Positions 1 to 55,659 of a stretch of 55,659 bases of DNA are shown piece by piece. The notes below the pieces were generated by a model, which did not search any database, had not been told where the DNA came from, and saw only the letters and a list, made by a program, of their open reading frames with translations. Positions within the stretch are counted from its first letter, which is position 1; each line of letters starts with the position of its first letter. Origin of the DNA: a virus. A program made the position numbers and the translations under genes. The stretch covers positions 1-55,659 of the IMG/VR virus record IMGVR_UViG_3300005647_000001; one strand, written 5' to 3'.

Positions 1-120
1 GTTGGAAGGAATCCGATCAGGACTCTACCACAAGTTCAGCGAAGGTCCTTTCGGTCATTCCACGGGTCTGGGCTGTCGTCGGTCGCGGCGGCTGCTTTCG
101 CGCCGGCCGCCGCCAAGCGG
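1..120. repeat. Left copy of 120-bp terminal direct repeat
   Basis: The first 120 bases are identical to bases 55540-55659. This is either the overlap left by assembling a circular or circularly permuted molecule, or a true short direct terminal repeat. The repeat includes the 3' end of the initiator gene, so it lies in coding sequence rather than in a dedicated terminus, which favours the assembly-overlap reading. Confidence 0.95.
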
Positions 121-653
121 TCCTGAGCCTCTCGGAGGTTCGCCAAATTGGCGTTGCGGTCCTCGCGGCTCAACAACCGCGGGGGGTCCGTATCGCTCCC
201 CAAAGGTTCTTTATGGTTGTTTACGGATTGGGGGTGCGTTTGGTACCCCCCGCTCGGTGCATTTTGTACCCCCCGCTCGTGACCATTTGTACCCCCCGCT
301 ACTGCCCGGGGGGTGTGATTTGTACCCCCCGGGCCAGACGTCCATATGACCCCGGGCCCGTACTTGTGCAACGGCAGGATCGTGTACAAATTGGGGCGCC
401 GATCAACCGGTATTCTGGTGTCCGGGGCGCCGTTCGGGACGACGTGCAGCAGCCCCACGTCTTGCATCTTCCGAATGAGTTTCTTCACCGTCTGATGGTG
501 CATCTGGGTCTCATCAGCGATCAGCTGGTGAGACGGGTACGCGGTGGCGCTATCGCCGTTGACGTGGTTCGCGATGGACAACAGCACCAGGCGTTGCCCG
601 TTGGCGGTGTGCCGGTCATTGTCGAGGACCCACGCCATAGCCTGAATACTCAT
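36..653 (-). CDS. Helix-turn-helix replication initiator with internal iterons
   Basis: A 205-residue protein of the phage replication-initiator/replisome-organiser type. Residues about 36-72 form a winged helix-turn-helix (TAYPSHQLIADETQMHHQTV, then KKLIRKMQDVGLL). A low-complexity Gly/Pro/Thr middle section follows, then a charged, alanine-rich C-terminus. The middle is encoded by iteron-like DNA repeats (see separate entry), as in lambda O, where the origin lies inside the initiator gene. The likely role is binding these repeats and recruiting the host replisome; that is inference. The ATG overlaps the upstream stop (ATGA), with only a G-rich stretch as ribosome-binding site. It is the last gene of its operon and, on the closed circle, is followed by the hairpin at 55482-55518. 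Confidence 0.75.
   Translation of the reverse strand: MSIQAMAWVLDNDRHTANGQRLVLLSIANHVNGDSATAYPSHQLIADETQMHHQTVKKLIRKMQDVGLLHVVPNGAPDTRIPVDRRPNLYTILPLHKYGPGVIWTSGPGGTNHTPRAVAGGTNGHERGVQNAPSGGYQTHPQSVNNHKEPLGSDTDPPRLLSREDRNANLANLREAQDRLAAAGAKAAAATDDSPDPWNDRKDLR
243..331. repeat. Iteron array (putative replication origin) inside the initiator gene
   Basis: Four copies of GTACCCCCCG (plus strand) start at 243, 266, 289 and 322. The first three are exactly 23 bases apart and the fourth 33. Read on the minus strand each copy is CGGGGGGTAC(A/C)AA followed by a CAC. Because 23 and 33 do not share a phase modulo 3, the copies are read in different frames (GGT-N, GV-QN, GGY-Q), so DNA rather than protein sequence is being conserved. 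An inverted CCCGGGGGG block lies between copies 3 and 4. By analogy with lambda-type origins this is a candidate initiator-binding site and origin. Confidence 0.65.
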
Positions 654-772
654 TCCGCCACCACCACCGGCGCCGGCTGCGGTGTCAGCGGGTCAGGGAT
701 CGTGACCAGCGACGCGATAGCGACCGCCGCCAATACCATCCACAGGACCGTTGTCCACGTTCGGTCGGTCAC
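650..772 (-). CDS. Small single-pass membrane protein (40 aa)
   Basis: Starts at a GTG overlapping the upstream stop (GTGA) and ends in an ATGA overlap with the initiator gene. The 40 residues contain one hydrophobic helix (about 8-25, VLWMVLAAVAIASLV) followed by a proline-rich tail. A longer reading frame upstream exists but would overlap the previous gene completely. No family was recognised. The tight coupling on both sides makes it likely to be translated; the function is unknown. Confidence 0.5.
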   Translation of the reverse strand: MTDRTWTTVLWMVLAAVAIASLVTIPDPLTPQPAPVVVAE

Positions 773-1176
773 TTTGCCAGCTCCACCGACGTGGTGAAAT
801 CGCGGATCGTGACCCGGTTCCCCCACCACGACTGCACGATTCGATCGATTGTCCCGTCGATGATGATCCACGCTCCGATCCCGCCGTCCATGTTCGGCAT
901 CGCTACCCGGGCAACCAGTTCATCAGAGGTAGCGCCGCGGGCTTTGACCCGCGCTGCACGAACCCATTGCCGGTCCGGCGAAATTTCGTAGCCCGGTGAT
1001 GGGACCGTCGCGCAACACACCAACTGCGGGCGGTCCGGGCCGAACCGGGCGCGCATCGCCCGGTTCGGCATCAGGAACGTCACCTCCGTTTGTCCGGCGT
1101 CCATGCTGCATCGCCGCATGAAATTCGTTAGCGCCCGGTGTCGGGCCTCCTGGTCCTGTGTCCTCGGCGCAGCCAT
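769..1176 (-). CDS. Conserved-context hypothetical protein in replication operon
   Basis: A 135-residue soluble protein whose ATG overlaps the stop of the RecT-like gene (TGATG). It has a basic N-terminal helix, a cysteine pair (LVCCATV) and a C-terminal GAWIIIDGTIDRIVQSWWGN segment. No family was recognised. Its place between the annealing protein and the initiator suggests a DNA-metabolism accessory role, which is only inference. Confidence 0.65.
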   Translation of the reverse strand: MAAPRTQDQEARHRALTNFMRRCSMDAGQTEVTFLMPNRAMRARFGPDRPQLVCCATVPSPGYEISPDRQWVRAARVKARGATSDELVARVAMPNMDGGIGAWIIIDGTIDRIVQSWWGNRVTIRDFTTSVELAK

Positions 1177-2450
1177 CAGACCAGTTCCCATCCCATGTCA
1201 GTGAGCGTGAACCGCGAACCGCGAGTCAACACGTCCTCGACCGATTCGACAGTCAGGCTGACGTGATCGGCGATCAGCTGCGCTTTGAGCGGCCGGCCGG
1301 CGCCGCGCATGTACTCCACCAGTTGATCGGTCAGGGACCCTTCCGTTGGCGGCGCCGGCGGTTCTGGCTGCCCAGCCAGCAGGCCGTCAGCCGGCTTGTC
1401 ACCGGGTTGGGAATCATCCTCGACCGATTCCGGCTCGAGGACCTCGCTGTCGACGTAATCCACAGCGTCCACAGGTTTGCCCACACCCGCAGATGCCGCA
1501 CCGTCGGGGTTCCTGCGGTCATCGATCGACGCCCGCAGGATGTTCTGGTTCAGCTTTGACAACAACGCCGGGTCAGCGTCAGCGTTGATGTCAGCAAACC
1601 CGTTGGGGTATTGATGATCCCCAGACGGGAATTTCAACCGGCGCAGCCAAGCATCGACCCGCCCCTGGGACGCCTCAGACAGTTTCGGGTACTCATCGCT
1701 GATCGTGCGCCACAACGCCGCTGAGGCGTCCACGTCGTTGGTGGCCCGGTACAGGTCCACCTCCACCGATTCGATGGTGTGGTCATCCCCGTCGAGTTCC
1801 TCCGGGGTGTAGCCCAACCCCATCATCACATCTTGAAACAGCATCCGGGACAGCGCTGTGAGCGCCCGGGCGTAACACATCGCCATTGGGTACTTCCGCC
1901 AGTTGTCCTTCTGCAAAAGTTCAGCCCGGCGGGCGTCATCGATGGTGAATGACACGTCGCTGACTTCGCCGGTGTCGCGGCGGGTCCCGACGATCAGGCA
2001 ACCGTGAGATGTAGCGCTGACCTTGAGGACGTGACCGGCCTGGCGGATCTTCGCTCCGATCGCTTCTGCCGCAAAGCTGGGCTTGCCGTCCACGACGTAG
2101 ATCCATCGCATGGACACGGTCAATGGCCACCCCTGCTCGGCGCCGGTCAACCCGGCCAGGATGATGTCATTGGGTTTGCCCCGGTACGCCTTGGGTACCA
2201 GCGACGAGTTGGCGATGGCGTTAGCCATCTCTGCCAATTCACCGAATGATTGCGGCGGACGCTGCAACGGTGAACTGTTCGGGTTGTGGAACTTCACCAT
2301 CTCCATGCCCGGCACGACCGCTGCGGGGTCCGTGGCCGCCGTTTCCGGGGTCGGGGGCAGTGTCGGTGCCGGTTCGGTGGTTGCGTCGATCTCCGGCGAT
2401 CCTGCGGCGTTCACGGGTTCAGTCGTTGGTTCTGTGGTGGTCATGGTCAT
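1176..2450 (-). CDS. RecT-like single-strand annealing protein
   Basis: A 424-residue protein with a disordered Thr/Pro/Glu-rich N-terminus (about 1-45). A core at about 60-230 carries the RecT-type signature LVPKAYRGKPNDIILAGLTG and then WIYVVDGKPSFAAEAIGAKI and YPMAMCYARALTALSRM. An acidic linker and a small helical C-terminal domain follow. RecT family proteins anneal complementary single strands during phage recombination and replication. Here it is encoded directly after the Gam-like gene (TGATG overlap at the start) and with a UvrD-like helicase and RusA, but no partner exonuclease was recognised. The ATG at 2450 is chosen because it shares its A with the upstream stop; a GTG three bases earlier is possible. 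Confidence 0.7.
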   Translation of the reverse strand: MTMTTTEPTTEPVNAAGSPEIDATTEPAPTLPPTPETAATDPAAVVPGMEMVKFHNPNSSPLQRPPQSFGELAEMANAIANSSLVPKAYRGKPNDIILAGLTGAEQGWPLTVSMRWIYVVDGKPSFAAEAIGAKIRQAGHVLKVSATSHGCLIVGTRRDTGEVSDVSFTIDDARRAELLQKDNWRKYPMAMCYARALTALSRMLFQDVMMGLGYTPEELDGDDHTIESVEVDLYRATNDVDASAALWRTISDEYPKLSEASQGRVDAWLRRLKFPSGDHQYPNGFADINADADPALLSKLNQNILRASIDDRRNPDGAASAGVGKPVDAVDYVDSEVLEPESVEDDSQPGDKPADGLLAGQPEPPAPPTEGSLTDQLVEYMRGAGRPLKAQLIADHVSLTVESVEDVLTRGSRFTLTDMGWELV

Positions 2451-3274
2451 CACGCGCCCTTCAAGTCGAATTTGCGGTCAGTGACCATGGACGCTCCCGG
2501 AATGATCTGCAGCGAATCCAGGTAGACCAGTTCGCCGCCGGAAGTCCGGTCGGTGTACGCCGACAACGGCACCTCGCCTTTGACGTACTCGAATCGGTCA
2601 GGGTCCGTCGGCGGGACAGGTTCGTCCATCGTCCAATCGGTTCGGATCGGGATGGCCACCAACCGGTTCCCGACGCTGTTCGGTTCGGTGATCGGCCATC
2701 CAGGATCCGCGACCATGGCCTCGCCGGACTTGACCATTGCCGCCAGTTTGGATTTGGTGACCAGATGATGGGACTCGGTCCACGGCGTCGGATGTTCGAC
2801 CCGGAGCTGCGCCGGGTGGGTCACCACCGTGGCGCCCTTGTCGTCTTCGGTGATCACCTGAAAAACGACTTTGGTGGATTGTCGGGCCGTCAACGTCGCA
2901 TCGACCAGTTTCACCGTTGACGGGATCGCCCGCCGGCGCGCCGAATCGGTGACCGTTTCCCCGGCTGCTTCCCGGGCCTCGATCGTGTCCTCAGCGTCGC
3001 GGACCTGGGCACGATGCCATCCCATCAGCGTCGACTCCAAAGTAGCGATCTGATTATTCACCCCGGACACCATGTCTTCGCGGCGGTCGACCAGTTCCTT
3101 TATGCGCCGGTCGAAATGCTCGGCCAGCTGGTTGCGTTCCCGGGTCCGGTACTTCAACCACCGGGCGAACTTCTCGGCGGTTTCCTGGTCTGTGAGTTCG
3201 GGCAGTTCATCAGCGGTGAGCGGGTCGTCGCCGGCGTCCTGCATCAGTAGTTCTTCGAACGTTGCGTCATCCAT
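2450..3274 (-). CDS. Gam-like host-nuclease inhibitor / DNA-end protein
   Basis: A 274-residue protein with a long charged coiled-coil segment (about 35-110) starting at the WLKYRTRERNQLAEHFDRRI region, then a beta-rich C-terminal half. The coiled coil followed by an RR-rich linker resembles the Mu Gam-type proteins that protect DNA ends from RecBCD/AddAB, and its position beside a RecT-like gene supports that. The start was chosen because AAAGGA lies just upstream and the ATG overlaps the helicase stop by 8 bases; an upstream extension has no coding character. A structural or generic coiled-coil protein remains possible. Confidence 0.55.
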   Translation of the reverse strand: MDDATFEELLMQDAGDDPLTADELPELTDQETAEKFARWLKYRTRERNQLAEHFDRRIKELVDRREDMVSGVNNQIATLESTLMGWHRAQVRDAEDTIEAREAAGETVTDSARRRAIPSTVKLVDATLTARQSTKVVFQVITEDDKGATVVTHPAQLRVEHPTPWTESHHLVTKSKLAAMVKSGEAMVADPGWPITEPNSVGNRLVAIPIRTDWTMDEPVPPTDPDRFEYVKGEVPLSAYTDRTSGGELVYLDSLQIIPGASMVTDRKFDLKGA

Positions 3275-4775
3275 TGTTGTTGTCCTTTGGGTTGGTTGGT
3301 TGTTGGTTGTTGGTTGGCTCCGGGGGTCGGAACCCGAACTCTTTTGGTACCTCGGAAACGTCGAGGCAAGTTTGCGCGCGGGTCGCGGCCACATACAACA
3401 GCCGGATCTCCTCGAGCGTGATCTCTTTGTCGGGGACCATCCCGAAGTCATGGTGCAGCCGGACCGACGGCCACTGCGCGCCCTTCACTTTGTGGGCGGT
3501 CGACGTGATCAGCGTGGCGTCGCTTTCATACGGTTGGTTCGCCATCGCCGCGATCGTTTCCCACCCGAATTTTTCGACCAGGTCCACCGACAAAGCCAAC
3601 TCGAACCCCAAGGCGTCTTCCTCGACATAGTCCAGGACCTGCTGCCAAGACTGGAAGCACCCCAGGTCCGGGTGGTCAGACGATCCGAGCGCCATGAGCT
3701 CGCCGGCCGCCCGAGCGAACCGGACCATTTCCGCGGTGCCGCCCATCACGTGAGGGTCACCGCCGGCTTCCTTGTGGTCCAAGGCCACAGTCATCGCTCC
3801 AGCGTTGGTTCGGCACAGCACCGCGTCAGGCGCTCCGGGCGCCGGGCCTGTGCCGTGCACTGATCCGTTGGGGCCGGCGCCGATCAGGCGCAGGTTCGTC
3901 AACGCTGCCAGCTGGTAGTTCGCGACAGAAGCAATCGTTTCGCCGAACCTGAACGACTGGGTGATCTCACCGACCGGGATGGTCGGCGCTTCCTTGCGGA
4001 TCCGGGCCAGCGCATCTATCGCCCCGGTGAACCCGTAGATCGCCTGGTTCGGGTCGCCGACCATGACCAGCTGACACGGCTGGGTCATGATCACCGACGC
4101 CATGACCGGGCTGACGTCCTGGGCTTCGTCAAACATCAGGGTGTCACAGTTCAAGGTCGGGGCGGACAGCTGCCATTCTTTCAAGTAGTAGGCGTGGTCA
4201 TAGGGCAGCGTCCCGTTGGGGTCGGTGCCGTCCTCCCATACCGACTCAGCAAACGGGATCACATGGGAACACCACCAGGACCACGTCGCCGGGTCCAACG
4301 CCAGATCCACCAGCGGGGGGACATGCTCCGGGCCGATGTTCTGAGAATCAGACTGGCAGAACCGGCGGACCGTGGCCACCGCCTGACCGGCCACGAACCC
4401 GGGGGAATAGCCGCGTTGGGTGCCGTCGTCCAAAGTGACCCGCACGCTCTTCGCCCCCAAGCGTTGCCCGATCTTGTGTTGCGGCATCCGCGGGGAATCA
4501 AACCGGTCTTTGAACGGCATCCCATGAGTGCGGAACGCGAGACCGTGGACCGTTGACACGCGGGCGATGCCATCAAATTTCTGTTTGGCTTCGGTGACGA
4601 TCTTCTTATTGAAGGCCGTGTAGATCACTTTGCCCGAAAGCTGTTCAGCGGCTTTGACCAGCGTCGACGTTTTCCCGGTGCCGGCCAACGCTTCCACAAT
4701 CATGGAATCGCCGCCGGCGACAGTGTCGACAATGAACGATTGCTGATCAGTCAACGCGAAATGAGGTTCGGTCAT
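3267..4775 (-). CDS. UvrD/PcrA-like superfamily 1 helicase
   Basis: A 502-residue ATP-dependent DNA helicase. Visible motifs in order are: Q-motif region FALTDQQ (7-13), Walker A ALAGTGKTST (about 29-38), Walker B LMFDEAQD, motif III VMVGDPNQAIYGF, motif V region TSTAHKVKGAQW and motif VI LLYVAATRA. It is shorter than full UvrD (about 700), lacking some accessory subdomain sequence. It lies between the helix-turn-helix gene (ATGA overlap) and the Gam-like gene, suggesting a role in recombination-dependent replication. The C-terminus is Asn/Gln/Thr/Pro-rich and is encoded by a (GGTTG)-type low-complexity stretch that also provides the downstream gene's ribosome-binding site. Confidence 0.9.
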   Translation of the reverse strand: MTEPHFALTDQQSFIVDTVAGGDSMIVEALAGTGKTSTLVKAAEQLSGKVIYTAFNKKIVTEAKQKFDGIARVSTVHGLAFRTHGMPFKDRFDSPRMPQHKIGQRLGAKSVRVTLDDGTQRGYSPGFVAGQAVATVRRFCQSDSQNIGPEHVPPLVDLALDPATWSWWCSHVIPFAESVWEDGTDPNGTLPYDHAYYLKEWQLSAPTLNCDTLMFDEAQDVSPVMASVIMTQPCQLVMVGDPNQAIYGFTGAIDALARIRKEAPTIPVGEITQSFRFGETIASVANYQLAALTNLRLIGAGPNGSVHGTGPAPGAPDAVLCRTNAGAMTVALDHKEAGGDPHVMGGTAEMVRFARAAGELMALGSSDHPDLGCFQSWQQVLDYVEEDALGFELALSVDLVEKFGWETIAAMANQPYESDATLITSTAHKVKGAQWPSVRLHHDFGMVPDKEITLEEIRLLYVAATRAQTCLDVSEVPKEFGFRPPEPTNNQQPTNPKDNNNG

Positions 4776-5038
4776 TGGGAGCCCCCATCGGATACCATTG
4801 CCGGTGGCGGGGTCGACGTGGAGTAGTTGGGGTGTTGTCCTGATGGGTCACGGTCGGCCCCGTCCTCGCGTCCCAACGCTTCGATGACATCATCGAGATC
4901 GAATCGTCGGTGGCCTCCCGGCGTCAGAGAAGCAACCGGGATCCTGCCAGCCTTGGCCAAGCGCAGGATCGTCGCCCGGGACAGGCGCATCTCTTTCGCT
5001 AAACCGGTCGATGTGAGCAGATCATTGCCGGTTGTCAC
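4772..5038 (-). CDS. MerR/excisionase-type helix-turn-helix DNA-binding protein
   Basis: An 88-residue protein. The first 55 residues match the HTH_17/MerR-like fold: TGLAKEMRLSRATILRLAKA, then GRIPVASLTPGGHRRF and a DLDDVIEAL helix. A disordered tail follows. Such proteins act as BldC-like regulators or Xis-type architectural proteins; no integrase is present, so a regulatory role fits better. It starts with GTG overlapping the upstream TGA (GTGA) and ends in an ATGA overlap with the helicase. A possible target is the repeat-bearing divergent region at 5509-5686, by inference. Confidence 0.8.
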   Translation of the reverse strand: MTTGNDLLTSTGLAKEMRLSRATILRLAKAGRIPVASLTPGGHRRFDLDDVIEALGREDGADRDPSGQHPNYSTSTPPPAMVSDGGSQ

Positions 5039-5508
5039 GGGGTCGTCCCCAATTCGTCGTTGACCGCCGCTGCCATCCGCAGGCCTTCGACGAAGTCGCC
5101 GGTACGAACGTCGACGATGATCAACACGTCGGCGTCGTCATGGTCAGCGATGTCAGCGGGCGAGTAGTACTCCTCGAACAGTTCCCACGCCGGGCCCTCA
5201 TGAACAGGGATCGGGATCCGGATCCGGGCCCAGTGCGAGTTCTGGATATAGGCCAGTTCAGCAACGGTCTTCGCATAAGCGGTCGATCCGTGCATGAACC
5301 ACATGCTGCGAAGCATTCGATGGGCGATCACGAACTGTCGGGTTGCGATCTCATCCAGACGATCTTCGGGGGTGAACTGCCGGACCGATTCATAGTCCAG
5401 CCCGTCGTTGTAGATCTCTTCGTACAGGCCAGCAACGTGGCCGGCGTCCAGGTTCATCCCGGCAGCGATGTCAGCCAGGCTGAACGTTTCGGGTTTAGGT
5501 AATGGCAT
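5035..5508 (-). CDS. Hypothetical protein, first gene of the replication operon
   Basis: 157 residues, acidic and helical, with a segment FSLADIAAGMNLDAGHVAGL reminiscent of a helix-turn-helix, then tryptophan and tyrosine-rich stretches and an EEYYSPADIADHDDADVLII section. No family was recognised. The ATG at 5508 is preferred over upstream in-frame codons because the upstream sequence is the divergent promoter region. It heads the operon running to the initiator gene; a TATTGT -10 candidate lies at 5551-5556. Confidence 0.65.
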   Translation of the reverse strand: MPLPKPETFSLADIAAGMNLDAGHVAGLYEEIYNDGLDYESVRQFTPEDRLDEIATRQFVIAHRMLRSMWFMHGSTAYAKTVAELAYIQNSHWARIRIPIPVHEGPAWELFEEYYSPADIADHDDADVLIIVDVRTGDFVEGLRMAAAVNDELGTTP

Positions 5509-5530
5509 GGCAGGGTCTCGTTTCGTAGTT

Positions 5531-5547
5531 GGTTGGTGTTGCCAACC
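5531..5547. promoter_or_regulatory. Inverted repeat in the 5' leader of the replication operon
   Basis: GGTTGG and CCAACC arms are separated by five bases. On the minus-strand transcript this lies between the candidate -10 (5551-5556) and the start codon at 5508, so it could be an operator or an mRNA hairpin. No experimental support. Confidence 0.35.
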
Positions 5548-5550
5548 ACC

Positions 5551-5556
5551 ACAATA
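5551..5556 (-). promoter_or_regulatory. Candidate -10 box (TATTGT) for the replication operon
   Basis: A TANNNT hexamer on the minus strand lies about 40 bases before the ATG at 5508, with the tandem 9-bp repeats immediately upstream of it. This is the arrangement expected for a promoter with an activator or repressor array. Confidence 0.4.
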
Positions 5557-5564
5557 CACCCGAA

Positions 5565-5600
5565 ACGTCCAAAGTGTCCAATACGTCCAATGTGTCCACG
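5565..5600. repeat. Four tandem 9-bp repeats in a divergent promoter region
   Basis: Four adjacent 9-mers on the plus strand read ACGTCCAAA, GTGTCCAAT, ACGTCCAAT and GTGTCCACG. The consensus is (A/G)(C/T)GTCCA plus two bases. Alternate copies match each other, giving an 18-bp higher-order period. They sit between the divergent genes at 5508 (minus) and 5687 (plus), directly upstream of the candidate minus-strand -10, and are good candidates for a protein-binding array. Confidence 0.6.
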
Positions 5601-5672
5601 CAAAGTGACCGGAGTACTGACCGCGCAAGCATGGATACATCGACGGTAGAAATTCCACAGCGAATGTTGCAC

Positions 5673-5678
5673 TATGGT
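5673..5678 (+). promoter_or_regulatory. Leaderless -10 box for RusA (TATGGT)
   Basis: TATGGT ends eight bases before the ATG at 5687. This spacing, with no purine-rich ribosome-binding site, matches the leaderless arrangement seen elsewhere in this genome and decides the start in favour of 5687 over the in-frame ATG at 5711. Confidence 0.5.
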
Positions 5679-5686
5679 CCCGACCC

Positions 5687-6076
5687 ATGGATCTGACCCG
5701 AGTACTCCACATGAGACACATCGGGGAACCCGTCCCCAAAGACCGCCCCCGCTTCAACCGCAAAACCGGGAACGTCTACACCCCAAAACCCACCGTCGAC
5801 GCTGAGAAGGCCTGGCGCTCATCGATGCGGGAACAATGGGACCGACCCCACCCCATCGACCAAGAAGGGATCGTTGTCAGCCTCGCGTTCCATCTCGGCA
5901 CGCACCGCCGGCGCAGCGACATCGACAACCTGATCAAACTGGTGTTGGACGCCGGCAACAAGATCATCTGGGCTGACGACTGGCTCGTGACCGGGTTCCA
6001 CCGGGTGGCCCGCACCCGCGACAACATCAACCCGTGCACCGACCTCTCGGTCTACATCCCGAAAGGTTGGTCCTGA
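5687..6076 (+). CDS. rusA: RusA-family Holliday junction resolvase
   Basis: 129 residues, the usual RusA length. The N-terminus HIGEPVPKDRPRF matches the RusA GxPxPKxRPR start. The acidic catalytic segment is RRSDIDNLIKLVLDAGNKII followed by WADDWLV, providing the conserved Asp residues that bind metal. It resolves four-way junctions made during recombination. It is one of only three plus-strand genes and is transcribed divergently from the replication operon with which it must cooperate. Its 3' end overlaps the convergent gene ending at 6052 by 25 bases. Confidence 0.92.
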   Translation: MDLTRVLHMRHIGEPVPKDRPRFNRKTGNVYTPKPTVDAEKAWRSSMREQWDRPHPIDQEGIVVSLAFHLGTHRRRSDIDNLIKLVLDAGNKIIWADDWLVTGFHRVARTRDNINPCTDLSVYIPKGWS

Positions 6077-6309
6077 GCGACCGCCGCGGCCATGAGGCGA
6101 TCACGTCGGATGCGCGCCGCGTATTGATTCACCGTGACCAACTCAGAAAACCCGAACCCGTCCACCCACACGCCCGGACGATCTGACCAGAACCGTCGCC
6201 AACAGTTCACCAACGAATTCGGCTGAACAAGCACCCGCAAGGCAGGCACCGGACTGAATGTTTTCTCGGTCACCGGCACGCATGGGACCATGACACATCG
6301 CCCAGTCAT
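6052..6309 (-). CDS. Hypothetical protein downstream of endolysin
   Basis: 85 residues, tryptophan-containing centre (NCWRRFWSDRPGVWVDGFGF) and a basic C-terminal helix (NQYAARIRRDRLMAAAVA). Starts four bases after the endolysin stop; an internal ATG at 6291 is an alternative. Convergent overlap with RusA. No family was recognised; its position suggests it is the last gene of the lysis/late transcript. Confidence 0.5.
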   Translation of the reverse strand: MTGRCVMVPCVPVTEKTFSPVPALRVLVQPNSLVNCWRRFWSDRPGVWVDGFGFSELVTVNQYAARIRRDRLMAAAVAQDQPFGM

Positions 6310-6312
6310 TTC

Positions 6313-7107
6313 TTAGACCACGTTCTCCTGGTGGTAGGTGGCCAGCGCAGCGAACCGCCGGCGGATCCTGGCCGACAACCGGTCGGTCTGTTCTTGGTTG
6401 CCTTCGGCGATCGCCGTTGCCAGAAGATCGGATTCGGTGACCCCCAACCGGTACGACATTTGGAGCACGTCGTACACGCTCGCCGGCACAGCGACCTGAG
6501 CGGCGCCCAACGCCGCTCCCAAACCGGGAACCCCCGAAGAAACCGGTGGGCGTGCAGGCCTCGGCGCTCCGCGTTGGATGTGGCTACGGAACGACGCTCC
6601 AGGGCACGCCGTCGACCCGACATCGCCATGACCGATGATGCAGTTCCCCGGGCACGCCGACACCGCGACGCCGCCCAGCCACACCATCACCCGGTGCAAA
6701 GTCTCCTTCGCCGCGACAGTGAGCTCCTGACCGGTGACCGACGTGTCCCCCGGATACACAATCGAGACAGTGGTGCTGTTCGCCGGGGTGTTCGCCCCGT
6801 TCTGATATTCGGCGCCGCGAAGATCCCAGAACCCGCCCCAAGGATCCAACCCCAAGTTGTACAGAACGTCGGTGCCGTTGAATTGCGGGGTCGTGTGCAA
6901 CGCCTGAACCCGACGCCACAACGCCGGCATGTCACCGCTTGATGATGGCCACCAGCGGCGATCGCCGAAGTGGTGGCCGACAAGGTGCCGGTTGTTGGCA
7001 GGGTTGTCCACGGGTCGTTGCCGCCTCGACGGTCGGGCGTGCCAGTCGTCGCGAGTCATCTGAATCAGCGGCGCGTAACCATCGGGCATTGCAAGAGTGC
7101 GGGGCAT
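6313..7107 (-). CDS. Endolysin: N-acetylmuramoyl-L-alanine amidase (amidase_2/PGRP fold)
   Basis: 264 residues. Zinc ligands of the amidase_2 fold are visible: His45/His46 in HLVGHHFG, and His160 and Cys168 in IIGHGDVGSTACPG. YNLGLDPWGGFWDLRG (about 83-98) forms the substrate-groove strand. The fold cuts the amide between MurNAc and L-Ala. The C-terminal 85 residues after a PRPARPPV linker form a helical region without a clear cell-wall-binding motif. RBS AAGGAC lies 7 bases before the ATG. Two small membrane proteins precede it, completing a lysis cassette. Confidence 0.9.
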   Translation of the reverse strand: MPRTLAMPDGYAPLIQMTRDDWHARPSRRQRPVDNPANNRHLVGHHFGDRRWWPSSSGDMPALWRRVQALHTTPQFNGTDVLYNLGLDPWGGFWDLRGAEYQNGANTPANSTTVSIVYPGDTSVTGQELTVAAKETLHRVMVWLGGVAVSACPGNCIIGHGDVGSTACPGASFRSHIQRGAPRPARPPVSSGVPGLGAALGAAQVAVPASVYDVLQMSYRLGVTESDLLATAIAEGNQEQTDRLSARIRRRFAALATYHQENVV

Positions 7108-7111
7108 GGGA

Positions 7112-7306
7112 TCAGTCCTTCTTTCGGATCATCCCTTCGAACCACTCGGGGATGTCTCCGGCAAGAGTACCCAAACCGATGCCCACAAGCAGATCGTCGT
7201 GAGGGAACGACGAACTGGTCAGGAACCGTCCGACGATCAGCGTCATCACGATCACAAAAATCATGATGTTCAGCAGGTTCGCGTTCCCGGGTCTTATTTC
7301 TGTCAT
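7112..7306 (-). CDS. Holin-like small membrane protein
   Basis: 64 residues with one strong transmembrane helix (NIMIFVIVMTLIVGRFL), a second weaker hydrophobic segment (LLVGIGLGTLAGDI) and a charged C-terminus ending RKKD. Starts in an ATGA overlap with the preceding small gene and has a GGAAG ribosome-binding site. Size, two hydrophobic segments, charged tail and the adjacent endolysin all fit a holin; function is inferred from context. Confidence 0.65.
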   Translation of the reverse strand: MTEIRPGNANLLNIMIFVIVMTLIVGRFLTSSSFPHDDLLVGIGLGTLAGDIPEWFEGMIRKKD

Positions 7307-7410
7307 CGTTTTTTCTTCCAATTTTTGAGACCGAACCCGACGCCGAACCCCACCGCTATTGGGGCGACACCCAGGATCAATCCCAATGTGCTTGTTGCTA
7401 TCAATGCCAT
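7303..7410 (-). CDS. Very small membrane protein (35 aa) of lysis cassette
   Basis: 35 residues: almost entirely one glycine-rich transmembrane helix (LGLILGVAPIAVGFGVGFGL) followed by KNWKKKR. A strong ribosome-binding site (GGAGGGGGTGA) precedes the ATG, which overlaps the upstream stop (TAATG). It could be a second holin, an antiholin or a pinholin partner of the next gene. A longer reading of the same frame upstream has no coding character. Confidence 0.6.
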   Translation of the reverse strand: MALIATSTLGLILGVAPIAVGFGVGFGLKNWKKKR

Positions 7411-7631
7411 TATTGTTTCACCCCCTCCGACGATGCTTTGTCGAGCGGACCGATACCCGTTGGCATGTCCGGGTCGAGATCGAGCAGATCGTCGATTGCT
7501 GACCAATACTCTGACTCGTCGGTGTAGACGACTGCCCCATCCGGTGGCGGCGCGGCGTGCTCTCCTGGCCCGCCGGAACTGAACCCGGACCCGTCCGCGG
7601 CGTGGTGAATCCACCACACAATGCAGGTCAT
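7410..7631 (-). CDS. Hypothetical acidic protein before lysis genes
   Basis: 73 residues. Begins MTCIVWWIHHAADGSG, then a Gly/Pro linker and an acidic helix (DDLLDLDPDM). ATGA overlap at the start with the upstream virion gene and TAATG overlap at the end with the 35-residue membrane protein. No family was recognised. Confidence 0.6.
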   Translation of the reverse strand: MTCIVWWIHHAADGSGFSSGGPGEHAAPPPDGAVVYTDESEYWSAIDDLLDLDPDMPTGIGPLDKASSEGVKQ

Positions 7632-8275
7632 ACAATCACCGGCCTTTTCGGGATAGTCAGAATCGATGCCATGGGCTCCGCTATAGCGACCGAAGCGAAC
7701 GGGGCGCCGCCGGCGCCGCCGGCGACGGCTCTGGCCCGATAGCGAACTTGCGCTTCGATCGATTCGTTCTTATTGACAGGACCGCACCAGGTAGCCGCGC
7801 CGATGTACTGGGACTGGGTTCTTAGCGGCGTGGTGTTTCGTTCGTCAAAGTTCGCTCGGCCTGCAGAAAAGTTCGTGAACGCTGTTGACCCGTTGACCAC
7901 TACCCGATAGTCAGCAATCAACGCCAGCCACGTGTTGCGTTGGCGCATCAGAGCCCACCCGAAAGACCAGTCCACGTCGGCGATGGCATCGCAGTCAGCG
8001 GTCATCGCCGTGATCGTTCTCCAAGTTCCGGCGATGTCTTGGAGCGCTCCGCCCGGCGGCAACGTCTGAGAGCCGTACACCCGGATTTGGTTCCGGGCGC
8101 AGCCCGGTTCGCAGAACCGGAGAATGACACCAACAACACCGTCTTCGCATACCAGCTGAAACAGGGCGCCGTCATCTGGTGCTTGTTGTTGGGGTACAGA
8201 CCCGCAAAGAACTCCGGGCGTGATGGGATTGTTCCCGCAGTTCGGGCACGGCGCGGCCAACGATTCAGCGACCAT
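7628..8275 (-). CDS. Virion-associated protein, paralog of the 19713-20360 product
   Basis: 215 residues. An N-terminal Cys pair (CPNCGNNP) and further cysteines are followed by a beta-rich C-terminal half. That half matches the protein encoded at 19713-20360: ADYRVVVNGS versus ARYLVNGT, ESIEAQVRYRAR versus ASIGVQVRHRLR, and a terminal IPKRPVIV versus VPRTIVTG. The two look like copies of a virion-surface or fibre domain. Start chosen at the ATG sharing a base with the upstream TGA (TGATG); an earlier in-frame codon at 8326 is possible. Follows tail-tip genes. Confidence 0.65.
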   Translation of the reverse strand: MVAESLAAPCPNCGNNPITPGVLCGSVPQQQAPDDGALFQLVCEDGVVGVILRFCEPGCARNQIRVYGSQTLPPGGALQDIAGTWRTITAMTADCDAIADVDWSFGWALMRQRNTWLALIADYRVVVNGSTAFTNFSAGRANFDERNTTPLRTQSQYIGAATWCGPVNKNESIEAQVRYRARAVAGGAGGAPFASVAIAEPMASILTIPKRPVIV

Positions 8276-9114
8276 CAGAACCCCGTCGGCGTATTCCACA
8301 CGACCTGTTGCTGGGTGGATTCCCAACCATCAAAACAGATCGTGAAGTTACCGAGTTGGCTTTGCCCATTCACGCTTCCCGGTTCCACAGTGGTGGATTG
8401 CACCCAGGACAGGGCGGTGGTCATCGTCACAGACTGGAATGCCGGCACAATGAAGCACGGCCCGCGGATTTCGCGTGACTCGACGTGGGTCCCTACCCTG
8501 CTTGTCAGGATCCGGCAGTTCGGGTCCATCACCGCGAAGTCATTGAGCGAGAACCCAGCAGACGTCGAAACGGTGTTGTTCGCTGTCAAGATGTACGGAA
8601 ACGCTGAGGCTTCCCATTCTGCTTCTTTGATATTGATTGATGCTCGCAACACCAGGGGGTAGCACTGCGCTTCGATCGTGATCGTTTCCGTTTTGATCGG
8701 GATCGTACCCTCCTTCAATTCCACGGTCTGAGTTGCCCCGCCAGGGCTGCACAGACACACCGGCCGCGGCGCACGGTCCGCCCACAAGCACCAGGTCCCG
8801 TCCGGTTGCCGGAACCGGTACAGGCCGTGCTGGCATGCAATCCGCTGGTTGGTCGTCTGGTCGAAAGCGCTTGGCGGGCCGTTGCTGGCCAACCCGCCGC
8901 CGGCATCGTCAGGTAGGTACGTGGCGAAATGATCGCAGATCGCTACGTCCAGGCCTGCTTCGCTGTAGTCCAGGCACCCGTCAGCGCCGGTAGTCGGAGG
9001 CTTCTCCCGGAGGACACCGTCATCGCACAGCCGCACGAACGCAGTCGTTGTGTCAGCCGCGTCGCCAGGTTTAAGCCCGATCGTCGCTGATTCTTGCAAA
9101 GGGAAAACGGCCAT
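8275..9114 (-). CDS. Minor tail / tail-tip protein (hypothetical)
   Basis: 279 residues, beta-rich and cysteine-rich (CLDYSEAGLDVAICDHF, WCLWADRAPRPVCLC). It lies in the tail-tip block between the putative hub-type tail protein and the 215-residue paralog. A segment RFRQPDGTWCLW resembles short aromatic repeats of fibre proteins. No family assignment is possible by eye. Confidence 0.6.
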   Translation of the reverse strand: MAVFPLQESATIGLKPGDAADTTTAFVRLCDDGVLREKPPTTGADGCLDYSEAGLDVAICDHFATYLPDDAGGGLASNGPPSAFDQTTNQRIACQHGLYRFRQPDGTWCLWADRAPRPVCLCSPGGATQTVELKEGTIPIKTETITIEAQCYPLVLRASINIKEAEWEASAFPYILTANNTVSTSAGFSLNDFAVMDPNCRILTSRVGTHVESREIRGPCFIVPAFQSVTMTTALSWVQSTTVEPGSVNGQSQLGNFTICFDGWESTQQQVVWNTPTGF

Positions 9115-9140
9115 GAGGATCTAAGTATTGCCCACCGGCG

Positions 9141-10205
9141 TTACGGGGTGATTCTGGGCGGCCCGAGAACAGGGGACATCACCCGCATCTCGCAAGCGAC
9201 TTCGGCGAACACCATCCCAGCAACGCGCATCCACCCATCCACCCGCCCGCACCAGGTCTCCACGTCGACGTTGACGTGCAACCCCGGCCGGATCTCATTC
9301 AGGTCGAGCGGGAACCGGCACAAGCTCGCTGTCTTAGCGTCGCCACCAGTCAAGAAATCGCCGGCGCAATCCCCGGTCGATGATCGCAACGCGACACCAT
9401 CAGCCTCGACCTGGGTGTCAACGTCGGAAACAATCGGGTCCCCATCAGACGAAGCGATCCATTCGATCAGCCCGCCGCACTCCGGGAGCACCGCGTCTTT
9501 CGTGTCTATCGGGAACGACCCGAGGCGTTGACCTCCTCCGCCGGCCGGGTCATACGGCACCCCGGTCAGTGTCCGGGCGGCGAACAGATCCTGGACCAAA
9601 CCCAAAGACCGGCCGTCATCAGACCACGCCTGATTCGTGAGCGTCACGTCAGCCCGACCGTAATCATGCGGGCCGATCCACATTTCGTCGCCGATCACGA
9701 ACCCTCGCACCAGCCCATCAAGCTGCTTCATTGCAGCCGAAATGTACCCGCCGATCTCATCAGGCGAACCCGCAGACACGCCCGCATCGTTGACGTTGAA
9801 AGTCTCAATGCCGGTCGGGTCGCATGCGCCGGCAGCCTCCATCAGCAAAAGGAACTGCTGGGCGGCGTCGCGGGACCCGGTGATCAACGTCCGGAGCAAC
9901 CGCAGTTGATAGCGGGCCCACAAGGACCGGTCCGATGCTGTCGCGTCGATCTTGCCGGGTTTCGAAGCGTCCCACTTCGTGAGCGGCCCCGCGTACAGGT
10001 CTTCCCCGCCGACGGTGACCACGAGCTCATCCCGGCCGACGACCGGAGACGCAGGGCAGCACCCCCACCCCAAACCTTCATAGTTCAGGTTCGCTTCGGC
10101 TACGCCGTCCTCGACCCATTCCCACGTCGTCGATCGGCCCTCTCCTGGCAGCAACGTTTCATCGCCCGTGAACCGGTTCACGATCCGCACCTCGGCACCG
10201 CTCAC
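9141..10205 (-). CDS. Minor tail protein (baseplate-hub-like)
   Basis: 354 residues. The N-terminus (VRIVNRFTGDETLLPG...TTWEWVEDG) and the VGGEDLYAGPLTKWDASKPG segment resemble the Gp37-like minor tail proteins of actinophages that form the tail hub. A GTG start overlaps the upstream TGA (GTGA). A downstream region has the WIASSDGDPIVSDVDTQV and LNEIRPGLHVNVDVETW patterns of such hubs. Exact role inferred from position two genes after the tape measure. Confidence 0.65.
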   Translation of the reverse strand: MSGAEVRIVNRFTGDETLLPGEGRSTTWEWVEDGVAEANLNYEGLGWGCCPASPVVGRDELVVTVGGEDLYAGPLTKWDASKPGKIDATASDRSLWARYQLRLLRTLITGSRDAAQQFLLLMEAAGACDPTGIETFNVNDAGVSAGSPDEIGGYISAAMKQLDGLVRGFVIGDEMWIGPHDYGRADVTLTNQAWSDDGRSLGLVQDLFAARTLTGVPYDPAGGGGQRLGSFPIDTKDAVLPECGGLIEWIASSDGDPIVSDVDTQVEADGVALRSSTGDCAGDFLTGGDAKTASLCRFPLDLNEIRPGLHVNVDVETWCGRVDGWMRVAGMVFAEVACEMRVMSPVLGPPRITP

Positions 10206-11617
10206 GTGGAGTACTCCGGAGCGAGCCACGCCTCCATGGTCAAATCAGTCAATTCGCGGAACGGCCGCGGGTCGCATGACGTTTGAATCGCTATCCAATA
10301 CTGGTCGCCGCAAGTCATCGCACCGCAAGACTCGACGCTCAGAGCCCCAGTCCTGCATTCGCCGGTGACGCACCTCGAGCGGACCGTCCCTTCCCGGCCG
10401 TCCCAGGTCAACACTTCATAGCTATCGAGCCGTGGGATCTCCAACGCGTGAACCGGTTTCACATTGCAGTAGAACGCGTTCCCAGCAACGGTCATAGGGT
10501 CCGGGATCCCCGGTGACGCCTTCCACACCAAGACCCGCACATTGTCCACCGGGTCCTGACCGTTACGCAGTTCAACAATTGGGACCGCAACAATCGACGC
10601 CGGCAGCGACGGCGTCAACAGGCTCATCGTCCGCCACGATGCCGGCTGTCGGAACCCGCCGCGTGACTGGATCCGGCCGCCGCGCCGCACCCGGGCCCGG
10701 GCCGGGGAACACGCCCCAGTCGGATGGTTCCCGGCACACACGGTGCACGCCGGATCGGTGATGATGATCCGACCGACGTGGCAACCCGGAGGCGGACCAT
10801 CTTTGCAGTCAGTGACAACGCTTTCTTCGAGCAGCGGCAAGTCCATCTGGGTGAGTTCCCCAACCCGGATCGGGTTCCCGTGGGTCTGACCGGACCGCAC
10901 CGAAAACCGGATCACGATCCGCCGACTGAAACAGTTCGGGATCACCCGATCAGTGAGCGCGTCGATCGACTCGAACCGTACGCCGGCGAGATCACGGACG
11001 CCGTCGTCATACATCATCCGGGCCGGCGGCGGATCTCCCAACGGCGCCGCAATGTAGTGGTCATCGTCGCCGAGCGTCAGAACCGGCCGGGCCGGGTCCA
11101 GCGCGGGTGCCGCCGCTGGGGTGGTGTCCTCGCAAGGGCAATGCCCCAACCCGCGCAACCGGAAATCGTTGCACCGCAAGCACTCAGACCGGTACACCCG
11201 GTTCGCCCAATTGAGCCACGCTTCCAACCCGCGTTCAGACGTAGCGAACACGGTCCCTGTCTGAGTGAGGTATGGCCGCAGTGGCGTGTCGGCCTCAGCG
11301 ATCCGGGAAGACGCCCCGTATTCGAGGATGGTCCCGAGGCCATCGTTCGGGTTGTACGCATCCGGGAGAAACCCGAGCGCTTCCCACGTCGCCGGGTTCA
11401 TCGGGTCCACCCACGGCGCTCCGTCACTCAGCGGCGTGTCATAGGCACCGGTGTTGTAGGTCCAGCACCCGCACCCGGTCGGGCAGTTCGATCTGATCCG
11501 AACATGGTTTGGCAGCAAGTTCTTGATGTAGGTGCATGTGCGCGCCCGGTTCAATACCTCGGTGCACACCCCGGAGCACTGGTCATGCATCTGCAGGTAC
11601 CCGTGGAAGTTACGCAT
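10202..11617 (-). CDS. Distal/minor tail protein, cysteine-rich
   Basis: 471 residues immediately after the tape measure, the usual position of the distal tail protein. Overlaps the tape-measure stop by 8 bases (ATGCGTAA). It is rich in paired cysteines (CPTGCGCW, CLRCNDFRLRGLGHCPC, CTVCAGNHPTGAC), suggesting metal sites or disulfides. No catalytic motif was seen. Confidence 0.65.
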   Translation of the reverse strand: MRNFHGYLQMHDQCSGVCTEVLNRARTCTYIKNLLPNHVRIRSNCPTGCGCWTYNTGAYDTPLSDGAPWVDPMNPATWEALGFLPDAYNPNDGLGTILEYGASSRIAEADTPLRPYLTQTGTVFATSERGLEAWLNWANRVYRSECLRCNDFRLRGLGHCPCEDTTPAAAPALDPARPVLTLGDDDHYIAAPLGDPPPARMMYDDGVRDLAGVRFESIDALTDRVIPNCFSRRIVIRFSVRSGQTHGNPIRVGELTQMDLPLLEESVVTDCKDGPPPGCHVGRIIITDPACTVCAGNHPTGACSPARARVRRGGRIQSRGGFRQPASWRTMSLLTPSLPASIVAVPIVELRNGQDPVDNVRVLVWKASPGIPDPMTVAGNAFYCNVKPVHALEIPRLDSYEVLTWDGREGTVRSRCVTGECRTGALSVESCGAMTCGDQYWIAIQTSCDPRPFRELTDLTMEAWLAPEYST

Positions 11618-14606
11618 TTCGAGCTCTCGCTATCTGGCGGCGGACAGCTGCGCCGACCTGGGTCCCCCACAACGGGGCCGGCCCGGCCGGCGGCGGGCCG
11701 GTCACGTTCACGATCACGTCGCCGATCGACTGGTCAACACTCGACGGTTCACCGCTGCCGGCAGCAGCCGGTTCCGGCGGGGCGATCATCGCGGCGAGTT
11801 CCCGGAAGAACCCCCCGTCGTCGAATTTCGCGAGGAGCCCAGCGTTATGACGGAACGGTTGCCCAGCGTTCAAAGCGAGTTCTTCGTTGTTGTTTTCCGC
11901 CAGTCGGAACACGGACCCGCCCGGTCGGGGCTTCACGATGCCGCCCAACGCCAACCCCGGGATGCGACTGGCCAAACCGCCGATGCCGTCAACAACTCCG
12001 GACACTGACGGGATCCGCCCAATGGCCGATATCAAAGATTCGACGGCGCCGATCGCTGATTGGATCGGACTTGTCAGCGTGCTGACCGCTGACGCTACAG
12101 ACCCGAACACGCTGGAAGCGATCGACCCGAGAGTCGAGAACGGCGGCCCGGTGAACACGCTGGTCACGGCGCTGATAGCTGACGTGACCCCGGACCGCAG
12201 AATCCCCAACGCAGCCGATGTCGCCGAGTTCACCGTCGACCACGCCGAACTGACCGCAGAAGTCACCGTTGAAAATGCGGACGTGATCGTTGATGTCAGC
12301 GCTGACAACGCTGCGCTCACCGCTCCGGTAACAGCGGACCACGCCGCTGAGGTAGCACCGGTCACTGCGGACCACGCCGAACTGACCGTGGATGTCACCG
12401 CCGACAACGCTGCGGAGATTGTGGACGTCACCGATGACCACGCAGCCGATGTCGCTCCGGTCACCGCTGACCACCCCGCCGAAATAGCGCCGGTCACGCC
12501 GCTGATCCATCCGGAAACGGTGCCGCTGATAGACGCCGTCGCTGATGACACCGTGCCGCTGATGGCCTCCCACACCCCGGAGAACAAGACGGCAAGCTCT
12601 CCGAACACCGGACCGAAAAGGTTACCCAGGATCTCAAACAGGCCAGTGATGCGGATGACCACGATGTCGATCAGACCGGTGATGATCCCCTGCAGCGAAG
12701 TCCACGCCCCGGAGAAGTCACCGGTGATGAGCTGCGCCACCAGGTTGATGACATCAATGATGACACCGAACGCCGGTCCGACCTGCTCGATCAGTATTCC
12801 GATGAACGGGATGACCACATCAGTGACCAGGAACTGCAGCGCCGCGGTGACCGCCTCAACGTCGAGACGTTGAAACGCCGCTGACACCTCCGCTATTGCC
12901 GCCTGCAACGCTGGAGCGACATCAGTGGCGAATGATTCCACGATGGTGCCCAGGACAGGCCCCAGAACCTCAGCGAATTGTGACAGGATCGGCCCGACAG
13001 ACTCGAACGCCGTTTGGAACACCGCAGATATTTGCGGTCCGAGACCGGAAAGAGACTCAGCGAACGGGCTGAGTACTTCGCCGACGGCAGTGAACGCTGA
13101 CGACAACCCGGCGCTGATCTGCGGTGCCACACTCAACGCCAAATCGAGGCCTGCAGCAACAAACGGTGTGATGGCCTCAGCGGCGCCGAGGAACGCTATC
13201 TGGGCTTGGGACTTGATCCTGTCGAACGTCCGGCCGAGGGTGTCGTCCATGACTTCATAGGCGGTGCCGGTAGCGCCGGCGGTCTCACCGAACTCATCCA
13301 GCACACCTTGAAAATCCTCAGCGTTCTTGCCGGTCAACGCCAGGATTGCCTGGCCAGCTTCGACCGACCCGAACAGTTCATTTGTGCCGACGCCGGCGTC
13401 AGCCGCGGCGGTCTCGAGGATGTCGAGCGCTCCGGCGAGGTCACCGCCGTTGGCGATGAACTGCGGGAACGTTTCACCCGATACTTCCTGAAACGCTTCA
13501 TTGACTGATGAACCGGAGTCCTGCAGCTCAGCCAGCGCGCCTTTCAGCTGGGTGGTCGCCACCGACGTCGGTGTACCGAGCGATGTGATCTGGGCGAGCG
13601 CCGCGGCAACGTCATCGAACTCGACGCCCAACGACGACGCGATCGGGGCCACATCAAAGATGGTGGATGACAGCTGATTGAAGTCCGTTTTACCGAGCCT
13701 GACAGCGGTGAAAAGCGCGTCGCTCGCCTCAGCAGTCGACAAGACATCTGACCCGTAGGCGTTCGTGACCGACGTCAACCCGTCGACCGCGGTCTCGAGA
13801 TCCGATACGCCGGCGATCGCCGCTTCGTTTGCCTGCCCCAAGAAATCGAAAACGCTGTCCGTCGGCACCCCGGCAGAAATGGCCTGATAGAGCGCCGGGA
13901 GCACATCGTTGGTGGTCAGCCCTGCCTCCAGGGCGAACGCTTTGATCTCATCACCGAGCGCGCCGATCCCGGCGTTATCGAGCCCGGGCAACAAGGTGGT
14001 CACTTCCGCCAACCCGGTCTCGAACGAAGCGAACGACGTGACCAGAGTCCCGGCAGTAGCGGCGAGGCCGGCCAACCCGGCGGCGGGTCCCGCTATCGGC
14101 AGAGACCCGAGGGCGCCGCCTAGGCCGGTGACTGATGTCCCGAGGCTGGCGATCTGGCCGGCGGCGTCCTGGATGCCGGCGGTGTTCACATCAACGTCGA
14201 CGCTGACCCGTTGGCTCAGCCTCGATATCAGGCTTTCCGCTTCCCGCACGTCACCGGTCGCTACCTCGACCGCGACATCGACGGTGTCAGACAGACCGGC
14301 GATCAGACCTTCCGCCGCGGCGAGGTCCCCAACGCCGACTTCGACGCCGACGTCAACGGTGCCGCCCAGGTCAGCGATCAGACCTTCCGCAGCGGCAAGG
14401 TCACCAACGGCCACCTCCGGGCTGATGAGCGGGCTCAGCCCTTCAATGGCAGCGAGGTCAGACACCAACGAATCCAGGCCGGTGGAGTCAACGTCAATGC
14501 CGACGCTGACGGACCCGTTCAAGCTGGCGATCAGGCCTTCCAACGCCGTGAGCTCGTTAATGGCGCTGTCAGCTCTGATCTCGATTTCTACAACGCGGGG
14601 GGCCAT
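11610..14606 (-). CDS. Tape measure protein (TP901 type)
   Basis: 998 residues, setting tail length. The N-terminal 150 residues contain three near-tandem repeats of GDLAAAEGLIA(D/G)L plus a VDV strand. The TP901 core follows at about 195-330 (LAEVTTLLPGLDNAGIGALG and LTTNDVLPALYQAISAGVPT). Next is a long hydrophobic stretch (about 480-690), then about 120 residues of 11-12-residue SA-W-S-AVTGATS repeats (about 710-830). The C-terminus has ALGGIVKPRPGGSVFRLAEN, a common tape-measure tail motif. It is preceded by frameshifting chaperone genes, as expected. Confidence 0.93.
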   Translation of the reverse strand: MAPRVVEIEIRADSAINELTALEGLIASLNGSVSVGIDVDSTGLDSLVSDLAAIEGLSPLISPEVAVGDLAAAEGLIADLGGTVDVGVEVGVGDLAAAEGLIAGLSDTVDVAVEVATGDVREAESLISRLSQRVSVDVDVNTAGIQDAAGQIASLGTSVTGLGGALGSLPIAGPAAGLAGLAATAGTLVTSFASFETGLAEVTTLLPGLDNAGIGALGDEIKAFALEAGLTTNDVLPALYQAISAGVPTDSVFDFLGQANEAAIAGVSDLETAVDGLTSVTNAYGSDVLSTAEASDALFTAVRLGKTDFNQLSSTIFDVAPIASSLGVEFDDVAAALAQITSLGTPTSVATTQLKGALAELQDSGSSVNEAFQEVSGETFPQFIANGGDLAGALDILETAAADAGVGTNELFGSVEAGQAILALTGKNAEDFQGVLDEFGETAGATGTAYEVMDDTLGRTFDRIKSQAQIAFLGAAEAITPFVAAGLDLALSVAPQISAGLSSAFTAVGEVLSPFAESLSGLGPQISAVFQTAFESVGPILSQFAEVLGPVLGTIVESFATDVAPALQAAIAEVSAAFQRLDVEAVTAALQFLVTDVVIPFIGILIEQVGPAFGVIIDVINLVAQLITGDFSGAWTSLQGIITGLIDIVVIRITGLFEILGNLFGPVFGELAVLFSGVWEAISGTVSSATASISGTVSGWISGVTGAISAGWSAVTGATSAAWSSVTSTISAALSAVTSTVSSAWSAVTGATSAAWSAVTGAVSAALSALTSTITSAFSTVTSAVSSAWSTVNSATSAALGILRSGVTSAISAVTSVFTGPPFSTLGSIASSVFGSVASAVSTLTSPIQSAIGAVESLISAIGRIPSVSGVVDGIGGLASRIPGLALGGIVKPRPGGSVFRLAENNNEELALNAGQPFRHNAGLLAKFDDGGFFRELAAMIAPPEPAAAGSGEPSSVDQSIGDVIVNVTGPPPAGPAPLWGTQVGAAVRRQIARARNA

Positions 14607-14612
14607 GGGCTC

Positions 14613-15328
14613 TCATTGTTCCACGTCGCCGCGCAGGAACCGATGCCGGATCCGGCGGCGTTGCTCCAGGATGGACATGGACGCCAACGGGTTCACCAGT
14701 AGCGACACGGCAAAGTCCAAAGCGACCCACCGGCCGGTCCCCCACCGTTCGATCATCACGTCGTCATACCCCGCGGCGCGGGAATGAGCAACAAACGCGA
14801 TGGTGTTTTCCGCCGCCACGGCGGCTACTGCAAAAAAGAATCAGGGTCCGTGAGGATCCGGTTCAGCATCCCGTTGATAGCGGACCGGGCGTCAGACGCT
14901 GTGACCCCGTCGCGTTCTTCTTTGGACTTCTGCAGCCACGCCAGCTGGTCCCGCCGGTACTTCGCGGACGTTTGAGGCCCGAAGATCTGATCGATCATTG
15001 CTGATACCTGAGCGAGACCGTCACCTGCCTGGGTGGCCTGAGCGGCCAGAATCAGGATGTCGCGAGTTTCGCTGTCGGCGAGGTCGAGACGGACTTCGTA
15101 CCGTCCCCACGGGAAATTCAGGATTACCGGGTCCTGCTCGGTGGCGCCGGTTTCGTTCACCGGCGGCGGGACAGGGTCGCGCTGCTCCTGTCCTGGGACA
15201 GGCTCTGGTGGCCGCACTGACGGAGACACCGCCCGCATTGACGCCGGCAGCGGCGGATGCTCCGGTTCCGTGTTGGTGATGAACTCTTCGAAGTCGATCT
15301 CTTTGGGGGCGTTCGGGTCAGTTGTCAT
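14613..15328 (-). CDS. Tail assembly chaperone GT fusion made by -1 frameshift
   Basis: The upstream frame (14825-15328) ends just after a T TTT TTG slippery heptamer. A one-base backward slip there joins it to the frame ending at 14613, which continues through FAVAAVAAENTIAFVAHSRA to a basic, helical C-terminus (LEQRRRIRHRFLRGDVEQ). The combined product is about 237 residues. Lambda G/GT-type chaperones just before the tape measure use the same arrangement in most siphoviruses. The second frame has an ATG at 14819 but no ribosome-binding site, supporting translation by frameshifting. Confidence 0.8.
14825..15328 (-). CDS. Tail assembly chaperone (G-like)
   Basis: 167 residues: a disordered Pro/Glu-rich N-terminal half (about 1-75), then a globular domain (DPVILNFPWGRYEVRLDLAD, ILILAAQATQAGDG) typical of actinophage tail assembly chaperones, ending ILTDPDSFLQ. 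The ATG at 15328 is preferred over a GTG nine bases upstream. It lies directly upstream of the slippery site and the tape measure. Confidence 0.8.
   Translation of the reverse strand: MTTDPNAPKEIDFEEFITNTEPEHPPLPASMRAVSPSVRPPEPVPGQEQRDPVPPPVNETGATEQDPVILNFPWGRYEVRLDLADSETRDILILAAQATQAGDGLAQVSAMIDQIFGPQTSAKYRRDQLAWLQKSKEERDGVTASDARSAINGMLNRILTDPDSFLQ
14831..14837 (-). promoter_or_regulatory. Programmed -1 frameshift slippery heptamer (TTTTTTG)
   Basis: On the minus strand the zero-frame codons are TCT TTT TTG CAG TAG. The heptamer T TTT TTG fits the X XXY YYZ rule, and slipping back one base opens the next frame (TTT GCA GTA GCC). The stop follows two codons later. Position and phase match known G/GT frameshift sites. 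Confidence 0.8.
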
Positions 15329-15356
15329 GGCGGCCACGTTACCCGTCGCGCCGGGG

Positions 15357-16010
15357 TCAACCGATGAGCGATTCGAGCTTCGCTCGGAACCCGGACCAGC
15401 CGCCGGTCTCCCACGTGCTGATCGTCCCGGTCAGCCTCGGTCGGGTGCACCGCCGGCCGGGCGGCGCGCACCGGGCGAAACACTGGCACCATTTGTCTTC
15501 GATGCCCATAGCGAACGCGTTCATTTCCCGGGACCGCCAGAACGCGTGCGACGTGGTGGTGTGATTCTGGTTGCCGGCGGTAGGGCAGTCATGCGGGTCC
15601 GATGGGTACAACGGCGGGACCTCCCCGCATTGCTGGCACTCCCCGAGGATTGAATGGTCACCGTCGCACTGCGGGACGGTCTGGTCCAGGATCGTGGGGG
15701 ACCCGCACCGGCCGACCACGAAATCGAACTGGTTGAAACACATTGTCACGCACGCCGCCCGGTCGTACTCCATCCGGATACCGGACGGCGAAAACAGCAT
15801 GAATGAGCACTGGCACGGCGGAAGGTTCGGCAAACCCGCAGAACCGCGCCCGTACCCGGTGTGGGATGCGTACCGGTGCTTCACCTTTGGGAGCCCGCAC
15901 GCAACAGCGATCTGTTGGGCGGCGGTGAGCAGGCAGCACCCGGCGCGGAACGGTAGGTCAGCCAGCTTGTCCGGCATCACCTCGACCTGGTCTATGTCGA
16001 TGAGCGTCAC
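15357..16010 (-). CDS. Tail terminator/connector-region protein, cysteine-rich
   Basis: 217 residues, starting at a GTG. It lies between an HK97 gp10-like gene and the tail chaperones, where a tail terminator or tail completion protein is expected. It contains many cysteines (LPPCQCSF, CVTMCFNQFDFVVGRCG, CDGDHSILGECQQCG, CPTAGNQ, WCQCFARCAPPGRRC). No specific family was recognised. Confidence 0.6.
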   Translation of the reverse strand: MTLIDIDQVEVMPDKLADLPFRAGCCLLTAAQQIAVACGLPKVKHRYASHTGYGRGSAGLPNLPPCQCSFMLFSPSGIRMEYDRAACVTMCFNQFDFVVGRCGSPTILDQTVPQCDGDHSILGECQQCGEVPPLYPSDPHDCPTAGNQNHTTTSHAFWRSREMNAFAMGIEDKWCQCFARCAPPGRRCTRPRLTGTISTWETGGWSGFRAKLESLIG

Positions 16011-16011
16011 G

Positions 16012-16329
16012 TCAGAATCCCATTTCGTCCATGGATTGGTTCACGGCCTTATCCCACGTTTCCTGAGCGGTGACCTTGTTCCACCACCCGAGGTGAGGTT
16101 CCCTGTTGTCCCAGTACGTGCCGTAATCAAACTCGAGGACTCCGGCGCGGGTCGTTGATTCCAGCACGGCGAACAGGTTGGCCGGGCCGTCCACCAGGTC
16201 CACGCCCAGAGACAGCGCCCCGGTGTCGAATGGCATGTCCGGATCTTCACGGGCCATCTCAATGAAGATCTCGACGGCGCGAACCATGACCGCTTCAAGG
16301 TCCTCGAGCAGTTCGTCAGCCAGGTTCAC
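16012..16329 (-). CDS. HK97 gp10-like head-tail joining protein
   Basis: 105 residues. The pattern of an N-terminal amphipathic helix (LEDLEAVMVRAVEIFIEMA), MPFDTGALSLGVDLVDG, then STTRAGVLEFDYGTYWDN and a C-terminal helix matches HK97 gp10/tail-completion proteins. These have a DTG-L-S strand and a Y-xx-Y-x-xxxE segment. GTG start in a GTGA overlap with the upstream connector gene. Confidence 0.7.
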   Translation of the reverse strand: MNLADELLEDLEAVMVRAVEIFIEMAREDPDMPFDTGALSLGVDLVDGPANLFAVLESTTRAGVLEFDYGTYWDNREPHLGWWNKVTAQETWDKAVNQSMDEMGF

Positions 16330-17285
16330 TTCCCGGTCACCGGGTCAACGGTCACCACACCCCCACCACCGGCACCGGCTGTAAGCGGTTCTGCGGGCGG
16401 CACGGGCGGGTCGGGTGGAACGATGGGGCCGATGTCGTCGCACACCGGAGGAGGTGACCACGGCCCCCCAGCGGGAGTGTTCGGGGGGAACAACGGATCC
16501 GTGGCCGGGTTCCAGTTCGATTCGATGAACACCCGCCCGGTGTAGCGGGCCTCGTCCGGGTCAAGGATCCGGCTCGTGGACCCGCTCCGGTGGTACCGCA
16601 TCACATGAGCCCCGACGCGGTCAATGTCGCGCTGATCGATCGTGTACGTCCGGACGCCGTCGTTGTAGCTGGTCACCTTCCCCTTGACTTTGCAAAAGCT
16701 GGACCCGTAGTGCTTGAGCACCTGGGACCACCACATCATGTCCCGCCACCGCAACACCACCGGCGGCGGCGCAGCCCCGTACCGCACAATCACAGACCAC
16801 GTGCACGGCGACCCGTTGACCGCGTTCGGGTCCTGCAGCGGGTACATCCCCTGATGATTCACCAGCAGGTGATAGTCCTCGATCGACCAGCCGGACGTAC
16901 CCACAGACACGCCGTTCACCCGGACGTCGATCAGTTCCAGGATCGGATACCCGACACCGCCGGACATCGGATCCCGCAGTTCCAAACCGTTGCGTTCGCA
17001 CCCGCAGGAACACGGGCATCCGCACGGCTTACATGGCCGGAGTTGAGCGATGCAGCAACACCCCGGGTACCGGCGCGCCGTCTCATCGAACGCCATGTCG
17101 TTGGCCAGGTCAAGTTCGCATTGAAGCTGCTCAGCGGTGAACAGGTGAGCGCACGGATACAGGCCTTTACCGAAGTGCGGGTTTGGCCATGACCGGCACC
17201 CGGGCCCGCACGGCATCATCGGCGCGGTCAGAAGCGTTGACGCTCCGCCGGCAGGATCATCATCGGGTCCGGTTTCTTCATCCAT
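16326..17285 (-). CDS. Head-to-tail connector (adaptor) protein
   Basis: 319 residues. YPILELIDVRVNGVSVGTS followed by WSIEDYHLLVNHQG is typical of gp6/gp15-type head-tail adaptors of actinophages, as are the cysteine-dense N-terminal section (RRYPGCCCIAQLRPCKPCGC) and the proline-rich C-terminal tail. The ATG at 17285 is preferred over a GTG at 17354 because a strong hairpin with a UUCG loop (17315-17342) lies between them and would otherwise be inside the gene. Confidence 0.7.
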   Translation of the reverse strand: MDEETGPDDDPAGGASTLLTAPMMPCGPGCRSWPNPHFGKGLYPCAHLFTAEQLQCELDLANDMAFDETARRYPGCCCIAQLRPCKPCGCPCSCGCERNGLELRDPMSGGVGYPILELIDVRVNGVSVGTSGWSIEDYHLLVNHQGMYPLQDPNAVNGSPCTWSVIVRYGAAPPPVVLRWRDMMWWSQVLKHYGSSFCKVKGKVTSYNDGVRTYTIDQRDIDRVGAHVMRYHRSGSTSRILDPDEARYTGRVFIESNWNPATDPLFPPNTPAGGPWSPPPVCDDIGPIVPPDPPVPPAEPLTAGAGGGGVVTVDPVTGK

Positions 17286-17314
17286 CAGGTCCCCATCGTA
17301 AACCGGGCGCGACT

Positions 17315-17342
17315 CGGGGGGCCGACCGAAGCCGACCCCCCG
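17315..17342 (-). terminator. Hairpin with UUCG loop after the major-tail-like gene
   Basis: On the minus-strand RNA, CGGGGGG pairs with CCCCCCG, enclosing a second stem closed by a C(UUCG)G tetraloop. It lies just after the stop of the gene ending at 17373. Few U residues follow, so partial termination or 3'-end protection of an abundant mRNA is more likely than full termination. Confidence 0.6.
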
Positions 17343-17372
17343 AAGCCACTGCACTCTGGTGAATGGCCGATC

Positions 17373-18125
17373 CTATGCTGCGGCCCGTAGCAGCGGGCTC
17401 ACCTCTGCGTCTTTGCTGCACGACGGGCACGAACACGCCAGCACACCCAACGCTTCGAGCTCTGCGGCCTGCTCATAGGTCACATACATTTCAGACCATG
17501 GGGTCGTCACGCCGGCGCCTCGAGGGTCGATCCCCCACGGGTCAGCGAAGTTCGCGTTCGTTTCTGATGTCGCGGTGAAGGTCCGGGGCTTGAACCCCTG
17601 ACCGCGTTCGATGACCAGGCCGTTGGTCTTGAACCGCAAGCACCGCTGAATCAGTGCCACATAGGCAATGTCGGGGTGACGCTTTTTTCCGCACCATGCG
17701 TTGTGGAGCGTGATCAACCCCATCTTGTGCGGGCACGTCGCGTTCTCAACCGAGCACGAAGGGCACTTTGACACGTCCTGTTCGGTGGGCTCCCAACCCA
17801 AACAGGCGCCGGTCTCCGGGTCGATGATCTCCTGGGCCCAGCCCTGCAGCGCCCAGAACTTTGGCATCTCGGTGGCGCACGTGGTGATCTCGTTTTCCCA
17901 CCCGGTCCGAACCGGGTCGGTCTCAACCTCATGGCACGGCTCACCGGTTTGGCCGCTCTCATCGGTGATGGTGGTGCCTTCCCGAAACAGTTCGGTCAGC
18001 TTCAGGTTGCTGATGCTGCAGTAGGCAAACGCCGGGTTGGTTGGGTCCACGATCCCGGTGCAATCTGTCGGGACCACGATGGTCCGGCAGATGTCATAGG
18101 CCGCATAGGAAATGTCTTCAGCCAT
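17373..18125 (-). CDS. Probable major tail protein
   Basis: 250 residues with eleven or more cysteines (CPSCSVENATCPH, LACSCPSCSKD). The NANFADPWGIDP segment and the beta-rich body (YVALIQRCLRFKTNGLVI, FKPRTFTATSETN) resemble major tail tube proteins of actinophages. A stable hairpin follows the gene, as often seen for highly expressed tail tube genes. The ATG overlaps the upstream stop by 8 bases (ATGGCTGA). A capsid decoration role cannot be excluded. Confidence 0.5.
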   Translation of the reverse strand: MAEDISYAAYDICRTIVVPTDCTGIVDPTNPAFAYCSISNLKLTELFREGTTITDESGQTGEPCHEVETDPVRTGWENEITTCATEMPKFWALQGWAQEIIDPETGACLGWEPTEQDVSKCPSCSVENATCPHKMGLITLHNAWCGKKRHPDIAYVALIQRCLRFKTNGLVIERGQGFKPRTFTATSETNANFADPWGIDPRGAGVTTPWSEMYVTYEQAAELEALGVLACSCPSCSKDAEVSPLLRAAA

Positions 18126-18495
18126 GATCGGCCTCCTCAGTTGATTCGGTTTCTTCGGTGTTGCCGTCCATGGTCTCACTCTCATGGTCCGGTATCGATA
18201 GGACGATCATGGTGGCCAGTTCCCGGGTGGTGGTTTGCAAAGACCAGGTGAGCCCGTGGACGGCGGCCATCTCGACCAATCTGTCTCGTGTCAATGATTG
18301 GGTCAGCACGTCGACTGACGCGGTCTGGTCATCGGACATGACGACCCGAACGGATGGTCGACCGGCCGGCCCCGGCGTGATGCCGGCGGCTTTGGCTTCG
18401 GTTTCGTTCTGGGCGCGCTGATCCCGGTACTCGGTGGGTGTCATCTCGGCGCGTTCCCACCAAGGGATCACTACTCCGGCAGGCAGGCGGGTCAT
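18118..18495 (-). CDS. Small virion-region protein with SAP/HeH-like helices
   Basis: 125 residues. The N-terminus has an RDQRAQNETEAKAAG helix. The C-terminal third (LTRDRLVEMAAVHGLTWSLQ then TTRELATMIV) has the helix-extension-helix pattern of SAP/HeH/LEM-type domains. Acidic tail (EETESTEEAD). Four-base ATGA overlap with the upstream gene. Similar patterns occur at 19357, 22170 and 30077. Confidence 0.55.
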   Translation of the reverse strand: MTRLPAGVVIPWWERAEMTPTEYRDQRAQNETEAKAAGITPGPAGRPSVRVVMSDDQTASVDVLTQSLTRDRLVEMAAVHGLTWSLQTTTRELATMIVLSIPDHESETMDGNTEETESTEEADHG

Positions 18496-19064
18496 GGCTG
18501 CGGGAACGTCGACACGTCAGGCGTGTGGTTCACTCGGCGGGCGGGGACACAAAGCACACCATCCACCGAAACGTCGGCGGTCTCGATCCACTCCAGCTGA
18601 TAGTTCCCTTCACACCGGCCGGCCGTGTTGATCTTGGTCCACTTGTCGTCGCCGATGTTGCGGCCCCACACGTCCCACGTCACGCAGTAGTAGGACCCCT
18701 GCGGCTGCAGAACGAAGACGCCTTCGTTGTTGTCTGGTCCCCCGGCCAGCGGCCTGGGGCTCACGTTGTGGCCAAGCGGGCACGTAGCGTACGTCAGAAC
18801 CGGGCAGTCACGGTAGGTACCCAAAACCGACGGGTACACGCCTTCGTACTGGCTCAGCAGCCCGTCAGCGCCCAGGAGCAGCTTCCCGCCCTGAGCGACG
18901 CTGTTCGTCGACAACGAATCCGGGCCGACTCCCGACTCCATGCTCTCGGCTGGTGAACCGTCAGCGTTCTTGACGTTGATCGCAACGTCGACAACTTCGT
19001 ACTCGTCCTTGTCGGGGCACATGATCCGGGTCGGTACTGCGATGCAACGCGATGCAATGAACAC
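18492..19064 (-). CDS. Virion structural protein (hypothetical), cysteine-containing
   Basis: 190 residues, beta-rich, starting at GTG with an AAGGAG ribosome-binding site. Segments GSYYCVTWDVWGRNIG and CPVLTYATCPLGHNVS suggest an Ig-like or other beta-sandwich fold. It lies in a run of probable virion genes between capsid and tail tube. No family was recognised. Confidence 0.55.
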   Translation of the reverse strand: MFIASRCIAVPTRIMCPDKDEYEVVDVAINVKNADGSPAESMESGVGPDSLSTNSVAQGGKLLLGADGLLSQYEGVYPSVLGTYRDCPVLTYATCPLGHNVSPRPLAGGPDNNEGVFVLQPQGSYYCVTWDVWGRNIGDDKWTKINTAGRCEGNYQLEWIETADVSVDGVLCVPARRVNHTPDVSTFPQP

Positions 19065-19066
19065 GT

Positions 19067-19360
19067 CTACTCCTTCTCTTCGGTCAGCGGGTCAGCGTCG
19101 AAAGCCGCGGCCGCTTCCTCTTTGGTTGCGAACAGGCCAGCCTCGACCAGGCCACCGATTGCTTCGTCTCGCGCTTCGGTCTCGGTCATCGGGCTGTGCT
19201 GCCCGTCGGCCATCAACGCTTCCTCAGCTTCGGCGATCAACTCATCCGGCGGCACCGACGGATCATCGACGACAGATACTGGTCCTCTGCCTCGCCGTTC
19301 AGCGTTGCGGGCCCGCGACGCTTCCACCTCGTCGTTGGTTAGTCGTCGTCTTGATTTCAT
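19067..19360 (-). CDS. Small acidic/basic helical protein
   Basis: 97 residues: basic N-terminus (MKSRRRLTNDEVEASRAR), acidic helical centre and an EA-rich C-terminus (GLFATKEEAAAAFDADPL). Shares an ATGA overlap with the gene upstream. Possibly an assembly or connector accessory; no family was recognised. Confidence 0.55.
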   Translation of the reverse strand: MKSRRRLTNDEVEASRARNAERRGRGPVSVVDDPSVPPDELIAEAEEALMADGQHSPMTETEARDEAIGGLVEAGLFATKEEAAAAFDADPLTEEKE

Positions 19361-19716
19361 GTGGTCTGCTCCACCCCGAAGTTGTGACCGGCTTCTATCA
19401 GTGCTTCGATCAGCCCGGATTCGTTGAGCTTCGATCGGTCGACGATCCGGTATTTCGTCGCGAGTTTCCGCAGCGTCGCCACAGTGACAGCCGCTGCTAT
19501 CGCGGCCCGGTCCTGACTGAATACGGACAGGTCAACAATCGCTGCAGAGTCCGGGGCAGCGTTGAAAGTTTTGGCGATGTCAGCGGCCACGCCATCGCTC
19601 TCGACGTCTGCGACGGCGAGCGCAACCAAATCATCTGAGTCGATGGGGGCGAACCCGTCGAGCGGCAAGTCAGAAATCTCGATTGCGTGCTCGGTGATTC
19701 GCACGTACTGGGTCAT
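19357..19716 (-). CDS. Small virion-region protein with SAP/HeH-like C-terminus
   Basis: 119 residues. An N-terminal beta segment (YVRITEHAIEISDLPLDGF) is followed by alanine-rich helices and a C-terminal LRKLATKYRIVDRSKLNESG-type helix pair of the kind seen in SAP/HeH-like domains. The start at 19716 overlaps the upstream stop (ATGA). Confidence 0.55.
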   Translation of the reverse strand: MTQYVRITEHAIEISDLPLDGFAPIDSDDLVALAVADVESDGVAADIAKTFNAAPDSAAIVDLSVFSQDRAAIAAAVTVATLRKLATKYRIVDRSKLNESGLIEALIEAGHNFGVEQTT

Positions 19717-20360
19717 GACTGGCCTCCAGTGACGATTGTGCGGGGGACCGTGACGAGCGCAGCTTGGGACCGTAGCCCTACATACGCTCGGGACCATGGC
19801 GTGTCCTGGGGGGCGCCTTCGCGGAGGCGGTGCCGGACCTGCACCCCGATGCTCGCCGAAGCGGGAATGTTGAGCAGATGCTGCGTGTCAACGCCGCCGT
19901 GCTCCCATTCGTACTGCAGAGGTTCGGTAGAGAGCGCCTCAGTGCGCTCGTCGCTGTACGGGTACGCCCGGTTCGTGTGCGTGGCCACGACAGTGCCGTT
20001 GACCAGATAGCGGGCGTCGATCAGGTGATAGATCCGAGTGTCACGGGCGTAGTGAAGCAGCGTCCCGAGGTCCGTGGTGGCCAGGCCGTCGGTGATGCAA
20101 GCGGCCGTGGTGAACGTTGCGATGGTGCGCCAGTCCACGATCGTGGTCCACGCTGCAGGGATTCGGGTCCCGGTGGTGATTCCCAGCCAGCCGGTCGGGT
20201 TCGACGAGTGAGTCCACGGGCCGGTGCAGGTCAGCATCGGCTGATGCCATGATTCGCCGGGGGCCAGAACGTACGGGTCGCATCCTTCGACGATCTCCTT
20301 GCACTGGACTTTGCCGTCGTCTGTGACGCACCACACGAGACGGGTCCGCGCTGCGGTCAT
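19713..20360 (-). CDS. Virion-associated protein, paralog of the 7628-8275 product
   Basis: 215 residues, exactly the length of its paralog near the tail tip. Shared landmarks: RDTRIYHLIDARYLVNGT (versus IADYRVVVNGS), an ERTEALSTEPLQYE segment (versus DERNTTPLRTQSQY), ASIGVQVRHRLREG (versus ESIEAQVRYRARAV) and a terminal VPRTIVTG. Probably a surface or fibre beta-domain duplicated to two virion locations; function inferred. Confidence 0.65.
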   Translation of the reverse strand: MTAARTRLVWCVTDDGKVQCKEIVEGCDPYVLAPGESWHQPMLTCTGPWTHSSNPTGWLGITTGTRIPAAWTTIVDWRTIATFTTAACITDGLATTDLGTLLHYARDTRIYHLIDARYLVNGTVVATHTNRAYPYSDERTEALSTEPLQYEWEHGGVDTQHLLNIPASASIGVQVRHRLREGAPQDTPWSRAYVGLRSQAALVTVPRTIVTGGQS

Positions 20361-22123
20361 CGGTCTACCCTCAGCGCAACGTTCGCCGTTGTCGCACTCT
20401 CAACGTTTGCCGTTGTCGCCCGCTTCACTGGTGTGCCTTCGCCCGATGCGGTCGTTGGTTCGCAGGTGGTGTTGTCGACGATCTGCTGCAGGAGAGCGTT
20501 GGTGGCGTCTTGCTTGTCGCACAGATCAGCCAGACCGGGATCGGGGGCGGCGCCTTTCGCGACCTGGGTTGGCTGCGGGTCGAGCGGCGCGGTGCAGTCA
20601 GCGGGGATCGGATCTCCTGACGACCGGAACTGGAACCGTCGGCACGAGCGACGGCCACCGGCGAACTCGGCGTCTGCGCCTTCGACGCCGTTGTTCCACG
20701 CTTCGGAGTATGCGGCTTCGCACCCGGCGACGTCATTCTGCTGGGTTGACGTGACGGTGGTGACGTTCCCTGCTGTGTTCACGGTGACGGTCCGAGTGTC
20801 GATGACGAACCGAAGCCCGCCAATCGTGTACGTGCAAAGCTGGAAATTCGACCCGATCTGGTTGTTGATCTGGTTCAGCAGCGCGGTGCCACTTTGCCCC
20901 ATCGTGAACGATGCGGTGTGGCCGTCATCGGTGACGGTGATTGTGTCGGTCGCCCGGCCGAGCCAAGCGATCGCCGCTACCGACTGCAGGCAGCGGCCCT
21001 GCGGCGTCGGTGCCGTGTTCAGCTTCCCGGGCAGGAACGTGGGGCACTTGGATCCGCCGGGGTACACCGTTTGGCCGTTCTGGTCGATGCCCTGGACCCA
21101 GCAGACCGATTCGCCGTACCGGTCGTCTGACTGGTCGCAGATCCACCCGTCAGCGGTGTGCCATGTCGGTGTCACTACCGCCGGTGGTTCTTCGACGGCC
21201 GCTCCGGTGGCGCAGTCGCCGTAGTAGTTACCCTCGCCTAGTTCGTGGGGTACGACATCGTCGTTGTCGTCGAGCGTGTACGGCACGACCGTGCGGACAC
21301 CATCGCAGTCTTCGATCGAGATGAACACGCCCCGAGTGATAACCGTGAATGCGGGGTTGCCGTCGCCGTCGAGCACCGGGTTGCCGTCGGCGTCGAGCGT
21401 CGGGCTGATCTCGCATACCGGGCCGATGTTCGTCGTGGGGCAATCTGGCACAGCGGCGAACTGTGGGTGCGCTGGCACTTCGCAGTTGCGGTACAGGCAG
21501 CCCTCGGGTCGACCCTCGATGGCGACGGTGGTTCCGTCTTCTTGTACGGCCTGCCACGTCTCGGTGATCGTCCCGTCAGGCTGCTTGGTGATGCACTGCC
21601 AGAACCGTTCGGGGGTGCCCGGCTGGATCGACAGTGGCAGGTAGATCACGCGACCGTCTCGGCGTCCGCCGATCGTCGTCGACTTGACCCGGATTGGGAT
21701 GATGTCGCCCGGGCAGCAGTCCGCCCAGCCGAAGGCCCCCCATGGGGTGAGCGGGTTGCCGTCGGGCCCGGCGTTGCCGTACTCGTTGCCGTTCGCTTGG
21801 GTTTTGACTGTGGTGCTGCCCTTGGCTGCGGACAGGCACTTCGACAGCCAGCTATTGATGTGCGCCCACCGGTTCGAGTAAGCACTCGATGCGTCATAGC
21901 CGGGGACGGCATGGACCTGGACCAGACCGTTCGACATCGTCATTTCGAGCCGTATGTCGTCAGTCGGGATCGGGAGCGCACCGGGACCGATAGGGCGCGG
22001 TTCGCCGACGGTGTGATTGTCGAGAGTCAACACGTCGGACTGTCGGCACCACTCAACCCAATCAACGTTGGGCTGCGCCAAGATCGCGCACTTGAGGTCT
22101 TTGATCAGTTGAGCGAGATTCAT
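20357..22123 (-). CDS. Large virion protein, fibre-like
   Basis: 588 residues. The N-terminal helical segment (LAQLIKDLKCAILAQPNVDW) is followed by a long beta-rich region with short repeats (TLDADGNPVLDGDGNPAF) and many cysteines, and a C-terminal (A)TTANVxSATTANV repeat. Such proteins are typically appendages or capsid fibres. Overlaps the downstream gene by ATGA. No enzyme motif was seen. Confidence 0.6.
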   Translation of the reverse strand: MNLAQLIKDLKCAILAQPNVDWVEWCRQSDVLTLDNHTVGEPRPIGPGALPIPTDDIRLEMTMSNGLVQVHAVPGYDASSAYSNRWAHINSWLSKCLSAAKGSTTVKTQANGNEYGNAGPDGNPLTPWGAFGWADCCPGDIIPIRVKSTTIGGRRDGRVIYLPLSIQPGTPERFWQCITKQPDGTITETWQAVQEDGTTVAIEGRPEGCLYRNCEVPAHPQFAAVPDCPTTNIGPVCEISPTLDADGNPVLDGDGNPAFTVITRGVFISIEDCDGVRTVVPYTLDDNDDVVPHELGEGNYYGDCATGAAVEEPPAVVTPTWHTADGWICDQSDDRYGESVCWVQGIDQNGQTVYPGGSKCPTFLPGKLNTAPTPQGRCLQSVAAIAWLGRATDTITVTDDGHTASFTMGQSGTALLNQINNQIGSNFQLCTYTIGGLRFVIDTRTVTVNTAGNVTTVTSTQQNDVAGCEAAYSEAWNNGVEGADAEFAGGRRSCRRFQFRSSGDPIPADCTAPLDPQPTQVAKGAAPDPGLADLCDKQDATNALLQQIVDNTTCEPTTASGEGTPVKRATTANVESATTANVALRVDR

Positions 22124-22169
22124 GCTGATCCTTGCAGCTTGGGGACCCCGGACACCTTGCCCATTGAGA

Positions 22170-22538
22170 TCATTCGTCCGATTCGTTGGCCGCGTTGATG
22201 GCCGCGACCAACTGAGAGCGGTTGCCGGTGGCCTTCACGTCCAGGCGCTTCGCTTCGGTGACCAGTTCGTCCTTCGGCATGTCCTCGGTAAACACACGAC
22301 GGATCGAAGGGCCGAGTACAGGCGGGCCGAAGTCAACCGGGGCGCGATCTTCTGGCAACGGGACGTCCAGCGCTGCCAGTTCGTCGGCGTCGGTGATGAC
22401 CTTCGCCCAAGTGCTGTATGCAGCAACCTCGGCGTCGAACTCGTCCGGTTCGACATCCATGAAGTTCGTTACGATCTCGTCGGCGGGTCGGCCCATGGCC
22501 TCGTATCCCCTTGGGAATTGGATAGCGATGGTGCTCAT
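22170..22538 (-). CDS. Small protein with SAP/HeH-like C-terminal domain
   Basis: 122 residues. Starts with MSTIAIQFPRGYEAMG and is acidic in the centre. The C-terminus (MPKDELVTEAKRLDVKATGN then RSQLVAAINAAN) is a clear helix-extension-helix of the SAP/HeH type often present in phage head or connector proteins. ATGA overlap upstream. Confidence 0.6.
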   Translation of the reverse strand: MSTIAIQFPRGYEAMGRPADEIVTNFMDVEPDEFDAEVAAYSTWAKVITDADELAALDVPLPEDRAPVDFGPPVLGPSIRRVFTEDMPKDELVTEAKRLDVKATGNRSQLVAAINAANESDE

Positions 22539-23383
22539 TGGGCACACTTCCTTTCACGGATAAATAGGATGACCATCGACGCCGCGTAGAACTCGACAGA
22601 AGAACCAGCGGTGAGGCTGTTGACTGTTATTTCCTGATCGACGGTGAACACGAAAGTGGAGCCGCCCGGCTGCGTCGAGGTGATCAGCATGTATGTCGGC
22701 GTCGATTCGGTGTCGCCCGATTCGAGATCGGGTGCGACCACCGTGTCGCCGTTGCCGTTCATCGGGGAGGCGGGAACACCGCCGCCAATCGAGTACACGG
22801 ACCGGAAAGCGATGCGGCCGTTATCGGCACTTGATTTGGCACCGAAACCTCGTGCCCCGGGGTTCACGAAAGCGACGAAGCGGCCTCCGCACTTCGGGAC
22901 CGTGAACGACCGTGTGAGCGTTTGCCCGATCAGTCCTTCGTCGCCGGGTCCGATCTCGATTACAGCAGTATTTGAGTTGGGGCCACCGTCGAAAGATGCG
23001 TTGTGGCACTCGTCGGTGACGACGCCTTTGACGCTCGTGAAGGTTCGCTTGATCGCCTTGTTGTCGGTCGTGCATTCGACAGTTGCGATTGCGTCGTCAG
23101 GCAGGCAGCCAGCCGACAGGACTGTCCCGTCTGGGTTGAGGATCGTGATGACCCGAGCGTCAGCGGGTGCGCCTTCTGCGCCAGTGCCGGTGTAGTCGAG
23201 ACCTGCGATGGGGCCGACCGTGATCTGGACATCGTCCGAGATCGGGTTGCCATCAGCGTCCAACAGGTTGCATGCCTGAGCGAACGCGACGAACTGCGCC
23301 TTCGTGATCGGGTCACCAGCGGTGCCCGTCTGCGGGTAGACGTTCGTGGTCTTCGTTTGCGGTGGTTGTGGGCAGGCCGTCAT
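22535..23383 (-). CDS. Virion protein, fibre-like (hypothetical)
   Basis: 282 residues, beta-rich, few helices. Repeats the DADGNPISDD motif seen in the 588-residue neighbour. The C-terminal half (TYMLITSTQPGGSTFVFTVD to VILFIRERKC) looks like a jelly-roll type fibre domain. Ends in an ATGA overlap with the downstream SAP-like gene. Confidence 0.55.
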   Translation of the reverse strand: MTACPQPPQTKTTNVYPQTGTAGDPITKAQFVAFAQACNLLDADGNPISDDVQITVGPIAGLDYTGTGAEGAPADARVITILNPDGTVLSAGCLPDDAIATVECTTDNKAIKRTFTSVKGVVTDECHNASFDGGPNSNTAVIEIGPGDEGLIGQTLTRSFTVPKCGGRFVAFVNPGARGFGAKSSADNGRIAFRSVYSIGGGVPASPMNGNGDTVVAPDLESGDTESTPTYMLITSTQPGGSTFVFTVDQEITVNSLTAGSSVEFYAASMVILFIRERKCAQ

Positions 23384-23384
23384 G

Positions 23385-24245
23385 TCAGCATTCCTCTTCT
23401 TCGATGGGGACTTCGGTCCCGATTACTCCGGTGACCGATCCGGCCCCGTCAATGGTCACTGCTTCGCCGTTACCACAGAAGGTGGCCTCGCATCCCGGCT
23501 GCACATACTCGGTGTACTCGTTGCCGTCCACGCCGACCGTGGTCACGGCCACGGCCTGGTCCTCGACTTCGCAGTCAGGATCAACCGACGCTTTCACCGT
23601 GACACTGCACACGTTCTCCAGGATCAGTGGCGCGGTGCCGTCCATGACACCGTCGACAAGCGGTTTGGTGTTCCCGTCGAGTGGCACACCGACGATCTGG
23701 GTGGTCGCCGGTGGGCCGCCGATGTTGACGCCGCACGGTGCCAACACGTAATCGACTCCTTCGGTCAGACCTTCGATCGGACTGTCGATCGGCGTGAGTC
23801 CGCCGTTCTGAGTCCAGCTCCGCGGTTTGATCGTGCCGTCGCCGGCCATGACCACTTCGAACTCGCCGAGCTTGCAGGTGAAATACCCTTCGTTGTCGCC
23901 GCTGCCTGGGGTGAGGACTTGGACGCAGCGCCGGATCAGGTCGCAAACACCGAGCTGCGCGCCTTCGGGGATCGTGTCGGACTTGGTGAACCCGTCGTCT
24001 GACAGGTACCCGACCGGGATCATTGCGCCGTCTGGGCCCTTAATGAAGCAGACCGAGATCTGATCGCAACCGTTCAAACAGTAGTCCCGCAGCACGGGCG
24101 TGCTCTGCACGGTGACGTTGATGTCTCCCAGTTCGGCGATCGCTTCCGCGATGGCCTCACCGAGTCCTTCGATGTCGAAGTCAACTTCGATCGTGGTTGG
24201 TGGGCAGTAGAGGTCATCGGCCGCTGTCGGTTTGTTGACGCTCAT
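23385..24245 (-). CDS. Virion protein, fibre-like (hypothetical)
   Basis: 286 residues. The N-terminal helix (EGLGEAIAEAIAELGDI) is followed by beta-rich sequence with scattered cysteines and a C-terminal acidic EEEEC. The start at 24245 overlaps the upstream stop (ATGA). Resembles its two downstream neighbours in composition, suggesting a set of appendage subunits. Confidence 0.55.
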   Translation of the reverse strand: MSVNKPTAADDLYCPPTTIEVDFDIEGLGEAIAEAIAELGDINVTVQSTPVLRDYCLNGCDQISVCFIKGPDGAMIPVGYLSDDGFTKSDTIPEGAQLGVCDLIRRCVQVLTPGSGDNEGYFTCKLGEFEVVMAGDGTIKPRSWTQNGGLTPIDSPIEGLTEGVDYVLAPCGVNIGGPPATTQIVGVPLDGNTKPLVDGVMDGTAPLILENVCSVTVKASVDPDCEVEDQAVAVTTVGVDGNEYTEYVQPGCEATFCGNGEAVTIDGAGSVTGVIGTEVPIEEEEC

Positions 24246-25396
24246 TGCTTGTCCCCCTCTACCGCAGGAAGGGGGCACCCGCCCAGGATCGTCGGCGCAG
24301 CCGCAGCGAAACACGGGTTCCACACGCCAAGCGTGTGGATCTCCCACACCGCATCAACCATGTTGTCCAAAAGTTCAATGCTCGCCGCTGGGCTCACCAG
24401 GTTCGCGCGGTTCACCATTACGGGGTCAGACACGGCCGCAAGGATCGGGCCGGTAGCCCACGTGTACCCGTTGGCCACACCCGCCGCCGGCGGCGGGATC
24501 GCCTGCGGGGTCGCCTCAGGAGGGCACCCAGCAGTCAAACATTCAGCGGCCGGTACCACCGGATCTCCGTTGAAATCGACGCCAACACCGCCGTCCAGGT
24601 TCAGCCAATGCCCGGCAGCGTCAGACGGTCCGCCTTCGAGCTCGACCAGCCCGTTGCACTTCCGAAGCTTGTATACGCCGTGGCCAGGGACATGAGACAC
24701 GCCGCGGCCGGCTTTGTTTTTGATGCGCCATGCGTCCATCCCGGCCAGCGCGTCGTCGATCTCGAGGTACCCGGAAGCCAGGTTCATCGCGTAGTCACGA
24801 ATCGCAGGGCTTCGGGTGTAGTGCCCGGTGAACAGTTCCCGGGTCATCATGTCCGAAGCGCACCGCAACAACCGTTCGCGTGCTTCAACAGCCAACCCCT
24901 CCGGGGTGTTGCACGCCAGGTCGCCGGACGCCGGCACGTACCACGTGCCGGGCCGGAACTCCACGGTTACGGTCTTGATCGGGGCGGCGATCTTCGCTAT
25001 CGGCCACGCCGGACCTTCAGCAGGTTGGACGCTGGGGTGCCATTGCACCAACCCCAGGTTGTTCCTGGTTCGGGCGGGGACTTTCACGCCGCCATCGTCG
25101 ATGCACTCGACAACGGTTGGCCAACCGTTGATCGACTCGCAACATACGACGGTCAACCGGACGCCGTTGCGCCAGTTCCGGTTCGGGACCGCGTCGCCAG
25201 GGGTCGGCGCCCAAACGTACGGGTTGGCGCGCAAGGCGTTCGCGTTGGCCACCGCGGCGGCTTCGCGCTCCACGGCGTCTTCGATCTCGTTGACGCTGCG
25301 CAGCTGCGGGATCTGGTCCAGCCGGAACGTGGCGTCAGTGATCAGCGAAAACAGGCGGGAAAGTTTCCCGTCGCCGACCAGCTGCAGAGCGTGCAT
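24242..25396 (-). CDS. Virion structural protein following the major capsid gene
   Basis: 384 residues, first gene after the capsid protein and its hairpin, with a GAAAGG ribosome-binding site. The helical N-terminus (LSRLFSLITDATFRLDQIPQ) and a long soluble body with WYVPASGDLACNTPEGLAVE do not match a known family. Position suggests a minor capsid or head-completion protein. Confidence 0.55.
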   Translation of the reverse strand: MHALQLVGDGKLSRLFSLITDATFRLDQIPQLRSVNEIEDAVEREAAAVANANALRANPYVWAPTPGDAVPNRNWRNGVRLTVVCCESINGWPTVVECIDDGGVKVPARTRNNLGLVQWHPSVQPAEGPAWPIAKIAAPIKTVTVEFRPGTWYVPASGDLACNTPEGLAVEARERLLRCASDMMTRELFTGHYTRSPAIRDYAMNLASGYLEIDDALAGMDAWRIKNKAGRGVSHVPGHGVYKLRKCNGLVELEGGPSDAAGHWLNLDGGVGVDFNGDPVVPAAECLTAGCPPEATPQAIPPPAAGVANGYTWATGPILAAVSDPVMVNRANLVSPAASIELLDNMVDAVWEIHTLGVWNPCFAAAAPTILGGCPLPAVEGDKQ

Positions 25397-25431
25397 CAGT
25401 GCCTTTCAGGTTTGCGTGGTGAGCCCACATT

Positions 25432-25473
25432 CCCGAGAGCAGGCAACCATGGTGGTGGTTACCTGCCCTCGGG
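25432..25473 (-). terminator. Long hairpin after the major capsid gene
   Basis: CCCGAG-GCAGG pairs with CCTGC-CTCGGG around an inner AACC/GGTT stem. It sits between the capsid stop (25498) and the next start (25396). No U-tract follows, so it may be a partial terminator or mRNA 3'-end stabiliser separating high capsid expression from downstream genes. Confidence 0.55.
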
Positions 25474-25497
25474 CTTATAGGCCGTGGTCACGGGGTA

Positions 25498-27606
25498 TCA
25501 GGTCGGGCAGGTCGCCAATGGGGCCATACAACCAATACGGGCGCCGGTCCACATCAGGTTCTTCAGGTTGATGGTGAACGCCTTGTGGCAGCCGTCTTTC
25601 CCGAGACCCTCATGGGTTTCCTGGAACATCCCGAAGACCCAGTTGCTCTTCGCGTAGGCCGGGGTGACCTGAGCGCCGAACCCGATCGATGGGCGGCGCA
25701 GAGCAAAGAAGTCTGAGCGGTCATAGATCCGGATGCGGTAGTCGCACCCGAACTTCCACGCGGCGTATTCCGTCGCGTTCGCCGCGCCGAGGCCGCTGTT
25801 CTCTTCGGTGGGGAATGAAGGAGTCGGGAACGGCGACGTTTCATCGCTGGCCAGGTCCAGCATTGACTTGATGGTGAACGTTGCGTCACCCTCGAACGCT
25901 GATGTGAGCAGCGAAGCGAGTTCTTCGCGGCCTTCGTGGCACGCACGTCGGTTGTCCCAGCCGAGGATCTTGGCCATGCCGGCGGGGATAGCGACGGTGT
26001 AGTCGCCGGCGGTGGTCCGGTCGTTGAACTGACCGGAACACGTGAGCGTCTGCACGATCTCTTCGAGGACCGGGATAGCTCCGAGCTGTTCGCCGGCAGC
26101 GTTCGCGAACCCGCACGCCGGGTCGGCTACATCGATGTTGACCCAGTGGGAGAATGAATCGATCTGAGCGAGGCGGTACTTGTTCCGCTCACGGATGAAC
26201 GCGGTTTGCAATGACCGGCGGGCGGCGCTGATCAACTGCTCGTTGCACGCCTCCAATTCTTCCGGCCATTCCATGCACGCAGCGATCGAAAGCATCCGAA
26301 CCTTGGACTTCGGTACGCATCCGGGCACGTAGCACTGCTTCTGCAGCGCGAGCATCGCGGCGTGAAGTTCCGCCTTCGGTTCGCCGTCAGCAATCGACCC
26401 ATACCAGGCGTCTCGAGCTTCGCAAAACTTTTTGCGGCGCTCGTCATCCCATACGGTCATGCCCTGGGTGACCAGCGGCAGTTCCCGGTAGTACTCGAGC
26501 TCGCACGTTGGAGCGGAGTACTCCTCGAATTCGTCGGCCAGCGGATCAAACATGGTCCGGCAATCCGGGATTTCGGTTCGCTGCGTTGGGACCACAGGGC
26601 AGTCACCGGTCGCTGACGCCTGGACACGGGCCCGGGCCCGGTCAGCGTTGGTGATGCCGTTGGCGTGGACGATCTGGCGGGACTGCGCCAGGTCGATGGT
26701 GTTGGCCGGGTTCACGCCGGGAGCGTCGATCCGGTACGAACCGAACTTCACGCCGGCCGGCATCAGCCCGCTGGACTGGTTCCCGGCGTTGTTCGACAGG
26801 TAGCTCGAGAACTGTTCAGCGATGTGGGCGTCGGTGATGTCCTGCCCGACGGTGATGTGTTCTTCCGCGCCGTTCGTGAACGCTGACGCGGCGACCATGC
26901 GGGCAGCGCGGCGTGGTTGCGCTGGGACCGGGGCCGGGGCCGGCCCGCCGCCACCGTTGGCGGGTGGGGCGCCGCTGATGAGAGATGCGGGGTCACGGTT
27001 GAACGTGGTGCCACCGGACCAGTTGACCGGGGCGCGTACCCCGTTGGCGAGCACTGCCACAGGCGTGACTACGCCGTCTTCGCCAACGACCAGGTCGATA
27101 TCGACGCTGGTCACCGGCGGATCAGCTGGCGCGTTCGGGTCCGCGGGCGGGTCGGCTGGCGGAGCGTTCGGGTCCGCGGGCGGCGCCGGCGGAGAGTTGG
27201 CAGCGTTCGGGTCCGCGGGCGGGTCGGCTGGCGGAGCGTTCGGGTCCGCGGGCGGCGCCGGCGGCGGGTCGGCTGGCGGATCGGGCAAGGCGTTCATCCG
27301 GGCGATGCGCTTGTCGGCTGCCTCGCTCATCACCAGGTAGGGGATCAGCGCCTGTTCTGATGCGTCCATATCCGCATCCAAGCCCGTCGTCTGGGCCGTG
27401 GACAACAGCGTCTGAAACGCGGTGCGGGCTTCGGTCACCCGCGCCTGGAGCGCTGGTAGCTCAATGGTCGATGTTTCTGCTACCAGGGCGTCCATCTCGT
27501 GGACGGTGGCGCCTTCGGGTGCGGGGCCTTCAAACGGGACCAGGCTGGCCGGGCCGTCGGCAGTGTTGATGGTGTAGAGCACACCATCAATCAGGACATA
27601 GATCAT
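25498..27606 (-). CDS. Major capsid protein with N-terminal extension (HK97-like)
   Basis: 702 residues, far longer than the usual 300-400. About 1-110 is a helical domain (ELPALQARVTEARTAFQTLL). About 110-175 is a PADPNAPPADPP-type repeat linker. About 230-700 is the capsid-like body, including ADRARARVQASA, WPEELEACNEQLISAARRSL, LQTAFIRERNKYRLAQIDSF, a GWDNRRACHEGREELASLL segment and the beta-strand C-terminus TPAYAKSNWVFGMFQETHEG. The N-terminal part may act as a fused scaffold removed during maturation; this is inference. The body has 15 cysteines, unusual for this fold. Good ribosome-binding site (GAAAGG). Confidence 0.75.
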   Translation of the reverse strand: MIYVLIDGVLYTINTADGPASLVPFEGPAPEGATVHEMDALVAETSTIELPALQARVTEARTAFQTLLSTAQTTGLDADMDASEQALIPYLVMSEAADKRIARMNALPDPPADPPPAPPADPNAPPADPPADPNAANSPPAPPADPNAPPADPPADPNAPADPPVTSVDIDLVVGEDGVVTPVAVLANGVRAPVNWSGGTTFNRDPASLISGAPPANGGGGPAPAPVPAQPRRAARMVAASAFTNGAEEHITVGQDITDAHIAEQFSSYLSNNAGNQSSGLMPAGVKFGSYRIDAPGVNPANTIDLAQSRQIVHANGITNADRARARVQASATGDCPVVPTQRTEIPDCRTMFDPLADEFEEYSAPTCELEYYRELPLVTQGMTVWDDERRKKFCEARDAWYGSIADGEPKAELHAAMLALQKQCYVPGCVPKSKVRMLSIAACMEWPEELEACNEQLISAARRSLQTAFIRERNKYRLAQIDSFSHWVNIDVADPACGFANAAGEQLGAIPVLEEIVQTLTCSGQFNDRTTAGDYTVAIPAGMAKILGWDNRRACHEGREELASLLTSAFEGDATFTIKSMLDLASDETSPFPTPSFPTEENSGLGAANATEYAAWKFGCDYRIRIYDRSDFFALRRPSIGFGAQVTPAYAKSNWVFGMFQETHEGLGKDGCHKAFTINLKNLMWTGARIGCMAPLATCPT

Positions 27607-27673
27607 GGGAGGATGCCTTTCAAATGTGGGATCGGTGGAACACGACCAACAGAAAAGACCGCCGTTTTGGGTT

Positions 27674-27694
27674 GGTTACCCGGACCGGGGAACC
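27674..27694. promoter_or_regulatory. Imperfect 21-bp palindrome upstream of the HTH gene
   Basis: GGTTaCCCG-gac-CGGGgAACC (plus strand) lies in the 200-bp gap between the capsid gene and the plus-strand HTH gene. The rest of this gap shows nothing except the promoter at 27781-27798. It may be an operator or a weak terminator hairpin. Confidence 0.35.
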
Positions 27695-27780
27695 TGAAAC
27701 GGGTTGTTCTGATGGTTACAGCGCACCGAACCGGCATCGCCAACGGCACCGAAGGTAGCACCCAGCCGCGCCGGTACCCC

Positions 27781-27798
27781 TATACCGGGGGTTATAAT
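27781..27798 (+). promoter_or_regulatory. TATA-G5-TATA promoter element of the HTH gene
   Basis: TATACCGGGGGTTATAAT, with the last six bases (TATAAT) as a perfect -10 box eight bases before the ATG at 27807. Same bipartite element as at seven minus-strand sites; here it drives the only plus-strand gene in the virion cluster. Confidence 0.65.
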
Positions 27799-27806
27799 CT
27801 GGGCAT

Positions 27807-28019
27807 ATGGCAACCCTTGATGACCTCACCCCCCTCGCAGAAACTGTGTCCCGGCTCGAACCGGAACTCCACGCGGCGATCACGGCCCGTAACCAGATGA
27901 TCGGTGAACTACTCGCCGACGGCGTATGCACCCAGCTTGAGATAGCAGAAGCGATCGGTGTGACCCAGCCAGCGGTGAACCGGATATGGCGCCGCGAGAA
28001 AATCGCTGCGCACTCCTAA
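27807..28019 (+). CDS. Small helix-turn-helix protein, candidate phage regulator
   Basis: 70 residues: an N-terminal helix pair (LTPLAETVSRLEPELHAAIT), then a helix-turn-helix LEIAEAIGVTQPAVNRIWRR near the C-terminus, similar to sigma-70 region 4 or Trp-repressor-like HTH modules. It is leaderless (TATAAT eight bases before ATG), on the opposite strand from its neighbours and convergent with the gene at 28016-28645 (4-base overlap). Its promoter carries the same element as other leaderless promoters, so it is a candidate regulator of that set and of itself; this is inference. Confidence 0.7.
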   Translation: MATLDDLTPLAETVSRLEPELHAAITARNQMIGELLADGVCTQLEIAEAIGVTQPAVNRIWRREKIAAHS

Positions 28020-28645
28020 CCCGGTGGTACCGGACCCCACCGCAGACCAGTGAACCATCGGCCGTGATCATCGACCGCCGGCGGGACCTTCATCTCTCCG
28101 TCGGCCCACGGCGGTTCTGGCGGCATCATGTTGTCGCCTTGGAGCGACGGCACCCACCTGGTGACTTTGCCCCGCAGATCGCCAATCTGGCCGCCTGGAA
28201 CTGACATCGGCTGATACCGCCGGCCCGGTGACCGCCGGTTCGGTCGGTACAACACCCTGGACAACGTGGTCCTGACCGACAGGTCCTGGTTGAACATCGC
28301 GAATTCGATGAGCCCGACAGCTACCCCCAACGATGACCACCGGACCGGTTCAGCGAACATGCCCACCCACCGGATCACCGAAGCGTGCACAACGTCGAGG
28401 GTCACCAGAATCGATTCGTCCATTGACGCGGTCAAACCCATGTTCTGCGTTTGGAGGTTCATCGCATAGGACGTCATTGCTTTGCGGTTCAATTCCGGAT
28501 CCGGGGCGTACGCGCTGACTTCGCTCGCTGATCGGTGCACCAACGCCATCACCAGGTCGTTGGCCGCAGCTATAGACACCCGGTCTCCGGGCGTCACGTT
28601 CACAGACACCGCATGTGACAGCGGGTCATCCATTGGGACCCTCAT
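28016..28645 (-). CDS. Head-region protein (hypothetical)
   Basis: 209 residues, helical, methionine-rich centre (SYAMNLQTQNMGLTASMDES) and a proline-rich C-terminus. ATGA overlap with the upstream gene. Position just before the capsid gene suggests a morphogenesis role. No family was recognised. Confidence 0.6.
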   Translation of the reverse strand: MRVPMDDPLSHAVSVNVTPGDRVSIAAANDLVMALVHRSASEVSAYAPDPELNRKAMTSYAMNLQTQNMGLTASMDESILVTLDVVHASVIRWVGMFAEPVRWSSLGVAVGLIEFAMFNQDLSVRTTLSRVLYRPNRRSPGRRYQPMSVPGGQIGDLRGKVTRWVPSLQGDNMMPPEPPWADGEMKVPPAVDDHGRWFTGLRWGPVPPG

Positions 28646-28917
28646 CGTTGCGTCCGTCGTTTCGCTGCGCGGCGCTCCCGTTTCGTTGCAGCGGCAGCGC
28701 GGCGGTCCTCCGATGCTCTGGTGGACCGGGACGAACGGCGGGTATCAGCCGGTGATCCACCGTCTGATACCCGTATCAGGTTCCGGAGATGCCCGGCTAT
28801 TTTGCGTTCGGCGGGGTCGTTCAAATAGACGGTGACGGTCCCGTCGTCGGCTGTTACCTGCCGGGCGGGGACGGTGATAGACCCGACTCGGGCCTCGATG
28901 GGTTCAGTTGTTGCCAT
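28642..28917 (-). CDS. Small basic-tailed protein
   Basis: 91 residues: N-terminal beta segment (VGSITVPARQVTADDGTVTV), a helix, and a strongly basic C-terminus (TKRERRAAKRRTQR) that may bind nucleic acid. Part of the head operon; function unknown. Confidence 0.55.
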   Translation of the reverse strand: MATTEPIEARVGSITVPARQVTADDGTVTVYLNDPAERKIAGHLRNLIRVSDGGSPADTRRSSRSTRASEDRRAAAATKRERRAAKRRTQR

Positions 28918-28931
28918 CCCATCACGGTAGT

Positions 28932-30044
28932 TCAGACGCTGATCTGACGGGCGCGCGATCGGACCCGCTCCCGTTCCATTTCCTCCATGAGCGGAGCCAT
29001 AGCGGCCCCCACGGCTTCGGTGAGAGTTTTCGCCATCGCGTCAGCGGTGACCGAAACGGGGGCATCGCCGCCGACGTTGGTGGTGCATCCGCCAGCGCAC
29101 GCCTGAACAGCGCCGTGGCCGGCGCCGGCGTTGATCAACGTTTGTGCCTGTTCGGGGGTCATTCCTGTGGGGATCTGAAGCTGCATTGCAGTGCCTTTCG
29201 TTGGGGCATAGGTAGCGTTGGCCATCACCACGATACGTGATGTGGCCTGAACGATCTGGCCGGATGCGTCGCGGACCACGTCGTATCCGGACCGGCGAAG
29301 GATCCCGAAGAACTCATCATTGGTGTTCTGTGCGGGTTCGGGTTTGATTCCGTGAGGTAGCCCACCACGGTTCACCAGGACAGGTCCCAGCGGTTCTACA
29401 TCTCCGAGTTCAGGGACCCACCGCCAGTCGCCGGACAGGACACCACCGCGGAGCCGTTCAACTCGTTGGTTGGTGACTCCGGGCAGGATCGCTCCGAGGT
29501 ACCAAGCGACCTGTGGGCGTTCACCGGCGGCCGCTGGGCGCCATCCGCCGCCGGCAGCCTGGACCATTTCCATGATCCGGCCGCGGGACCCGGCGCGGCG
29601 CGGGTCGTTGTAGTGGCGCATCGCCGCGTAGATGTCCTCGTCCATGGCGTGGCCGTCCCACACTGGAAGGAACCCGGAGGGGATCTCCAGGTGTTTCCCG
29701 TCCGGTCCGGCCGCGATCGTGGCGCCCTGGTGAAACGCCTGGTTATCGGTCTTGGATGGCGGCGGAATCCAGCACCCGGTAGCGCAGTCGTCGCAGTCGC
29801 AGTTATCGCCGTGCGGGCTCGAGTTGTGGCATTGATCAAATTCCCAGGCGACGATTGCAACGCGGCCTTGCCCGTCGATGTACGGCGGGGATGTGGTGGT
29901 CCGACCGGCTGGGACGTTCAGGAGCCATTCTGCCGGCGGGTGATCACCGAACGGTGTCGGGTAGATGTCCTCTGGTTGCCCGGGGGTGAACACCCCGGGC
30001 ACTTCTCGCGCTCCTGGGGGTAGAACCAAACCGGTGGTTGTCAT
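28932..30044 (-). CDS. Candidate capsid maturation protease / scaffold
   Basis: 370 residues. HPPAEWLLNVPAG, RVAIVAWEFDQCHNSS, PSKTDNQAFHQGATIAAGPD, QVAWYLGAILPGVTNQRVER and GVLSGDWRWV follow the order seen in a group of actinophage capsid maturation proteases. In those the serine/histidine-type domain precedes a scaffold-like helical C-terminus (here MAPLMEEMERERVRSRARQ). The gene lies between the MuF-like and capsid genes, as expected. Assignment by pattern only. A CATAAT box six bases before the ATG may make it leaderless. Confidence 0.5.
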   Translation of the reverse strand: MTTTGLVLPPGAREVPGVFTPGQPEDIYPTPFGDHPPAEWLLNVPAGRTTTSPPYIDGQGRVAIVAWEFDQCHNSSPHGDNCDCDDCATGCWIPPPSKTDNQAFHQGATIAAGPDGKHLEIPSGFLPVWDGHAMDEDIYAAMRHYNDPRRAGSRGRIMEMVQAAGGGWRPAAAGERPQVAWYLGAILPGVTNQRVERLRGGVLSGDWRWVPELGDVEPLGPVLVNRGGLPHGIKPEPAQNTNDEFFGILRRSGYDVVRDASGQIVQATSRIVVMANATYAPTKGTAMQLQIPTGMTPEQAQTLINAGAGHGAVQACAGGCTTNVGGDAPVSVTADAMAKTLTEAVGAAMAPLMEEMERERVRSRARQISV

Positions 30045-30061
30045 GGTGTGATTATGTCATC

Positions 30062-30076
30062 ACCCCGCCGCGGGGT
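30062..30076 (-). terminator. Short GC hairpin after the 30077 gene
   Basis: ACCCCG-CGG-CGGGGT immediately after the stop codon at 30077. No U-tract. Could attenuate transcription or simply stabilise the 3' end ahead of the candidate protease gene. Confidence 0.35.
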
Positions 30077-30898
30077 TCAGGCCTGCATCGCCGCCCGGGC
30101 AGCGAGCACAGCGTCAGCCAGCAGGTTCTTGTTGGCGTGGTCCTCGGTGTCTACGGCCAGGCCCTGTTCGGTGATGTACTGCTCGAGTTCGGTGCGGGAA
30201 CCGCGTTTCATCACCGATTCGGTCGGGGTCTTGCCGTCATAGGCCGCCCCGGATCCCGGCGCCGGCTCCGGTTCGGCCGTGCCGCCGCCGATGGGCAGGC
30301 CGACATCATCGCCCTGGTCATCACCATCAGGCCCGTCAGCCTGGCCATCAGCATCATCGTCGATTGGTGTGGGGTCCGGATCGTCCTCGTCGATGGCGAC
30401 GCCGTTGGCCGCGGCCAACACGTTCATGTCGACCGGTTCATTCCGGGCGATAGCGATCATCTCGGATTTGGGGACCGATCCGGCGGCCATGAACCGGTTC
30501 AAAGCGTCGGAACGTTCGTCGCCGTACGCGCGGATGATCGTGATCAGCGCCTCTTCTGAGAGGGCGTCATAGTCCGGGTGGCCATCAGTTGGCACAGACT
30601 GCGCCTCAGCGGATTGACCGAGGCGGGGAGCGCCGGCCGGGACAGCGTTGGCCTGCAGCGTCTGTTGATTCGCTGGGGTTTCCGGGCGGTCCCCCGGTTT
30701 GGGGTGAGCGTCGCCGGTCAACAGTTTCGCCTTGGCCGACGCCACGGCCAGGACCCGCCATGCGCGGCCGGCGTTCGGGTTGACCGGCACAAACGTGGAA
30801 CAGATCTCGACTCCGTTCACGTGGAACGTCACCTCAGCCTCGCTTTCGTTGTTGGGGTCGGATACGACGGCTGTTTCGACTGCAGCTATTGAAGACAT
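30077..30898 (-). CDS. Head-region protein with acidic linker and SAP/HeH-like C-terminus
   Basis: 273 residues. The N-terminal beta domain (EAEVTFHVNGVEICSTFVPV) is followed by a long acidic disordered linker (PDPTPIDDDADGQADGPDGD) and a C-terminal SRTELEQYITEQGLAVDTED helix-extension-helix. Composition fits a scaffold or head assembly protein. The start has a good ribosome-binding site (AAAGGAAA); an upstream extension lacks coding character. Confidence 0.6.
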   Translation of the reverse strand: MSSIAAVETAVVSDPNNESEAEVTFHVNGVEICSTFVPVNPNAGRAWRVLAVASAKAKLLTGDAHPKPGDRPETPANQQTLQANAVPAGAPRLGQSAEAQSVPTDGHPDYDALSEEALITIIRAYGDERSDALNRFMAAGSVPKSEMIAIARNEPVDMNVLAAANGVAIDEDDPDPTPIDDDADGQADGPDGDDQGDDVGLPIGGGTAEPEPAPGSGAAYDGKTPTESVMKRGSRTELEQYITEQGLAVDTEDHANKNLLADAVLAARAAMQA

Positions 30899-30926
30899 GA
30901 ACAGGGTTTCCTTTGGGGTTGGGTTC

Positions 30927-32711
30927 TCAGAATACTTCGTTGGGATCAGCGTCAGGGGTGATGAACGCGGTCTGGTTCCTCCACCCGCAACGGCACATGT
31001 AATGAGCGCCTGGGTGGTGCACATCGCCTCGCGGCCACGGCTCGGAGTTGATCGGGAGAACATCCCTCATGATCGGGTCATCGATATCGGTGACGGTGCC
31101 GTCATGAATGAACGATGTGCCGGCGCCGTCAATGTGCACCTGCAGGTTCTCCAGAGCGACACCGTTCATGTTCAGCTGCCACGTGGACTTCACCACCCGC
31201 AGATCGTCGACCGTTTCAACGTCGGGGGATTCCGCGACCAGGCGCCCGATTTCTTCGAGGTCAGCGCGTAGCCGGTCACTGATCTGGATGCCTGGGGTGC
31301 GCGTCGCTACCGCTTGCACAGGCGCCGGTGTGACATTCGAGTGAGCGGCGATCGCCTCGGAGATGAGGCGCTGCCCGATCGGGCCGCACCCCAAACAGTC
31401 TGTGCCGGTGACCCCTCCGCTGACCGGGAACCCGGCGCTGTCACGGTTGACGAACCCATCCGGGTCAAGTTCAGCGCCGCCGGCCAACGCGACGACGTGG
31501 CGGGTGAGCCCGGCCGGAGCGATCAGCGTCTGGTCGGTGCCGTCATGGCCGCTACCCAAACGGTCCTGGACGAGTTCTCGTAGCAGCCGAGAGAATTCGT
31601 CCACCGCCACCTGAGCGTTAGCGGTCATGTCCATCACCGTTTCCGGGTCATAGGTCACCCCAAACCGTTCTTCGGCCGCGTCGATGACCTGGTTAATGCC
31701 GTCGGTGAGGATGCGGCGGGTGTGGTCGGTCGCGTTGTTGATTGGCCCGTCGATCGACCCGTCGATTTTCCCGGGGCGGAGCTCGACAGCCGCGGCCGCT
31801 ACCGCCCACGCAGCAGCGTCAGCTTGCACCGCTCCCGGTTCCGCTTCCGCTTTCTTGAGGCGGCCTACCCGTTCCAGGGCGGACAACAACCCCAGTTCAG
31901 CTGCCGAATCAATTTTCGGCCACACCGTCCTGGTGATCTGTTCCCACACCCCAGTCAGATCAGATAGGGCGCCGTTCAGCGCCGGGAACGGACCGGTGGG
32001 GGTTGCAGCGGCTTGGACCGGTTCCGGCGTGGATCGTCGCTCCGGCAGCGCCTGGCGGCGTTCTGCGAACACTGCGGCGGCTTGGACCATCGCGAACGAT
32101 GACCGGTCCATGGTGGCGTCTGTCAAAGCGACACCGGCGGAACCGTCGACCATGGCCATGACCCGCGCAAGTTTGGTCGGGTCGATGTCCGCAGCTATCG
32201 GCCCGAGGCCTCGGTACCGGCCCGCCTGGTCCTCGATCACAAGCCATGACTGGGCGGCGTCGGTCACTATCCACGCGTCACCGACAGGGAACGACCCGCC
32301 GCGGGTGATCCCATCGGGCGGGAAGTACTCCGCCGCGCTGAACGCTTTCTGGTGGGCGGTGTGAGCGTCGATGAGCCCCAACCGTTCCACATCCAAAGAT
32401 GCGGCGGCGGCTGCGGCCACCGGCGATGTCACCGGCGGAACGGTCGCCGGCGCTGCAGGCGACGGCTTCGCTGCTTCGGCCATGGTGTCGCCTCCCATGA
32501 GTTCCCACGCCAACCACTTTTCGGATCTGGCGGCCTGGTCGGCGGCGGACGGTCGCGGCGTCCGCCCAAAAAAGTTTCGCACTTTCTGTGCGGCGGCATC
32601 GTCGAGCGTTCCGCCGGCAGCTATCCGATTTGGTGTCGACTCGTCCTGGGTGATCGGGGCGACTTCCAACGCTGCGGCAGCGGCACGGACCGCGTCATTC
32701 GGGATGTTCAC
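30927..32711 (-). CDS. MuF-like minor head protein
   Basis: 594 residues following the portal by an ATGA overlap. Alanine-rich helical body. The C-terminus SEPWPRGDVHHPGAHYMCRC resembles the Mu gpF-type ending in which a final His-rich PxxHPxCRC motif closes the domain. This family is found between portal and scaffold/protease in many phages and may be packaged in the head. Also contains TDCLGCGPIG near residue 420. Confidence 0.65.
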   Translation of the reverse strand: MNIPNDAVRAAAAALEVAPITQDESTPNRIAAGGTLDDAAAQKVRNFFGRTPRPSAADQAARSEKWLAWELMGGDTMAEAAKPSPAAPATVPPVTSPVAAAAAASLDVERLGLIDAHTAHQKAFSAAEYFPPDGITRGGSFPVGDAWIVTDAAQSWLVIEDQAGRYRGLGPIAADIDPTKLARVMAMVDGSAGVALTDATMDRSSFAMVQAAAVFAERRQALPERRSTPEPVQAAATPTGPFPALNGALSDLTGVWEQITRTVWPKIDSAAELGLLSALERVGRLKKAEAEPGAVQADAAAWAVAAAAVELRPGKIDGSIDGPINNATDHTRRILTDGINQVIDAAEERFGVTYDPETVMDMTANAQVAVDEFSRLLRELVQDRLGSGHDGTDQTLIAPAGLTRHVVALAGGAELDPDGFVNRDSAGFPVSGGVTGTDCLGCGPIGQRLISEAIAAHSNVTPAPVQAVATRTPGIQISDRLRADLEEIGRLVAESPDVETVDDLRVVKSTWQLNMNGVALENLQVHIDGAGTSFIHDGTVTDIDDPIMRDVLPINSEPWPRGDVHHPGAHYMCRCGWRNQTAFITPDADPNEVF

Positions 32712-34366
32712 AGGTCCCGACCAATAGCAGCGAACGCCCGAGCGTTCCGGGCGCGCTGCGCCACAGTGTCAGCGTCTGTGGTGCGAGGCAACCCGTCCGC
32801 CGGCGGCGGTTGCAGTCCGGTCTCATTGGCTTTGGCTCCGGACACAGCCGCCCAAAACGCAAGGTCATCAAACTGGTCAGTGGCGGGGATCAGGTCATCA
32901 GCGGTGAGACTAAACCGGTCAGCGACCACTTGACGCTTCACGCCGAGGACTTTGTACGCGTCGAGCATCGTTTTGAAGTCATTCGGTTTGACTTCCAGCG
33001 GCGAGCAGTCAAACCCGATGGCGTGGTCTTCGGGGTTCCCGTCTCCGATAGCGCGGCGCCCGGCCGGCGTGAACGCCAGAATCGGCCGGTACGCGAACCG
33101 GGTCCAATCGTCGAGTACTTCGCCCATGCTCGGGTAGACACCGTGGTCATGGAGCGCTGACCGGAGTTCGGTGCTATTCCAATATGTTTGGGAGGCCTCG
33201 CCGGCAACCAGGAACTGGATCGGGACTTTGAGGCCTTGGCCTGCCTGAATGACCATCGCGGCCAACGTCGCCAAAGTCTCTTCGTCTACGGCTCGGCCGA
33301 CGTCCACCATCTCGGGTTTGGTGTGGTGCAGGAACGGGTAGAAAACGCGGGACGCCGGATCAGATCCGTTGGTGTCGCGGAACGCTCGCCCCGCGAACCG
33401 GACAACATCGGTAGCGATTTTGTTGACGCCGCCCGTAGATGACGGCGACGCCGGCAGCATCTGGTTGTTGGGCCCGTAAGAGTTATCGAAGGTGTTCACA
33501 TGCGGGAGACTCATCCCACCGGTGAGATGTTCCGCTTCGAGCTGCTCGGCGCTGTCGCCGCCGGTGCTGATGAACAGGAGCCCGTTCATCAACAATCGCG
33601 AATCGACAGCTGACAGGACGTTACGCATCGATGACCGGCTGGTCCGGATCTCCGGGAGGATGCGCGCCAGGTCCACTTTGGCTTCTCCTTCCCACACGTC
33701 GCCGGGGTTGTGCATCCTTCGAAGATTTTGCGCTGGCAGTTCCACGAAGTCGGTGGACCCGGGCATCGCGTTGGGGCGGAGCTTCACCCCGAAGGTGTCC
33801 GGCCGGTTCGGGACCATCGACAACGCCATCGGGTGAGCGACACCGAAACGGATATCGCCGAACGGTCCGGTGGTTGGCCACCATGCGTGTTCCCCGATCG
33901 ATGACCGGAACCGGAAGCATCGGTACATCAAATATTCTTGGGACCGTTGCGTGTGGCGAATACTGTTCACGACCGCGATCAGGCCGGCGTCGTAGGACCG
34001 TTGCCAACCGGCGGGTGTGCGGACCAGCGGCACGGGGATGCATTGCGCGGCGAGCATCGCCCGTATGTCGTTATAGAACCCGACGAACCCGGGGCCGGTT
34101 TGGTCTGCCCGGTCGACTTCCATTTGGTCTCGGGTCAGTTCAAACCGTAGGCGCTGGGTGCGGGAATTGATGTAGGTGCTCGGGTCGGCGGTGACCGGCG
34201 GCGGCGGGTTCTGGTTGAACTCGATGGGTTCGTAGTAGGGGAGCGGTTCGCGGACGGTGATCCCGGCGCCGTTCAGCGCTTCGGTGCCGGTGACCGGCGG
34301 CCGGCGGGCCGGTGACGCGTGAAGCGTCGCGTCGTTTGCGTCGATCAGGTCAGTCACGGGGTACAT
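32708..34366 (-). CDS. Portal protein
   Basis: 552 residues in the canonical position after the terminase and before the MuF-like gene. Visible portal features: TRDQMEVDRADQTGPGFVGF near the N-terminus, KVDLARILPEIRTSRSSMRN, WNSTELRSALHDHGVYPSMG and a C-terminal SLTADDLIPATDQFDDLAFW region. The ATG at 34366 follows the 34394-34441 hairpin; a GTG further upstream is less likely. Forms the dodecameric channel for DNA packaging. Confidence 0.75.
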   Translation of the reverse strand: MYPVTDLIDANDATLHASPARRPPVTGTEALNGAGITVREPLPYYEPIEFNQNPPPPVTADPSTYINSRTQRLRFELTRDQMEVDRADQTGPGFVGFYNDIRAMLAAQCIPVPLVRTPAGWQRSYDAGLIAVVNSIRHTQRSQEYLMYRCFRFRSSIGEHAWWPTTGPFGDIRFGVAHPMALSMVPNRPDTFGVKLRPNAMPGSTDFVELPAQNLRRMHNPGDVWEGEAKVDLARILPEIRTSRSSMRNVLSAVDSRLLMNGLLFISTGGDSAEQLEAEHLTGGMSLPHVNTFDNSYGPNNQMLPASPSSTGGVNKIATDVVRFAGRAFRDTNGSDPASRVFYPFLHHTKPEMVDVGRAVDEETLATLAAMVIQAGQGLKVPIQFLVAGEASQTYWNSTELRSALHDHGVYPSMGEVLDDWTRFAYRPILAFTPAGRRAIGDGNPEDHAIGFDCSPLEVKPNDFKTMLDAYKVLGVKRQVVADRFSLTADDLIPATDQFDDLAFWAAVSGAKANETGLQPPPADGLPRTTDADTVAQRARNARAFAAIGRDL

Positions 34367-34393
34367 GATGCCATCTGCATGGGGCGACACGCG

Positions 34394-34441
34394 GAACAGC
34401 CCGCCAACGCAGCGAACACATACTGCGCGGGCGGGCTGTTC
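34394..34441 (-). terminator. Strong hairpin between ParB gene and portal gene
   Basis: A perfect 12-bp stem (GAACAGCCCGCC/GGCGGGCTGTTC) encloses an inner CGCAG/CTGCG stem. It lies directly upstream of the portal start and 38 bases after the ParB stop. A U-tract is absent, so it may limit read-through between the regulatory and head genes or stabilise mRNA ends. Confidence 0.6.
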
Positions 34442-34478
34442 TCACGGGGCGACGCGGGCGGAGCGCCACCCCGGACCA

Positions 34479-35930
34479 TCACATGTCGTCGTCCGGGTCA
34501 GGTTCGAACTCCGCGGCGATCGCCTCCGGGATCTTCACCCCCAAAATGTTCAGTGTGTTCAGGAACTGTTGCGCCGGTGGAAGGCCCCGCTTCACTGCCT
34601 GGACCATTTCACCGACCTGGCTTCGGTATGCGAGCAGCGCCGGGTTCCCATCGGACTCGAGCATCCACTTTGTCAGTGTCTCATCAGCTACCCGAACCCG
34701 GGTACCGCGCCGATTTTGGCGAACATTCCATACGTCTGTGTCTTTGGTATGTGGGTGCTCGGCTTCGGCGATCGCTACCGGATCCACATCAGTGATTTCG
34801 CCGCCAGTCAGGTACTCGATCCTGGCCTGGGTCTGATTGTCACGCGTCATCGCAATGTTGGCCACATAGCCGACCACCGCCGCTGTGGCCTGGGGGACGT
34901 TCGCCGCGTCACGGACCGCGGCCATCAGATCGTCGAACGCTTCGACCCATCCCGCCGGCGGTTCATCGCCGCGACCGTTGATGCGTTTCGGCTGTTTCGC
35001 CTTCGGTATCTTCAACTTCGATTCGCCGTCGGGCATGTGACGCGTCCAGTCCTTGCAACCCTCAGCGGTGTCAACGGTGTCAGTGTGGGAGTACCGTCGG
35101 CGCACCGACCACACGTGGCACGGTTCGCCCCGATGTTTCGCGGCGGTGGTCCCCAACGCCGCCATCGATGACAACGCCCCGGGCCCGTAATACTGCGGGA
35201 TCGGGTTCCGGACTTCGCCAGACACAAACTTGACTTTGATGCCGTCGCCCTGGTGTTTGGCTTTGATGTCCGCCCGGGTCGCGGTGATCGTTCGTTTCAC
35301 CTCGACTTCGCTTTTGCACTGAGACGCCAGCGACGCCCACGTCGTGTACGTCGACCGACTCGGGGTCGCTTTCAAAAACGCGGCGTACACATCCGGGTCG
35401 TTGAGCAGCTTCGCCGCTGCCACCGCTGCTTCCAATGGCCATGTCCCATCCGCCACCAGCCTCGATTCGGTCTCCGGGAGTTCCATAATCGCGAGCCGTT
35501 GCGTAACCCACTTCTTCGATTTTCCCAGGTCTTTCGCGATGTCAGCGACGGTCGTGTCGGTGGCGACCAGGCGGGCCAGAATTTGGGCGGCTTCGACATG
35601 GTCCAGGTCGAGGCGGTGCAGGTTCTCGGTGGCTTGCAATGTGAGACGCTGCCGCTCAGTCAACCCCGATTTGATGATCACAGGGACGGTCAACAGTTTG
35701 GCTTTGCGGGCTGCGGCGAGGCGGCGATGCCCGGCGATCACGTGGAAAAGTTCCTGGTCGAGTTCGTCAGGTCGGGCGATGATCGGGGTGAGGACACCGA
35801 GCTCTGCGATGTTCGAGATGAACTCTTTGTTTAGCACTGGTTTGCGGTTGTCCGGGTCCGGGACCAGGTGGTCCAGGGCCACAGCTGGTTCGTATCGGTC
35901 AGACACGTCTAGTGGTTTGGTGTCGGTCAT
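34479..35930 (-). CDS. ParB/Spo0J-like DNA-binding protein
   Basis: 483 residues. The ParB N-terminal domain at about 20-100 includes LVPDPDNRKPVLNKEFISNI and VIAGHRRLAAARKAKLL (the GxRR-type box). A KorB-like helix-turn-helix follows: DLDHVEAAQILARL and IAKDLGKSKKWVTQRLAIME. The C-terminal half is unique. ParB proteins bind CTP and specific sites; no ParA is present, so a partition role is doubtful and a regulatory or packaging role is possible. It is read from within the end of the previous gene with an AAAAGGA ribosome-binding site. Confidence 0.85.
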   Translation of the reverse strand: MTDTKPLDVSDRYEPAVALDHLVPDPDNRKPVLNKEFISNIAELGVLTPIIARPDELDQELFHVIAGHRRLAAARKAKLLTVPVIIKSGLTERQRLTLQATENLHRLDLDHVEAAQILARLVATDTTVADIAKDLGKSKKWVTQRLAIMELPETESRLVADGTWPLEAAVAAAKLLNDPDVYAAFLKATPSRSTYTTWASLASQCKSEVEVKRTITATRADIKAKHQGDGIKVKFVSGEVRNPIPQYYGPGALSSMAALGTTAAKHRGEPCHVWSVRRRYSHTDTVDTAEGCKDWTRHMPDGESKLKIPKAKQPKRINGRGDEPPAGWVEAFDDLMAAVRDAANVPQATAAVVGYVANIAMTRDNQTQARIEYLTGGEITDVDPVAIAEAEHPHTKDTDVWNVRQNRRGTRVRVADETLTKWMLESDGNPALLAYRSQVGEMVQAVKRGLPPAQQFLNTLNILGVKIPEAIAAEFEPDPDDDM

Positions 35931-36261
35931 TGGTGTTGTCCTTTTGGGTTTGTTGTTGGATTGTGTTGATGAGAGTTTGCAGGCGGTCAGCCCACGGCAC
36001 GGGGAACGGTTCGGGTGATGGCGGCGCCCCCACGGGGGGTATAAGCCATTCCGCAGCGGGGTCTTCCACGGTGAGGTTGTCGCCGTCTGATGCGATCCGG
36101 ACTGACATCCCCCATGGGCCACGCACGGTCAGCGCGGCCATGTGCCGGTTGGAGACGCATGCGCCGGCGACCATAGCGAGGCATCCTTGGCGGATCTGTC
36201 GGATCAGGGCCGGGCCGTCGTCATCGACAACGAGCCCGGTTAGTTGGTAACGGTCAACCAT
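35899..36261 (-). CDS. Hypothetical protein, leaderless, before ParB
   Basis: 120 residues: N-terminal beta strand (YQLTGLVVDDDGPALIRQIR), central CLAMVAGACVSNRHMAALTV and a Gln/Thr/Asn-rich C-terminus whose codons contain the ParB ribosome-binding site (32-base overlap). TATAAT lies six bases before the ATG within the bipartite promoter element. No family was recognised. Confidence 0.65.
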   Translation of the reverse strand: MVDRYQLTGLVVDDDGPALIRQIRQGCLAMVAGACVSNRHMAALTVRGPWGMSVRIASDGDNLTVEDPAAEWLIPPVGAPPSPEPFPVPWADRLQTLINTIQQQTQKDNTNDRHQTTRRV

Positions 36262-36416
36262 CCCCGCATTATACCCCCCCGTATACGGGATGGGTGGTTG
36301 GGGGCGGCAGGGTCCCGAACCCCTTGTTGGGTGGGGTCGTAGGTGGGATCCCTTCGGTAGCGTGTCCGCCGGTCCCGAGAGAACCGGGGGATGTAGCCGT
36401 TGACCGCCCCCGCCAT
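36240..36416 (-). CDS. Doubtful small ORF spanning the promoter at 36268-36284
   Basis: 58 codons: basic start (IPRFSRDRRTRYRRDPTYDP), proline-rich end. Its last 22 bases overlap the leaderless gene and it would run through that gene's promoter. Weak ribosome-binding site (AAAGTG). It fills an otherwise empty gap of about 200 bases, but may not be translated. Confidence 0.25.
   Translation of the reverse strand: MAGAVNGYIPRFSRDRRTRYRRDPTYDPTQQGVRDPAAPNHPSRIRGGIMRGWLTVTN
36268..36284 (-). promoter_or_regulatory. TATA-G6-TATA promoter element
   Basis: Read on the minus strand: TATACGGGGGGTATAAT, then six bases and the ATG at 36261. The -10 is a perfect TATAAT. Orientation class B (G-run in the transcribed direction). 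Confidence 0.65.
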
Positions 36417-36463
36417 CACTTTACGTCAGATCAGCCGGTCCAACATCTTGCTCGCGGTTCAGG

Positions 36464-36709
36464 TCAGACAGTGACGCACGCGCTCGCGGCGACAGCTGCG
36501 ATCAACCGTTTCTGGGTCGCGGCGTTCACTGACACCGTCCGCTTGTGGATCGTGTCGCCCTGATCGCTCATCGCGTATGCGCCGCGCTTGTGTGGGTCGG
36601 ACCGCTCCCACGTGTGATTGCCGAGCACTGTGACCAGCGGCCCGTCGTCCATGGCGAGCCGGTACACGTCACCAACACTGTAGTTCAGGCGAGGCGGTCG
36701 ACGGCCCAC
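36464..36709 (-). CDS. Short paralog of the plus-strand 46628 protein
   Basis: 81 residues. From VYRLAMDDGPLVTVLGNHT through DQGDTIHKRTVSVNAAT it matches the C-terminal half of the 162-residue protein encoded at 46628-47116 (VYRLNVEDRPLVTVLANHT, DRGDTIDKRTGSVNRAT). The N-terminal 90 residues of that protein are missing here. The GTG start overlaps the kinase-like gene's end by 25 bases; a later GTG is also possible. Function unknown; it may be a truncated or minimal form. Confidence 0.55.
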   Translation of the reverse strand: MGRRPPRLNYSVGDVYRLAMDDGPLVTVLGNHTWERSDPHKRGAYAMSDQGDTIHKRTVSVNAATQKRLIAAVAASACVTV

Positions 36710-37194
36710 TTCGGGAGAGAACCAAGTTCATCTCTGGTGATGTACCACCGCCTCAACCGCATCGGCAGATCCAAAATGACGGTCCCGTAGTCATGGCACA
36801 CCACCCGCCCCTTGAGCATCCCGAAATTCTCGGCCTTGATGTCTGTGAGGAACGCCGGCAGCCGCTCCGGGATCTGAGCCCTGACAATCGGGGCGGTGCG
36901 AGCCATGACCAGTTCCCGGGCGTCATCGGACATCCACAGGACCGGCGCCAGCCAGTCTTTCGGGCCGGGGATCGTCCATGACCGGTGATGGTCCCATATC
37001 CGGTTTTCGATGATGTTCTGGGTCGGGGGTTCACCGTCATGGGTGATCTTGATTACCAGGTCGCGGCGACCCCGGAAGGCGTACACGGCCCGGCTGATAC
37101 CGGAGTTGACGTGCTCGCCCATGTCCCCGACGCCGATCTGGCCGTCACCGCTCAGGCGTCCGGGGATCGTGAAGTTCTGTTCTGTGGTTGTCAT
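36685..37194 (-). CDS. Minimal protein-kinase-like protein
   Basis: 169 residues with the order of motifs of a protein kinase fold. Lys49 is in the DLVIKI strand, Glu63 in the NIIENRIWDHH helix, and a hinge-like LVMART lies at 95-100. The catalytic loop TDIKAENFG (117-125) supplies Asp118, Lys120 and Asn123, and HDYG (134-137) is the DFG equivalent. It has almost no C-lobe after the DYG, being much shorter than standard kinases (250-300), so it may be a minimal kinase or a relative of compact phage kinase-like proteins. AAGGA ribosome-binding site; a TATGGT -10 lies upstream. It is read between the terminase and ParB genes. Whether it phosphorylates anything is unknown. Confidence 0.6.
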   Translation of the reverse strand: MTTTEQNFTIPGRLSGDGQIGVGDMGEHVNSGISRAVYAFRGRRDLVIKITHDGEPPTQNIIENRIWDHHRSWTIPGPKDWLAPVLWMSDDARELVMARTAPIVRAQIPERLPAFLTDIKAENFGMLKGRVVCHDYGTVILDLPMRLRRWYITRDELGSLPKWAVDRLA

Positions 37195-37219
37195 GGGTGT
37201 TGTCCTTGGGTTGTTGTCA

Positions 37220-37232
37220 CCCGCCACCATAC
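37220..37232 (-). promoter_or_regulatory. Candidate promoter between terminase and kinase-like gene
   Basis: TATGGT (minus strand) lies within this short gap. A transcript starting about seven bases later would begin near TGACAACAACCCAAGGACAA. That leader resembles the 46486 gene's leader (TTGACAACAACCCAACACC). Confidence 0.4.
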
Positions 37233-37236
37233 GCGC

Positions 37237-38730
37237 TCATGTGGCCCCGAACGCCTGGTCGACGATCGACGACCCCGGGATCGATGATCCCGTACCGTTC
37301 CCGCCGATCAGGTCCGCCGGCTCAATATCGAGCAGCCACGTCACCAGGTGCACCATCGCGTCCAACCGGTTGGGGCTGTCCTTGTCGTCAGCCTCCCAGT
37401 CGCACATTTCGCCTTCGAGTTCTTTGAGGTTGTCGCCGACCAGGTGGACCCGCGCAGGAAGCTTGGTGAACGGTTCTGGGTAGAACAGGTTAGCGACCGG
37501 TGACGCCCGAAGGTACTTCCCGATGCGGGCGTGCACCGGGAAAAACCGGCCTTTGAACCCGGCGGCGGCCAACGGCGCCCGCACATCGTCGCCTTTCCCG
37601 TCGCGGGTCGCTTCGCCGATGATGACGCTGGTCCCGTAATGCAACCCGGCGATCATCGCTACCGGCGCCCATTCATGGGACCGGCCGAGCATCGAGTAGT
37701 CAGCAAATATGTAGGCGTGCCGTCTGCCGGCCGGGTCGTTCTCTCCGTTGTCGCGCCCGCCGGCGATGATGCCGGTGGCGTCGCCTTTCCCGGACCAGGC
37801 CGGGTCAATACTGATCGCCCGGACCGGTAGATCAGCAGGGCGGATGTCATAAACACGGGTCGCGTCGATCAGCTGAGACGTCCACAACGCCCCAGGTTTG
37901 TCTTCTAGGGCGTCCCAGTCGCCTTCGCGCATCGCTTTGCGGCGTCCCCGGTCACTGATCGAAGCGAGCTTCGACGCGTAAGTTGGGTCGTTCGCCATCA
38001 GGATGGCGTTGTCCTCGAGCAGCGCCGGGACGTACACGCGCAGCGGCGGATCTGGGCGATCCGTTGTCGGGGTTTCCCTCCACACGACCATCGGGGCCGG
38101 CGCCGGCCCGGCCGGGTCATGGACACCAGCCGCCGGGCGGACGTACTCGCCTTTGATGTAGTCGTGAGACACGCCACCGGGGTTCGTGGTGAGCACGATC
38201 TTCGGGCGGATCTTCGTGCCGACCGGGGACCGGGCACGGTTCCTGAGTTCCTCGAGCTGGGTGGCGGTGAACTCGGTTGCCTCTTCGAACCCGATGAACC
38301 CGTAGCTGATGCCCTGGTGGGCTTTCCAATCGTTCGGGTCTTTCATGTGGCTGAGGAGCAGCTTCGACCCGTTCGGGAAGATGTATTGCTTTTTGCCGGC
38401 GGACCACACCGCCCGCGGGGTCGGGCCGTCGATCCCCAACATCAGATCAATCAGGTTCTTGACCGTGTGCTCCAACGATTTGAAGTAGCGGCGGAACAGG
38501 ATCCCGAAGTTGTTCGGGTGGCGTTCCATCTGGTGGATCGCGGTGGCGGATAGCCACCAGGTCTTCCCGCCGCCGGCGGCGCCGCCGTACAGGATCTCAT
38601 CGGCTTGGGGGAGCAGTTCAGCGGCTTGGCGCTGTTTCGGTTGGAGGCCTTCGAGGTATCGGGTGTCCAGGCGGGCGCGGCGTTCGAGCTCAGCGGCGTA
38701 GACAGCTAGCTCAGCGGCAGGTTCTGGCAC
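37237..38730 (-). CDS. Terminase large subunit
   Basis: 497 residues. Walker A is YGGAAGGGKTW (about 48-58), Walker B GFIGFEEATEF (about 150), and a coupling-type TTNPGG follows. The RuvC-like nuclease domain starts at AISIDPAWSGKGDATGI (about 308) and ends with NRLDAMVHLVTWLL. It cuts and pumps DNA into the head through the portal. A GTG start is used; the preceding gene is the small subunit. Confidence 0.93.
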   Translation of the reverse strand: MPEPAAELAVYAAELERRARLDTRYLEGLQPKQRQAAELLPQADEILYGGAAGGGKTWWLSATAIHQMERHPNNFGILFRRYFKSLEHTVKNLIDLMLGIDGPTPRAVWSAGKKQYIFPNGSKLLLSHMKDPNDWKAHQGISYGFIGFEEATEFTATQLEELRNRARSPVGTKIRPKIVLTTNPGGVSHDYIKGEYVRPAAGVHDPAGPAPAPMVVWRETPTTDRPDPPLRVYVPALLEDNAILMANDPTYASKLASISDRGRRKAMREGDWDALEDKPGALWTSQLIDATRVYDIRPADLPVRAISIDPAWSGKGDATGIIAGGRDNGENDPAGRRHAYIFADYSMLGRSHEWAPVAMIAGLHYGTSVIIGEATRDGKGDDVRAPLAAAGFKGRFFPVHARIGKYLRASPVANLFYPEPFTKLPARVHLVGDNLKELEGEMCDWEADDKDSPNRLDAMVHLVTWLLDIEPADLIGGNGTGSSIPGSSIVDQAFGAT

Positions 38731-38776
38731 AGGGCCGCCACGATAGTGGCCGCACGGTTCTACCCCCGAGCGGCGG

Positions 38777-39352
38777 TTACCCGTTCTGCGCTTTGCGTCT
38801 CGCTGTCAGATCGACCACGCCGGCCGCTGCGGCGGCGGCTTGGGCGTTCGCCCACAGTTCGGCGTCGGATAGCTGTACGGCGGCCCCAGCGGCCGTACCG
38901 TCGACGCCTGGCGCCGGGCCGGCGGCGGGTGGTTCCTCGGCGATGACGCCGGCGGACAGCTTCAACGCTTTGTCAGACAGGATCGCGAACGCGATAGCGA
39001 TGTCTTTCATCGCCCGAGGGTCTTTGGCCATATCCGCAGGGTTGAGGAGTTGCACCGCTTTGCGGATCTGCGCTCGTAGCTCAGCTGCGGTGACCGATGT
39101 GTTGTGGGCTTCGGCGGCGTGGATCCGGAGCAGGTTTGTGCGGGCCCGGGTGCGGGCTGTTTCGTGTTCGGCGGCGACCGATTCGGCCTGCTCGGTTTCC
39201 CAGTCGATGCCGGCGGTTTCCCATTGTTGTTTCCATCGGCTGATCGTGGACCGTGACACCCCGCACGCTTCCGCGGTCGATTTGATCGATCCGCCATCCC
39301 GGATCATCTGCAGCGCTTTGACCTGGTCCGGGGGGAGCGCCTTGTCACTCAT
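38777..39352 (-). CDS. Terminase small subunit
   Basis: 191 residues. The N-terminal helix-turn-helix (SIKSTAEACGVSRSTISRWK), a long charged coiled helix (about 50-100), then an Ala/Gly-rich C-terminus are typical of small terminases that bind the packaging site and stimulate the large subunit, which follows 46 bases later. Starts in an 8-base overlap (ATGAGTGA) with the zinc-binding gene. Confidence 0.8.
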   Translation of the reverse strand: MSDKALPPDQVKALQMIRDGGSIKSTAEACGVSRSTISRWKQQWETAGIDWETEQAESVAAEHETARTRARTNLLRIHAAEAHNTSVTAAELRAQIRKAVQLLNPADMAKDPRAMKDIAIAFAILSDKALKLSAGVIAEEPPAAGPAPGVDGTAAGAAVQLSDAELWANAQAAAAAAGVVDLTARRKAQNG

Positions 39353-39692
39353 CGCCGAGGCCGAGATCAAGTGGTGGCCGCATGAATGGGTCGTAGTCCA
39401 AGTGTGACGGGATGATCGTTGTCCTGATGCCGGTGGGTCCGACCTCGAGGGGGACCCGGGTGGCGGTGGGTCCCCTCACGGTGAACATCGCCATCGGGGG
39501 ACCGTGAGCTCCGGTCTTCGATGTAGATGTCAGCGGCTCCATGAACAGGTCACCGACGCTGCCGAACGGGTGGTCGCAGTGATGAACGATCCCTTCGGTG
39601 ACGGTCACGTGGGTGACGATCGTGCCGGCGGTTTGGGGCGTGTCGCACACCGGGCACGTCAGCTCGAAGTCTTCCCACTGCACACCCGTCAT
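39345..39692 (-). CDS. Putative zinc-binding protein between methylase and terminase
   Basis: 115 residues with an N-terminal CPVCDTPQ pair and a later HHCDHPFG, a possible C2H2/C3H metal site. The remainder is beta-rich (MAMFTVRGPTATRVPLEVGP). ATGA overlap with the methylase gene. Unknown function. Confidence 0.6.
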   Translation of the reverse strand: MTGVQWEDFELTCPVCDTPQTAGTIVTHVTVTEGIVHHCDHPFGSVGDLFMEPLTSTSKTGAHGPPMAMFTVRGPTATRVPLEVGPTGIRTTIIPSHLDYDPFMRPPLDLGLGDE

Positions 39693-41179
39693 GGATGCAC
39701 TTTCTTTGGGGTCTCGTCGATGTACTGAGCTACCCGCTCAATTGATATGTCGGCGTATGTGGGCGATATCTCCATCCCCATGCCGATCCGCCCATGGGCT
39801 GCAGCAGCGACAACCGTGGATCCAGAACCGACAAACGGGTCATATACGGCGTCGCCCTCGTCGGTGTATGCCATCACAAAAAACTCCGGTAGTCCGACAG
39901 GGAACGCGGCGCTGTGTCCTGTCGATTTGTGGGACCCGGAGAATGTGGGCAGCCTGTTGCCCGGGTATGCCATCCCTTTTTTGATGTATTCGCCTGGCGC
40001 AACGTTTTGGCCTTGCACATCAGACATCGTTGACGACGTACCGTTAATGTGCTTTTTCGCTCCGAACATCTGGCCATTGCCACCTTGATTATCTGCCCAG
40101 GTGGTGGCCCCCACGCCAGGACCGCCGGCAACTGGCACATTGTCTGATTGGTGGCGGACATTGTCTGGTCTCATTTTGAACTCGCCGCGCGAAAAGTGGT
40201 AGATCGGCTCGAACTGGTTTTTGAACCGTCGGCCGACACTCTTAGGCATCCCTATGCGTTCCCAACAAAACTCCGTCACCCAGTGCCAACCCCACAACCT
40301 CGCGTGAGCCAACACCAGATCCATCACGTAGAGATCACTGTCCAGGCCTTCGCAGCTCGGTTTGATGTTCACAAACCATGACGCGTCGCCAGCCATAACA
40401 TCCGAAACGTTCGCGGCTATCGGAGAGAACCAATCGACGTATTGGTCAGGGTGGATCGGCACAAATCCGCTAGTCGGGTCGTACTTGCGGCGATCAGCGT
40501 ATGGAGGAGACGTGAATGCCATGTTGACATCGCGCCCGTCAGTCAACAACCGCACATGGTCGATATCAGATGCGTCTCCGATCATGATGCGGTGCGGGCC
40601 TATCTCCCATACATCCCCGAGGGATGATCTGGTCGGTGCGTCAAAGTTGATTGCCCCCTCTGGTTCCATGGTGTCTGAGGACGTGTCATCGATATCGATG
40701 ATCTCCATGGATTCTTCTATGGTGAACCCGGTTGATTCGATCAGTTCTGGCGAGTACTCGATCACGTCTGCCAGCGCTGCCCCCAACATTTCCGTGTCGT
40801 ATGTGCCGAGTTGGCTCGTCCTGTTGTCTGCCAACGCGAACGCTGCGGATTCTTCCGCGGTCATGTCGTCAGCGTCGACGACGGCCATGTGAGACCATTC
40901 AAGCTTCTCTACTGCCATGCGTTGGTGGTTGCCGGCTTGGATCACTGGGTTGCCGTCTGAGTCTTTCCGGGTCACCACAGGCCGGCGTTGGCCAAACGTT
41001 TTATATGATTTGGCGACTGCTTCGACATCGCCGCGGCGCGGGTTCCCCGGTAGCTGCCACAGGTCGACGATGGGTTGAAGCATCGGGACCAGGGCGGCGG
41101 GCCCCCACCATTCCTCGTTTTTGTTGCGGGTCCATCGGCGTGGCTGGTCGGGGTCTTGCACCCATTTCTTGCGCGGCAT
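39689..41179 (-). CDS. ParB-domain / DNA methyltransferase fusion
   Basis: 496 residues. About 35-130 is a ParB-like domain (VEAVAKSYKTFGQRRPVVTR and NPVIQAGNHQRMAVEKL). About 200-495 is a beta-class N4/N6 methyltransferase with motif IV MAFTSPPYADRRKYD and, near the C-terminus, motif I DPFVGSGSTVVAAAA followed by MGMEISPTYADISIERV. It would methylate adenine N6 or cytosine N4; no restriction partner is nearby. In many actinophages such fusions precede the terminase, consistent with marking DNA for packaging or evading host restriction. Starts in a TGATG overlap. Confidence 0.88.
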   Translation of the reverse strand: MPRKKWVQDPDQPRRWTRNKNEEWWGPAALVPMLQPIVDLWQLPGNPRRGDVEAVAKSYKTFGQRRPVVTRKDSDGNPVIQAGNHQRMAVEKLEWSHMAVVDADDMTAEESAAFALADNRTSQLGTYDTEMLGAALADVIEYSPELIESTGFTIEESMEIIDIDDTSSDTMEPEGAINFDAPTRSSLGDVWEIGPHRIMIGDASDIDHVRLLTDGRDVNMAFTSPPYADRRKYDPTSGFVPIHPDQYVDWFSPIAANVSDVMAGDASWFVNIKPSCEGLDSDLYVMDLVLAHARLWGWHWVTEFCWERIGMPKSVGRRFKNQFEPIYHFSRGEFKMRPDNVRHQSDNVPVAGGPGVGATTWADNQGGNGQMFGAKKHINGTSSTMSDVQGQNVAPGEYIKKGMAYPGNRLPTFSGSHKSTGHSAAFPVGLPEFFVMAYTDEGDAVYDPFVGSGSTVVAAAAHGRIGMGMEISPTYADISIERVAQYIDETPKKVHP

Positions 41180-41418
41180 CAGCGATCGCGGCGGATCGGC
41201 GGGCCCTCGGCAGGAGCGTCCGGACCGACCCTGGTCGCGGTGTAGATCCACCGGCCGGTGTCACCGAAGTCGACGCCCTCACGGAACGTCGCCCGGTACT
41301 CGGTGGTGTCGACAACGCGACCGACGAAGACCCCGTTGATGAGGCCACCCTGGGCGCGTCTCGCCGCGGTCATTTCTGCCAGTTCGGCGACGGCATCCGT
41401 GTCTATCCGGACGATCAT
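41179..41418 (-). CDS. Small hypothetical protein before the methylase
   Basis: 79 residues beginning MIVRIDTDAVAELAEMTAAR, then a beta-rich VVDTTEYRATFREGVDFGDT section. Overlaps both neighbours by a few bases. No family was recognised. Confidence 0.55.
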   Translation of the reverse strand: MIVRIDTDAVAELAEMTAARRAQGGLINGVFVGRVVDTTEYRATFREGVDFGDTGRWIYTATRVGPDAPAEGPPIRRDR

Positions 41419-42347
41419 GCTGCGGTCGCTATGCGGGTAGACCCTGGTGCGTAGATTTCGATTTCGGCGGCGGCGTCAGCGAAACTGATGCGGCGGACCG
41501 TCGCCCACCCGATGATGAATCCGCGCACGTTCTCGATGTGGCGGTGCACGCCGGCGAACGTCCGGAACGAAGCGAACGTCAGGCAGGTCAGGACAATGGT
41601 TTGCATGGCCACGTCCAGCGGCAACCGGTACGTAGACCCGTCATTGCTCACTGAGCTGCTGTATTTAGCCCGCATGAGCGGTTGAGTGAACAGCTGGATC
41701 AGGGACGCGGCCGTTGCTCCTGCGATCCCGCCGTGCCCGGCCGGGTCGCCGCCGTGGCCGGGTGCGCCCTCGGTGTAGTGGGTCATGTTGAACCCCCACC
41801 ATTCCTCAGCGCGGACCACCCAGTCGCGCCACTTCATCCGGAATATGACCTGGATCGCCCGGACGATGTGCCAGCCGACGTACATCACGGGCCAGATCGT
41901 CGCGCCGATGAAATCGATGGACCCGTTGGTCGCCCACCCGAACCGTTCCGGGGTCCGATAGTTGATCCCTTGACCGGTGAGCCATTGGAGCAACACGAGC
42001 AGGAGCATGAACGGGTGATCCATCCGGACGGTCTGCGCGCATTTCGGGCCCGATAGTTGCCCGTCATCATCCAGGCAGTGGTCTGCGAGCGGTGGCATTG
42101 CGTGGGCGGGGAGGCCGTGGCGGGCCATGAACTCTGCCGGGAACTGATATTGCGCTTCGGTGGATACCGCCAACACCTCATCCATTTGGGCTTCGAACTC
42201 TGGGGAGTCAGCGGGTGTGGTCGGCGGGGCTTTTAACCATCGTGGCTCGCCGACGATCTTCATCACGTTCACGAACGGTTTCTTGTTGAAGACTTTGGGG
42301 CGGGGTGGGCGGGGTTGGCTGGCGGTGGTGTTGTCGTTTGGGGTCAT
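41415..42347 (-). CDS. Hypothetical protein with hydrophobic helices
   Basis: 310 residues, Thr/Pro-rich at the start. Several hydrophobic segments (HPFMLLLVLLQWLTGQGI; SIDFIGATIWPVMYVGWHIV; MQTIVLTCLTFASF) make it possibly membrane-associated. A glycine-rich stretch (GAPGHGGDPAGHGGIAGATA) lies between. It starts eight bases after a TAACAT -10 box, following the duplicated terminator-promoter cassette. Function unknown. Confidence 0.6.
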   Translation of the reverse strand: MTPNDNTTASQPRPPRPKVFNKKPFVNVMKIVGEPRWLKAPPTTPADSPEFEAQMDEVLAVSTEAQYQFPAEFMARHGLPAHAMPPLADHCLDDDGQLSGPKCAQTVRMDHPFMLLLVLLQWLTGQGINYRTPERFGWATNGSIDFIGATIWPVMYVGWHIVRAIQVIFRMKWRDWVVRAEEWWGFNMTHYTEGAPGHGGDPAGHGGIAGATAASLIQLFTQPLMRAKYSSSVSNDGSTYRLPLDVAMQTIVLTCLTFASFRTFAGVHRHIENVRGFIIGWATVRRISFADAAAEIEIYAPGSTRIATAA

Positions 42348-42350
42348 GGG

Positions 42351-42430
42351 TTCGGATGTTAGCGGCCGGTGTGGGCTGGGACGCGAAACACCCCCCGGCT
42401 GGGAACCTGAGCCGGGGGGTGCTGCGGGGG
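42351..42430. repeat. Terminator-promoter cassette, copy 1
   Basis: Nearly identical to 43111-43190 (offset 760): the last 60 bases are exact, and so is TTCGGATGTTAGC at the promoter end. Only a seven-base segment (42364-42370) differs. On the minus strand it reads terminator hairpin, short linker, then a TAACAT -10 box and the start of the gene at 42347. Confidence 0.8.
42389..42421 (-). terminator. Terminator hairpin in cassette copy 1
   Basis: A perfect 12-bp stem CACCCCCCGGCT/AGCCGGGGGGTG with a nine-base loop is followed on the minus strand by TTTCGCG. Probably ends the transcript of the small zinc-binding gene at 42443. Confidence 0.65.
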
Positions 42431-42442
42431 GGGTGGGGGGGG

Positions 42443-42655
42443 TTAGTAGTGCCATTCGTTCAGCCACGATTGGTGACACCCCGAGCACAGGTCTCCTTCG
42501 CCCATGGTTTCGGTGTACCAGCCGCTGTCATGGGCCAGGAACGAGGCTTCGGCCGTGTCGCCGTCAGTGTCGAAACTGATCGTGGTTTCGCATCCGCTGT
42601 TTTCGCAGTGCAGGGTTACTACGGGGTTGGTCTTGGTGGCTGTGGTGTTGTCCAT
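42443..42655 (-). CDS. Small zinc-finger-like protein, leaderless
   Basis: 70 residues with LHCENSGCETTISF and GDLCSGCHQSWL, a possible four-cysteine zinc site. Begins MDNTTATK directly at the transcription start expected from a TATACT box six bases upstream. A monocistronic gene closed by the cassette terminator. Confidence 0.65.
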   Translation of the reverse strand: MDNTTATKTNPVVTLHCENSGCETTISFDTDGDTAEASFLAHDSGWYTETMGEGDLCSGCHQSWLNEWHY

Positions 42656-42661
42656 AACCCC

Positions 42662-42679
42662 AGTATACGGGGGGTTATA
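42662..42679 (-). promoter_or_regulatory. TATA-C6-TATA promoter element
   Basis: Minus strand TATAACCCCCCGTATACT, six bases before the ATG at 42655. The second TATA half forms the -10 (TATACT). Confidence 0.65.
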
Positions 42680-42691
42680 TGGGGTTGCAAG

Positions 42692-42889
42692 TTATGGGGT
42701 GCGGTTCGGTTCCCATGACGCCGGCGCCAACCGCACAACCTCAGCCGATGCCAGGACCGGGATGATGTGGAAAGCGTAGTGCCGGACGCCGCTGGCGATG
42801 TTGCCTCGGGAGTATCCGGCGGCCTGCCATGACTCCACCATCTGCCGGATGACAGCGGGATCTGCTCCGGGGATGCGTGGGGCGGTCAC
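42692..42889 (-). CDS. Small helical protein
   Basis: 65 residues beginning with GTG in a GTGA overlap. IPGADPAVIRQMVESWQAAG and YSRGNIASGVRHYAFHIIPV give a helix-turn-helix-like outline but no clear family. Confidence 0.5.
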   Translation of the reverse strand: MTAPRIPGADPAVIRQMVESWQAAGYSRGNIASGVRHYAFHIIPVLASAEVVRLAPASWEPNRTP

Positions 42890-43107
42890 AGGTTCGGGTC
42901 CGCTGACTTGACCCACCGGCAGGTGTACACCGCTGCTTCGGCGGTGAGTAGCCCGATGATCTCAGGGACGCACATGCCGTCACTGGTTTCTGTGACCGTG
43001 ACGCTGTTCCCGTCATCGGTGGTGACCACCTGGATGATGATCTCTTTTTCTACCCACCCGTTCAGGTGATCATCATCTATCCGGCGAGGGAGGGTGTTGT
43101 CGCTCAT
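42886..43107 (-). CDS. Small hypothetical protein after cassette copy 2
   Basis: 73 residues with acidic N-terminus (RRIDDDHLNGWVEKEIIIQV) and a cysteine pair (TSDGMCVPEI, VYTCRWVKS). Begins eight bases after the TAACAT box of the second cassette copy. Unknown function. Confidence 0.55.
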   Translation of the reverse strand: MSDNTLPRRIDDDHLNGWVEKEIIIQVVTTDDGNSVTVTETSDGMCVPEIIGLLTAEAAVYTCRWVKSADPNL

Positions 43108-43110
43108 CGT

Positions 43111-43190
43111 TTCGGATGTTAGCTGCATGCGTGGGCTGGGACGCGAAACACCCCCCGGCTGGGAACCTGAGCCGGGGGGTGCTGCGGGGG
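43111..43190. repeat. Terminator-promoter cassette, copy 2
   Basis: Second copy of the 42351-42430 element, 760 bases upstream in transcription. It separates the leaderless gene at 43643 from the gene starting at 43107. The exact agreement over 60 bases points to recent duplication or gene conversion. Confidence 0.8.
43149..43181 (-). terminator. Terminator hairpin in cassette copy 2
   Basis: Same perfect 12-bp stem (CACCCCCCGGCT/AGCCGGGGGGTG) and nine-base loop as copy 1, followed by TTTCGCG on the minus strand. Confidence 0.65.
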
Positions 43191-43202
43191 GGTGGGGGGG
43201 GA

Positions 43203-43643
43203 CTATTTGTGGTTGCCGGAATCGATCAGTTCATCGATCAATCGACCCATTTCCCAACAGGCGTCGCTGCGCTGTGCCCACAACCTGTCGACCGTGAACG
43301 TCCGGAGATCAACAATCACCGGTTCGTCGTCGCCCATGACATACGCCTCGAATGGGCCGAGCGTGCCCTTGCTGGGGTTCGATTCAACCGGTTCGGACCA
43401 TTCGGCCACATACTGGTCGGTTTCGGTGCCGTCACCGTCGGTGTGCCGGTAGGCGAAAATTCGGCGGTCGTCGTCGTCACAGATGTTGACTGGTCGAAGG
43501 AACCGGGCGAATCGGCGCATGTTCTCAGCGAACCAGTACTCAGCTTGTTGTTCTGATCCGTCGACACCGACGAAACGGCTGATGAGTCCGTTGTCTTCGG
43601 CGAGGTCGTTGGGGGTGGGTGCTGCTTTGGTTTTGTTGTCCAT
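43203..43643 (-). CDS. Hypothetical acidic protein, leaderless
   Basis: 146 residues beginning MDNKTKAA. Contains QAEYWFAENMRRFARFLRPV, NICDDDDRRIFAYRHTDGDG and an EPVIVDLRTFTVDRLWAQRS segment. No family was recognised. TATAGT six bases before the ATG; terminator cassette follows the stop. Confidence 0.65.
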   Translation of the reverse strand: MDNKTKAAPTPNDLAEDNGLISRFVGVDGSEQQAEYWFAENMRRFARFLRPVNICDDDDRRIFAYRHTDGDGTETDQYVAEWSEPVESNPSKGTLGPFEAYVMGDDEPVIVDLRTFTVDRLWAQRSDACWEMGRLIDELIDSGNHK

Positions 43644-43649
43644 ACCCAC

Positions 43650-43668
43650 ACTATACGGGGGGTTATAA
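43650..43668 (-). promoter_or_regulatory. TATA-C6-TATA promoter element
   Basis: Minus strand TTATAACCCCCCGTATAGT, six bases before the ATG at 43643; -10 is TATAGT. Confidence 0.65.
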
Positions 43669-43694
43669 CGGGATGCAAACCCATAACCAGGAAT

Positions 43695-43721
43695 GACGGC
43701 CCGCACACATGGCGGGCCGTC
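43695..43721 (-). terminator. Hairpin terminator after the ASCH-domain gene
   Basis: A perfect 10-bp stem GACGGCCCGC/GCGGGCCGTC with a seven-base loop lies two bases after the stop codon at 43724, followed by ATTCC. Likely ends the operon running from 46486. Confidence 0.6.
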
Positions 43722-43723
43722 GC

Positions 43724-44164
43724 TCAATCGACGGATTGTGCCCGCACAGCCCCGATCACGTCATCGTCGGGTATCCACAGCTTCTGACGGCCAGAAGCCC
43801 GCACCGGGGCAGGGAGCGGGGTTACGTCGCCTATCTCCCAATGCCACATGCTGTCGCTGAGTGTTACCGGCTTAATCGCCCACGGGGAACACATTCCGAT
43901 GCGCTGGCCGGGGCAGTCGTATTCGATGTTAGAACCACTGTTGTGACCGCGCAGCTCGTGGGCTCCGGTGATAGTGGCAACAGCAACCACTGCGCTGCGC
44001 AGGAAAGGTCCGTTCGCAGAATGGATCATCAGATGGAACGGAAACTCCAGCGACTTGTAAGGAGGCCAGGATCGGTTTTCTACATTTTTGCCTGCGTAGG
44101 TAATCGACCACGCCCACGGCTGCGCGATCGTCAACGCATACCGCAACAACTGACCCTGGCTCAC
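43724..44164 (-). CDS. ASCH/PUA-like domain protein
   Basis: 146 residues. LRYALTIAQPWAWSITYAGK followed by NVENRSWPP is the signature of ASCH/EVE-like PUA folds, which bind nucleic acid or modified bases. The middle has SAVVAVATITGAHEL, and the end IGDVTPLPAPVRASGRQKLW matches the closing strand of the fold. GTG start in a GTGA overlap. Possible roles are RNA binding or recognition of modified DNA; unproven. Confidence 0.7.
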   Translation of the reverse strand: MSQGQLLRYALTIAQPWAWSITYAGKNVENRSWPPYKSLEFPFHLMIHSANGPFLRSAVVAVATITGAHELRGHNSGSNIEYDCPGQRIGMCSPWAIKPVTLSDSMWHWEIGDVTPLPAPVRASGRQKLWIPDDDVIGAVRAQSVD

Positions 44165-44349
44165 GAAACGAGGATCTCCGCGGCAGCTTTCTTCGATGGC
44201 TGCCATCCGGCTGCGGTGCAACCGTCGGGAGTGATGGGGTTCCACCGGTCGCCGAGCGGGTCGCGGACGACGCTGCCCACGTGCTCGTCGTCGCTGTCGT
44301 AGACGTCGTAATGGTCTTGTTCTGTGCGTACCAGTCTGGCTTTGGGCAT
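44161..44349 (-). CDS. Small hypothetical protein
   Basis: 62 residues (MPKARLVRTEQDHYDVYDSD; later GWQPSKKAAAEILVS). Strong AAGGAG ribosome-binding site placed correctly for the ATG at 44349 rather than the one at 44355. Confidence 0.55.
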   Translation of the reverse strand: MPKARLVRTEQDHYDVYDSDDEHVGSVVRDPLGDRWNPITPDGCTAAGWQPSKKAAAEILVS

Positions 44350-44411
44350 TGTCATTTCTCCTTGTTTGTTGAGTGTTCACCGCTCCTGCCTCGGCTGAGC
44401 GGGCCAGAGCA

Positions 44412-44648
44412 TCAATCATCTCGCTCACAGCGTGATCCCATCCTTCGTCGGTCCAGAATCTTCTTGATTGCTGTGTGGCTGAGTTCTGTTGCTTCGGCGA
44501 TCTGTCGGAGTGACGCTCCCTCATTGCGAGCGATCAGGACGGCATTATCTCTCCGGAGGCGCCACTCTTCGACCTTTTGGCGGGAGCGGCGTGCAGTGAT
44601 CTCAACGATCTTCAACGCATCCTGGAGGCTTTGGGGTTGGGCGGTCAT
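44412..44648 (-). CDS. Helix-turn-helix DNA-binding protein
   Basis: 78 residues. A basic helix (ITARRSRQKVEEWRLRRDNA) is followed by a helix-turn-helix ASLRQIAEATELSHTAIKKI of the sigma-70 region 4/resolvase type. ATGA overlap upstream. Candidate regulator. Confidence 0.7.
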   Translation of the reverse strand: MTAQPQSLQDALKIVEITARRSRQKVEEWRLRRDNAVLIARNEGASLRQIAEATELSHTAIKKILDRRRMGSRCERDD

Positions 44649-44908
44649 GGTGCGGTCCCATCCGGGTCGATTCCCGTTGCACCACATGTGCCGCAATCCC
44701 TGCCACCGAGCATTCCGCGTCCGTCGCAGTCAAGGCATTCAACGGCTCCAACGGGTGAGGTGTCCACATCGTCGTGGGCAGGGTCATCGACCGGGATTCG
44801 TTGCAGGTCAGCTTCGAGTGCTGCCCATTCGGGGTGGTTGGGATCGTCGCGCATCTCGGCTGCAGTGCGACGTACTCGCTTTGCCCATCCCTGCACCTCG
44901 GCGGTCAT
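44645..44908 (-). CDS. DnaJ-type zinc-finger protein
   Basis: 87 residues. The C-terminus carries CLDCDGRGMLGGRDCGTCGA, a CxxCxGxG pair as in DnaJ cysteine-rich domains. N-terminal helix EVQGWAKRVRRTAAEMRDDP. ATGA overlaps on both sides. Similar DnaJ-like fingers occur in the 48865-49539 product. Confidence 0.65.
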   Translation of the reverse strand: MTAEVQGWAKRVRRTAAEMRDDPNHPEWAALEADLQRIPVDDPAHDDVDTSPVGAVECLDCDGRGMLGGRDCGTCGATGIDPDGTAP

Positions 44909-45153
44909 GGTGTGCTCCCATCGGCCAACGCTTGATCCCACTTGGACAGCACTGCAGCAGTAGCCCGCAAACGGTGACGCTTCTTCTCGACGGACGCTCC
45001 CGGGCGCATCGCCTTGCCCAGAATCCATCCGACCAGCCAGAACCATTCGGCCTCACTTTTGGATTTGTCGTGCTCGTCGGTCCATCGAGTTGATTGATAC
45101 TCGGCTTCCTCTTGCGCGTCAGCCCAGAAGTCGCGCGTGACCGGAGCAGTCAT
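44905..45153 (-). CDS. Helical hypothetical protein
   Basis: 82 residues: DAQEEAEYQSTRWTDEHDKS, EAEWFWLVGWILGKAM and KKRHRLRATAAVLSKWDQAL. This outline recurs in many actinophage small proteins and has a distant look of MazG-type four-helix proteins, but no catalytic acidic motif is clear. Confidence 0.55.
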   Translation of the reverse strand: MTAPVTRDFWADAQEEAEYQSTRWTDEHDKSKSEAEWFWLVGWILGKAMRPGASVEKKRHRLRATAAVLSKWDQALADGSTP

Positions 45154-45554
45154 GCTTCTGTCCCATCAGGGAGGGAAACGACGGTCCAGAACTCGGAATT
45201 CCACAAAATCCAGTTATCCCGATTAGGAAACCGGAATCTTCGGCACTCGATTTCGGTGACCGGTTCGGCGCGACTCAAACCCCACGTTCTGGCCTTTACT
45301 GTGCTTCCGACTGGTGGCGGCTGGGCAGGGTCGAGTGGCCAACCAGCACGCAAACGAAGATCATTCGGCGCAGTGCCGGGGTAGTCGAGATATTCCTTGC
45401 GCTCGTTGTAGGCCAGCACATAAAGCGAATCAAGCCACATAACCCAATGCGACAAGGCCGCCCAGCCGTGAGGACCGAGAACGGCGACCACAATCCCGCG
45501 CCGCTTGCCGTGCCGCACCTCGTCCCCTACTACGGGAACCCGGGGAGCGGTCAT
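45150..45554 (-). CDS. Hypothetical protein, tryptophan-rich
   Basis: 134 residues with an SH3-like opening (PRVPVVGDEVRHGKRRGIVV), then GWAALSHWVMWLDSLYVLAY and a C-terminal NRDNWILWNSEFWTVVSLPD. No family was recognised. Confidence 0.55.
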   Translation of the reverse strand: MTAPRVPVVGDEVRHGKRRGIVVAVLGPHGWAALSHWVMWLDSLYVLAYNERKEYLDYPGTAPNDLRLRAGWPLDPAQPPPVGSTVKARTWGLSRAEPVTEIECRRFRFPNRDNWILWNSEFWTVVSLPDGTEA

Positions 45555-45739
45555 CCTCTGGCCCCTTCGATTTCCGCTGTCAGTTCTGCTTTGGATTCAT
45601 CAGCGGCGGTGCGTTTGCGTTGGACCTCATGGCGTACTGCGGCCAGCATTGATTCCTGCTCCCGCAGCTTGCCCATGGATTCGGCCAGTTCCAGTTCACA
45701 TCGTTGCCAATGCTCATAGAGCGTTTCCTGTTTGGTCAT
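45551..45739 (-). CDS. Short coiled-coil protein
   Basis: 62 residues, almost all coiled coil (ELAESMGKLREQESMLAAVR, HEVQRKRTAADESKAELTAE). ATGA overlaps on both sides. Possibly a spanin-like or oligomerising accessory; unknown. Confidence 0.55.
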   Translation of the reverse strand: MTKQETLYEHWQRCELELAESMGKLREQESMLAAVRHEVQRKRTAADESKAELTAEIEGARG

Positions 45740-46059
45740 TCTGGTGGGTCCTCCCCCTGGATGATCCCGGCCAGTAACCGGATCGCATCGTTCTGATGTT
45801 GGTCCAGATCCAGCTGCTCTATTTCCAAACGCTCCACCAGGTCCATCCGTTCTTCGAGCGATCGGACCTGAGCTCCCAGGCGGGCGTCAGGATGGACCCA
45901 CGGTGCCCTGCTCGGGACGACGGTGGGGGCGGTGGGGGCGGGTTGCTCGAGGATGGAGAGCCGGTCGTTGACGTTGGCGTGATGGTCCATGGTCACACCG
46001 ACGGTGATGACGAACATGGCGGCGGCGATCATCGCTGCGGCGGCTGTGCGGGTGCTCAT
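45736..46059 (-). CDS. Membrane-anchored coiled-coil protein
   Basis: 107 residues: an N-terminal transmembrane helix (AAAAMIAAAMFVITVGVTM), a proline-rich linker and a C-terminal coiled coil (RSLEERMDLVERLEIEQLDL). Start chosen at the ATG overlapping the stop of the 29-residue gene (ATGA). Confidence 0.6.
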   Translation of the reverse strand: MSTRTAAAAMIAAAMFVITVGVTMDHHANVNDRLSILEQPAPTAPTVVPSRAPWVHPDARLGAQVRSLEERMDLVERLEIEQLDLDQHQNDAIRLLAGIIQGEDPPE

Positions 46060-46145
46060 CGGTTTGGGCATCCGGGCCAGTGACGGACCTGCCCGCAAGC
46101 GGGGCAGAGGTCATGGGCGGCCATGTGGGCGAGTATTCGTTTCAT
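46056..46145 (-). CDS. Tiny zinc-knuckle-like protein (29 aa)
   Basis: 29 residues: a helix (MKRILAHMAAHDL) followed by CPACGQVRHWPGC, a possible CCHC/C3H knuckle. GGAGAG ribosome-binding site upstream; the stop overlaps the next start (ATGA), which supports translation. Confidence 0.5.
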   Translation of the reverse strand: MKRILAHMAAHDLCPACGQVRHWPGCPNR

Positions 46146-46210
46146 GCTGGTGAGGACTCTCCGGAATTGGTTGGTGCGTGCACGGCGGTCATTGTTGGAT
46201 GATGGGCCGC

Positions 46211-46486
46211 TCAAACCGTTGGGGGGCACTGGTTGGCGTTGTTCTGCAGGAACGTGACGCGGTCTTGTAGCCGGCGGTTCTCGACGTGTAGTTCGGCGTT
46301 GCGTACCACCAGGTTCTCGATGCGGTTCCGGAGGCCGCGTAGCCACGCTTCGCCGCGGGTGGTGTCCCATGCCCCGAATACGAACGGGTTGTTGAGATCG
46401 CCGGCCAGGGGCATGTTGAGCATCATCGTTTCGACGTCGGCGGGGTGTTCGTAGCCGGCGGGCTGGTTTGTGGTTTGGGTGGGCAT
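46211..46486 (-). CDS. Coiled-coil protein at operon start
   Basis: 91 residues. The C-terminal half is a leucine-zipper-like coiled coil (GLRNRIENLVVRNAELHVEN, RRLQDRVTFLQNN). Strong ribosome-binding site (ACGGAGGACC). It is the first gene after the promoter at 46527-46544, so it heads the operon through 43724. Confidence 0.65.
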   Translation of the reverse strand: MPTQTTNQPAGYEHPADVETMMLNMPLAGDLNNPFVFGAWDTTRGEAWLRGLRNRIENLVVRNAELHVENRRLQDRVTFLQNNANQCPPTV

Positions 46487-46526
46487 GGTGGTCCTCCGTT
46501 TGGTGTTGGGTTGTTGTCAACCCATG

Positions 46527-46544
46527 ATTATACGGGGTCTTATA
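46527..46544 (-). promoter_or_regulatory. TATA-C4-TATA promoter element with leader
   Basis: Minus strand TATAAGACCCCGTATAAT; the -10 is TATAAT. Unlike the other sites the start codon lies about 40 bases downstream, after a GGGTTGACAACAACCC leader hairpin and a good ribosome-binding site. Confidence 0.6.
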
Positions 46545-46571
46545 CGTCGGTGCGCGGATTTGACCGGGGTC

Positions 46572-46577
46572 TATGAT
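46572..46577 (+). promoter_or_regulatory. Candidate -10 (TATGAT) for the plus-strand 46628 gene
   Basis: TATGAT lies 50 bases before the ATG. The leader contains a 9-bp hairpin (46586-46594 pairing with 46599-46607) just before the AGGAGG ribosome-binding site, a possible translational control element. Confidence 0.4.
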
Positions 46578-46627
46578 CCGGGTTGCCCTGGGCGGAGGCG
46601 CCCGGGGTGACACAGGAGGAAACACAT

Positions 46628-47116
46628 ATGTTGTTCAAGTACGTAACGGATCATCACCGGTCAACGGTCATTGAGGGGGTGACCGCGGTTCATATGATCG
46701 GCCGTGGTCTGCTCACGATCTCTGACCATACGATCATTCGGGATCAGTCTCAGGGGGTAGCGCCGCCGAATGGGACGAAGGTGTACCGGTTGCATATCTG
46801 GTCTGGGCTCGAGGACGGCGCGGATGTAGGCCAGAAGTATTCGGCGCCGACGACGGTGGAGCACCACACCGCTCTGGTGATTGTGACGCCGCGGGATGTG
46901 GCGTATGGGTGGGTGTACCGGCTGAATGTCGAGGACCGGCCGCTCGTGACGGTGCTGGCCAACCACACTCCTGACCCGGGTGATATGAAGGCGCGGGGGG
47001 CGTTCACGTTGAATGACCGGGGTGACACGATCGATAAACGGACCGGGTCGGTGAATCGGGCGACCGGTGAGCTGTTGGCCAAGGCCGTGGAGACCGCGGC
47101 GGGCTACTTCGGTTAG
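46628..47116 (+). CDS. Plus-strand hypothetical protein with a shorter paralog
   Basis: 162 residues. N-terminal half VIEGVTAVHMIGRGLLTISD and TTVEHHTALVIVTPRDVAYG; C-terminal half VYRLNVEDRPLVTVLANHT and DRGDTIDKRTGSVNRATGEL. The C-terminal half matches the 81-residue minus-strand protein at 36464-36709. AGGAGG ribosome-binding site six bases before the ATG; an upstream in-frame ATG is not used. No known fold was recognised. One of only three plus-strand genes, ending at a bidirectional hairpin. Confidence 0.7.
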   Translation: MLFKYVTDHHRSTVIEGVTAVHMIGRGLLTISDHTIIRDQSQGVAPPNGTKVYRLHIWSGLEDGADVGQKYSAPTTVEHHTALVIVTPRDVAYGWVYRLNVEDRPLVTVLANHTPDPGDMKARGAFTLNDRGDTIDKRTGSVNRATGELLAKAVETAAGYFG

Positions 47117-47135
47117 CGGGGGTTGACGCGAGGAA

Positions 47136-47173
47136 CCCCGTCCCTGCCGCTCGGTTGTCGGTGTGGGACGGGG
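47136..47173. terminator. Bidirectional hairpin between convergent genes
   Basis: CCCCGTCCC pairs with GGGACGGGG across a 20-base loop, followed by CTCTTCT on the plus strand. It lies between the ends of the plus-strand 46628 gene and the minus-strand 47205 gene. Confidence 0.55.
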
Positions 47174-47204
47174 CTCTTCTGGGCTGCAGCCGTAGACGGT
47201 GAAT

Positions 47205-47717
47205 CTATCCGGGACGATGGGCGGGGTGAGTCCGCTGGCAGGTTGGGCACCAGACCGACGCCAGGAATGTGGCGGTCAGGTCGCGGTGGTACGTGGCGCC
47301 TGGGGCGCGGCAGACCGGGCACATGTTGAACACGGCGATCGCTTCTCTCATCACATGTTCCAGGTGGGCGGTGGGCTTGGTGGTGGGTTCATCGTTCAGC
47401 GCGTGAGCCAGTTTGTCCATGGCGACCTTCGCTGCGCCGGCACTAGACAGGAGCACATCAGCGGCGGTGGGTCCGACAGGTTGCAGCTCATCGTGTAGTG
47501 GGGTAATGAGGCTCACATCGCAGTGCCCGCACAGATAATCGATGTGGCCGTCACCGTCTTGGTAGTAGACCCGACCCAAACCAGAACGCCGGGCGTTCGC
47601 TTTGATCACGGTCTGGACCAGCGTCCTGTCCAGGTTGGGGCACACGATCGTGATCCGGTCTCCCAGGTTCAGGTCTTTGTGCCTGGCACGGGTCAGGGTG
47701 TAGGTGGTCACGGTCAT
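47205..47717 (-). CDS. Zinc-binding hypothetical protein
   Basis: 170 residues. YLCGHCDVSLI in the middle and MCPVCRAPG plus WCPTCQRTHP at the C-terminus give three CxxC pairs. The N-terminal half is beta-rich (NLGDRITIVCPNLDRTLVQT). ATGA overlap upstream. Last gene of the transcript starting at 49539. Confidence 0.6.
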   Translation of the reverse strand: MTVTTYTLTRARHKDLNLGDRITIVCPNLDRTLVQTVIKANARRSGLGRVYYQDGDGHIDYLCGHCDVSLITPLHDELQPVGPTAADVLLSSAGAAKVAMDKLAHALNDEPTTKPTAHLEHVMREAIAVFNMCPVCRAPGATYHRDLTATFLASVWCPTCQRTHPAHRPG

Positions 47718-48025
47718 CGGGTGGTTCCTTGGTCTTGGGTGGTGCGGCTGACGCCGGTCAACCCGCATGAAATCTGGGTTTCGATCAGACTGACATCTAG
47801 GTAATCGCCATCGGGATCCACGACGTGGCAGATCCCGGCGTCTTCATAGTCAGGGTGGAACTCGAACAAGGCCATGCGGGGGAGCCCAGACGCGACAAGG
47901 TGGCGAACGGTCCGCCACGTTTGGGTTGTTTCAATGCTGAGATCTTCGACGGTGCCGGGCACGGTGACTGGGTGGGGCTGATCCGGCAGCCACACTTCGA
48001 CGGCCGGGTAGGTGGTCGCTGTCAT
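47714..48025 (-). CDS. Hypothetical protein
   Basis: 103 residues, beta-rich (YPAVEVWLPDQPHPVTVPGT; PRMALFEFHPDYEDAGICHV; GDYLDVSLIETQISCGL). AGGAGG ribosome-binding site; overlaps the stop of the 58-residue upstream gene (ATGA). No family was recognised. Confidence 0.55.
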   Translation of the reverse strand: MTATTYPAVEVWLPDQPHPVTVPGTVEDLSIETTQTWRTVRHLVASGLPRMALFEFHPDYEDAGICHVVDPDGDYLDVSLIETQISCGLTGVSRTTQDQGTTR

Positions 48026-48198
48026 CGTGGTTGGCCTCCTCTTTCTCGGGGGATACGGGCCGGGGTGTGATCCCAGCAATAGTCATGCTGGTTGTACTTC
48101 GACAGGATGGTGTCGCACCCGGCACGTTGGCATGACCGTGGCCCTTTGGTTTCGTTCTCGAGGTAGTAGCTGCGGGCGGTGCGTCGTGAGCTTCCCAT
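48022..48198 (-). CDS. Small zinc-finger-like protein (58 aa)
   Basis: 58 residues: ARSYYLENETKGPRSCQRAG, then CDTILSKYNQHDYCWDHTP. The C-x4-C...C-x2-H arrangement suggests one metal site. It starts in a TGATG overlap and ends in an ATGA overlap, filling what would otherwise be a 170-base gap. Confidence 0.6.
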   Translation of the reverse strand: MGSSRRTARSYYLENETKGPRSCQRAGCDTILSKYNQHDYCWDHTPARIPRERGGQPR

Positions 48199-48470
48199 CA
48201 GTTCATCCGTCGTTTGCTTCGAAGGAACGCTGCCTGGGTGGATTTCACAACTGGGTCGGCCAGGACATCCGGGTCAGTGGTCCGGGTGATAGTGAACGGG
48301 TCCACGGTCACGCATTCGTTCACGGTGGTGCAGTAGAAGCAAACCAGGATGGAGCCGGGGGTCACCTCCCCGGTTGCGTTGACGGGTGTCGCTGATTCGA
48401 TCGTTGACCCGCAGCCAGTGCATTTCGCGCCGGCGTTGCGGATGTCGTCAATGCGGGGGTGGGTAGTCAT
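48198..48470 (-). CDS. Zinc-ribbon-like protein
   Basis: 90 residues. KCTGCGSTIES and LVCFYCTTVNEC form a possible zinc ribbon. The start overlaps the upstream stop (ATGA). Function unknown; one of several small metal-binding proteins in this region. Confidence 0.6.
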   Translation of the reverse strand: MTTHPRIDDIRNAGAKCTGCGSTIESATPVNATGEVTPGSILVCFYCTTVNECVTVDPFTITRTTDPDVLADPVVKSTQAAFLRSKRRMN

Positions 48471-48868
48471 TGGCTGGTCTCTTTCGGGTTGCGGTTGCGG
48501 TGTTGGTGCCAGTAGGCGTCGGGTTGCTGCCGGAGTTTCCAGGAGTCCCATACCCATGGTGGCCGGCCGGCTTCGACCATGGCGCCGTGGCGTGGTAGGT
48601 CGCCGGTGTCGACGCGGCGCTGGTGGCAGTCGGCGATGAGCGGGCATTCGGTCCGGCATAGGTGCACGTGCCGGCGGATTGTTGGTAGGTCCTGGTTGTT
48701 CCATTCGAGGGCGTGCTCGAGGCACGGCGCCCGGTGGTAGGCGAGGCGTTCGTGCCATGGGCGGGGGAGCTGCTGCGGTGGCGGTTCTGGTTCTGGGGGC
48801 GGGTTGCGTAGGCGGTTGTATTGGCCGAGGGTGAGGGTCCCGTAGTCGGATGCGTCGTAGCGGGTCAT
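48467..48868 (-). CDS. WhiB-like iron-sulfur protein
   Basis: 133 residues. APCLEHALEWNNQD is followed about 15 residues later by HLCRTECPLIADCHQRRVDT and GDLPRHGAMVEAGRPP. The four cysteines (C, then C-x3-C-x5-C) match the WhiB cluster-binding pattern, although the classical GVWGG turn is replaced by RHGAMVEAG. WhiB-like proteins are actinobacterial redox-sensing transcription factors; phage copies (e.g. WhiBTM4) alter host transcription. ATGA overlaps on both sides. Confidence 0.7.
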   Translation of the reverse strand: MTRYDASDYGTLTLGQYNRLRNPPPEPEPPPQQLPRPWHERLAYHRAPCLEHALEWNNQDLPTIRRHVHLCRTECPLIADCHQRRVDTGDLPRHGAMVEAGRPPWVWDSWKLRQQPDAYWHQHRNRNPKETSQ

Positions 48869-49539
48869 CGGATTTCGTAGGGGCCGGGGGTCGGTGGGCG
48901 TTCCCCGTCCGGGAACGATGCGGAGTAGATCCCGTGCTCGAGGGTGGTGGGCCCGTAGACAGCCAGGCCGAGGCACGCGGTGCGGGCCAGTTCTGCGATG
49001 GTGAGTCCGATGGGTTGGCCGTTGGTGTCTTCGCCGTAGATCATGACGGGCCCGTAGATGTTCTGTCCCATGATCATGGTGGCGATGGAGCATTCACCCA
49101 GGAGACCCACCAACCGGGACCGCGCCTGTTCGTTCGGGTCGCCGGCCCATAGGCGGACCTCTACCCCGTCCTCAGCGTGGGTCAGGGTGGTGGCGTGGTC
49201 CGGGAACGGGACCGGCACCAACACTTTGGAACTGACCCACACCGAGTCGCGGGGCCCGTTCAGTTGGGTAAGGAACGGGGCGGCGGACCTACCGCCCAGG
49301 ATGACCAGCGCATAGCGGGGTGGTTCCGGTTGCGGGACGGGTTTCAGGCCGGTCTGCTCTTGTTGCCATGGGTAGTTCCCATATAGGGGAGTTTCGCCGC
49401 GACCGTGGCACACGTCGCAGTCTCTGACGGTGTCGCCGGTGGGTCCGATCCCTGAGCCGCCGCAGGAACCGCACGGCTCCCACGTCACGTTCAGGTCACG
49501 CGGCGGCGGATGGTGTGGTGTGGATGGTGGTGTTGTCAT
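48865..49539 (-). CDS. DnaJ-type zinc-finger protein, leaderless
   Basis: 224 residues. N-terminal EPCGSCGGSGIGPTGDTVRD and CDVCHGRGE form a DnaJ-like finger. A C-terminal domain (RYALVILGGRSAAPFLTQLN to YGPVMIYGEDTNGQPIGLTI) is of unknown fold. TATACT seven bases before the ATG indicates a leaderless transcript. Confidence 0.65.
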   Translation of the reverse strand: MTTPPSTPHHPPPRDLNVTWEPCGSCGGSGIGPTGDTVRDCDVCHGRGETPLYGNYPWQQEQTGLKPVPQPEPPRYALVILGGRSAAPFLTQLNGPRDSVWVSSKVLVPVPFPDHATTLTHAEDGVEVRLWAGDPNEQARSRLVGLLGECSIATMIMGQNIYGPVMIYGEDTNGQPIGLTIAELARTACLGLAVYGPTTLEHGIYSASFPDGERPPTPGPYEIR

Positions 49540-49546
49540 ACCCCCC

Positions 49547-49564
49547 AGTATACGGGGTGTTATA
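49547..49564 (-). promoter_or_regulatory. TATA-C4-TATA promoter element
   Basis: Minus strand TATAACACCCCGTATACT, seven bases before the ATG at 49539; -10 is TATACT. Confidence 0.65.
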
Positions 49565-49583
49565 GAAACCCCAAAACGGAAAA

Positions 49584-49648
49584 GGCCCGGTGATCAGTCC
49601 CGAACCCCCACCTGCCATGGTTGGTTTGTTCAAACGTCACACCGGACC
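49584..49648 (-). terminator. Terminator-like stem after the 50-aa membrane gene
   Basis: GGTCCGGTG pairs with CACCGGGCC (one G-U) across a long loop and is followed on the minus strand by TTTT. It lies between the stop at 49664 and the leaderless promoter at 49547-49564. Confidence 0.5.
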
Positions 49649-49663
49649 AGAACCCCGGGAAAC

Positions 49664-49816
49664 CTACTCGCGGTAGCGTGCCCGCACCCCGGAAGCGGCC
49701 AAGTACCAGTACATGACCGGGATGATGACCGCCAACGCCACAATCGCTACCGCCGCGAGAGGGACCACCACAAGGTGGCGGGCCGCGCGCCGCACCGCGC
49801 AGGCTATGGCCGCCAT
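49664..49816 (-). CDS. Small membrane protein (50 aa)
   Basis: 50 residues: basic N-terminus (ACAVRRAARH) and one transmembrane helix (LVVVPLAAVAIVALAVIIPV), then MYWYLAASGVRARYRE. Starts 13 bases inside the end of the previous gene. Unknown function. Confidence 0.55.
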   Translation of the reverse strand: MAAIACAVRRAARHLVVVPLAAVAIVALAVIIPVMYWYLAASGVRARYRE

Positions 49817-50220
49817 GACGCCACCCGGATCAGGTCCTCATTGACCAACGCCGCGACCGTGACAGCCGCCTCAGCGGAACTGAACACCAGGCGGGCGCCG
49901 TCCTCATCAGCGACAAACAAGTGATCACGATCCCGGACCACCACAATCCGGCCGTCCACGACAACCGCGCGAGCCGCGATCGGTTCCGTGGGGAAGTAGT
50001 TGGTGCGCTGCTCCTCCTGGTCCGCTTCATACTCACCCCACAAGTACTCGGCGTCCATGATCTCCCGATACGCCCAATGCCGGTACGTGTTAGCACCAAC
50101 CTGCGGGATGACCACCTCGGTCACATATTCCTCGAACACGCCCTGGTTGAGACGGTCCAAACGCTCCACCGCCACGGCAGCAGAGTCAAGGGTCATAACT
50201 GAATGTTGGTTGTTGTCCAT
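49804..50220 (-). CDS. Hypothetical acidic protein, leaderless
   Basis: 138 residues beginning MDNNQHSV. LDRLNQGVFEEYVTEVVIPQ, WAYREIMDAEYLWGEYEADQ and AARAVVVDGRIVVVRDRDHL. No family was recognised. TATAAT lies six bases before the ATG; earlier in-frame codons run through the promoter and are rejected. Confidence 0.65.
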   Translation of the reverse strand: MDNNQHSVMTLDSAAVAVERLDRLNQGVFEEYVTEVVIPQVGANTYRHWAYREIMDAEYLWGEYEADQEEQRTNYFPTEPIAARAVVVDGRIVVVRDRDHLFVADEDGARLVFSSAEAAVTVAALVNEDLIRVASWRP

Positions 50221-50226
50221 AACCCA

Positions 50227-50244
50227 ATTATACGGGGGGTTATA
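50227..50244 (-). promoter_or_regulatory. TATA-C6-TATA promoter element
   Basis: Minus strand TATAACCCCCCGTATAAT, six bases before the ATG at 50220; the best match to consensus, with a perfect TATAAT. Confidence 0.7.
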
Positions 50245-50309
50245 TGTGGTTGCAACTTTTACCCCCGTCACCCACCCCAACAACAACACCGTCGACCAAA
50301 AAAGGTGGG

Positions 50310-50771
50310 TCAGGTGGTTGTTGGGGGGTTGTGGCATGGGCATCGGATGGTGGGGTCGTGCATGTTGCCGCAGACGAGGCAGACCATTTGTTCGAATGTT
50401 TCGAGGAACAGTGAGCGGACGCCGGGTGCTGGTGGTGGGTTGGGGGTGATGGTGAGGTTGTCTACGTAGACGACTTCGGGGATGGGTGGGGTGCGGGTGA
50501 AGGTGGCCATGGCCCATCCGTGGTCGAGGGTTTCGGGGTGCATGGTGTAGCCGGTTTGCATGGCGAATAGTTCGACCTGGGGGATGAGGTTGGCGTAGAA
50601 GGGGGTGGTTAGTTCTATGCGGGGGTGGTCGTGTTGGTTGGCGTGTTCGAGGAGGCTGGCTATGGCGCCGGTTTGGTATCCGGCGACGAATGCGTCGTCG
50701 TTGTAGGGGCCGCCTTTGGATGTGACGGGTAGGAACGGCATCACGGGGCCGTCGCCCCAGTGGTCAGTCAT
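50310..50771 (-). CDS. Hypothetical protein with C-terminal zinc-like motif
   Basis: 153 residues. The body (DDAFVAGYQTGAIASLLEHA; PFYANLIPQVELFAMQTGYT) ends with MVCLVCGNMHDPTIRCPCHN, a possible zinc site. 8-base ATGACTGA overlap with the gene upstream. Confidence 0.6.
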   Translation of the reverse strand: MTDHWGDGPVMPFLPVTSKGGPYNDDAFVAGYQTGAIASLLEHANQHDHPRIELTTPFYANLIPQVELFAMQTGYTMHPETLDHGWAMATFTRTPPIPEVVYVDNLTITPNPPPAPGVRSLFLETFEQMVCLVCGNMHDPTIRCPCHNPPTTT

Positions 50772-51075
50772 CGTTGTCGTCGAGAATGACGGGCCCACCG
50801 GACCATGGCCAGCCGGCCACGTGTGGGGGGTGGTGGGGTGGGGTGCTTTGGTCGGTGTCGACTTTGCCGGCGATCAGGTCTGTGGCGAGGTCGTCGGCCC
50901 ATCGGGGTGGGGTGGGGTTGTTGCGCATGTACCGCTCGATGACGCTGAGTGCTTCGGCGGTTTCGTAGCCTAGTTGGATGTGGGATCGTGACAGGCGCAA
51001 CAGTTGGTGTGCGAACCCGGCGGTCATTAGGGCGTTGATAATAAGGGCCATGGCGTACAACAGCGCGATGGTCAT
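50764..51075 (-). CDS. Membrane-anchored hypothetical protein
   Basis: 103 residues with an N-terminal transmembrane helix (TIALLYAMALIINALMTAGF) and a soluble part (YETAEALSVIERYMRNNPTP). Unknown function. Confidence 0.55.
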   Translation of the reverse strand: MTIALLYAMALIINALMTAGFAHQLLRLSRSHIQLGYETAEALSVIERYMRNNPTPPRWADDLATDLIAGKVDTDQSTPPHHPPHVAGWPWSGGPVILDDNDD

Positions 51076-51081
51076 ATGTTG

Positions 51082-51351
51082 TCACTTTCTGGGTTGGTAT
51101 ACGGGTGGTTCATAGTTCGGGCATGTCGCGAAGTGCGGCATGTACCGGGATCGTTCGCCGCCGAACTCGAGCGACGGTTGGGATTCGACGACGGCCTGGC
51201 CGCGGTCGTTCATGTAGACGTTGCCGGTGTCGGTGGGGTCGGGGTCCAGCGGCATCCGTGATTTGCCGTCGGACGCTGCGGTGTGCGCCCACAAGATGCG
51301 TTGGTGGCAGAACCGGCATCGGGATACGGGTCCGGTGTTTGCGGGGCTCAC
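51082..51351 (-). CDS. Small actinophage-type zinc protein
   Basis: 89 residues: SRCRFCHQRILWAHTAASDG, KSRMPLDPDPTDTGNVYMND and RYMPHFATCPNYEPP. This arrangement (CxxC-xx-I-W, GK-MP-DP, HFATCP) recurs in small proteins of many actinophages. GTG start in a GTGA overlap. Confidence 0.7.
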   Translation of the reverse strand: MSPANTGPVSRCRFCHQRILWAHTAASDGKSRMPLDPDPTDTGNVYMNDRGQAVVESQPSLEFGGERSRYMPHFATCPNYEPPVYQPRK

Positions 51352-51644
51352 ATTCGCTCCAGTTGGGTGTGGGGGTTTCGTTTGCGTTCGTTTTTGGACT
51401 GGCCTGTCTGAGTGTCTTTGCGGTTGGGGTGGCAGGCTCCGCAGACAAACCACCAGTCTTGGGAGCGGATCCAACCGCCCACGCACCGCCGGCGTGGCGG
51501 GTGGTCCCAGTAGGTGAGCACGGTGCCGGGGTCCAGAACGCCGCCGCGCCAAACGTCGAAACGGATCGAGTCGTCAGGGTCAGGGATCGGGCTATTAGCG
51601 ATGATCCTCCGCCCGTACTTGTCCATGTCGGTTGATTGCGTCAT
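51348..51644 (-). CDS. Hypothetical protein with WW and Cys motif
   Basis: 98 residues. DVWRGGVLDPGTVLTYWDHP, RRRCVGGWIRSQDWWFVCGA and CHPNRKDTQ give a possible HNH-like or zinc-binding core but without clear catalytic histidines. Basic tail. ATGA overlap upstream. Confidence 0.55.
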   Translation of the reverse strand: MTQSTDMDKYGRRIIANSPIPDPDDSIRFDVWRGGVLDPGTVLTYWDHPPRRRCVGGWIRSQDWWFVCGACHPNRKDTQTGQSKNERKRNPHTQLERM

Positions 51645-51820
51645 GCGATCCACCGGGTGTGGGGTGGTGGTGGGGTCATATCGACGCGGTGGGCGTCAGC
51701 GACGATGGTGCGGGTAATCCAGTCCATGTACTGGGGGGACATGACCTTGACGCATCCCACCAAGGTGATGGTGTACGGCGTCGGGTTGGTGGCCCTCACC
51801 CATTCCGAGCAATCAGTCAT
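51641..51820 (-). CDS. Small hypothetical protein
   Basis: 59 residues (ATNPTPYTITLVGCVKVMSP; MDWITRTIVADAHRVDMTPP). Starts in an 8-base ATGACTGA overlap. No family was recognised. Confidence 0.5.
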   Translation of the reverse strand: MTDCSEWVRATNPTPYTITLVGCVKVMSPQYMDWITRTIVADAHRVDMTPPPPHTRWIA

Positions 51821-51998
51821 CTTTGAACCGTTTCGGGGTCGGTTGAATTCGGCCGGTTTTCTCGAGTAGGTCAAGGTAGATCTCCATGCCGTATTCCACC
51901 AGGAGGGCTACGCTCACCGTCACTTCGTCACTGGCCGCGACGAGTCGGGCCCATAGTTCGTCATCGAGTTTGAGGGAATGGCAGTTTCGGTCAGTCAT
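51813..51998 (-). CDS. Ribbon-helix-helix-like protein
   Basis: 61 residues: NCHSLKLDDELWARLVAASD and EVTVSVALLVEYGMEIYLDL fit a strand followed by two helices as in CopG/Arc-type repressors. Candidate DNA-binding regulator. Confidence 0.55.
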   Translation of the reverse strand: MTDRNCHSLKLDDELWARLVAASDEVTVSVALLVEYGMEIYLDLLEKTGRIQPTPKRFKDD

Positions 51999-52330
51999 TG
52001 GCTGGCATGCGCTTGGGACGGAAACGCTGCATTCGCGAGGCATTGCGCCTTGGATGCGTTCAGGTGCCAATCATCGATGGTGACGTCATTGGTGGTGGTC
52101 GGGTCGAACGGGTCTTCGTACCAGGAGCACCCGCACTCCGGATCGTCGCAGTCAACGAACACGGCCGGCCGCTGGCGTACTTCGGCCATCGCATTGTTGA
52201 ACACCTCGCGCCATTCGGCGTTCGGCATCAAATCGATTTTGAGGCCGGCCGGGCATTTGATCTCGAGACCGGGGAACGTCTCAAAGAACATGATTGGGGC
52301 GTTCGGACGGAACGGTCTATCGGTGGTCAC
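51995..52330 (-). CDS. Hypothetical protein
   Basis: 111 residues. FFETFPGLEIKCPAGLKIDL, then FVDCDDPECGCSWYEDPFDP, a compact cysteine cluster possibly binding metal. GTG start overlapping the previous stop by 14 bases. Confidence 0.5.
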   Translation of the reverse strand: MTTDRPFRPNAPIMFFETFPGLEIKCPAGLKIDLMPNAEWREVFNNAMAEVRQRPAVFVDCDDPECGCSWYEDPFDPTTTNDVTIDDWHLNASKAQCLANAAFPSQAHASQ

Positions 52331-53015
52331 GGCGGGAGTCTCTTTCTCGGGGGTGTTCGTCGCATCGGGGGTGGCGGCGTTCCTGCCGGTTCCGGGGTTC
52401 GATCGCCGGCCGGCGGCACGAAGGAAGTTCGCAGACCGGGCATTCGCCTTCGCCGCCTTCTGGGTCGGGGCCTGCCTCCGGGGCCGGTTCCTGGTCCGGT
52501 GGGAGCCAGGCTCGGGCGGCTCTGGGGTTCAGCGCCTCTGAAACGTCGGCCACGTGGGCCGATTCCCACCCCAGTGCGTACCCCCGTGACACTTCCAGGA
52601 TGCTCCTTTCGGTGAGCCCTACAGCCTCCCGGGTCCAAAGCCCAACGGCGGTGCCGTCTGATCCGGTGGCCGGGTCCACCCCGACCATGACGTTCTCCGG
52701 CACCGGGTCATAGGCCGTTCTCAGTTGATGCCGGGGGGGCGGATCCAGCAATGATTGAAAGATCGATCGCAATACAGGCAGTGCTCCCATCTCTGGGTGC
52801 TCCGCCGGTCCATCGATCGGGACTACTTGGGCGTGGGGCGTGACTCTGGGGTTCTGAGCCTGAGGGGGCACGTAGTAGAACGGCGGACATGGCGCCGCTC
52901 GTTGGGTTGGGTGATAGGCGAGCTCATCGATGTCGAGGCCGCCTGTGTCCAGCGTCCACGCGATGTCACGGTCCAGGTCATCACGGCGTTTCTGGCGGGA
53001 CCTCTGATCAGGCAT
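52317..53015 (-). CDS. Hypothetical protein with proline-rich ends
   Basis: 232 residues. The centre (YDPVPENVMVGVDPATGSDG) resembles an RNase H-like first strand (VGVDPATGSDGTAVGLW), but later catalytic acids are not obvious. The C-terminus is acidic then basic, with CPVCELPSC. Starts in an 8-base ATGCCTGA overlap. Confidence 0.5.
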   Translation of the reverse strand: MPDQRSRQKRRDDLDRDIAWTLDTGGLDIDELAYHPTQRAAPCPPFYYVPPQAQNPRVTPHAQVVPIDGPAEHPEMGALPVLRSIFQSLLDPPPRHQLRTAYDPVPENVMVGVDPATGSDGTAVGLWTREAVGLTERSILEVSRGYALGWESAHVADVSEALNPRAARAWLPPDQEPAPEAGPDPEGGEGECPVCELPSCRRPAIEPRNRQERRHPRCDEHPRERDSRRDHR

Positions 53016-53319
53016 CGGGATCACCCGCAGATTCCATTCGTTCTGTTTCGGCGGACCGGACCAGGTGCAGCAGCGGGCTGACCGCGTCCGGGCTCATCTG
53101 ATTGCTCGCGCCGCGGGCCAGGTCCTGTTCGTACTCGGCGCGGGCGGCGGCGGTCAGGAGCTGCATCGCGACCCGCCGGGCAGCTGCGGCCGGGCAGTTG
53201 CCTATGACGTTGCCGTGGTCAGGGGTGATCACCCGGATCCTCACGAACCCGGTCAGCGACTCGGGGGTGATGCCGTGCTCGACTTCGATGCGGTCAAGGC
53301 CCATTAGTTGCCGGGGCAT
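53008..53319 (-). CDS. Hypothetical protein
   Basis: 103 residues: MGLDRIEVEHGITPESLTGF, then VIGNCPAAAARRVAMQLLTA and helical C-terminus. TGATG overlap with the leaderless gene upstream. No family was recognised. Confidence 0.55.
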   Translation of the reverse strand: MPRQLMGLDRIEVEHGITPESLTGFVRIRVITPDHGNVIGNCPAAAARRVAMQLLTAAARAEYEQDLARGASNQMSPDAVSPLLHLVRSAETERMESAGDPDA

Positions 53320-53603
53320 CAGGGCACCGGGGGAGATGTCGGCGCGGTGGCGTGGTGGGAACCGTCGGGCTTGTATATGCCGGCGTCGTACAGGTAGCAG
53401 GCCGTCGAAGCTTCGATCAGGGTGGGGTAGTCCTGAATCCATGTTTGGCTGCCGCCGGCGTTGTTTTGGTAGACGGCCCAACCGTGGGTGGTGCGGGGTG
53501 GGCGTTCGTTGACGTCGCCGGATGTGATGGTGCCGTCGTCGTCGATGAACCATCGGACCGCGAACCGCGGTTCGGGTTGGGTGGTGTCAGGGTTGTTGTC
53601 CAT
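53319..53603 (-). CDS. Hypothetical protein, leaderless
   Basis: 94 residues beginning MDNNPDTTQPEPRFAV, then WFIDDDGTITSGDVNERPPR and WAVYQNNAGGSQTWIQDYPT. No family was recognised. TATAGT seven bases before the ATG. Confidence 0.65.
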   Translation of the reverse strand: MDNNPDTTQPEPRFAVRWFIDDDGTITSGDVNERPPRTTHGWAVYQNNAGGSQTWIQDYPTLIEASTACYLYDAGIYKPDGSHHATAPTSPPVP

Positions 53604-53610
53604 ACCCACC

Positions 53611-53628
53611 ACTATAACCCCCCGTATA
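53611..53628 (-). promoter_or_regulatory. TATA-G6-TATA promoter element
   Basis: Minus strand TATACGGGGGGTTATAGT, seven bases before the ATG at 53603. Orientation class B: the core is the exact reverse complement of the class A core. Confidence 0.65.
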
Positions 53629-53636
53629 GGTGGTGG

Positions 53637-53936
53637 CTACGTTTTCGATTCGAGGATCACGCCGGATCGTTCAGCGACGATGAGCCCGGACTCGGTGCGT
53701 CGGGTGCCTTCCTGGATTTTCCAGCCGTTGGCTTTGGCTATTGCCAGGATCGCTTCGTCGGTGTGTTTCTGCCATCGTCGGGCGAGCGGGTTCCAATAGT
53801 AGAAATAGCGGTCCTGGGGCATGTAGGTGGGCGCCGGGATCTTGTCGGTTCTGGTGGTGGTCCTTGACGCGACCGGCGGTTTCCGGTTCGGGTCGCGCTC
53901 GCGCTTCTTTTTGGGTTTCCGCCGGCGGTTACTCAT
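53637..53936 (-). CDS. Basic hypothetical protein
   Basis: 99 residues. Strongly basic start (SNRRRKPKKKRERDPNRKPP), then a compact domain (YFYYWNPLARRWQKHTDEAI; ANGWKIQEGTRRTESGLIVA). Could bind nucleic acid. ATGA overlap upstream. Confidence 0.55.
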   Translation of the reverse strand: MSNRRRKPKKKRERDPNRKPPVASRTTTRTDKIPAPTYMPQDRYFYYWNPLARRWQKHTDEAILAIAKANGWKIQEGTRRTESGLIVAERSGVILESKT

Positions 53937-54331
53937 GCGTGCTCCAGTGTTGTGCGGGCGTGGACGTGGGCCGGGTGGCTCGTGGCCATCATCCACATCA
54001 TGTACGCGGCGAAATGTTTCTTGCGGCCCCGGATCGCGGAGAGCGAGAACGGGTTGTACGGGATGATCCGGTGTGACCAGGCGTCGGTGGCGTCTGTGCG
54101 GTCAGCGACGGGCAGGACGTTGCGTGCGAGATCTCCGGCGGTCGATTTGAGGGCGGCGGCGGCGGCGTTGTCTCTGCTCCCCCATTGTTTGACGGCGGTC
54201 TCGAGGCCGTGGCCGGTGATCATCGCTCGGATGACGGCTTCGTGTGGGACAGCGAGGACTCGTGACGTAGCACAGCATCCGACGCTCACCATGGAATGCG
54301 GGCCTTCGCTGCTCATCATCTGATCAGCCAT
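53933..54331 (-). CDS. Helical hypothetical protein
   Basis: 132 residues (VPHEAVIRAMITGHGLETAV; GRKKHFAAYMMWMMATSHPA). No family was recognised. Starts in an 8-base ATGGCTGA overlap with the membrane protein gene. Confidence 0.55.
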   Translation of the reverse strand: MADQMMSSEGPHSMVSVGCCATSRVLAVPHEAVIRAMITGHGLETAVKQWGSRDNAAAAALKSTAGDLARNVLPVADRTDATDAWSHRIIPYNPFSLSAIRGRKKHFAAYMMWMMATSHPAHVHARTTLEHA

Positions 54332-54692
54332 GGTGGTCGCCTCCTGGCGGGTACCGGAGCGGGACCGCGGACTCAGCGATCACGTTGGGCTGGCGGATCT
54401 GGTTGGTGGCCACGATGGCCATACCAATGATCACTGAGAAGACCAACGCCACCAGCATTGACACGGCGAACAGGGCCAGGTGCTCGCGCCATGGTGTCCC
54501 CCATCCGAACGCGGCGCCGGCGATCAGCGCCGGTTCGAGCCCGGAACAGAACATGCACGCCGCTTTGAGGCTCCAGAACGGCCGGTATTTGATTCGGTCG
54601 CGGTACCCGCGGAACAGGTCCGACTCGACTATCAGCCATCCGGAAACGACCCACACCGCGGCGGTGGCCAGGACAATCAGCAAAGGGTTCAT
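54324..54692 (-). CDS. Multi-pass membrane protein (DUF1360-like)
   Basis: 122 residues with N-terminal (LLIVLATAAVWVVSGWLIVE) and C-terminal (HLALFAVSMLVALVFSVIIG) hydrophobic helices and a central SLKAACMFCSGLEPALIAGA cysteine-bearing segment, the outline of DUF1360-like phage and actinobacterial membrane proteins. Function unknown. ATGA overlap with the WhiB gene. Confidence 0.55.
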   Translation of the reverse strand: MNPLLIVLATAAVWVVSGWLIVESDLFRGYRDRIKYRPFWSLKAACMFCSGLEPALIAGAAFGWGTPWREHLALFAVSMLVALVFSVIIGMAIVATNQIRQPNVIAESAVPLRYPPGGDHHG

Positions 54693-55078
54693 GGCGGCGA
54701 TGGTATATCACCGCTGCGGTTGACCCGACGTTGACGGGATCGCAGGTTCCTCGACCGGATCAGACAGTCCGGGTGGTAGAGGCGGGTCACTGGTGCGTCC
54801 GCAGGGAGCGCCTGATCGCAGTCGTCAGCCTGGCAGCGTCGCGGCGCCGCGGCTTTGCGGGCTGATCGTTGCTGGTGGGTGAGGCCGCCCCATACGCCGT
54901 ACGGGACGGTGGGATGCCCGCCGACGTGGATCACCGCAGCTGCGCACCGCTGCTTCATCCAGGCGGGGCACACAGAGCAACACGCCTGGATGAACGCTGC
55001 GGTAGCGGTCGGGTCACCGTCGAGGGTTTGTTGCCACATCGCCGCGTGGCCACGACACGGCGGTTCTGGTTCGCCCAC
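54689..55078 (-). CDS. WhiB-family iron-sulfur transcription factor
   Basis: 129 residues. The cluster cysteines lie in PPCRGHAAMWQQ and ACCSVCPAWMKQRC, followed by the family turn VPYGVWGGLTHQQRSARK. Basic C-terminal extension with a further C-x4-C and HPDC zinc-like motif (RRCQADDCDQALPAD, LYHPDCLIRSRN). Such phage WhiB proteins can block or redirect host transcription. GTG start with an AGGGGA ribosome-binding site. Confidence 0.9.
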   Translation of the reverse strand: MGEPEPPCRGHAAMWQQTLDGDPTATAAFIQACCSVCPAWMKQRCAAAVIHVGGHPTVPYGVWGGLTHQQRSARKAAAPRRCQADDCDQALPADAPVTRLYHPDCLIRSRNLRSRQRRVNRSGDIPSPP

Positions 55079-55103
55079 GTTCCCCTAACCGGCCCGGGTG
55101 GGG

Positions 55104-55445
55104 TCAGCTGTTATCCCAGTCTTCGATCGAGTCGGTCGTGGCCTGCTCGAGGTTGATCTCGTCGCCGTCGGTGTCAACCAGGCGAAGGTTCCCCGATTGT
55201 TCTTCCTCAGCCCGCAGAACCATGTCCTGGATTTGGGCGAAGCTCTTGGACGCGGGATCGACAATGGTCAGCGTCTGCAGCGTGATGGACTGATAGTCGA
55301 CCTCGCCGCTGTTCTTTGTGGCTTTGGTGCCTTTGTCAGCTACCGAACCTTTGGCGAGGATGTAAACCTCGTCGTGAAGGTCGTGGACGTCAGCGACGGC
55401 GGCGGATCCGGCAAACCGGGTTCTGATGGCATTTGGTGTTGTCAT
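55104..55445 (-). CDS. Hypothetical protein, first gene of early operon
   Basis: 113 residues: DVHDLHDEVYILAKGSVADK, SITLQTLTIVDPASKSFAQI and an acidic C-terminus. No family was recognised. It heads the operon that continues with WhiB; TATAGT lies eight bases before the ATG, suggesting a leaderless transcript. Confidence 0.65.
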   Translation of the reverse strand: MTTPNAIRTRFAGSAAVADVHDLHDEVYILAKGSVADKGTKATKNSGEVDYQSITLQTLTIVDPASKSFAQIQDMVLRAEEEQSGNLRLVDTDGDEINLEQATTDSIEDWDNS

Positions 55446-55453
55446 GGAAACGG

Positions 55454-55459
55454 ACTATA
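55454..55459 (-). promoter_or_regulatory. Leaderless -10 box (TATAGT)
   Basis: TATAGT on the minus strand, eight bases before the ATG at 55445. The bipartite C6/G6 element is not present here, so this promoter may be controlled differently. Confidence 0.5.
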
Positions 55460-55481
55460 GACCGTCACAACCCAAAACGGT

Positions 55482-55518
55482 AACGACCCTTCACCTGGCT
55501 GGCAGGCGAAGGGTCGTT
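55482..55518 (-). terminator. Terminator of the replication operon (across the circle junction)
   Basis: A 15-bp stem (AACGACCCTTC-(G)CCT with AGG(T)GAAGGGTCGTT, one G-U) and seven-base loop, followed on the minus strand by CCGTTTTGGG. On the closed map it lies about 55 bases after the initiator gene's stop and before the next operon's promoter. The strongest hairpin in the window. Confidence 0.75.
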
Positions 55519-55539
55519 ATCTTTGGCGCACAATTGCCG

Positions 55540-55659
55540 GTTGGAAGGAATCCGATCAGGACTCTACCACAAGTTCAGCGAAGGTCCTTTCGGTCATTCC
55601 ACGGGTCTGGGCTGTCGTCGGTCGCGGCGGCTGCTTTCGCGCCGGCCGCCGCCAAGCGG
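55540..55659. repeat. Right copy of 120-bp terminal direct repeat
   Basis: Exact copy of bases 1-120, including the last 85 bases of the initiator gene's 3' end (its stop would fall at 55575). Joining the two copies closes the genome with about 55,539 unique bases. Confidence 0.95.

Follow-up and report, generated by a model that had tools for sequence, protein, structure and literature searches.

Nearly all genes of the phage window analysed here (the whole stretch of 55,659 bases, 63% G+C) lie on the minus strand, and within its head region a small gene for an HTH protein runs the opposite way. What would such a gene control? A preliminary description had pictured it as a candidate master regulator, acting on itself and on a dispersed set of leaderless genes through an element common to their promoters.

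A counter-transcribed HTH gene in the head region

Replication and recombination genes (RecT-like, helicase) occupy the left end of the window. They are followed by genes for tail, head, portal, ParB, large terminase, small terminase and DNA methyltransferase, and numerous small genes without assigned function fill the right part. Neither an integrase nor a ParA was found among the matches of the 61 proteins scanned against Pfam and the 31 scanned against PHROGs, which are part of the called genes, and the whole window gave no Rfam match. A C-run/G-run inverted repeat, CCCCCCGCTACTGCCCGGGGGG, lies near the left end at 294-360.

The HTH ORF (Table 1) is a real gene, as first described. Its codon log-odds score was 16.5, against a median of 16.3 for 70-codon windows in known genes of this phage, while the other five frames of the same stretch scored from -1 to -41, all below 0; 18 of 2016 antisense control windows reached 16.5. 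It lies between two minus-strand genes of the head region, 28016-28645 and the 702-aa gene, and is thus opposed to both neighbors, meeting the former tail to tail with overlapping stop codons (28016-28019). It is the lone plus-strand gene among the head genes, as described, but not in the window, in which a RusA Holliday-junction resolvase gene (5687-6076) is also on the plus strand, opposed to minus-strand neighbors. The 702-aa protein had been called the capsid protein, a designation that we could not uphold: it had no PHROG or Pfam match, and its single-sequence structure model (pLDDT 37) was discarded. The gap between the two divergent genes holds an imperfect 12-bp inverted repeat (27645-27676), possibly within the leader of the 702-aa gene. 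No terminator- or promoter-like consensus was found within 27400-28700.

Residues 30-63, approximately, of the 70-residue product form the HTH. The protein matched positions 9-37 of the 48 in the Pfam HTH_24 profile (PF13412) with 23.9 bits (cut-off 21.9, E 3e-5). It also matched phrog_6831, a "transcriptional regulator" family, at E 1.4e-6 (positions 8-39 of 68). Both are weak family matches that span little beyond the HTH core. A single-sequence AlphaFold model (pLDDT 82) was all helix (4-37, 43-50 and 54-68) and lacked the wing, a beta hairpin after the HTH, that is expected for the winged-HTH superfamily of HTH_24. Searches with this model against the PDB and viral model libraries returned no significant fold match, and by sequence no solved structure matched better than E 0.2. 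The score against Pfam KORA was 13.8 bits (cut-off 26.7; E 0.07), which does not place the protein in the KorA/TrfB family.

The position in the head region raises an alternative in which the protein would assist packaging or virion structure as an accessory of the small-terminase type. In agreement with this, small-terminase families of phages matched weakly (phrog_2538, E 0.012), and the best tblastn match in named phages (E 0.06) coincides with a gene for a gpP-like terminase. However, the HTH gene has its own predicted promoter, opposed to the head operon, and a better small-terminase candidate adjoins the large terminase at 38777-39352, with HTH_28 and HTH_23 matches (HTH_28, 1.6e-10). 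We consider an accessory role very improbable.

Table 1. Genes and element copies discussed in the text, with window coordinates.
Feature	Position	Strand	Remarks
HTH_36 protein	36..653	-	Rival DNA-binding protein
HTH_17/MerR-like small protein, 88 aa	4772..5038	-	Rival regulator
702-aa head-region protein	25498..27606	-	Divergent from HTH gene; capsid by position only
Element of HTH gene, TATACCGGGGGTTATAAT	27781..27798	+	Flipped orientation, TATACCGGGGGTTATA; predicted -10 box 27793-27798
HTH protein gene, 70 aa, ATG start	27807..28019	+	Coding score, Pfam/PHROG matches, structure model
ParB-family protein	34479..35930	-	ParB_N and HTH_ParB domains, KorB match weak; candidate regulator, as rival or partner
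Element copy, flipped	36270..36285	-	Upstream of ORF 35899-36261 and ParB gene 34479-35930
Element copy, forward, exact TATAACCCCCCGTATA	42664..42679	-	Predicted leaderless ORF 42443-42655
Element copy, forward, exact	43652..43667	-	Predicted leaderless ORF 43203-43643
Element copy, forward	46529..46544	-	ORF 46211-46486, probable 34-nt leader with Shine-Dalgarno-like sequence
Element copy, forward	49549..49564	-	Predicted leaderless ORF 48865-49539
Element copy, forward, exact	50229..50244	-	Predicted leaderless ORF 49804-50220
Element copy, flipped, exact consensus on plus strand	53613..53628	-	Predicted leaderless ORF 53319-53603

The TATA-N8-TATA element and its predicted promoters

The element ahead of the HTH gene was said to recur at other genes, and the recurrence proved stronger than claimed. 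The window has eight instances of TATA-N8-TATA, a pattern of which shuffled sequences gave none (0.00 expected). Among the 30 TATA words of the window, 8 pairs lie less than 60 bp apart, and every one of these pairs is spaced 12 bp. All eight elements are located 24-26 bp upstream of a start codon. The core between the two TATA boxes is a C-run, giving the 16-mer consensus TATAACCCCCCGTATA, which is oriented forward relative to the gene in five copies and flipped in three (27781, 36270 and 53613). The HTH gene's own copy, TATAACCCCCGGTATA, carries one change from the consensus and has a dyad, CCCC-TATA-CCGGGG, at 27777-27790. A C-run/TATA/G-run dyad surrounds one TATA box at 7 of the 8 elements; overall it was found at 8 of the 30 TATA words and at 1.6% of random positions. 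A loose first pattern, CCCCNATANNGGGG, was found 25 times against 21.8 expected, which is chance level; the C/G run by itself is therefore not what marks these sites. Element sites were also scored with a PWM, whose matrix was built from the same eight sites. Compensating palindromes in the flanks of the elements were tried as well; own flanks exceeded swapped flanks weakly (permutation p 0.03), and the result was not used. In the stretch 49537-49564, boxes CATA, TATA and TATA follow one another at 12-bp steps, the third, a CATA/TATG box, being 49537-49540, so that the -10 box there would be common to two overlapping elements.

The gene-side TATA reads TATANT in 8 of 8 elements, 6-8 nt before the start codon, and we infer that it is the -10 box of a promoter that is leaderless or, once, short-leadered. 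Most of the element genes therefore look leaderless, as had been stated for the whole set. At the HTH gene the distance from -10 box to ATG is 8 nt, rather than the 6-7 nt of the other seven, and its mRNA may thus have a 2-nt leader. The transcript from the copy ending at 46544 is probably not leaderless, because a well-scored ORF starts 34 nt on with a Shine-Dalgarno-like sequence ahead of it. The element-promoter set is also not uniform in its predicted transcript starts: GACAACA is found there in six cases (42652, 43640, about 46518-46520, 49537, 50217 and 53600, all on the minus strand), lying within coding sequence except in the leader at about 46518-46520, and is absent at the HTH gene and at 36261.

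The element may instead be simply a promoter type that RNA polymerase, whether of host or phage, reads without any dedicated regulator; the role of the C/G run and of the second TATA would then be to tune promoter opening. Every copy does combine a good TATANT box at leaderless distance with a G-rich stretch before the start, and three copies, all forward (42679, 43667 and 50244), are preceded at a 17-bp spacing by a -35 resembling TTGCAA/TTGCAT. With the best of three spacings taken, TTGACA was matched at four or more of its six positions in 4 of the 8 elements, versus 9% of random positions. Yet all eight copies retain the upstream TATA though a -10 box alone would suffice, the asymmetric core is flipped in three of them, and leaderless-looking genes at 55445, 42347 and 43107 manage without the element. 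We regard a promoter without a regulator as quite unlikely. Since the -35-like box is present at only three copies, the conserved part is the spacer/-10 region, where repressors bind.

Two of these element-free starts belong to what we regard as a second, different class of repeated leaderless promoter. Two stretches of about 99 bp (42344-42442 and 43104-43201), about 93% identical, lie upstream of the genes 41415-42347 and 42886-43107; in both, a TAACAT stands 8 nt ahead of the ATG.

Candidate binders of the element

The flipped copies bear on what kind of site this is. Flipping leaves a -10 box in place, TATA being self-complementary, and the occurrence of both orientations is more in keeping with an operator over the -10 box than with a sigma-factor element, a directional signal in which flipped copies would be unexpected. 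The circuit that we propose would work as follows. A promoter of its own, leaderless or almost so, would drive the HTH gene; it is opposed to the minus-strand head operon and one of the eight that carry the common 16-bp element. At each of these the gene-side TATA would provide the -10 box, and the other TATA, together with the C/G run, would form an operator that functions either way round. The HTH protein, probably a dimer on half-sites spaced 12 bp, would cover the -10/spacer region and, once enough of it had accumulated, would silence all eight units, its own gene included, repressing rather than activating them. We offer this identification of the HTH protein as binder and repressor tentatively, at a little short of an even chance, from features of the DNA and the predicted protein.

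The dyad-like, orientation-independent, -10-overlapping form of the element makes autoregulation and control of a dispersed set a reasonable suggestion. The HTH gene has the operator-like element in its own promoter, where it overlaps the predicted -10 box, a putative autoregulator feature, and autoregulation is a common arrangement for a one-gene unit with an HTH product and such an element. The word "master" is not supported: there are only eight sites, the window contains other DNA-binding proteins, and no copy occurs between 1 and 27,780, so that the tail and replication genes have no element copy of their own.

Having the element ahead of its own gene does not mark the HTH protein as the binder, because the ParB gene also lies behind an element copy. 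Another phage protein could instead use the element as its operator; the likeliest is ParB, the HTH_17 and HTH_36 proteins being further candidates. The HTH gene would then be a target among others, and the HTH protein would have some other role. ParB has ParB_N and HTH_ParB domains and scored 22.2 bits against KorB, just under the cut-off of 22.3. The ORF directly behind the element at 36270-36285 overlaps the ParB start by its end, and the 16-bp length of the element and its orientation-independent outer boxes would also suit ParB. On the other hand, ParB sites are normally palindromic throughout, and the middle of this element is an asymmetric C-run. Every copy, moreover, overlaps a predicted -10 box at a fixed distance, as partition sites need not. 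We judge operation by another phage protein unlikely, though a contender to be kept in view. That the HTH protein and ParB, both encoded behind copies, jointly read the orientation-independent operator phage-wide, in a KorA/KorB-like circuit, seems to us improbable.

Relatives and known systems

The virus stands isolated within the collections searched. A 37.6-kb contig, IMGVR_UViG_3300005654_000077, was the sole match of the capsid-region and portal proteins and the sole other carrier of the element in IMG/VR, with the same eight copies. It was 100% identical to the window over the compared pieces (10,210, 19,540 and 21,491 bases) and is therefore not independent. No independent relative keeping the HTH protein or the element was found in these collections. 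The large terminase matched three distant contigs at 30-35% identity; of 20 window proteins compared with pieces of these contigs the terminase alone matched, and they contained neither HTH protein nor element. The helicase matched 24 distant contigs, in which the HTH protein and the portal protein were each found in 0 of 24, and the one TATA-N8-TATANT match among them was no more than a reversed-pattern control gave. Apart from the identical contig, viral contigs yielded only a 32-residue HTH-core match to the HTH protein, and no relatives were found in named phages at E 0.01 or in the genome_contigs collection.

Two looser element patterns matched 12 and 8 other contigs; those inspected (7 of the 12 and all 8) were chance-like and mostly of other base composition. 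Four contigs with two TATA-N8-TATA each were rejected as relatives, since they all held the same stretch, and they had no tblastx match to the window.

A host transcription factor might also bind the element, the phage exploiting it for timing. All the phage-encoded binders are candidates, and hosts with differing sites would escape an element scan that covers a single genome for each species. A strict pattern of the element with its promoter had 0 matches in the genome_contigs collection; we consider a host factor a long shot.

A search of open-licence PMC literature met no account of a TATA-N8-TATA element, which may have been published elsewhere. The closest precedent would be the Corndog-type mycobacteriophages, with different sequences. 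According to the Cluster O account (PMC4351075), a DNA-binding gene (Corndog 53, Firecracker 51) is opposed to the structural operon, and its promoter, PL2, is predicted to be leaderless. A protein with a ParB-like domain is present, and more than 30 copies of a 17-bp dyad repeat are dispersed through the genome, to which the authors were unable to give a function. The Corndog group and our phage have in common the counter-transcribed DNA-binding gene within the structural operon, its predicted leaderless promoter, a repeated dyad element that is denser in the right part of the genome, and a ParB-like protein. They differ in that most of the Corndog repeats lie away from promoters, whereas all eight elements here are at predicted promoters. 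A reversed gene group occupied the same place in 3 of 3 Cluster O records (Firecracker, Catdawg and Dylan); in these the DNA-binding gene heads several small genes, whereas the HTH gene here stands alone. Homology between the HTH protein and Firecracker gp51 was not detectable (BLASTP E 0.15 over 7 residues), and the Corndog 17-bp repeat occurred in the window at chance level.

Other systems resemble the element in part. Cluster A stoperators are dispersed sites of a phage regulator that are asymmetric, keep one orientation and stop elongation (PMC9283540, PMC4351075). The elements would likewise be sites of a putative phage regulator dispersed across the genome, but they overlap predicted -10 boxes and occur in both orientations. 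The Start-Associated Sequences of Cluster K, a 13-bp GGGATAGGAGCCC thought to act in translation and preceded in some cases by 17-bp inverted repeats (PMC3203893), are similarly short repeats just upstream of many start codons; GGGATAGGAGCCC was at chance level in the window. In RK2, the small HTH repressor KorA and the ParB-family protein KorB act at shared, autoregulated promoters, with several operators per replicon (PMC4889941, PMC11790492). The likeness here, by analogy, would be a small HTH protein, a ParB-family protein and elements at several promoters, with no cooperation implied, and the KorA consensus operator was found in the window at chance level.

With eight defined sites and few candidate proteins, the hypothesis is directly testable. 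If it is true, a 70-aa protein and a 16-bp element would make up a compact switch, usable either way round, since its self-complementary outer boxes give a -10 box in either orientation. It would also suggest a mechanism for the unexplained Corndog-type pattern of a backward DNA-binding gene together with dispersed dyad repeats.

What the first reader, a model, noticed from the sequence alone, without database searches (positions are those of the whole stretch)
36685..37194. Compact protein-kinase-like protein between terminase and ParB genes
All hallmark residues are in order in only 169 residues: Lys49, Glu63, hinge, catalytic loop DIKAEN (118-123) and DYG (135-137), with nearly no C-lobe. 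It would be one of the shortest kinase-like proteins and lies among packaging and ParB genes, so targets could be phage structural or host proteins.
Basis: partly seen in the sequence, partly recalled or inferred. Interest (0 to 1): 0.7.

Follow-up and report, generated by a model that had tools for sequence, protein, structure and literature searches.

The report
Phage kinase family lacking C-lobe
This phage gene encodes a very small protein built like the ATP-binding half of a protein kinase; it belongs to a widespread but unstudied phage family whose active-site residues are almost perfectly conserved although most of the usual second half of a kinase is missing, so it probably needs a partner to work.

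Summary
The gene is real, but on the minus strand (37194 to 36685, 169 aa, start ATG 37194). It belongs to phrog_4301 (E 2.3e-27), a phage family listed as "unknown function" in PHROGs. Among 65 members at most 80% identical, K49, N60, E63 and D135 are invariant, N123 is 64/65, and D118 is 61/65 (Glu in four). Purifying selection is strong in close pairs. AlphaFold2 gives a confident kinase core (residues 25-137): five N-lobe strands, helix C, catalytic loop, beta7-beta8, DYG. Every listed PDB fold hit is a kinase, OspG first. So the kinase-like reading is supported. C-lobe helices E to I, HRD, the activation segment and APE are missing. A sister clade of 120-126 aa proteins stops 0-2 residues after DYG, with no shared neighbouring gene. 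Gene position is not conserved, so the inference that packaging proteins are the targets is not supported. Most likely it is an ATP-dependent phosphotransferase acting on host or defence components, with its missing lobe supplied by a partner, substrate or dimer. Activity is untested. A few relatives were already annotated "kinase"; I found no description of the C-lobe-less architecture.

The parts
36685..37194 (-). phrog_4301 minimal kinase-fold protein, 169 aa (stop included); core residues 25-137
   Evidence: phrog_4301 E 2.3e-27; AF2 pLDDT 81, core blocks 84-97; PDB fold hits listed are all kinases
37090..37122 (-). glycine-rich-loop region, residues 25-35 (GxxxxxGxxR; G32 and R35 invariant where aligned)
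37048..37050 (-). K49, beta3 ATP-binding lysine
   Evidence: 65/65
37006..37008 (-). E63, helix-C glutamate (helix 58-71)
   Evidence: 65/65; helix in model
36826..36843 (-). catalytic loop D118-I-K-A-E-N123
   Evidence: D118 61/65 (Glu in 4), N123 64/65
36784..36792 (-). metal-binding D135-Y136-G137 (DFG equivalent)
   Evidence: D135 65/65, Y136 63/65
36688..36783 (-). C-terminal tail, residues 138-169, low-confidence short helices; replaces the C-lobe
   Evidence: pLDDT about 54-61 over residues 141-169
37203..37207 (-). probable ribosome-binding site AAGGA upstream of ATG 37194
   Evidence: sequence read

Best explanation
A minimal kinase-fold phosphotransferase made by the phage. Shown by prediction and conservation: a complete ATP-binding N-lobe (Gly-loop, K49-E63 pair), a catalytic loop (D118, N123) and a metal-binding DYG (D135). 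Inferred: it binds Mg-ATP in the canonical way and D118 positions the acceptor. Because helices E to I, the activation segment and APE are absent, it cannot build a normal substrate groove by itself; I infer that a partner, the substrate itself or a homodimer completes the active unit, as the ubiquitin/E2-Ub partner does for OspG. Also inferred: the target is a host or defence component, because the gene behaves like an accessory gene that moves between genome positions and phage types.
For: Invariant catalytic set in 65 divergent homologues; dN/dS 0.04-0.13 in eight of nine usable close pairs; AF2 core and strand/helix order matching a kinase; 8 PDB hits at E<1e-3, all kinases (OspG 4.3e-4 first, then Cdk1, Src, PRPK/Bud32, TTK, BMPR2); own family plus viral kinases in BFVD; the 122-aa relative's 50 listed PDB hits are all kinases, none below 1e-3; sub-threshold sequence hits are mostly kinases, B-raf in the right register. 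Precedents: OspG needs ubiquitin or E2-Ub (PMC7943720, PMC13395416); phage JSS1_004/gp0.7 kinases phosphorylate host and defence proteins (PMC12345140). Varied gene positions.
Against: No activity data. SteC, also C-lobe-depleted, needs part of its C-lobe for catalysis, and its N-lobe construct was inactive (PMC13395416). A subgroup of the short clade has E/S for the catalytic D/N. Full-length TM-scores to PDB kinases are modest (0.36-0.50 by query length). No partner gene travels with it. Pfam gives no significant hit.
Confidence: 0.58

Rival explanations
1. Pseudokinase or ATP-dependent switch: it binds ATP-Mg but transfers no phosphate; nucleotide-dependent binding to a host protein is the function.
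For: C-lobe absent; a short-clade subgroup replaces D118 by E and N123 by S while K, E and DYG are kept.
Against: D118 is 61/65 and N123 64/65 in the whole set and both are present in the window protein; conserving the entire catalytic set suggests catalysis.
Confidence: 0.2
2. Nucleic-acid or small-molecule kinase (Ark1/Bud32-like): phosphorylates tRNA or another non-protein acceptor.
For: Fold hits include archaeal RNA kinase Ark1 (173 aa), Bud32/PRPK and RIO2; single relatives lie beside a tRNA cluster, rnlB or an annotated RNA-binding protein.
Against: Those neighbours are not shared across the family; the window has no tRNA gene.
Confidence: 0.15
3. Packaging regulator: phosphorylates terminase, portal or capsid proteins.
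For: Directly beside terL in the window, L012, L026 and L079, and between portal and a further head gene in L040.
Against: Only 5 of 65 loci; most relatives lie elsewhere.
Confidence: 0.07

Closest known systems
phrog_4301 (PHROGs v4, unknown function): e.g. YuA gp39, PaMx25 gp65, 121Q gp215, JS10 EpJS10_0174
   Same: Same family (E 2.3e-27; all 13 tested relatives hit it). Some members are annotated kinase: PAKlein3, XM05, AH04, Kc263, Lydia
   Different: The window protein is a divergent member (at most 45% identity), in a phage that carries a WhiB gene; no phage of an actinobacterial host was among the named phage hits listed
OspG/NleH and SteC bacterial effector kinases (minimal C-lobe)
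   Same: Kinase core with a reduced C-lobe; OspG is the best PDB fold hit
   Different: No sequence similarity found; OspG chains are 168-171 residues and, from general knowledge, keep more C-lobe; the phage family has lost still more
T7 gp0.7 / JSS1_004 phage protein kinase
   Same: Phage-encoded kinase-like protein with a Gly-loop and an IKV motif; possibly the same kind of role
   Different: hhalign aligns only 28 columns of the Gly-loop region, probability 32%; gp0.7 has DMHxGN and ITDP motifs, a long region before the catalytic loop and a C-terminal shutoff domain
YrbL (PF10707)
   Same: GxGxxR Gly-loop with Arg at the third-Gly position; weak sub-threshold hits from 5 of 35 members
   Different: Best E 0.038, below the curated cut-off; YrbL is 210 aa and matches Pkinase (E 0.0013)
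Ark1 / Bud32 / RIO2 small atypical kinases
   Same: Small kinase folds among the PDB hits
   Different: They are longer (173 residues for Ark1, about 230-270 for the others) and, from general knowledge, keep a C-lobe; no sequence link found

Membership tests
phrog_4301 | HMM match over the core | tested here: met
   E 2.3e-27, residues 25-146
Protein-kinase-like fold | Five-strand N-lobe with helix C, catalytic loop, beta7-beta8, DFG-like site | tested here: met
   AF2; PDB hits listed are all kinases
Protein-kinase-like fold | K/E/D/N/D catalytic set conserved | tested here: met
   D118 is Glu in 4 of 65
Canonical Ser/Thr protein kinase (PF00069) | Pfam Pkinase match | tested here: not met
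   no hit
Canonical Ser/Thr protein kinase (PF00069) | HRD motif, activation segment with APE, helices F to I | tested here: not met
   The loop has no HR before the Asp; 32 residues after DYG here and 0-2 in the short clade
Active kinase | Phosphate transfer from ATP | not testable with these tools
   needs biochemistry
T7 gp0.7 kinase family | Sequence/profile homology along the kinase domain | tested here: not met
   28 columns, probability 32%
YrbL (PF10707) | Score above curated cut-off | tested here: not met
   best E 0.038
Known anti-phage defence protein | PADLOC model match | tested here: not met
   no hit

The most novel reading that the evidence does not exclude
phrog_4301 proteins are 'half kinases': catalytically active phosphotransferases of 120-170 aa made of the N-lobe and catalytic hairpin only, with the C-lobe function supplied in trans by a host protein, the substrate or a dimer. 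This would be the smallest working kinase fold that I know of.
Probability: 0.3. Interest if true: 0.75.

Novelty: new variant of a known kind. Interest (0 to 1): 0.52.

Why it matters
If active, the family shows how little of the kinase fold is needed for phosphate transfer and gives a compact model for partner-dependent kinases. The family occurs in well-studied laboratory phage types (YuA, M6, JS10, 121Q), so its role in host takeover or counter-defence is testable now.

Tried and rejected
Gene position as a clue to target: rejected, position varies. Split C-lobe in an adjacent gene: none shared among the short-clade loci and no family-wide neighbour in the main set. T7 gp0.7 and YrbL as parent families: only the Gly-loop region aligns. 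Pfam Abhydrolase_8 (E 0.23): noise. A defence-system origin: no PADLOC hit. A bacterial housekeeping family: a restricted pattern scan of genome contigs found one MAG locus (Opitutus), and 1 of 195 genomes of that phylum had a match, the same one, so it looks mainly viral. One genome-contig query failed for lack of conserved columns and two genome-search runs failed for want of a genome handle. Literature: one term search for the PHROG number found nothing; ten searches in all, open-licence papers only.

Full report
Observation. The quoted interval read on the + strand contains a stop. The gene lies on the - strand: ATG 37194 to the stop at 36685, 169 aa, with AAGGA about 8 nt upstream; a longer start at 37230 gives 181 aa. 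It follows the large terminase gene (37237-38730) by 10 nt, counted from the longer start, and precedes a ParB gene (34479-36122) and a portal gene (32708-34390) on the same strand.

Family. It matches phrog_4301 (unknown function) at E 2.3e-27 and no Pfam family significantly. tblastn finds relatives in 92 phage records at E<1, including YuA, M6, PaMx25, NP1, Lacusarx, XM05 and R26L, and at weak E-values jumbo and T4-like phages. All 13 relatives tested, including JS10 and 121Q, hit phrog_4301. IMG/VR gave 48 and 41 loci in two scans, partly the same contigs. In bacterial genomes a restricted pattern scan found one locus, in a metagenome-assembled Opitutus genome, and 1 of 195 genomes of that phylum had a match, the same one.

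Conservation. In 65 sequences at most 80% identical the most conserved positions are K49, N60, E63, D135 (65/65), N123 (64), R35 and G32 (64/64 aligned), Y136 (63) and D118 (61, otherwise Glu). Eight of nine close pairs with usable estimates have dN/dS 0.04-0.13; the ninth, only 50% identical, gives 0.33. N60, R35 in the Gly-loop and W67 are family signatures outside the classical kinase set.

Fold. AlphaFold2 on a 35-row alignment: mean pLDDT 81, pTM 0.72; in residues 21-140 the ten-residue means are 84-97, while the N-terminus and tail are poor. Order: beta1 25-31, beta2 35-40, beta3 46-51, helix C 58-71, beta4 85-88, beta5 94-98, catalytic loop 118-123, beta7 124-127, beta8 130-133, DYG 135-137 (the strand names and the loop are my assignment). 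Foldseek against PDB: eight hits below 1e-3, all kinases, OspG first; the other listed hits are kinases or kinase-fold entries too. BFVD gives own family members at about 1e-12, then viral kinases. Sequence profiles against PDB give only sub-threshold hits, mostly kinases, with B-raf aligned in register from the Gly-loop through the Lys and helix-C Glu.

Missing C-lobe. Seventeen to 28 residues separate hinge and catalytic loop in the main clade, 30-37 in the short clade and its longer relatives. The short clade (JS10, 121Q, Y3, G4507, G17, PS1, RHph_I42 and IMG/VR relatives; mostly 120-126 aa, longer where the start is uncertain) ends 0-2 residues after DYG or DLG, with stop codons of all three types and no shared neighbouring gene at E<1e-3. 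Several of these loci are near-copies of one another (for example JS10 and L075), so the number of independent lineages is smaller than the number of loci. Both clades are homologous (hhalign 98.8%, E 8e-17) and the short clade, together with the longer AH04/OBP/Kc263 proteins, is one side of a fully supported branch. AF2 of the 122-aa protein: pLDDT 84.8, pTM 0.78, with a helix in the place of helix E; its listed PDB hits are all kinases but none is below 1e-3. Part of the short clade has E..S in place of D..N.

Context. terL or portal lies directly adjacent in 5 of 65 loci (window, L012, L026, L079, L040), and packaging genes are within about 4 kb in 11 more by my reading of the neighbour clusters. 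No formal enrichment test was run. Elsewhere it is near primase, DNA polymerase, denV, rnlB or a tRNA cluster. Position is therefore not evidence for a packaging target.

Mechanism. Shown: conserved ATP/Mg site and kinase-type core, by prediction and conservation. Inferred: phosphate transfer, partner dependence and a host or defence target. Precedents: OspG is activated by ubiquitin or E2-Ub, SteC needs its remaining C-lobe (PMC7943720, PMC13395416); T7-like JSS1_004 phosphorylates DndFGH and many host proteins (PMC12345140). The phage Lydia record names its copy a T7-like kinase, but profile comparison does not support gp0.7 membership.

Novelty. Kinase annotation of single members is not new. 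The systematic C-lobe loss, its sharp end at DYG and the E/S variant were not found in the papers searched; the library covers open-licence papers only and ten searches were made.

Noticed in passing
L076, L186, L187, L188, L072 (short clade): Catalytic loop has Glu and Ser where the rest have Asp and Asn (E..K..S-F-G type): the two change together while K, E and DYG stay; possible altered chemistry or pseudokinase.
   Followed up: partly
window 54692-55078 (-): WhiB-like protein (PF02467, E 3.8e-5): suggests an actinobacterial host, unlike the named phage hits listed for the kinase family.
   Followed up: partly
window 42646-42693, 43634-43681, 49531-49578, 50211-50258: Four copies of a 48-nt element (TGTTGTCCATA...TATACGGGGGGTTATA), 63-92% alike to the first; look like repeated promoter or operator sites.
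   Followed up: no
window 42344-42451 and 43104-43211: Two 108-nt direct repeats, 89% identical, 760 nt apart.
   Followed up: no
window 39692-41251 and 34479-36122 (-): A ParB-like protein fused to an N6/N4 DNA methylase and a separate ParB-like protein with an HTH flank the terminase-kinase genes.
   Followed up: partly
IMGVR_UViG_3300005654_000077 (L019): A contig listed separately in IMG/VR, 100% identical over the 16.5 kb compared: the same phage population.
   Followed up: yes
L069 and L070: OBP_197 (273 aa) and Kc263 gp027 (267 aa): longer family members with C-terminal extensions, no Pfam match.
   Followed up: partly
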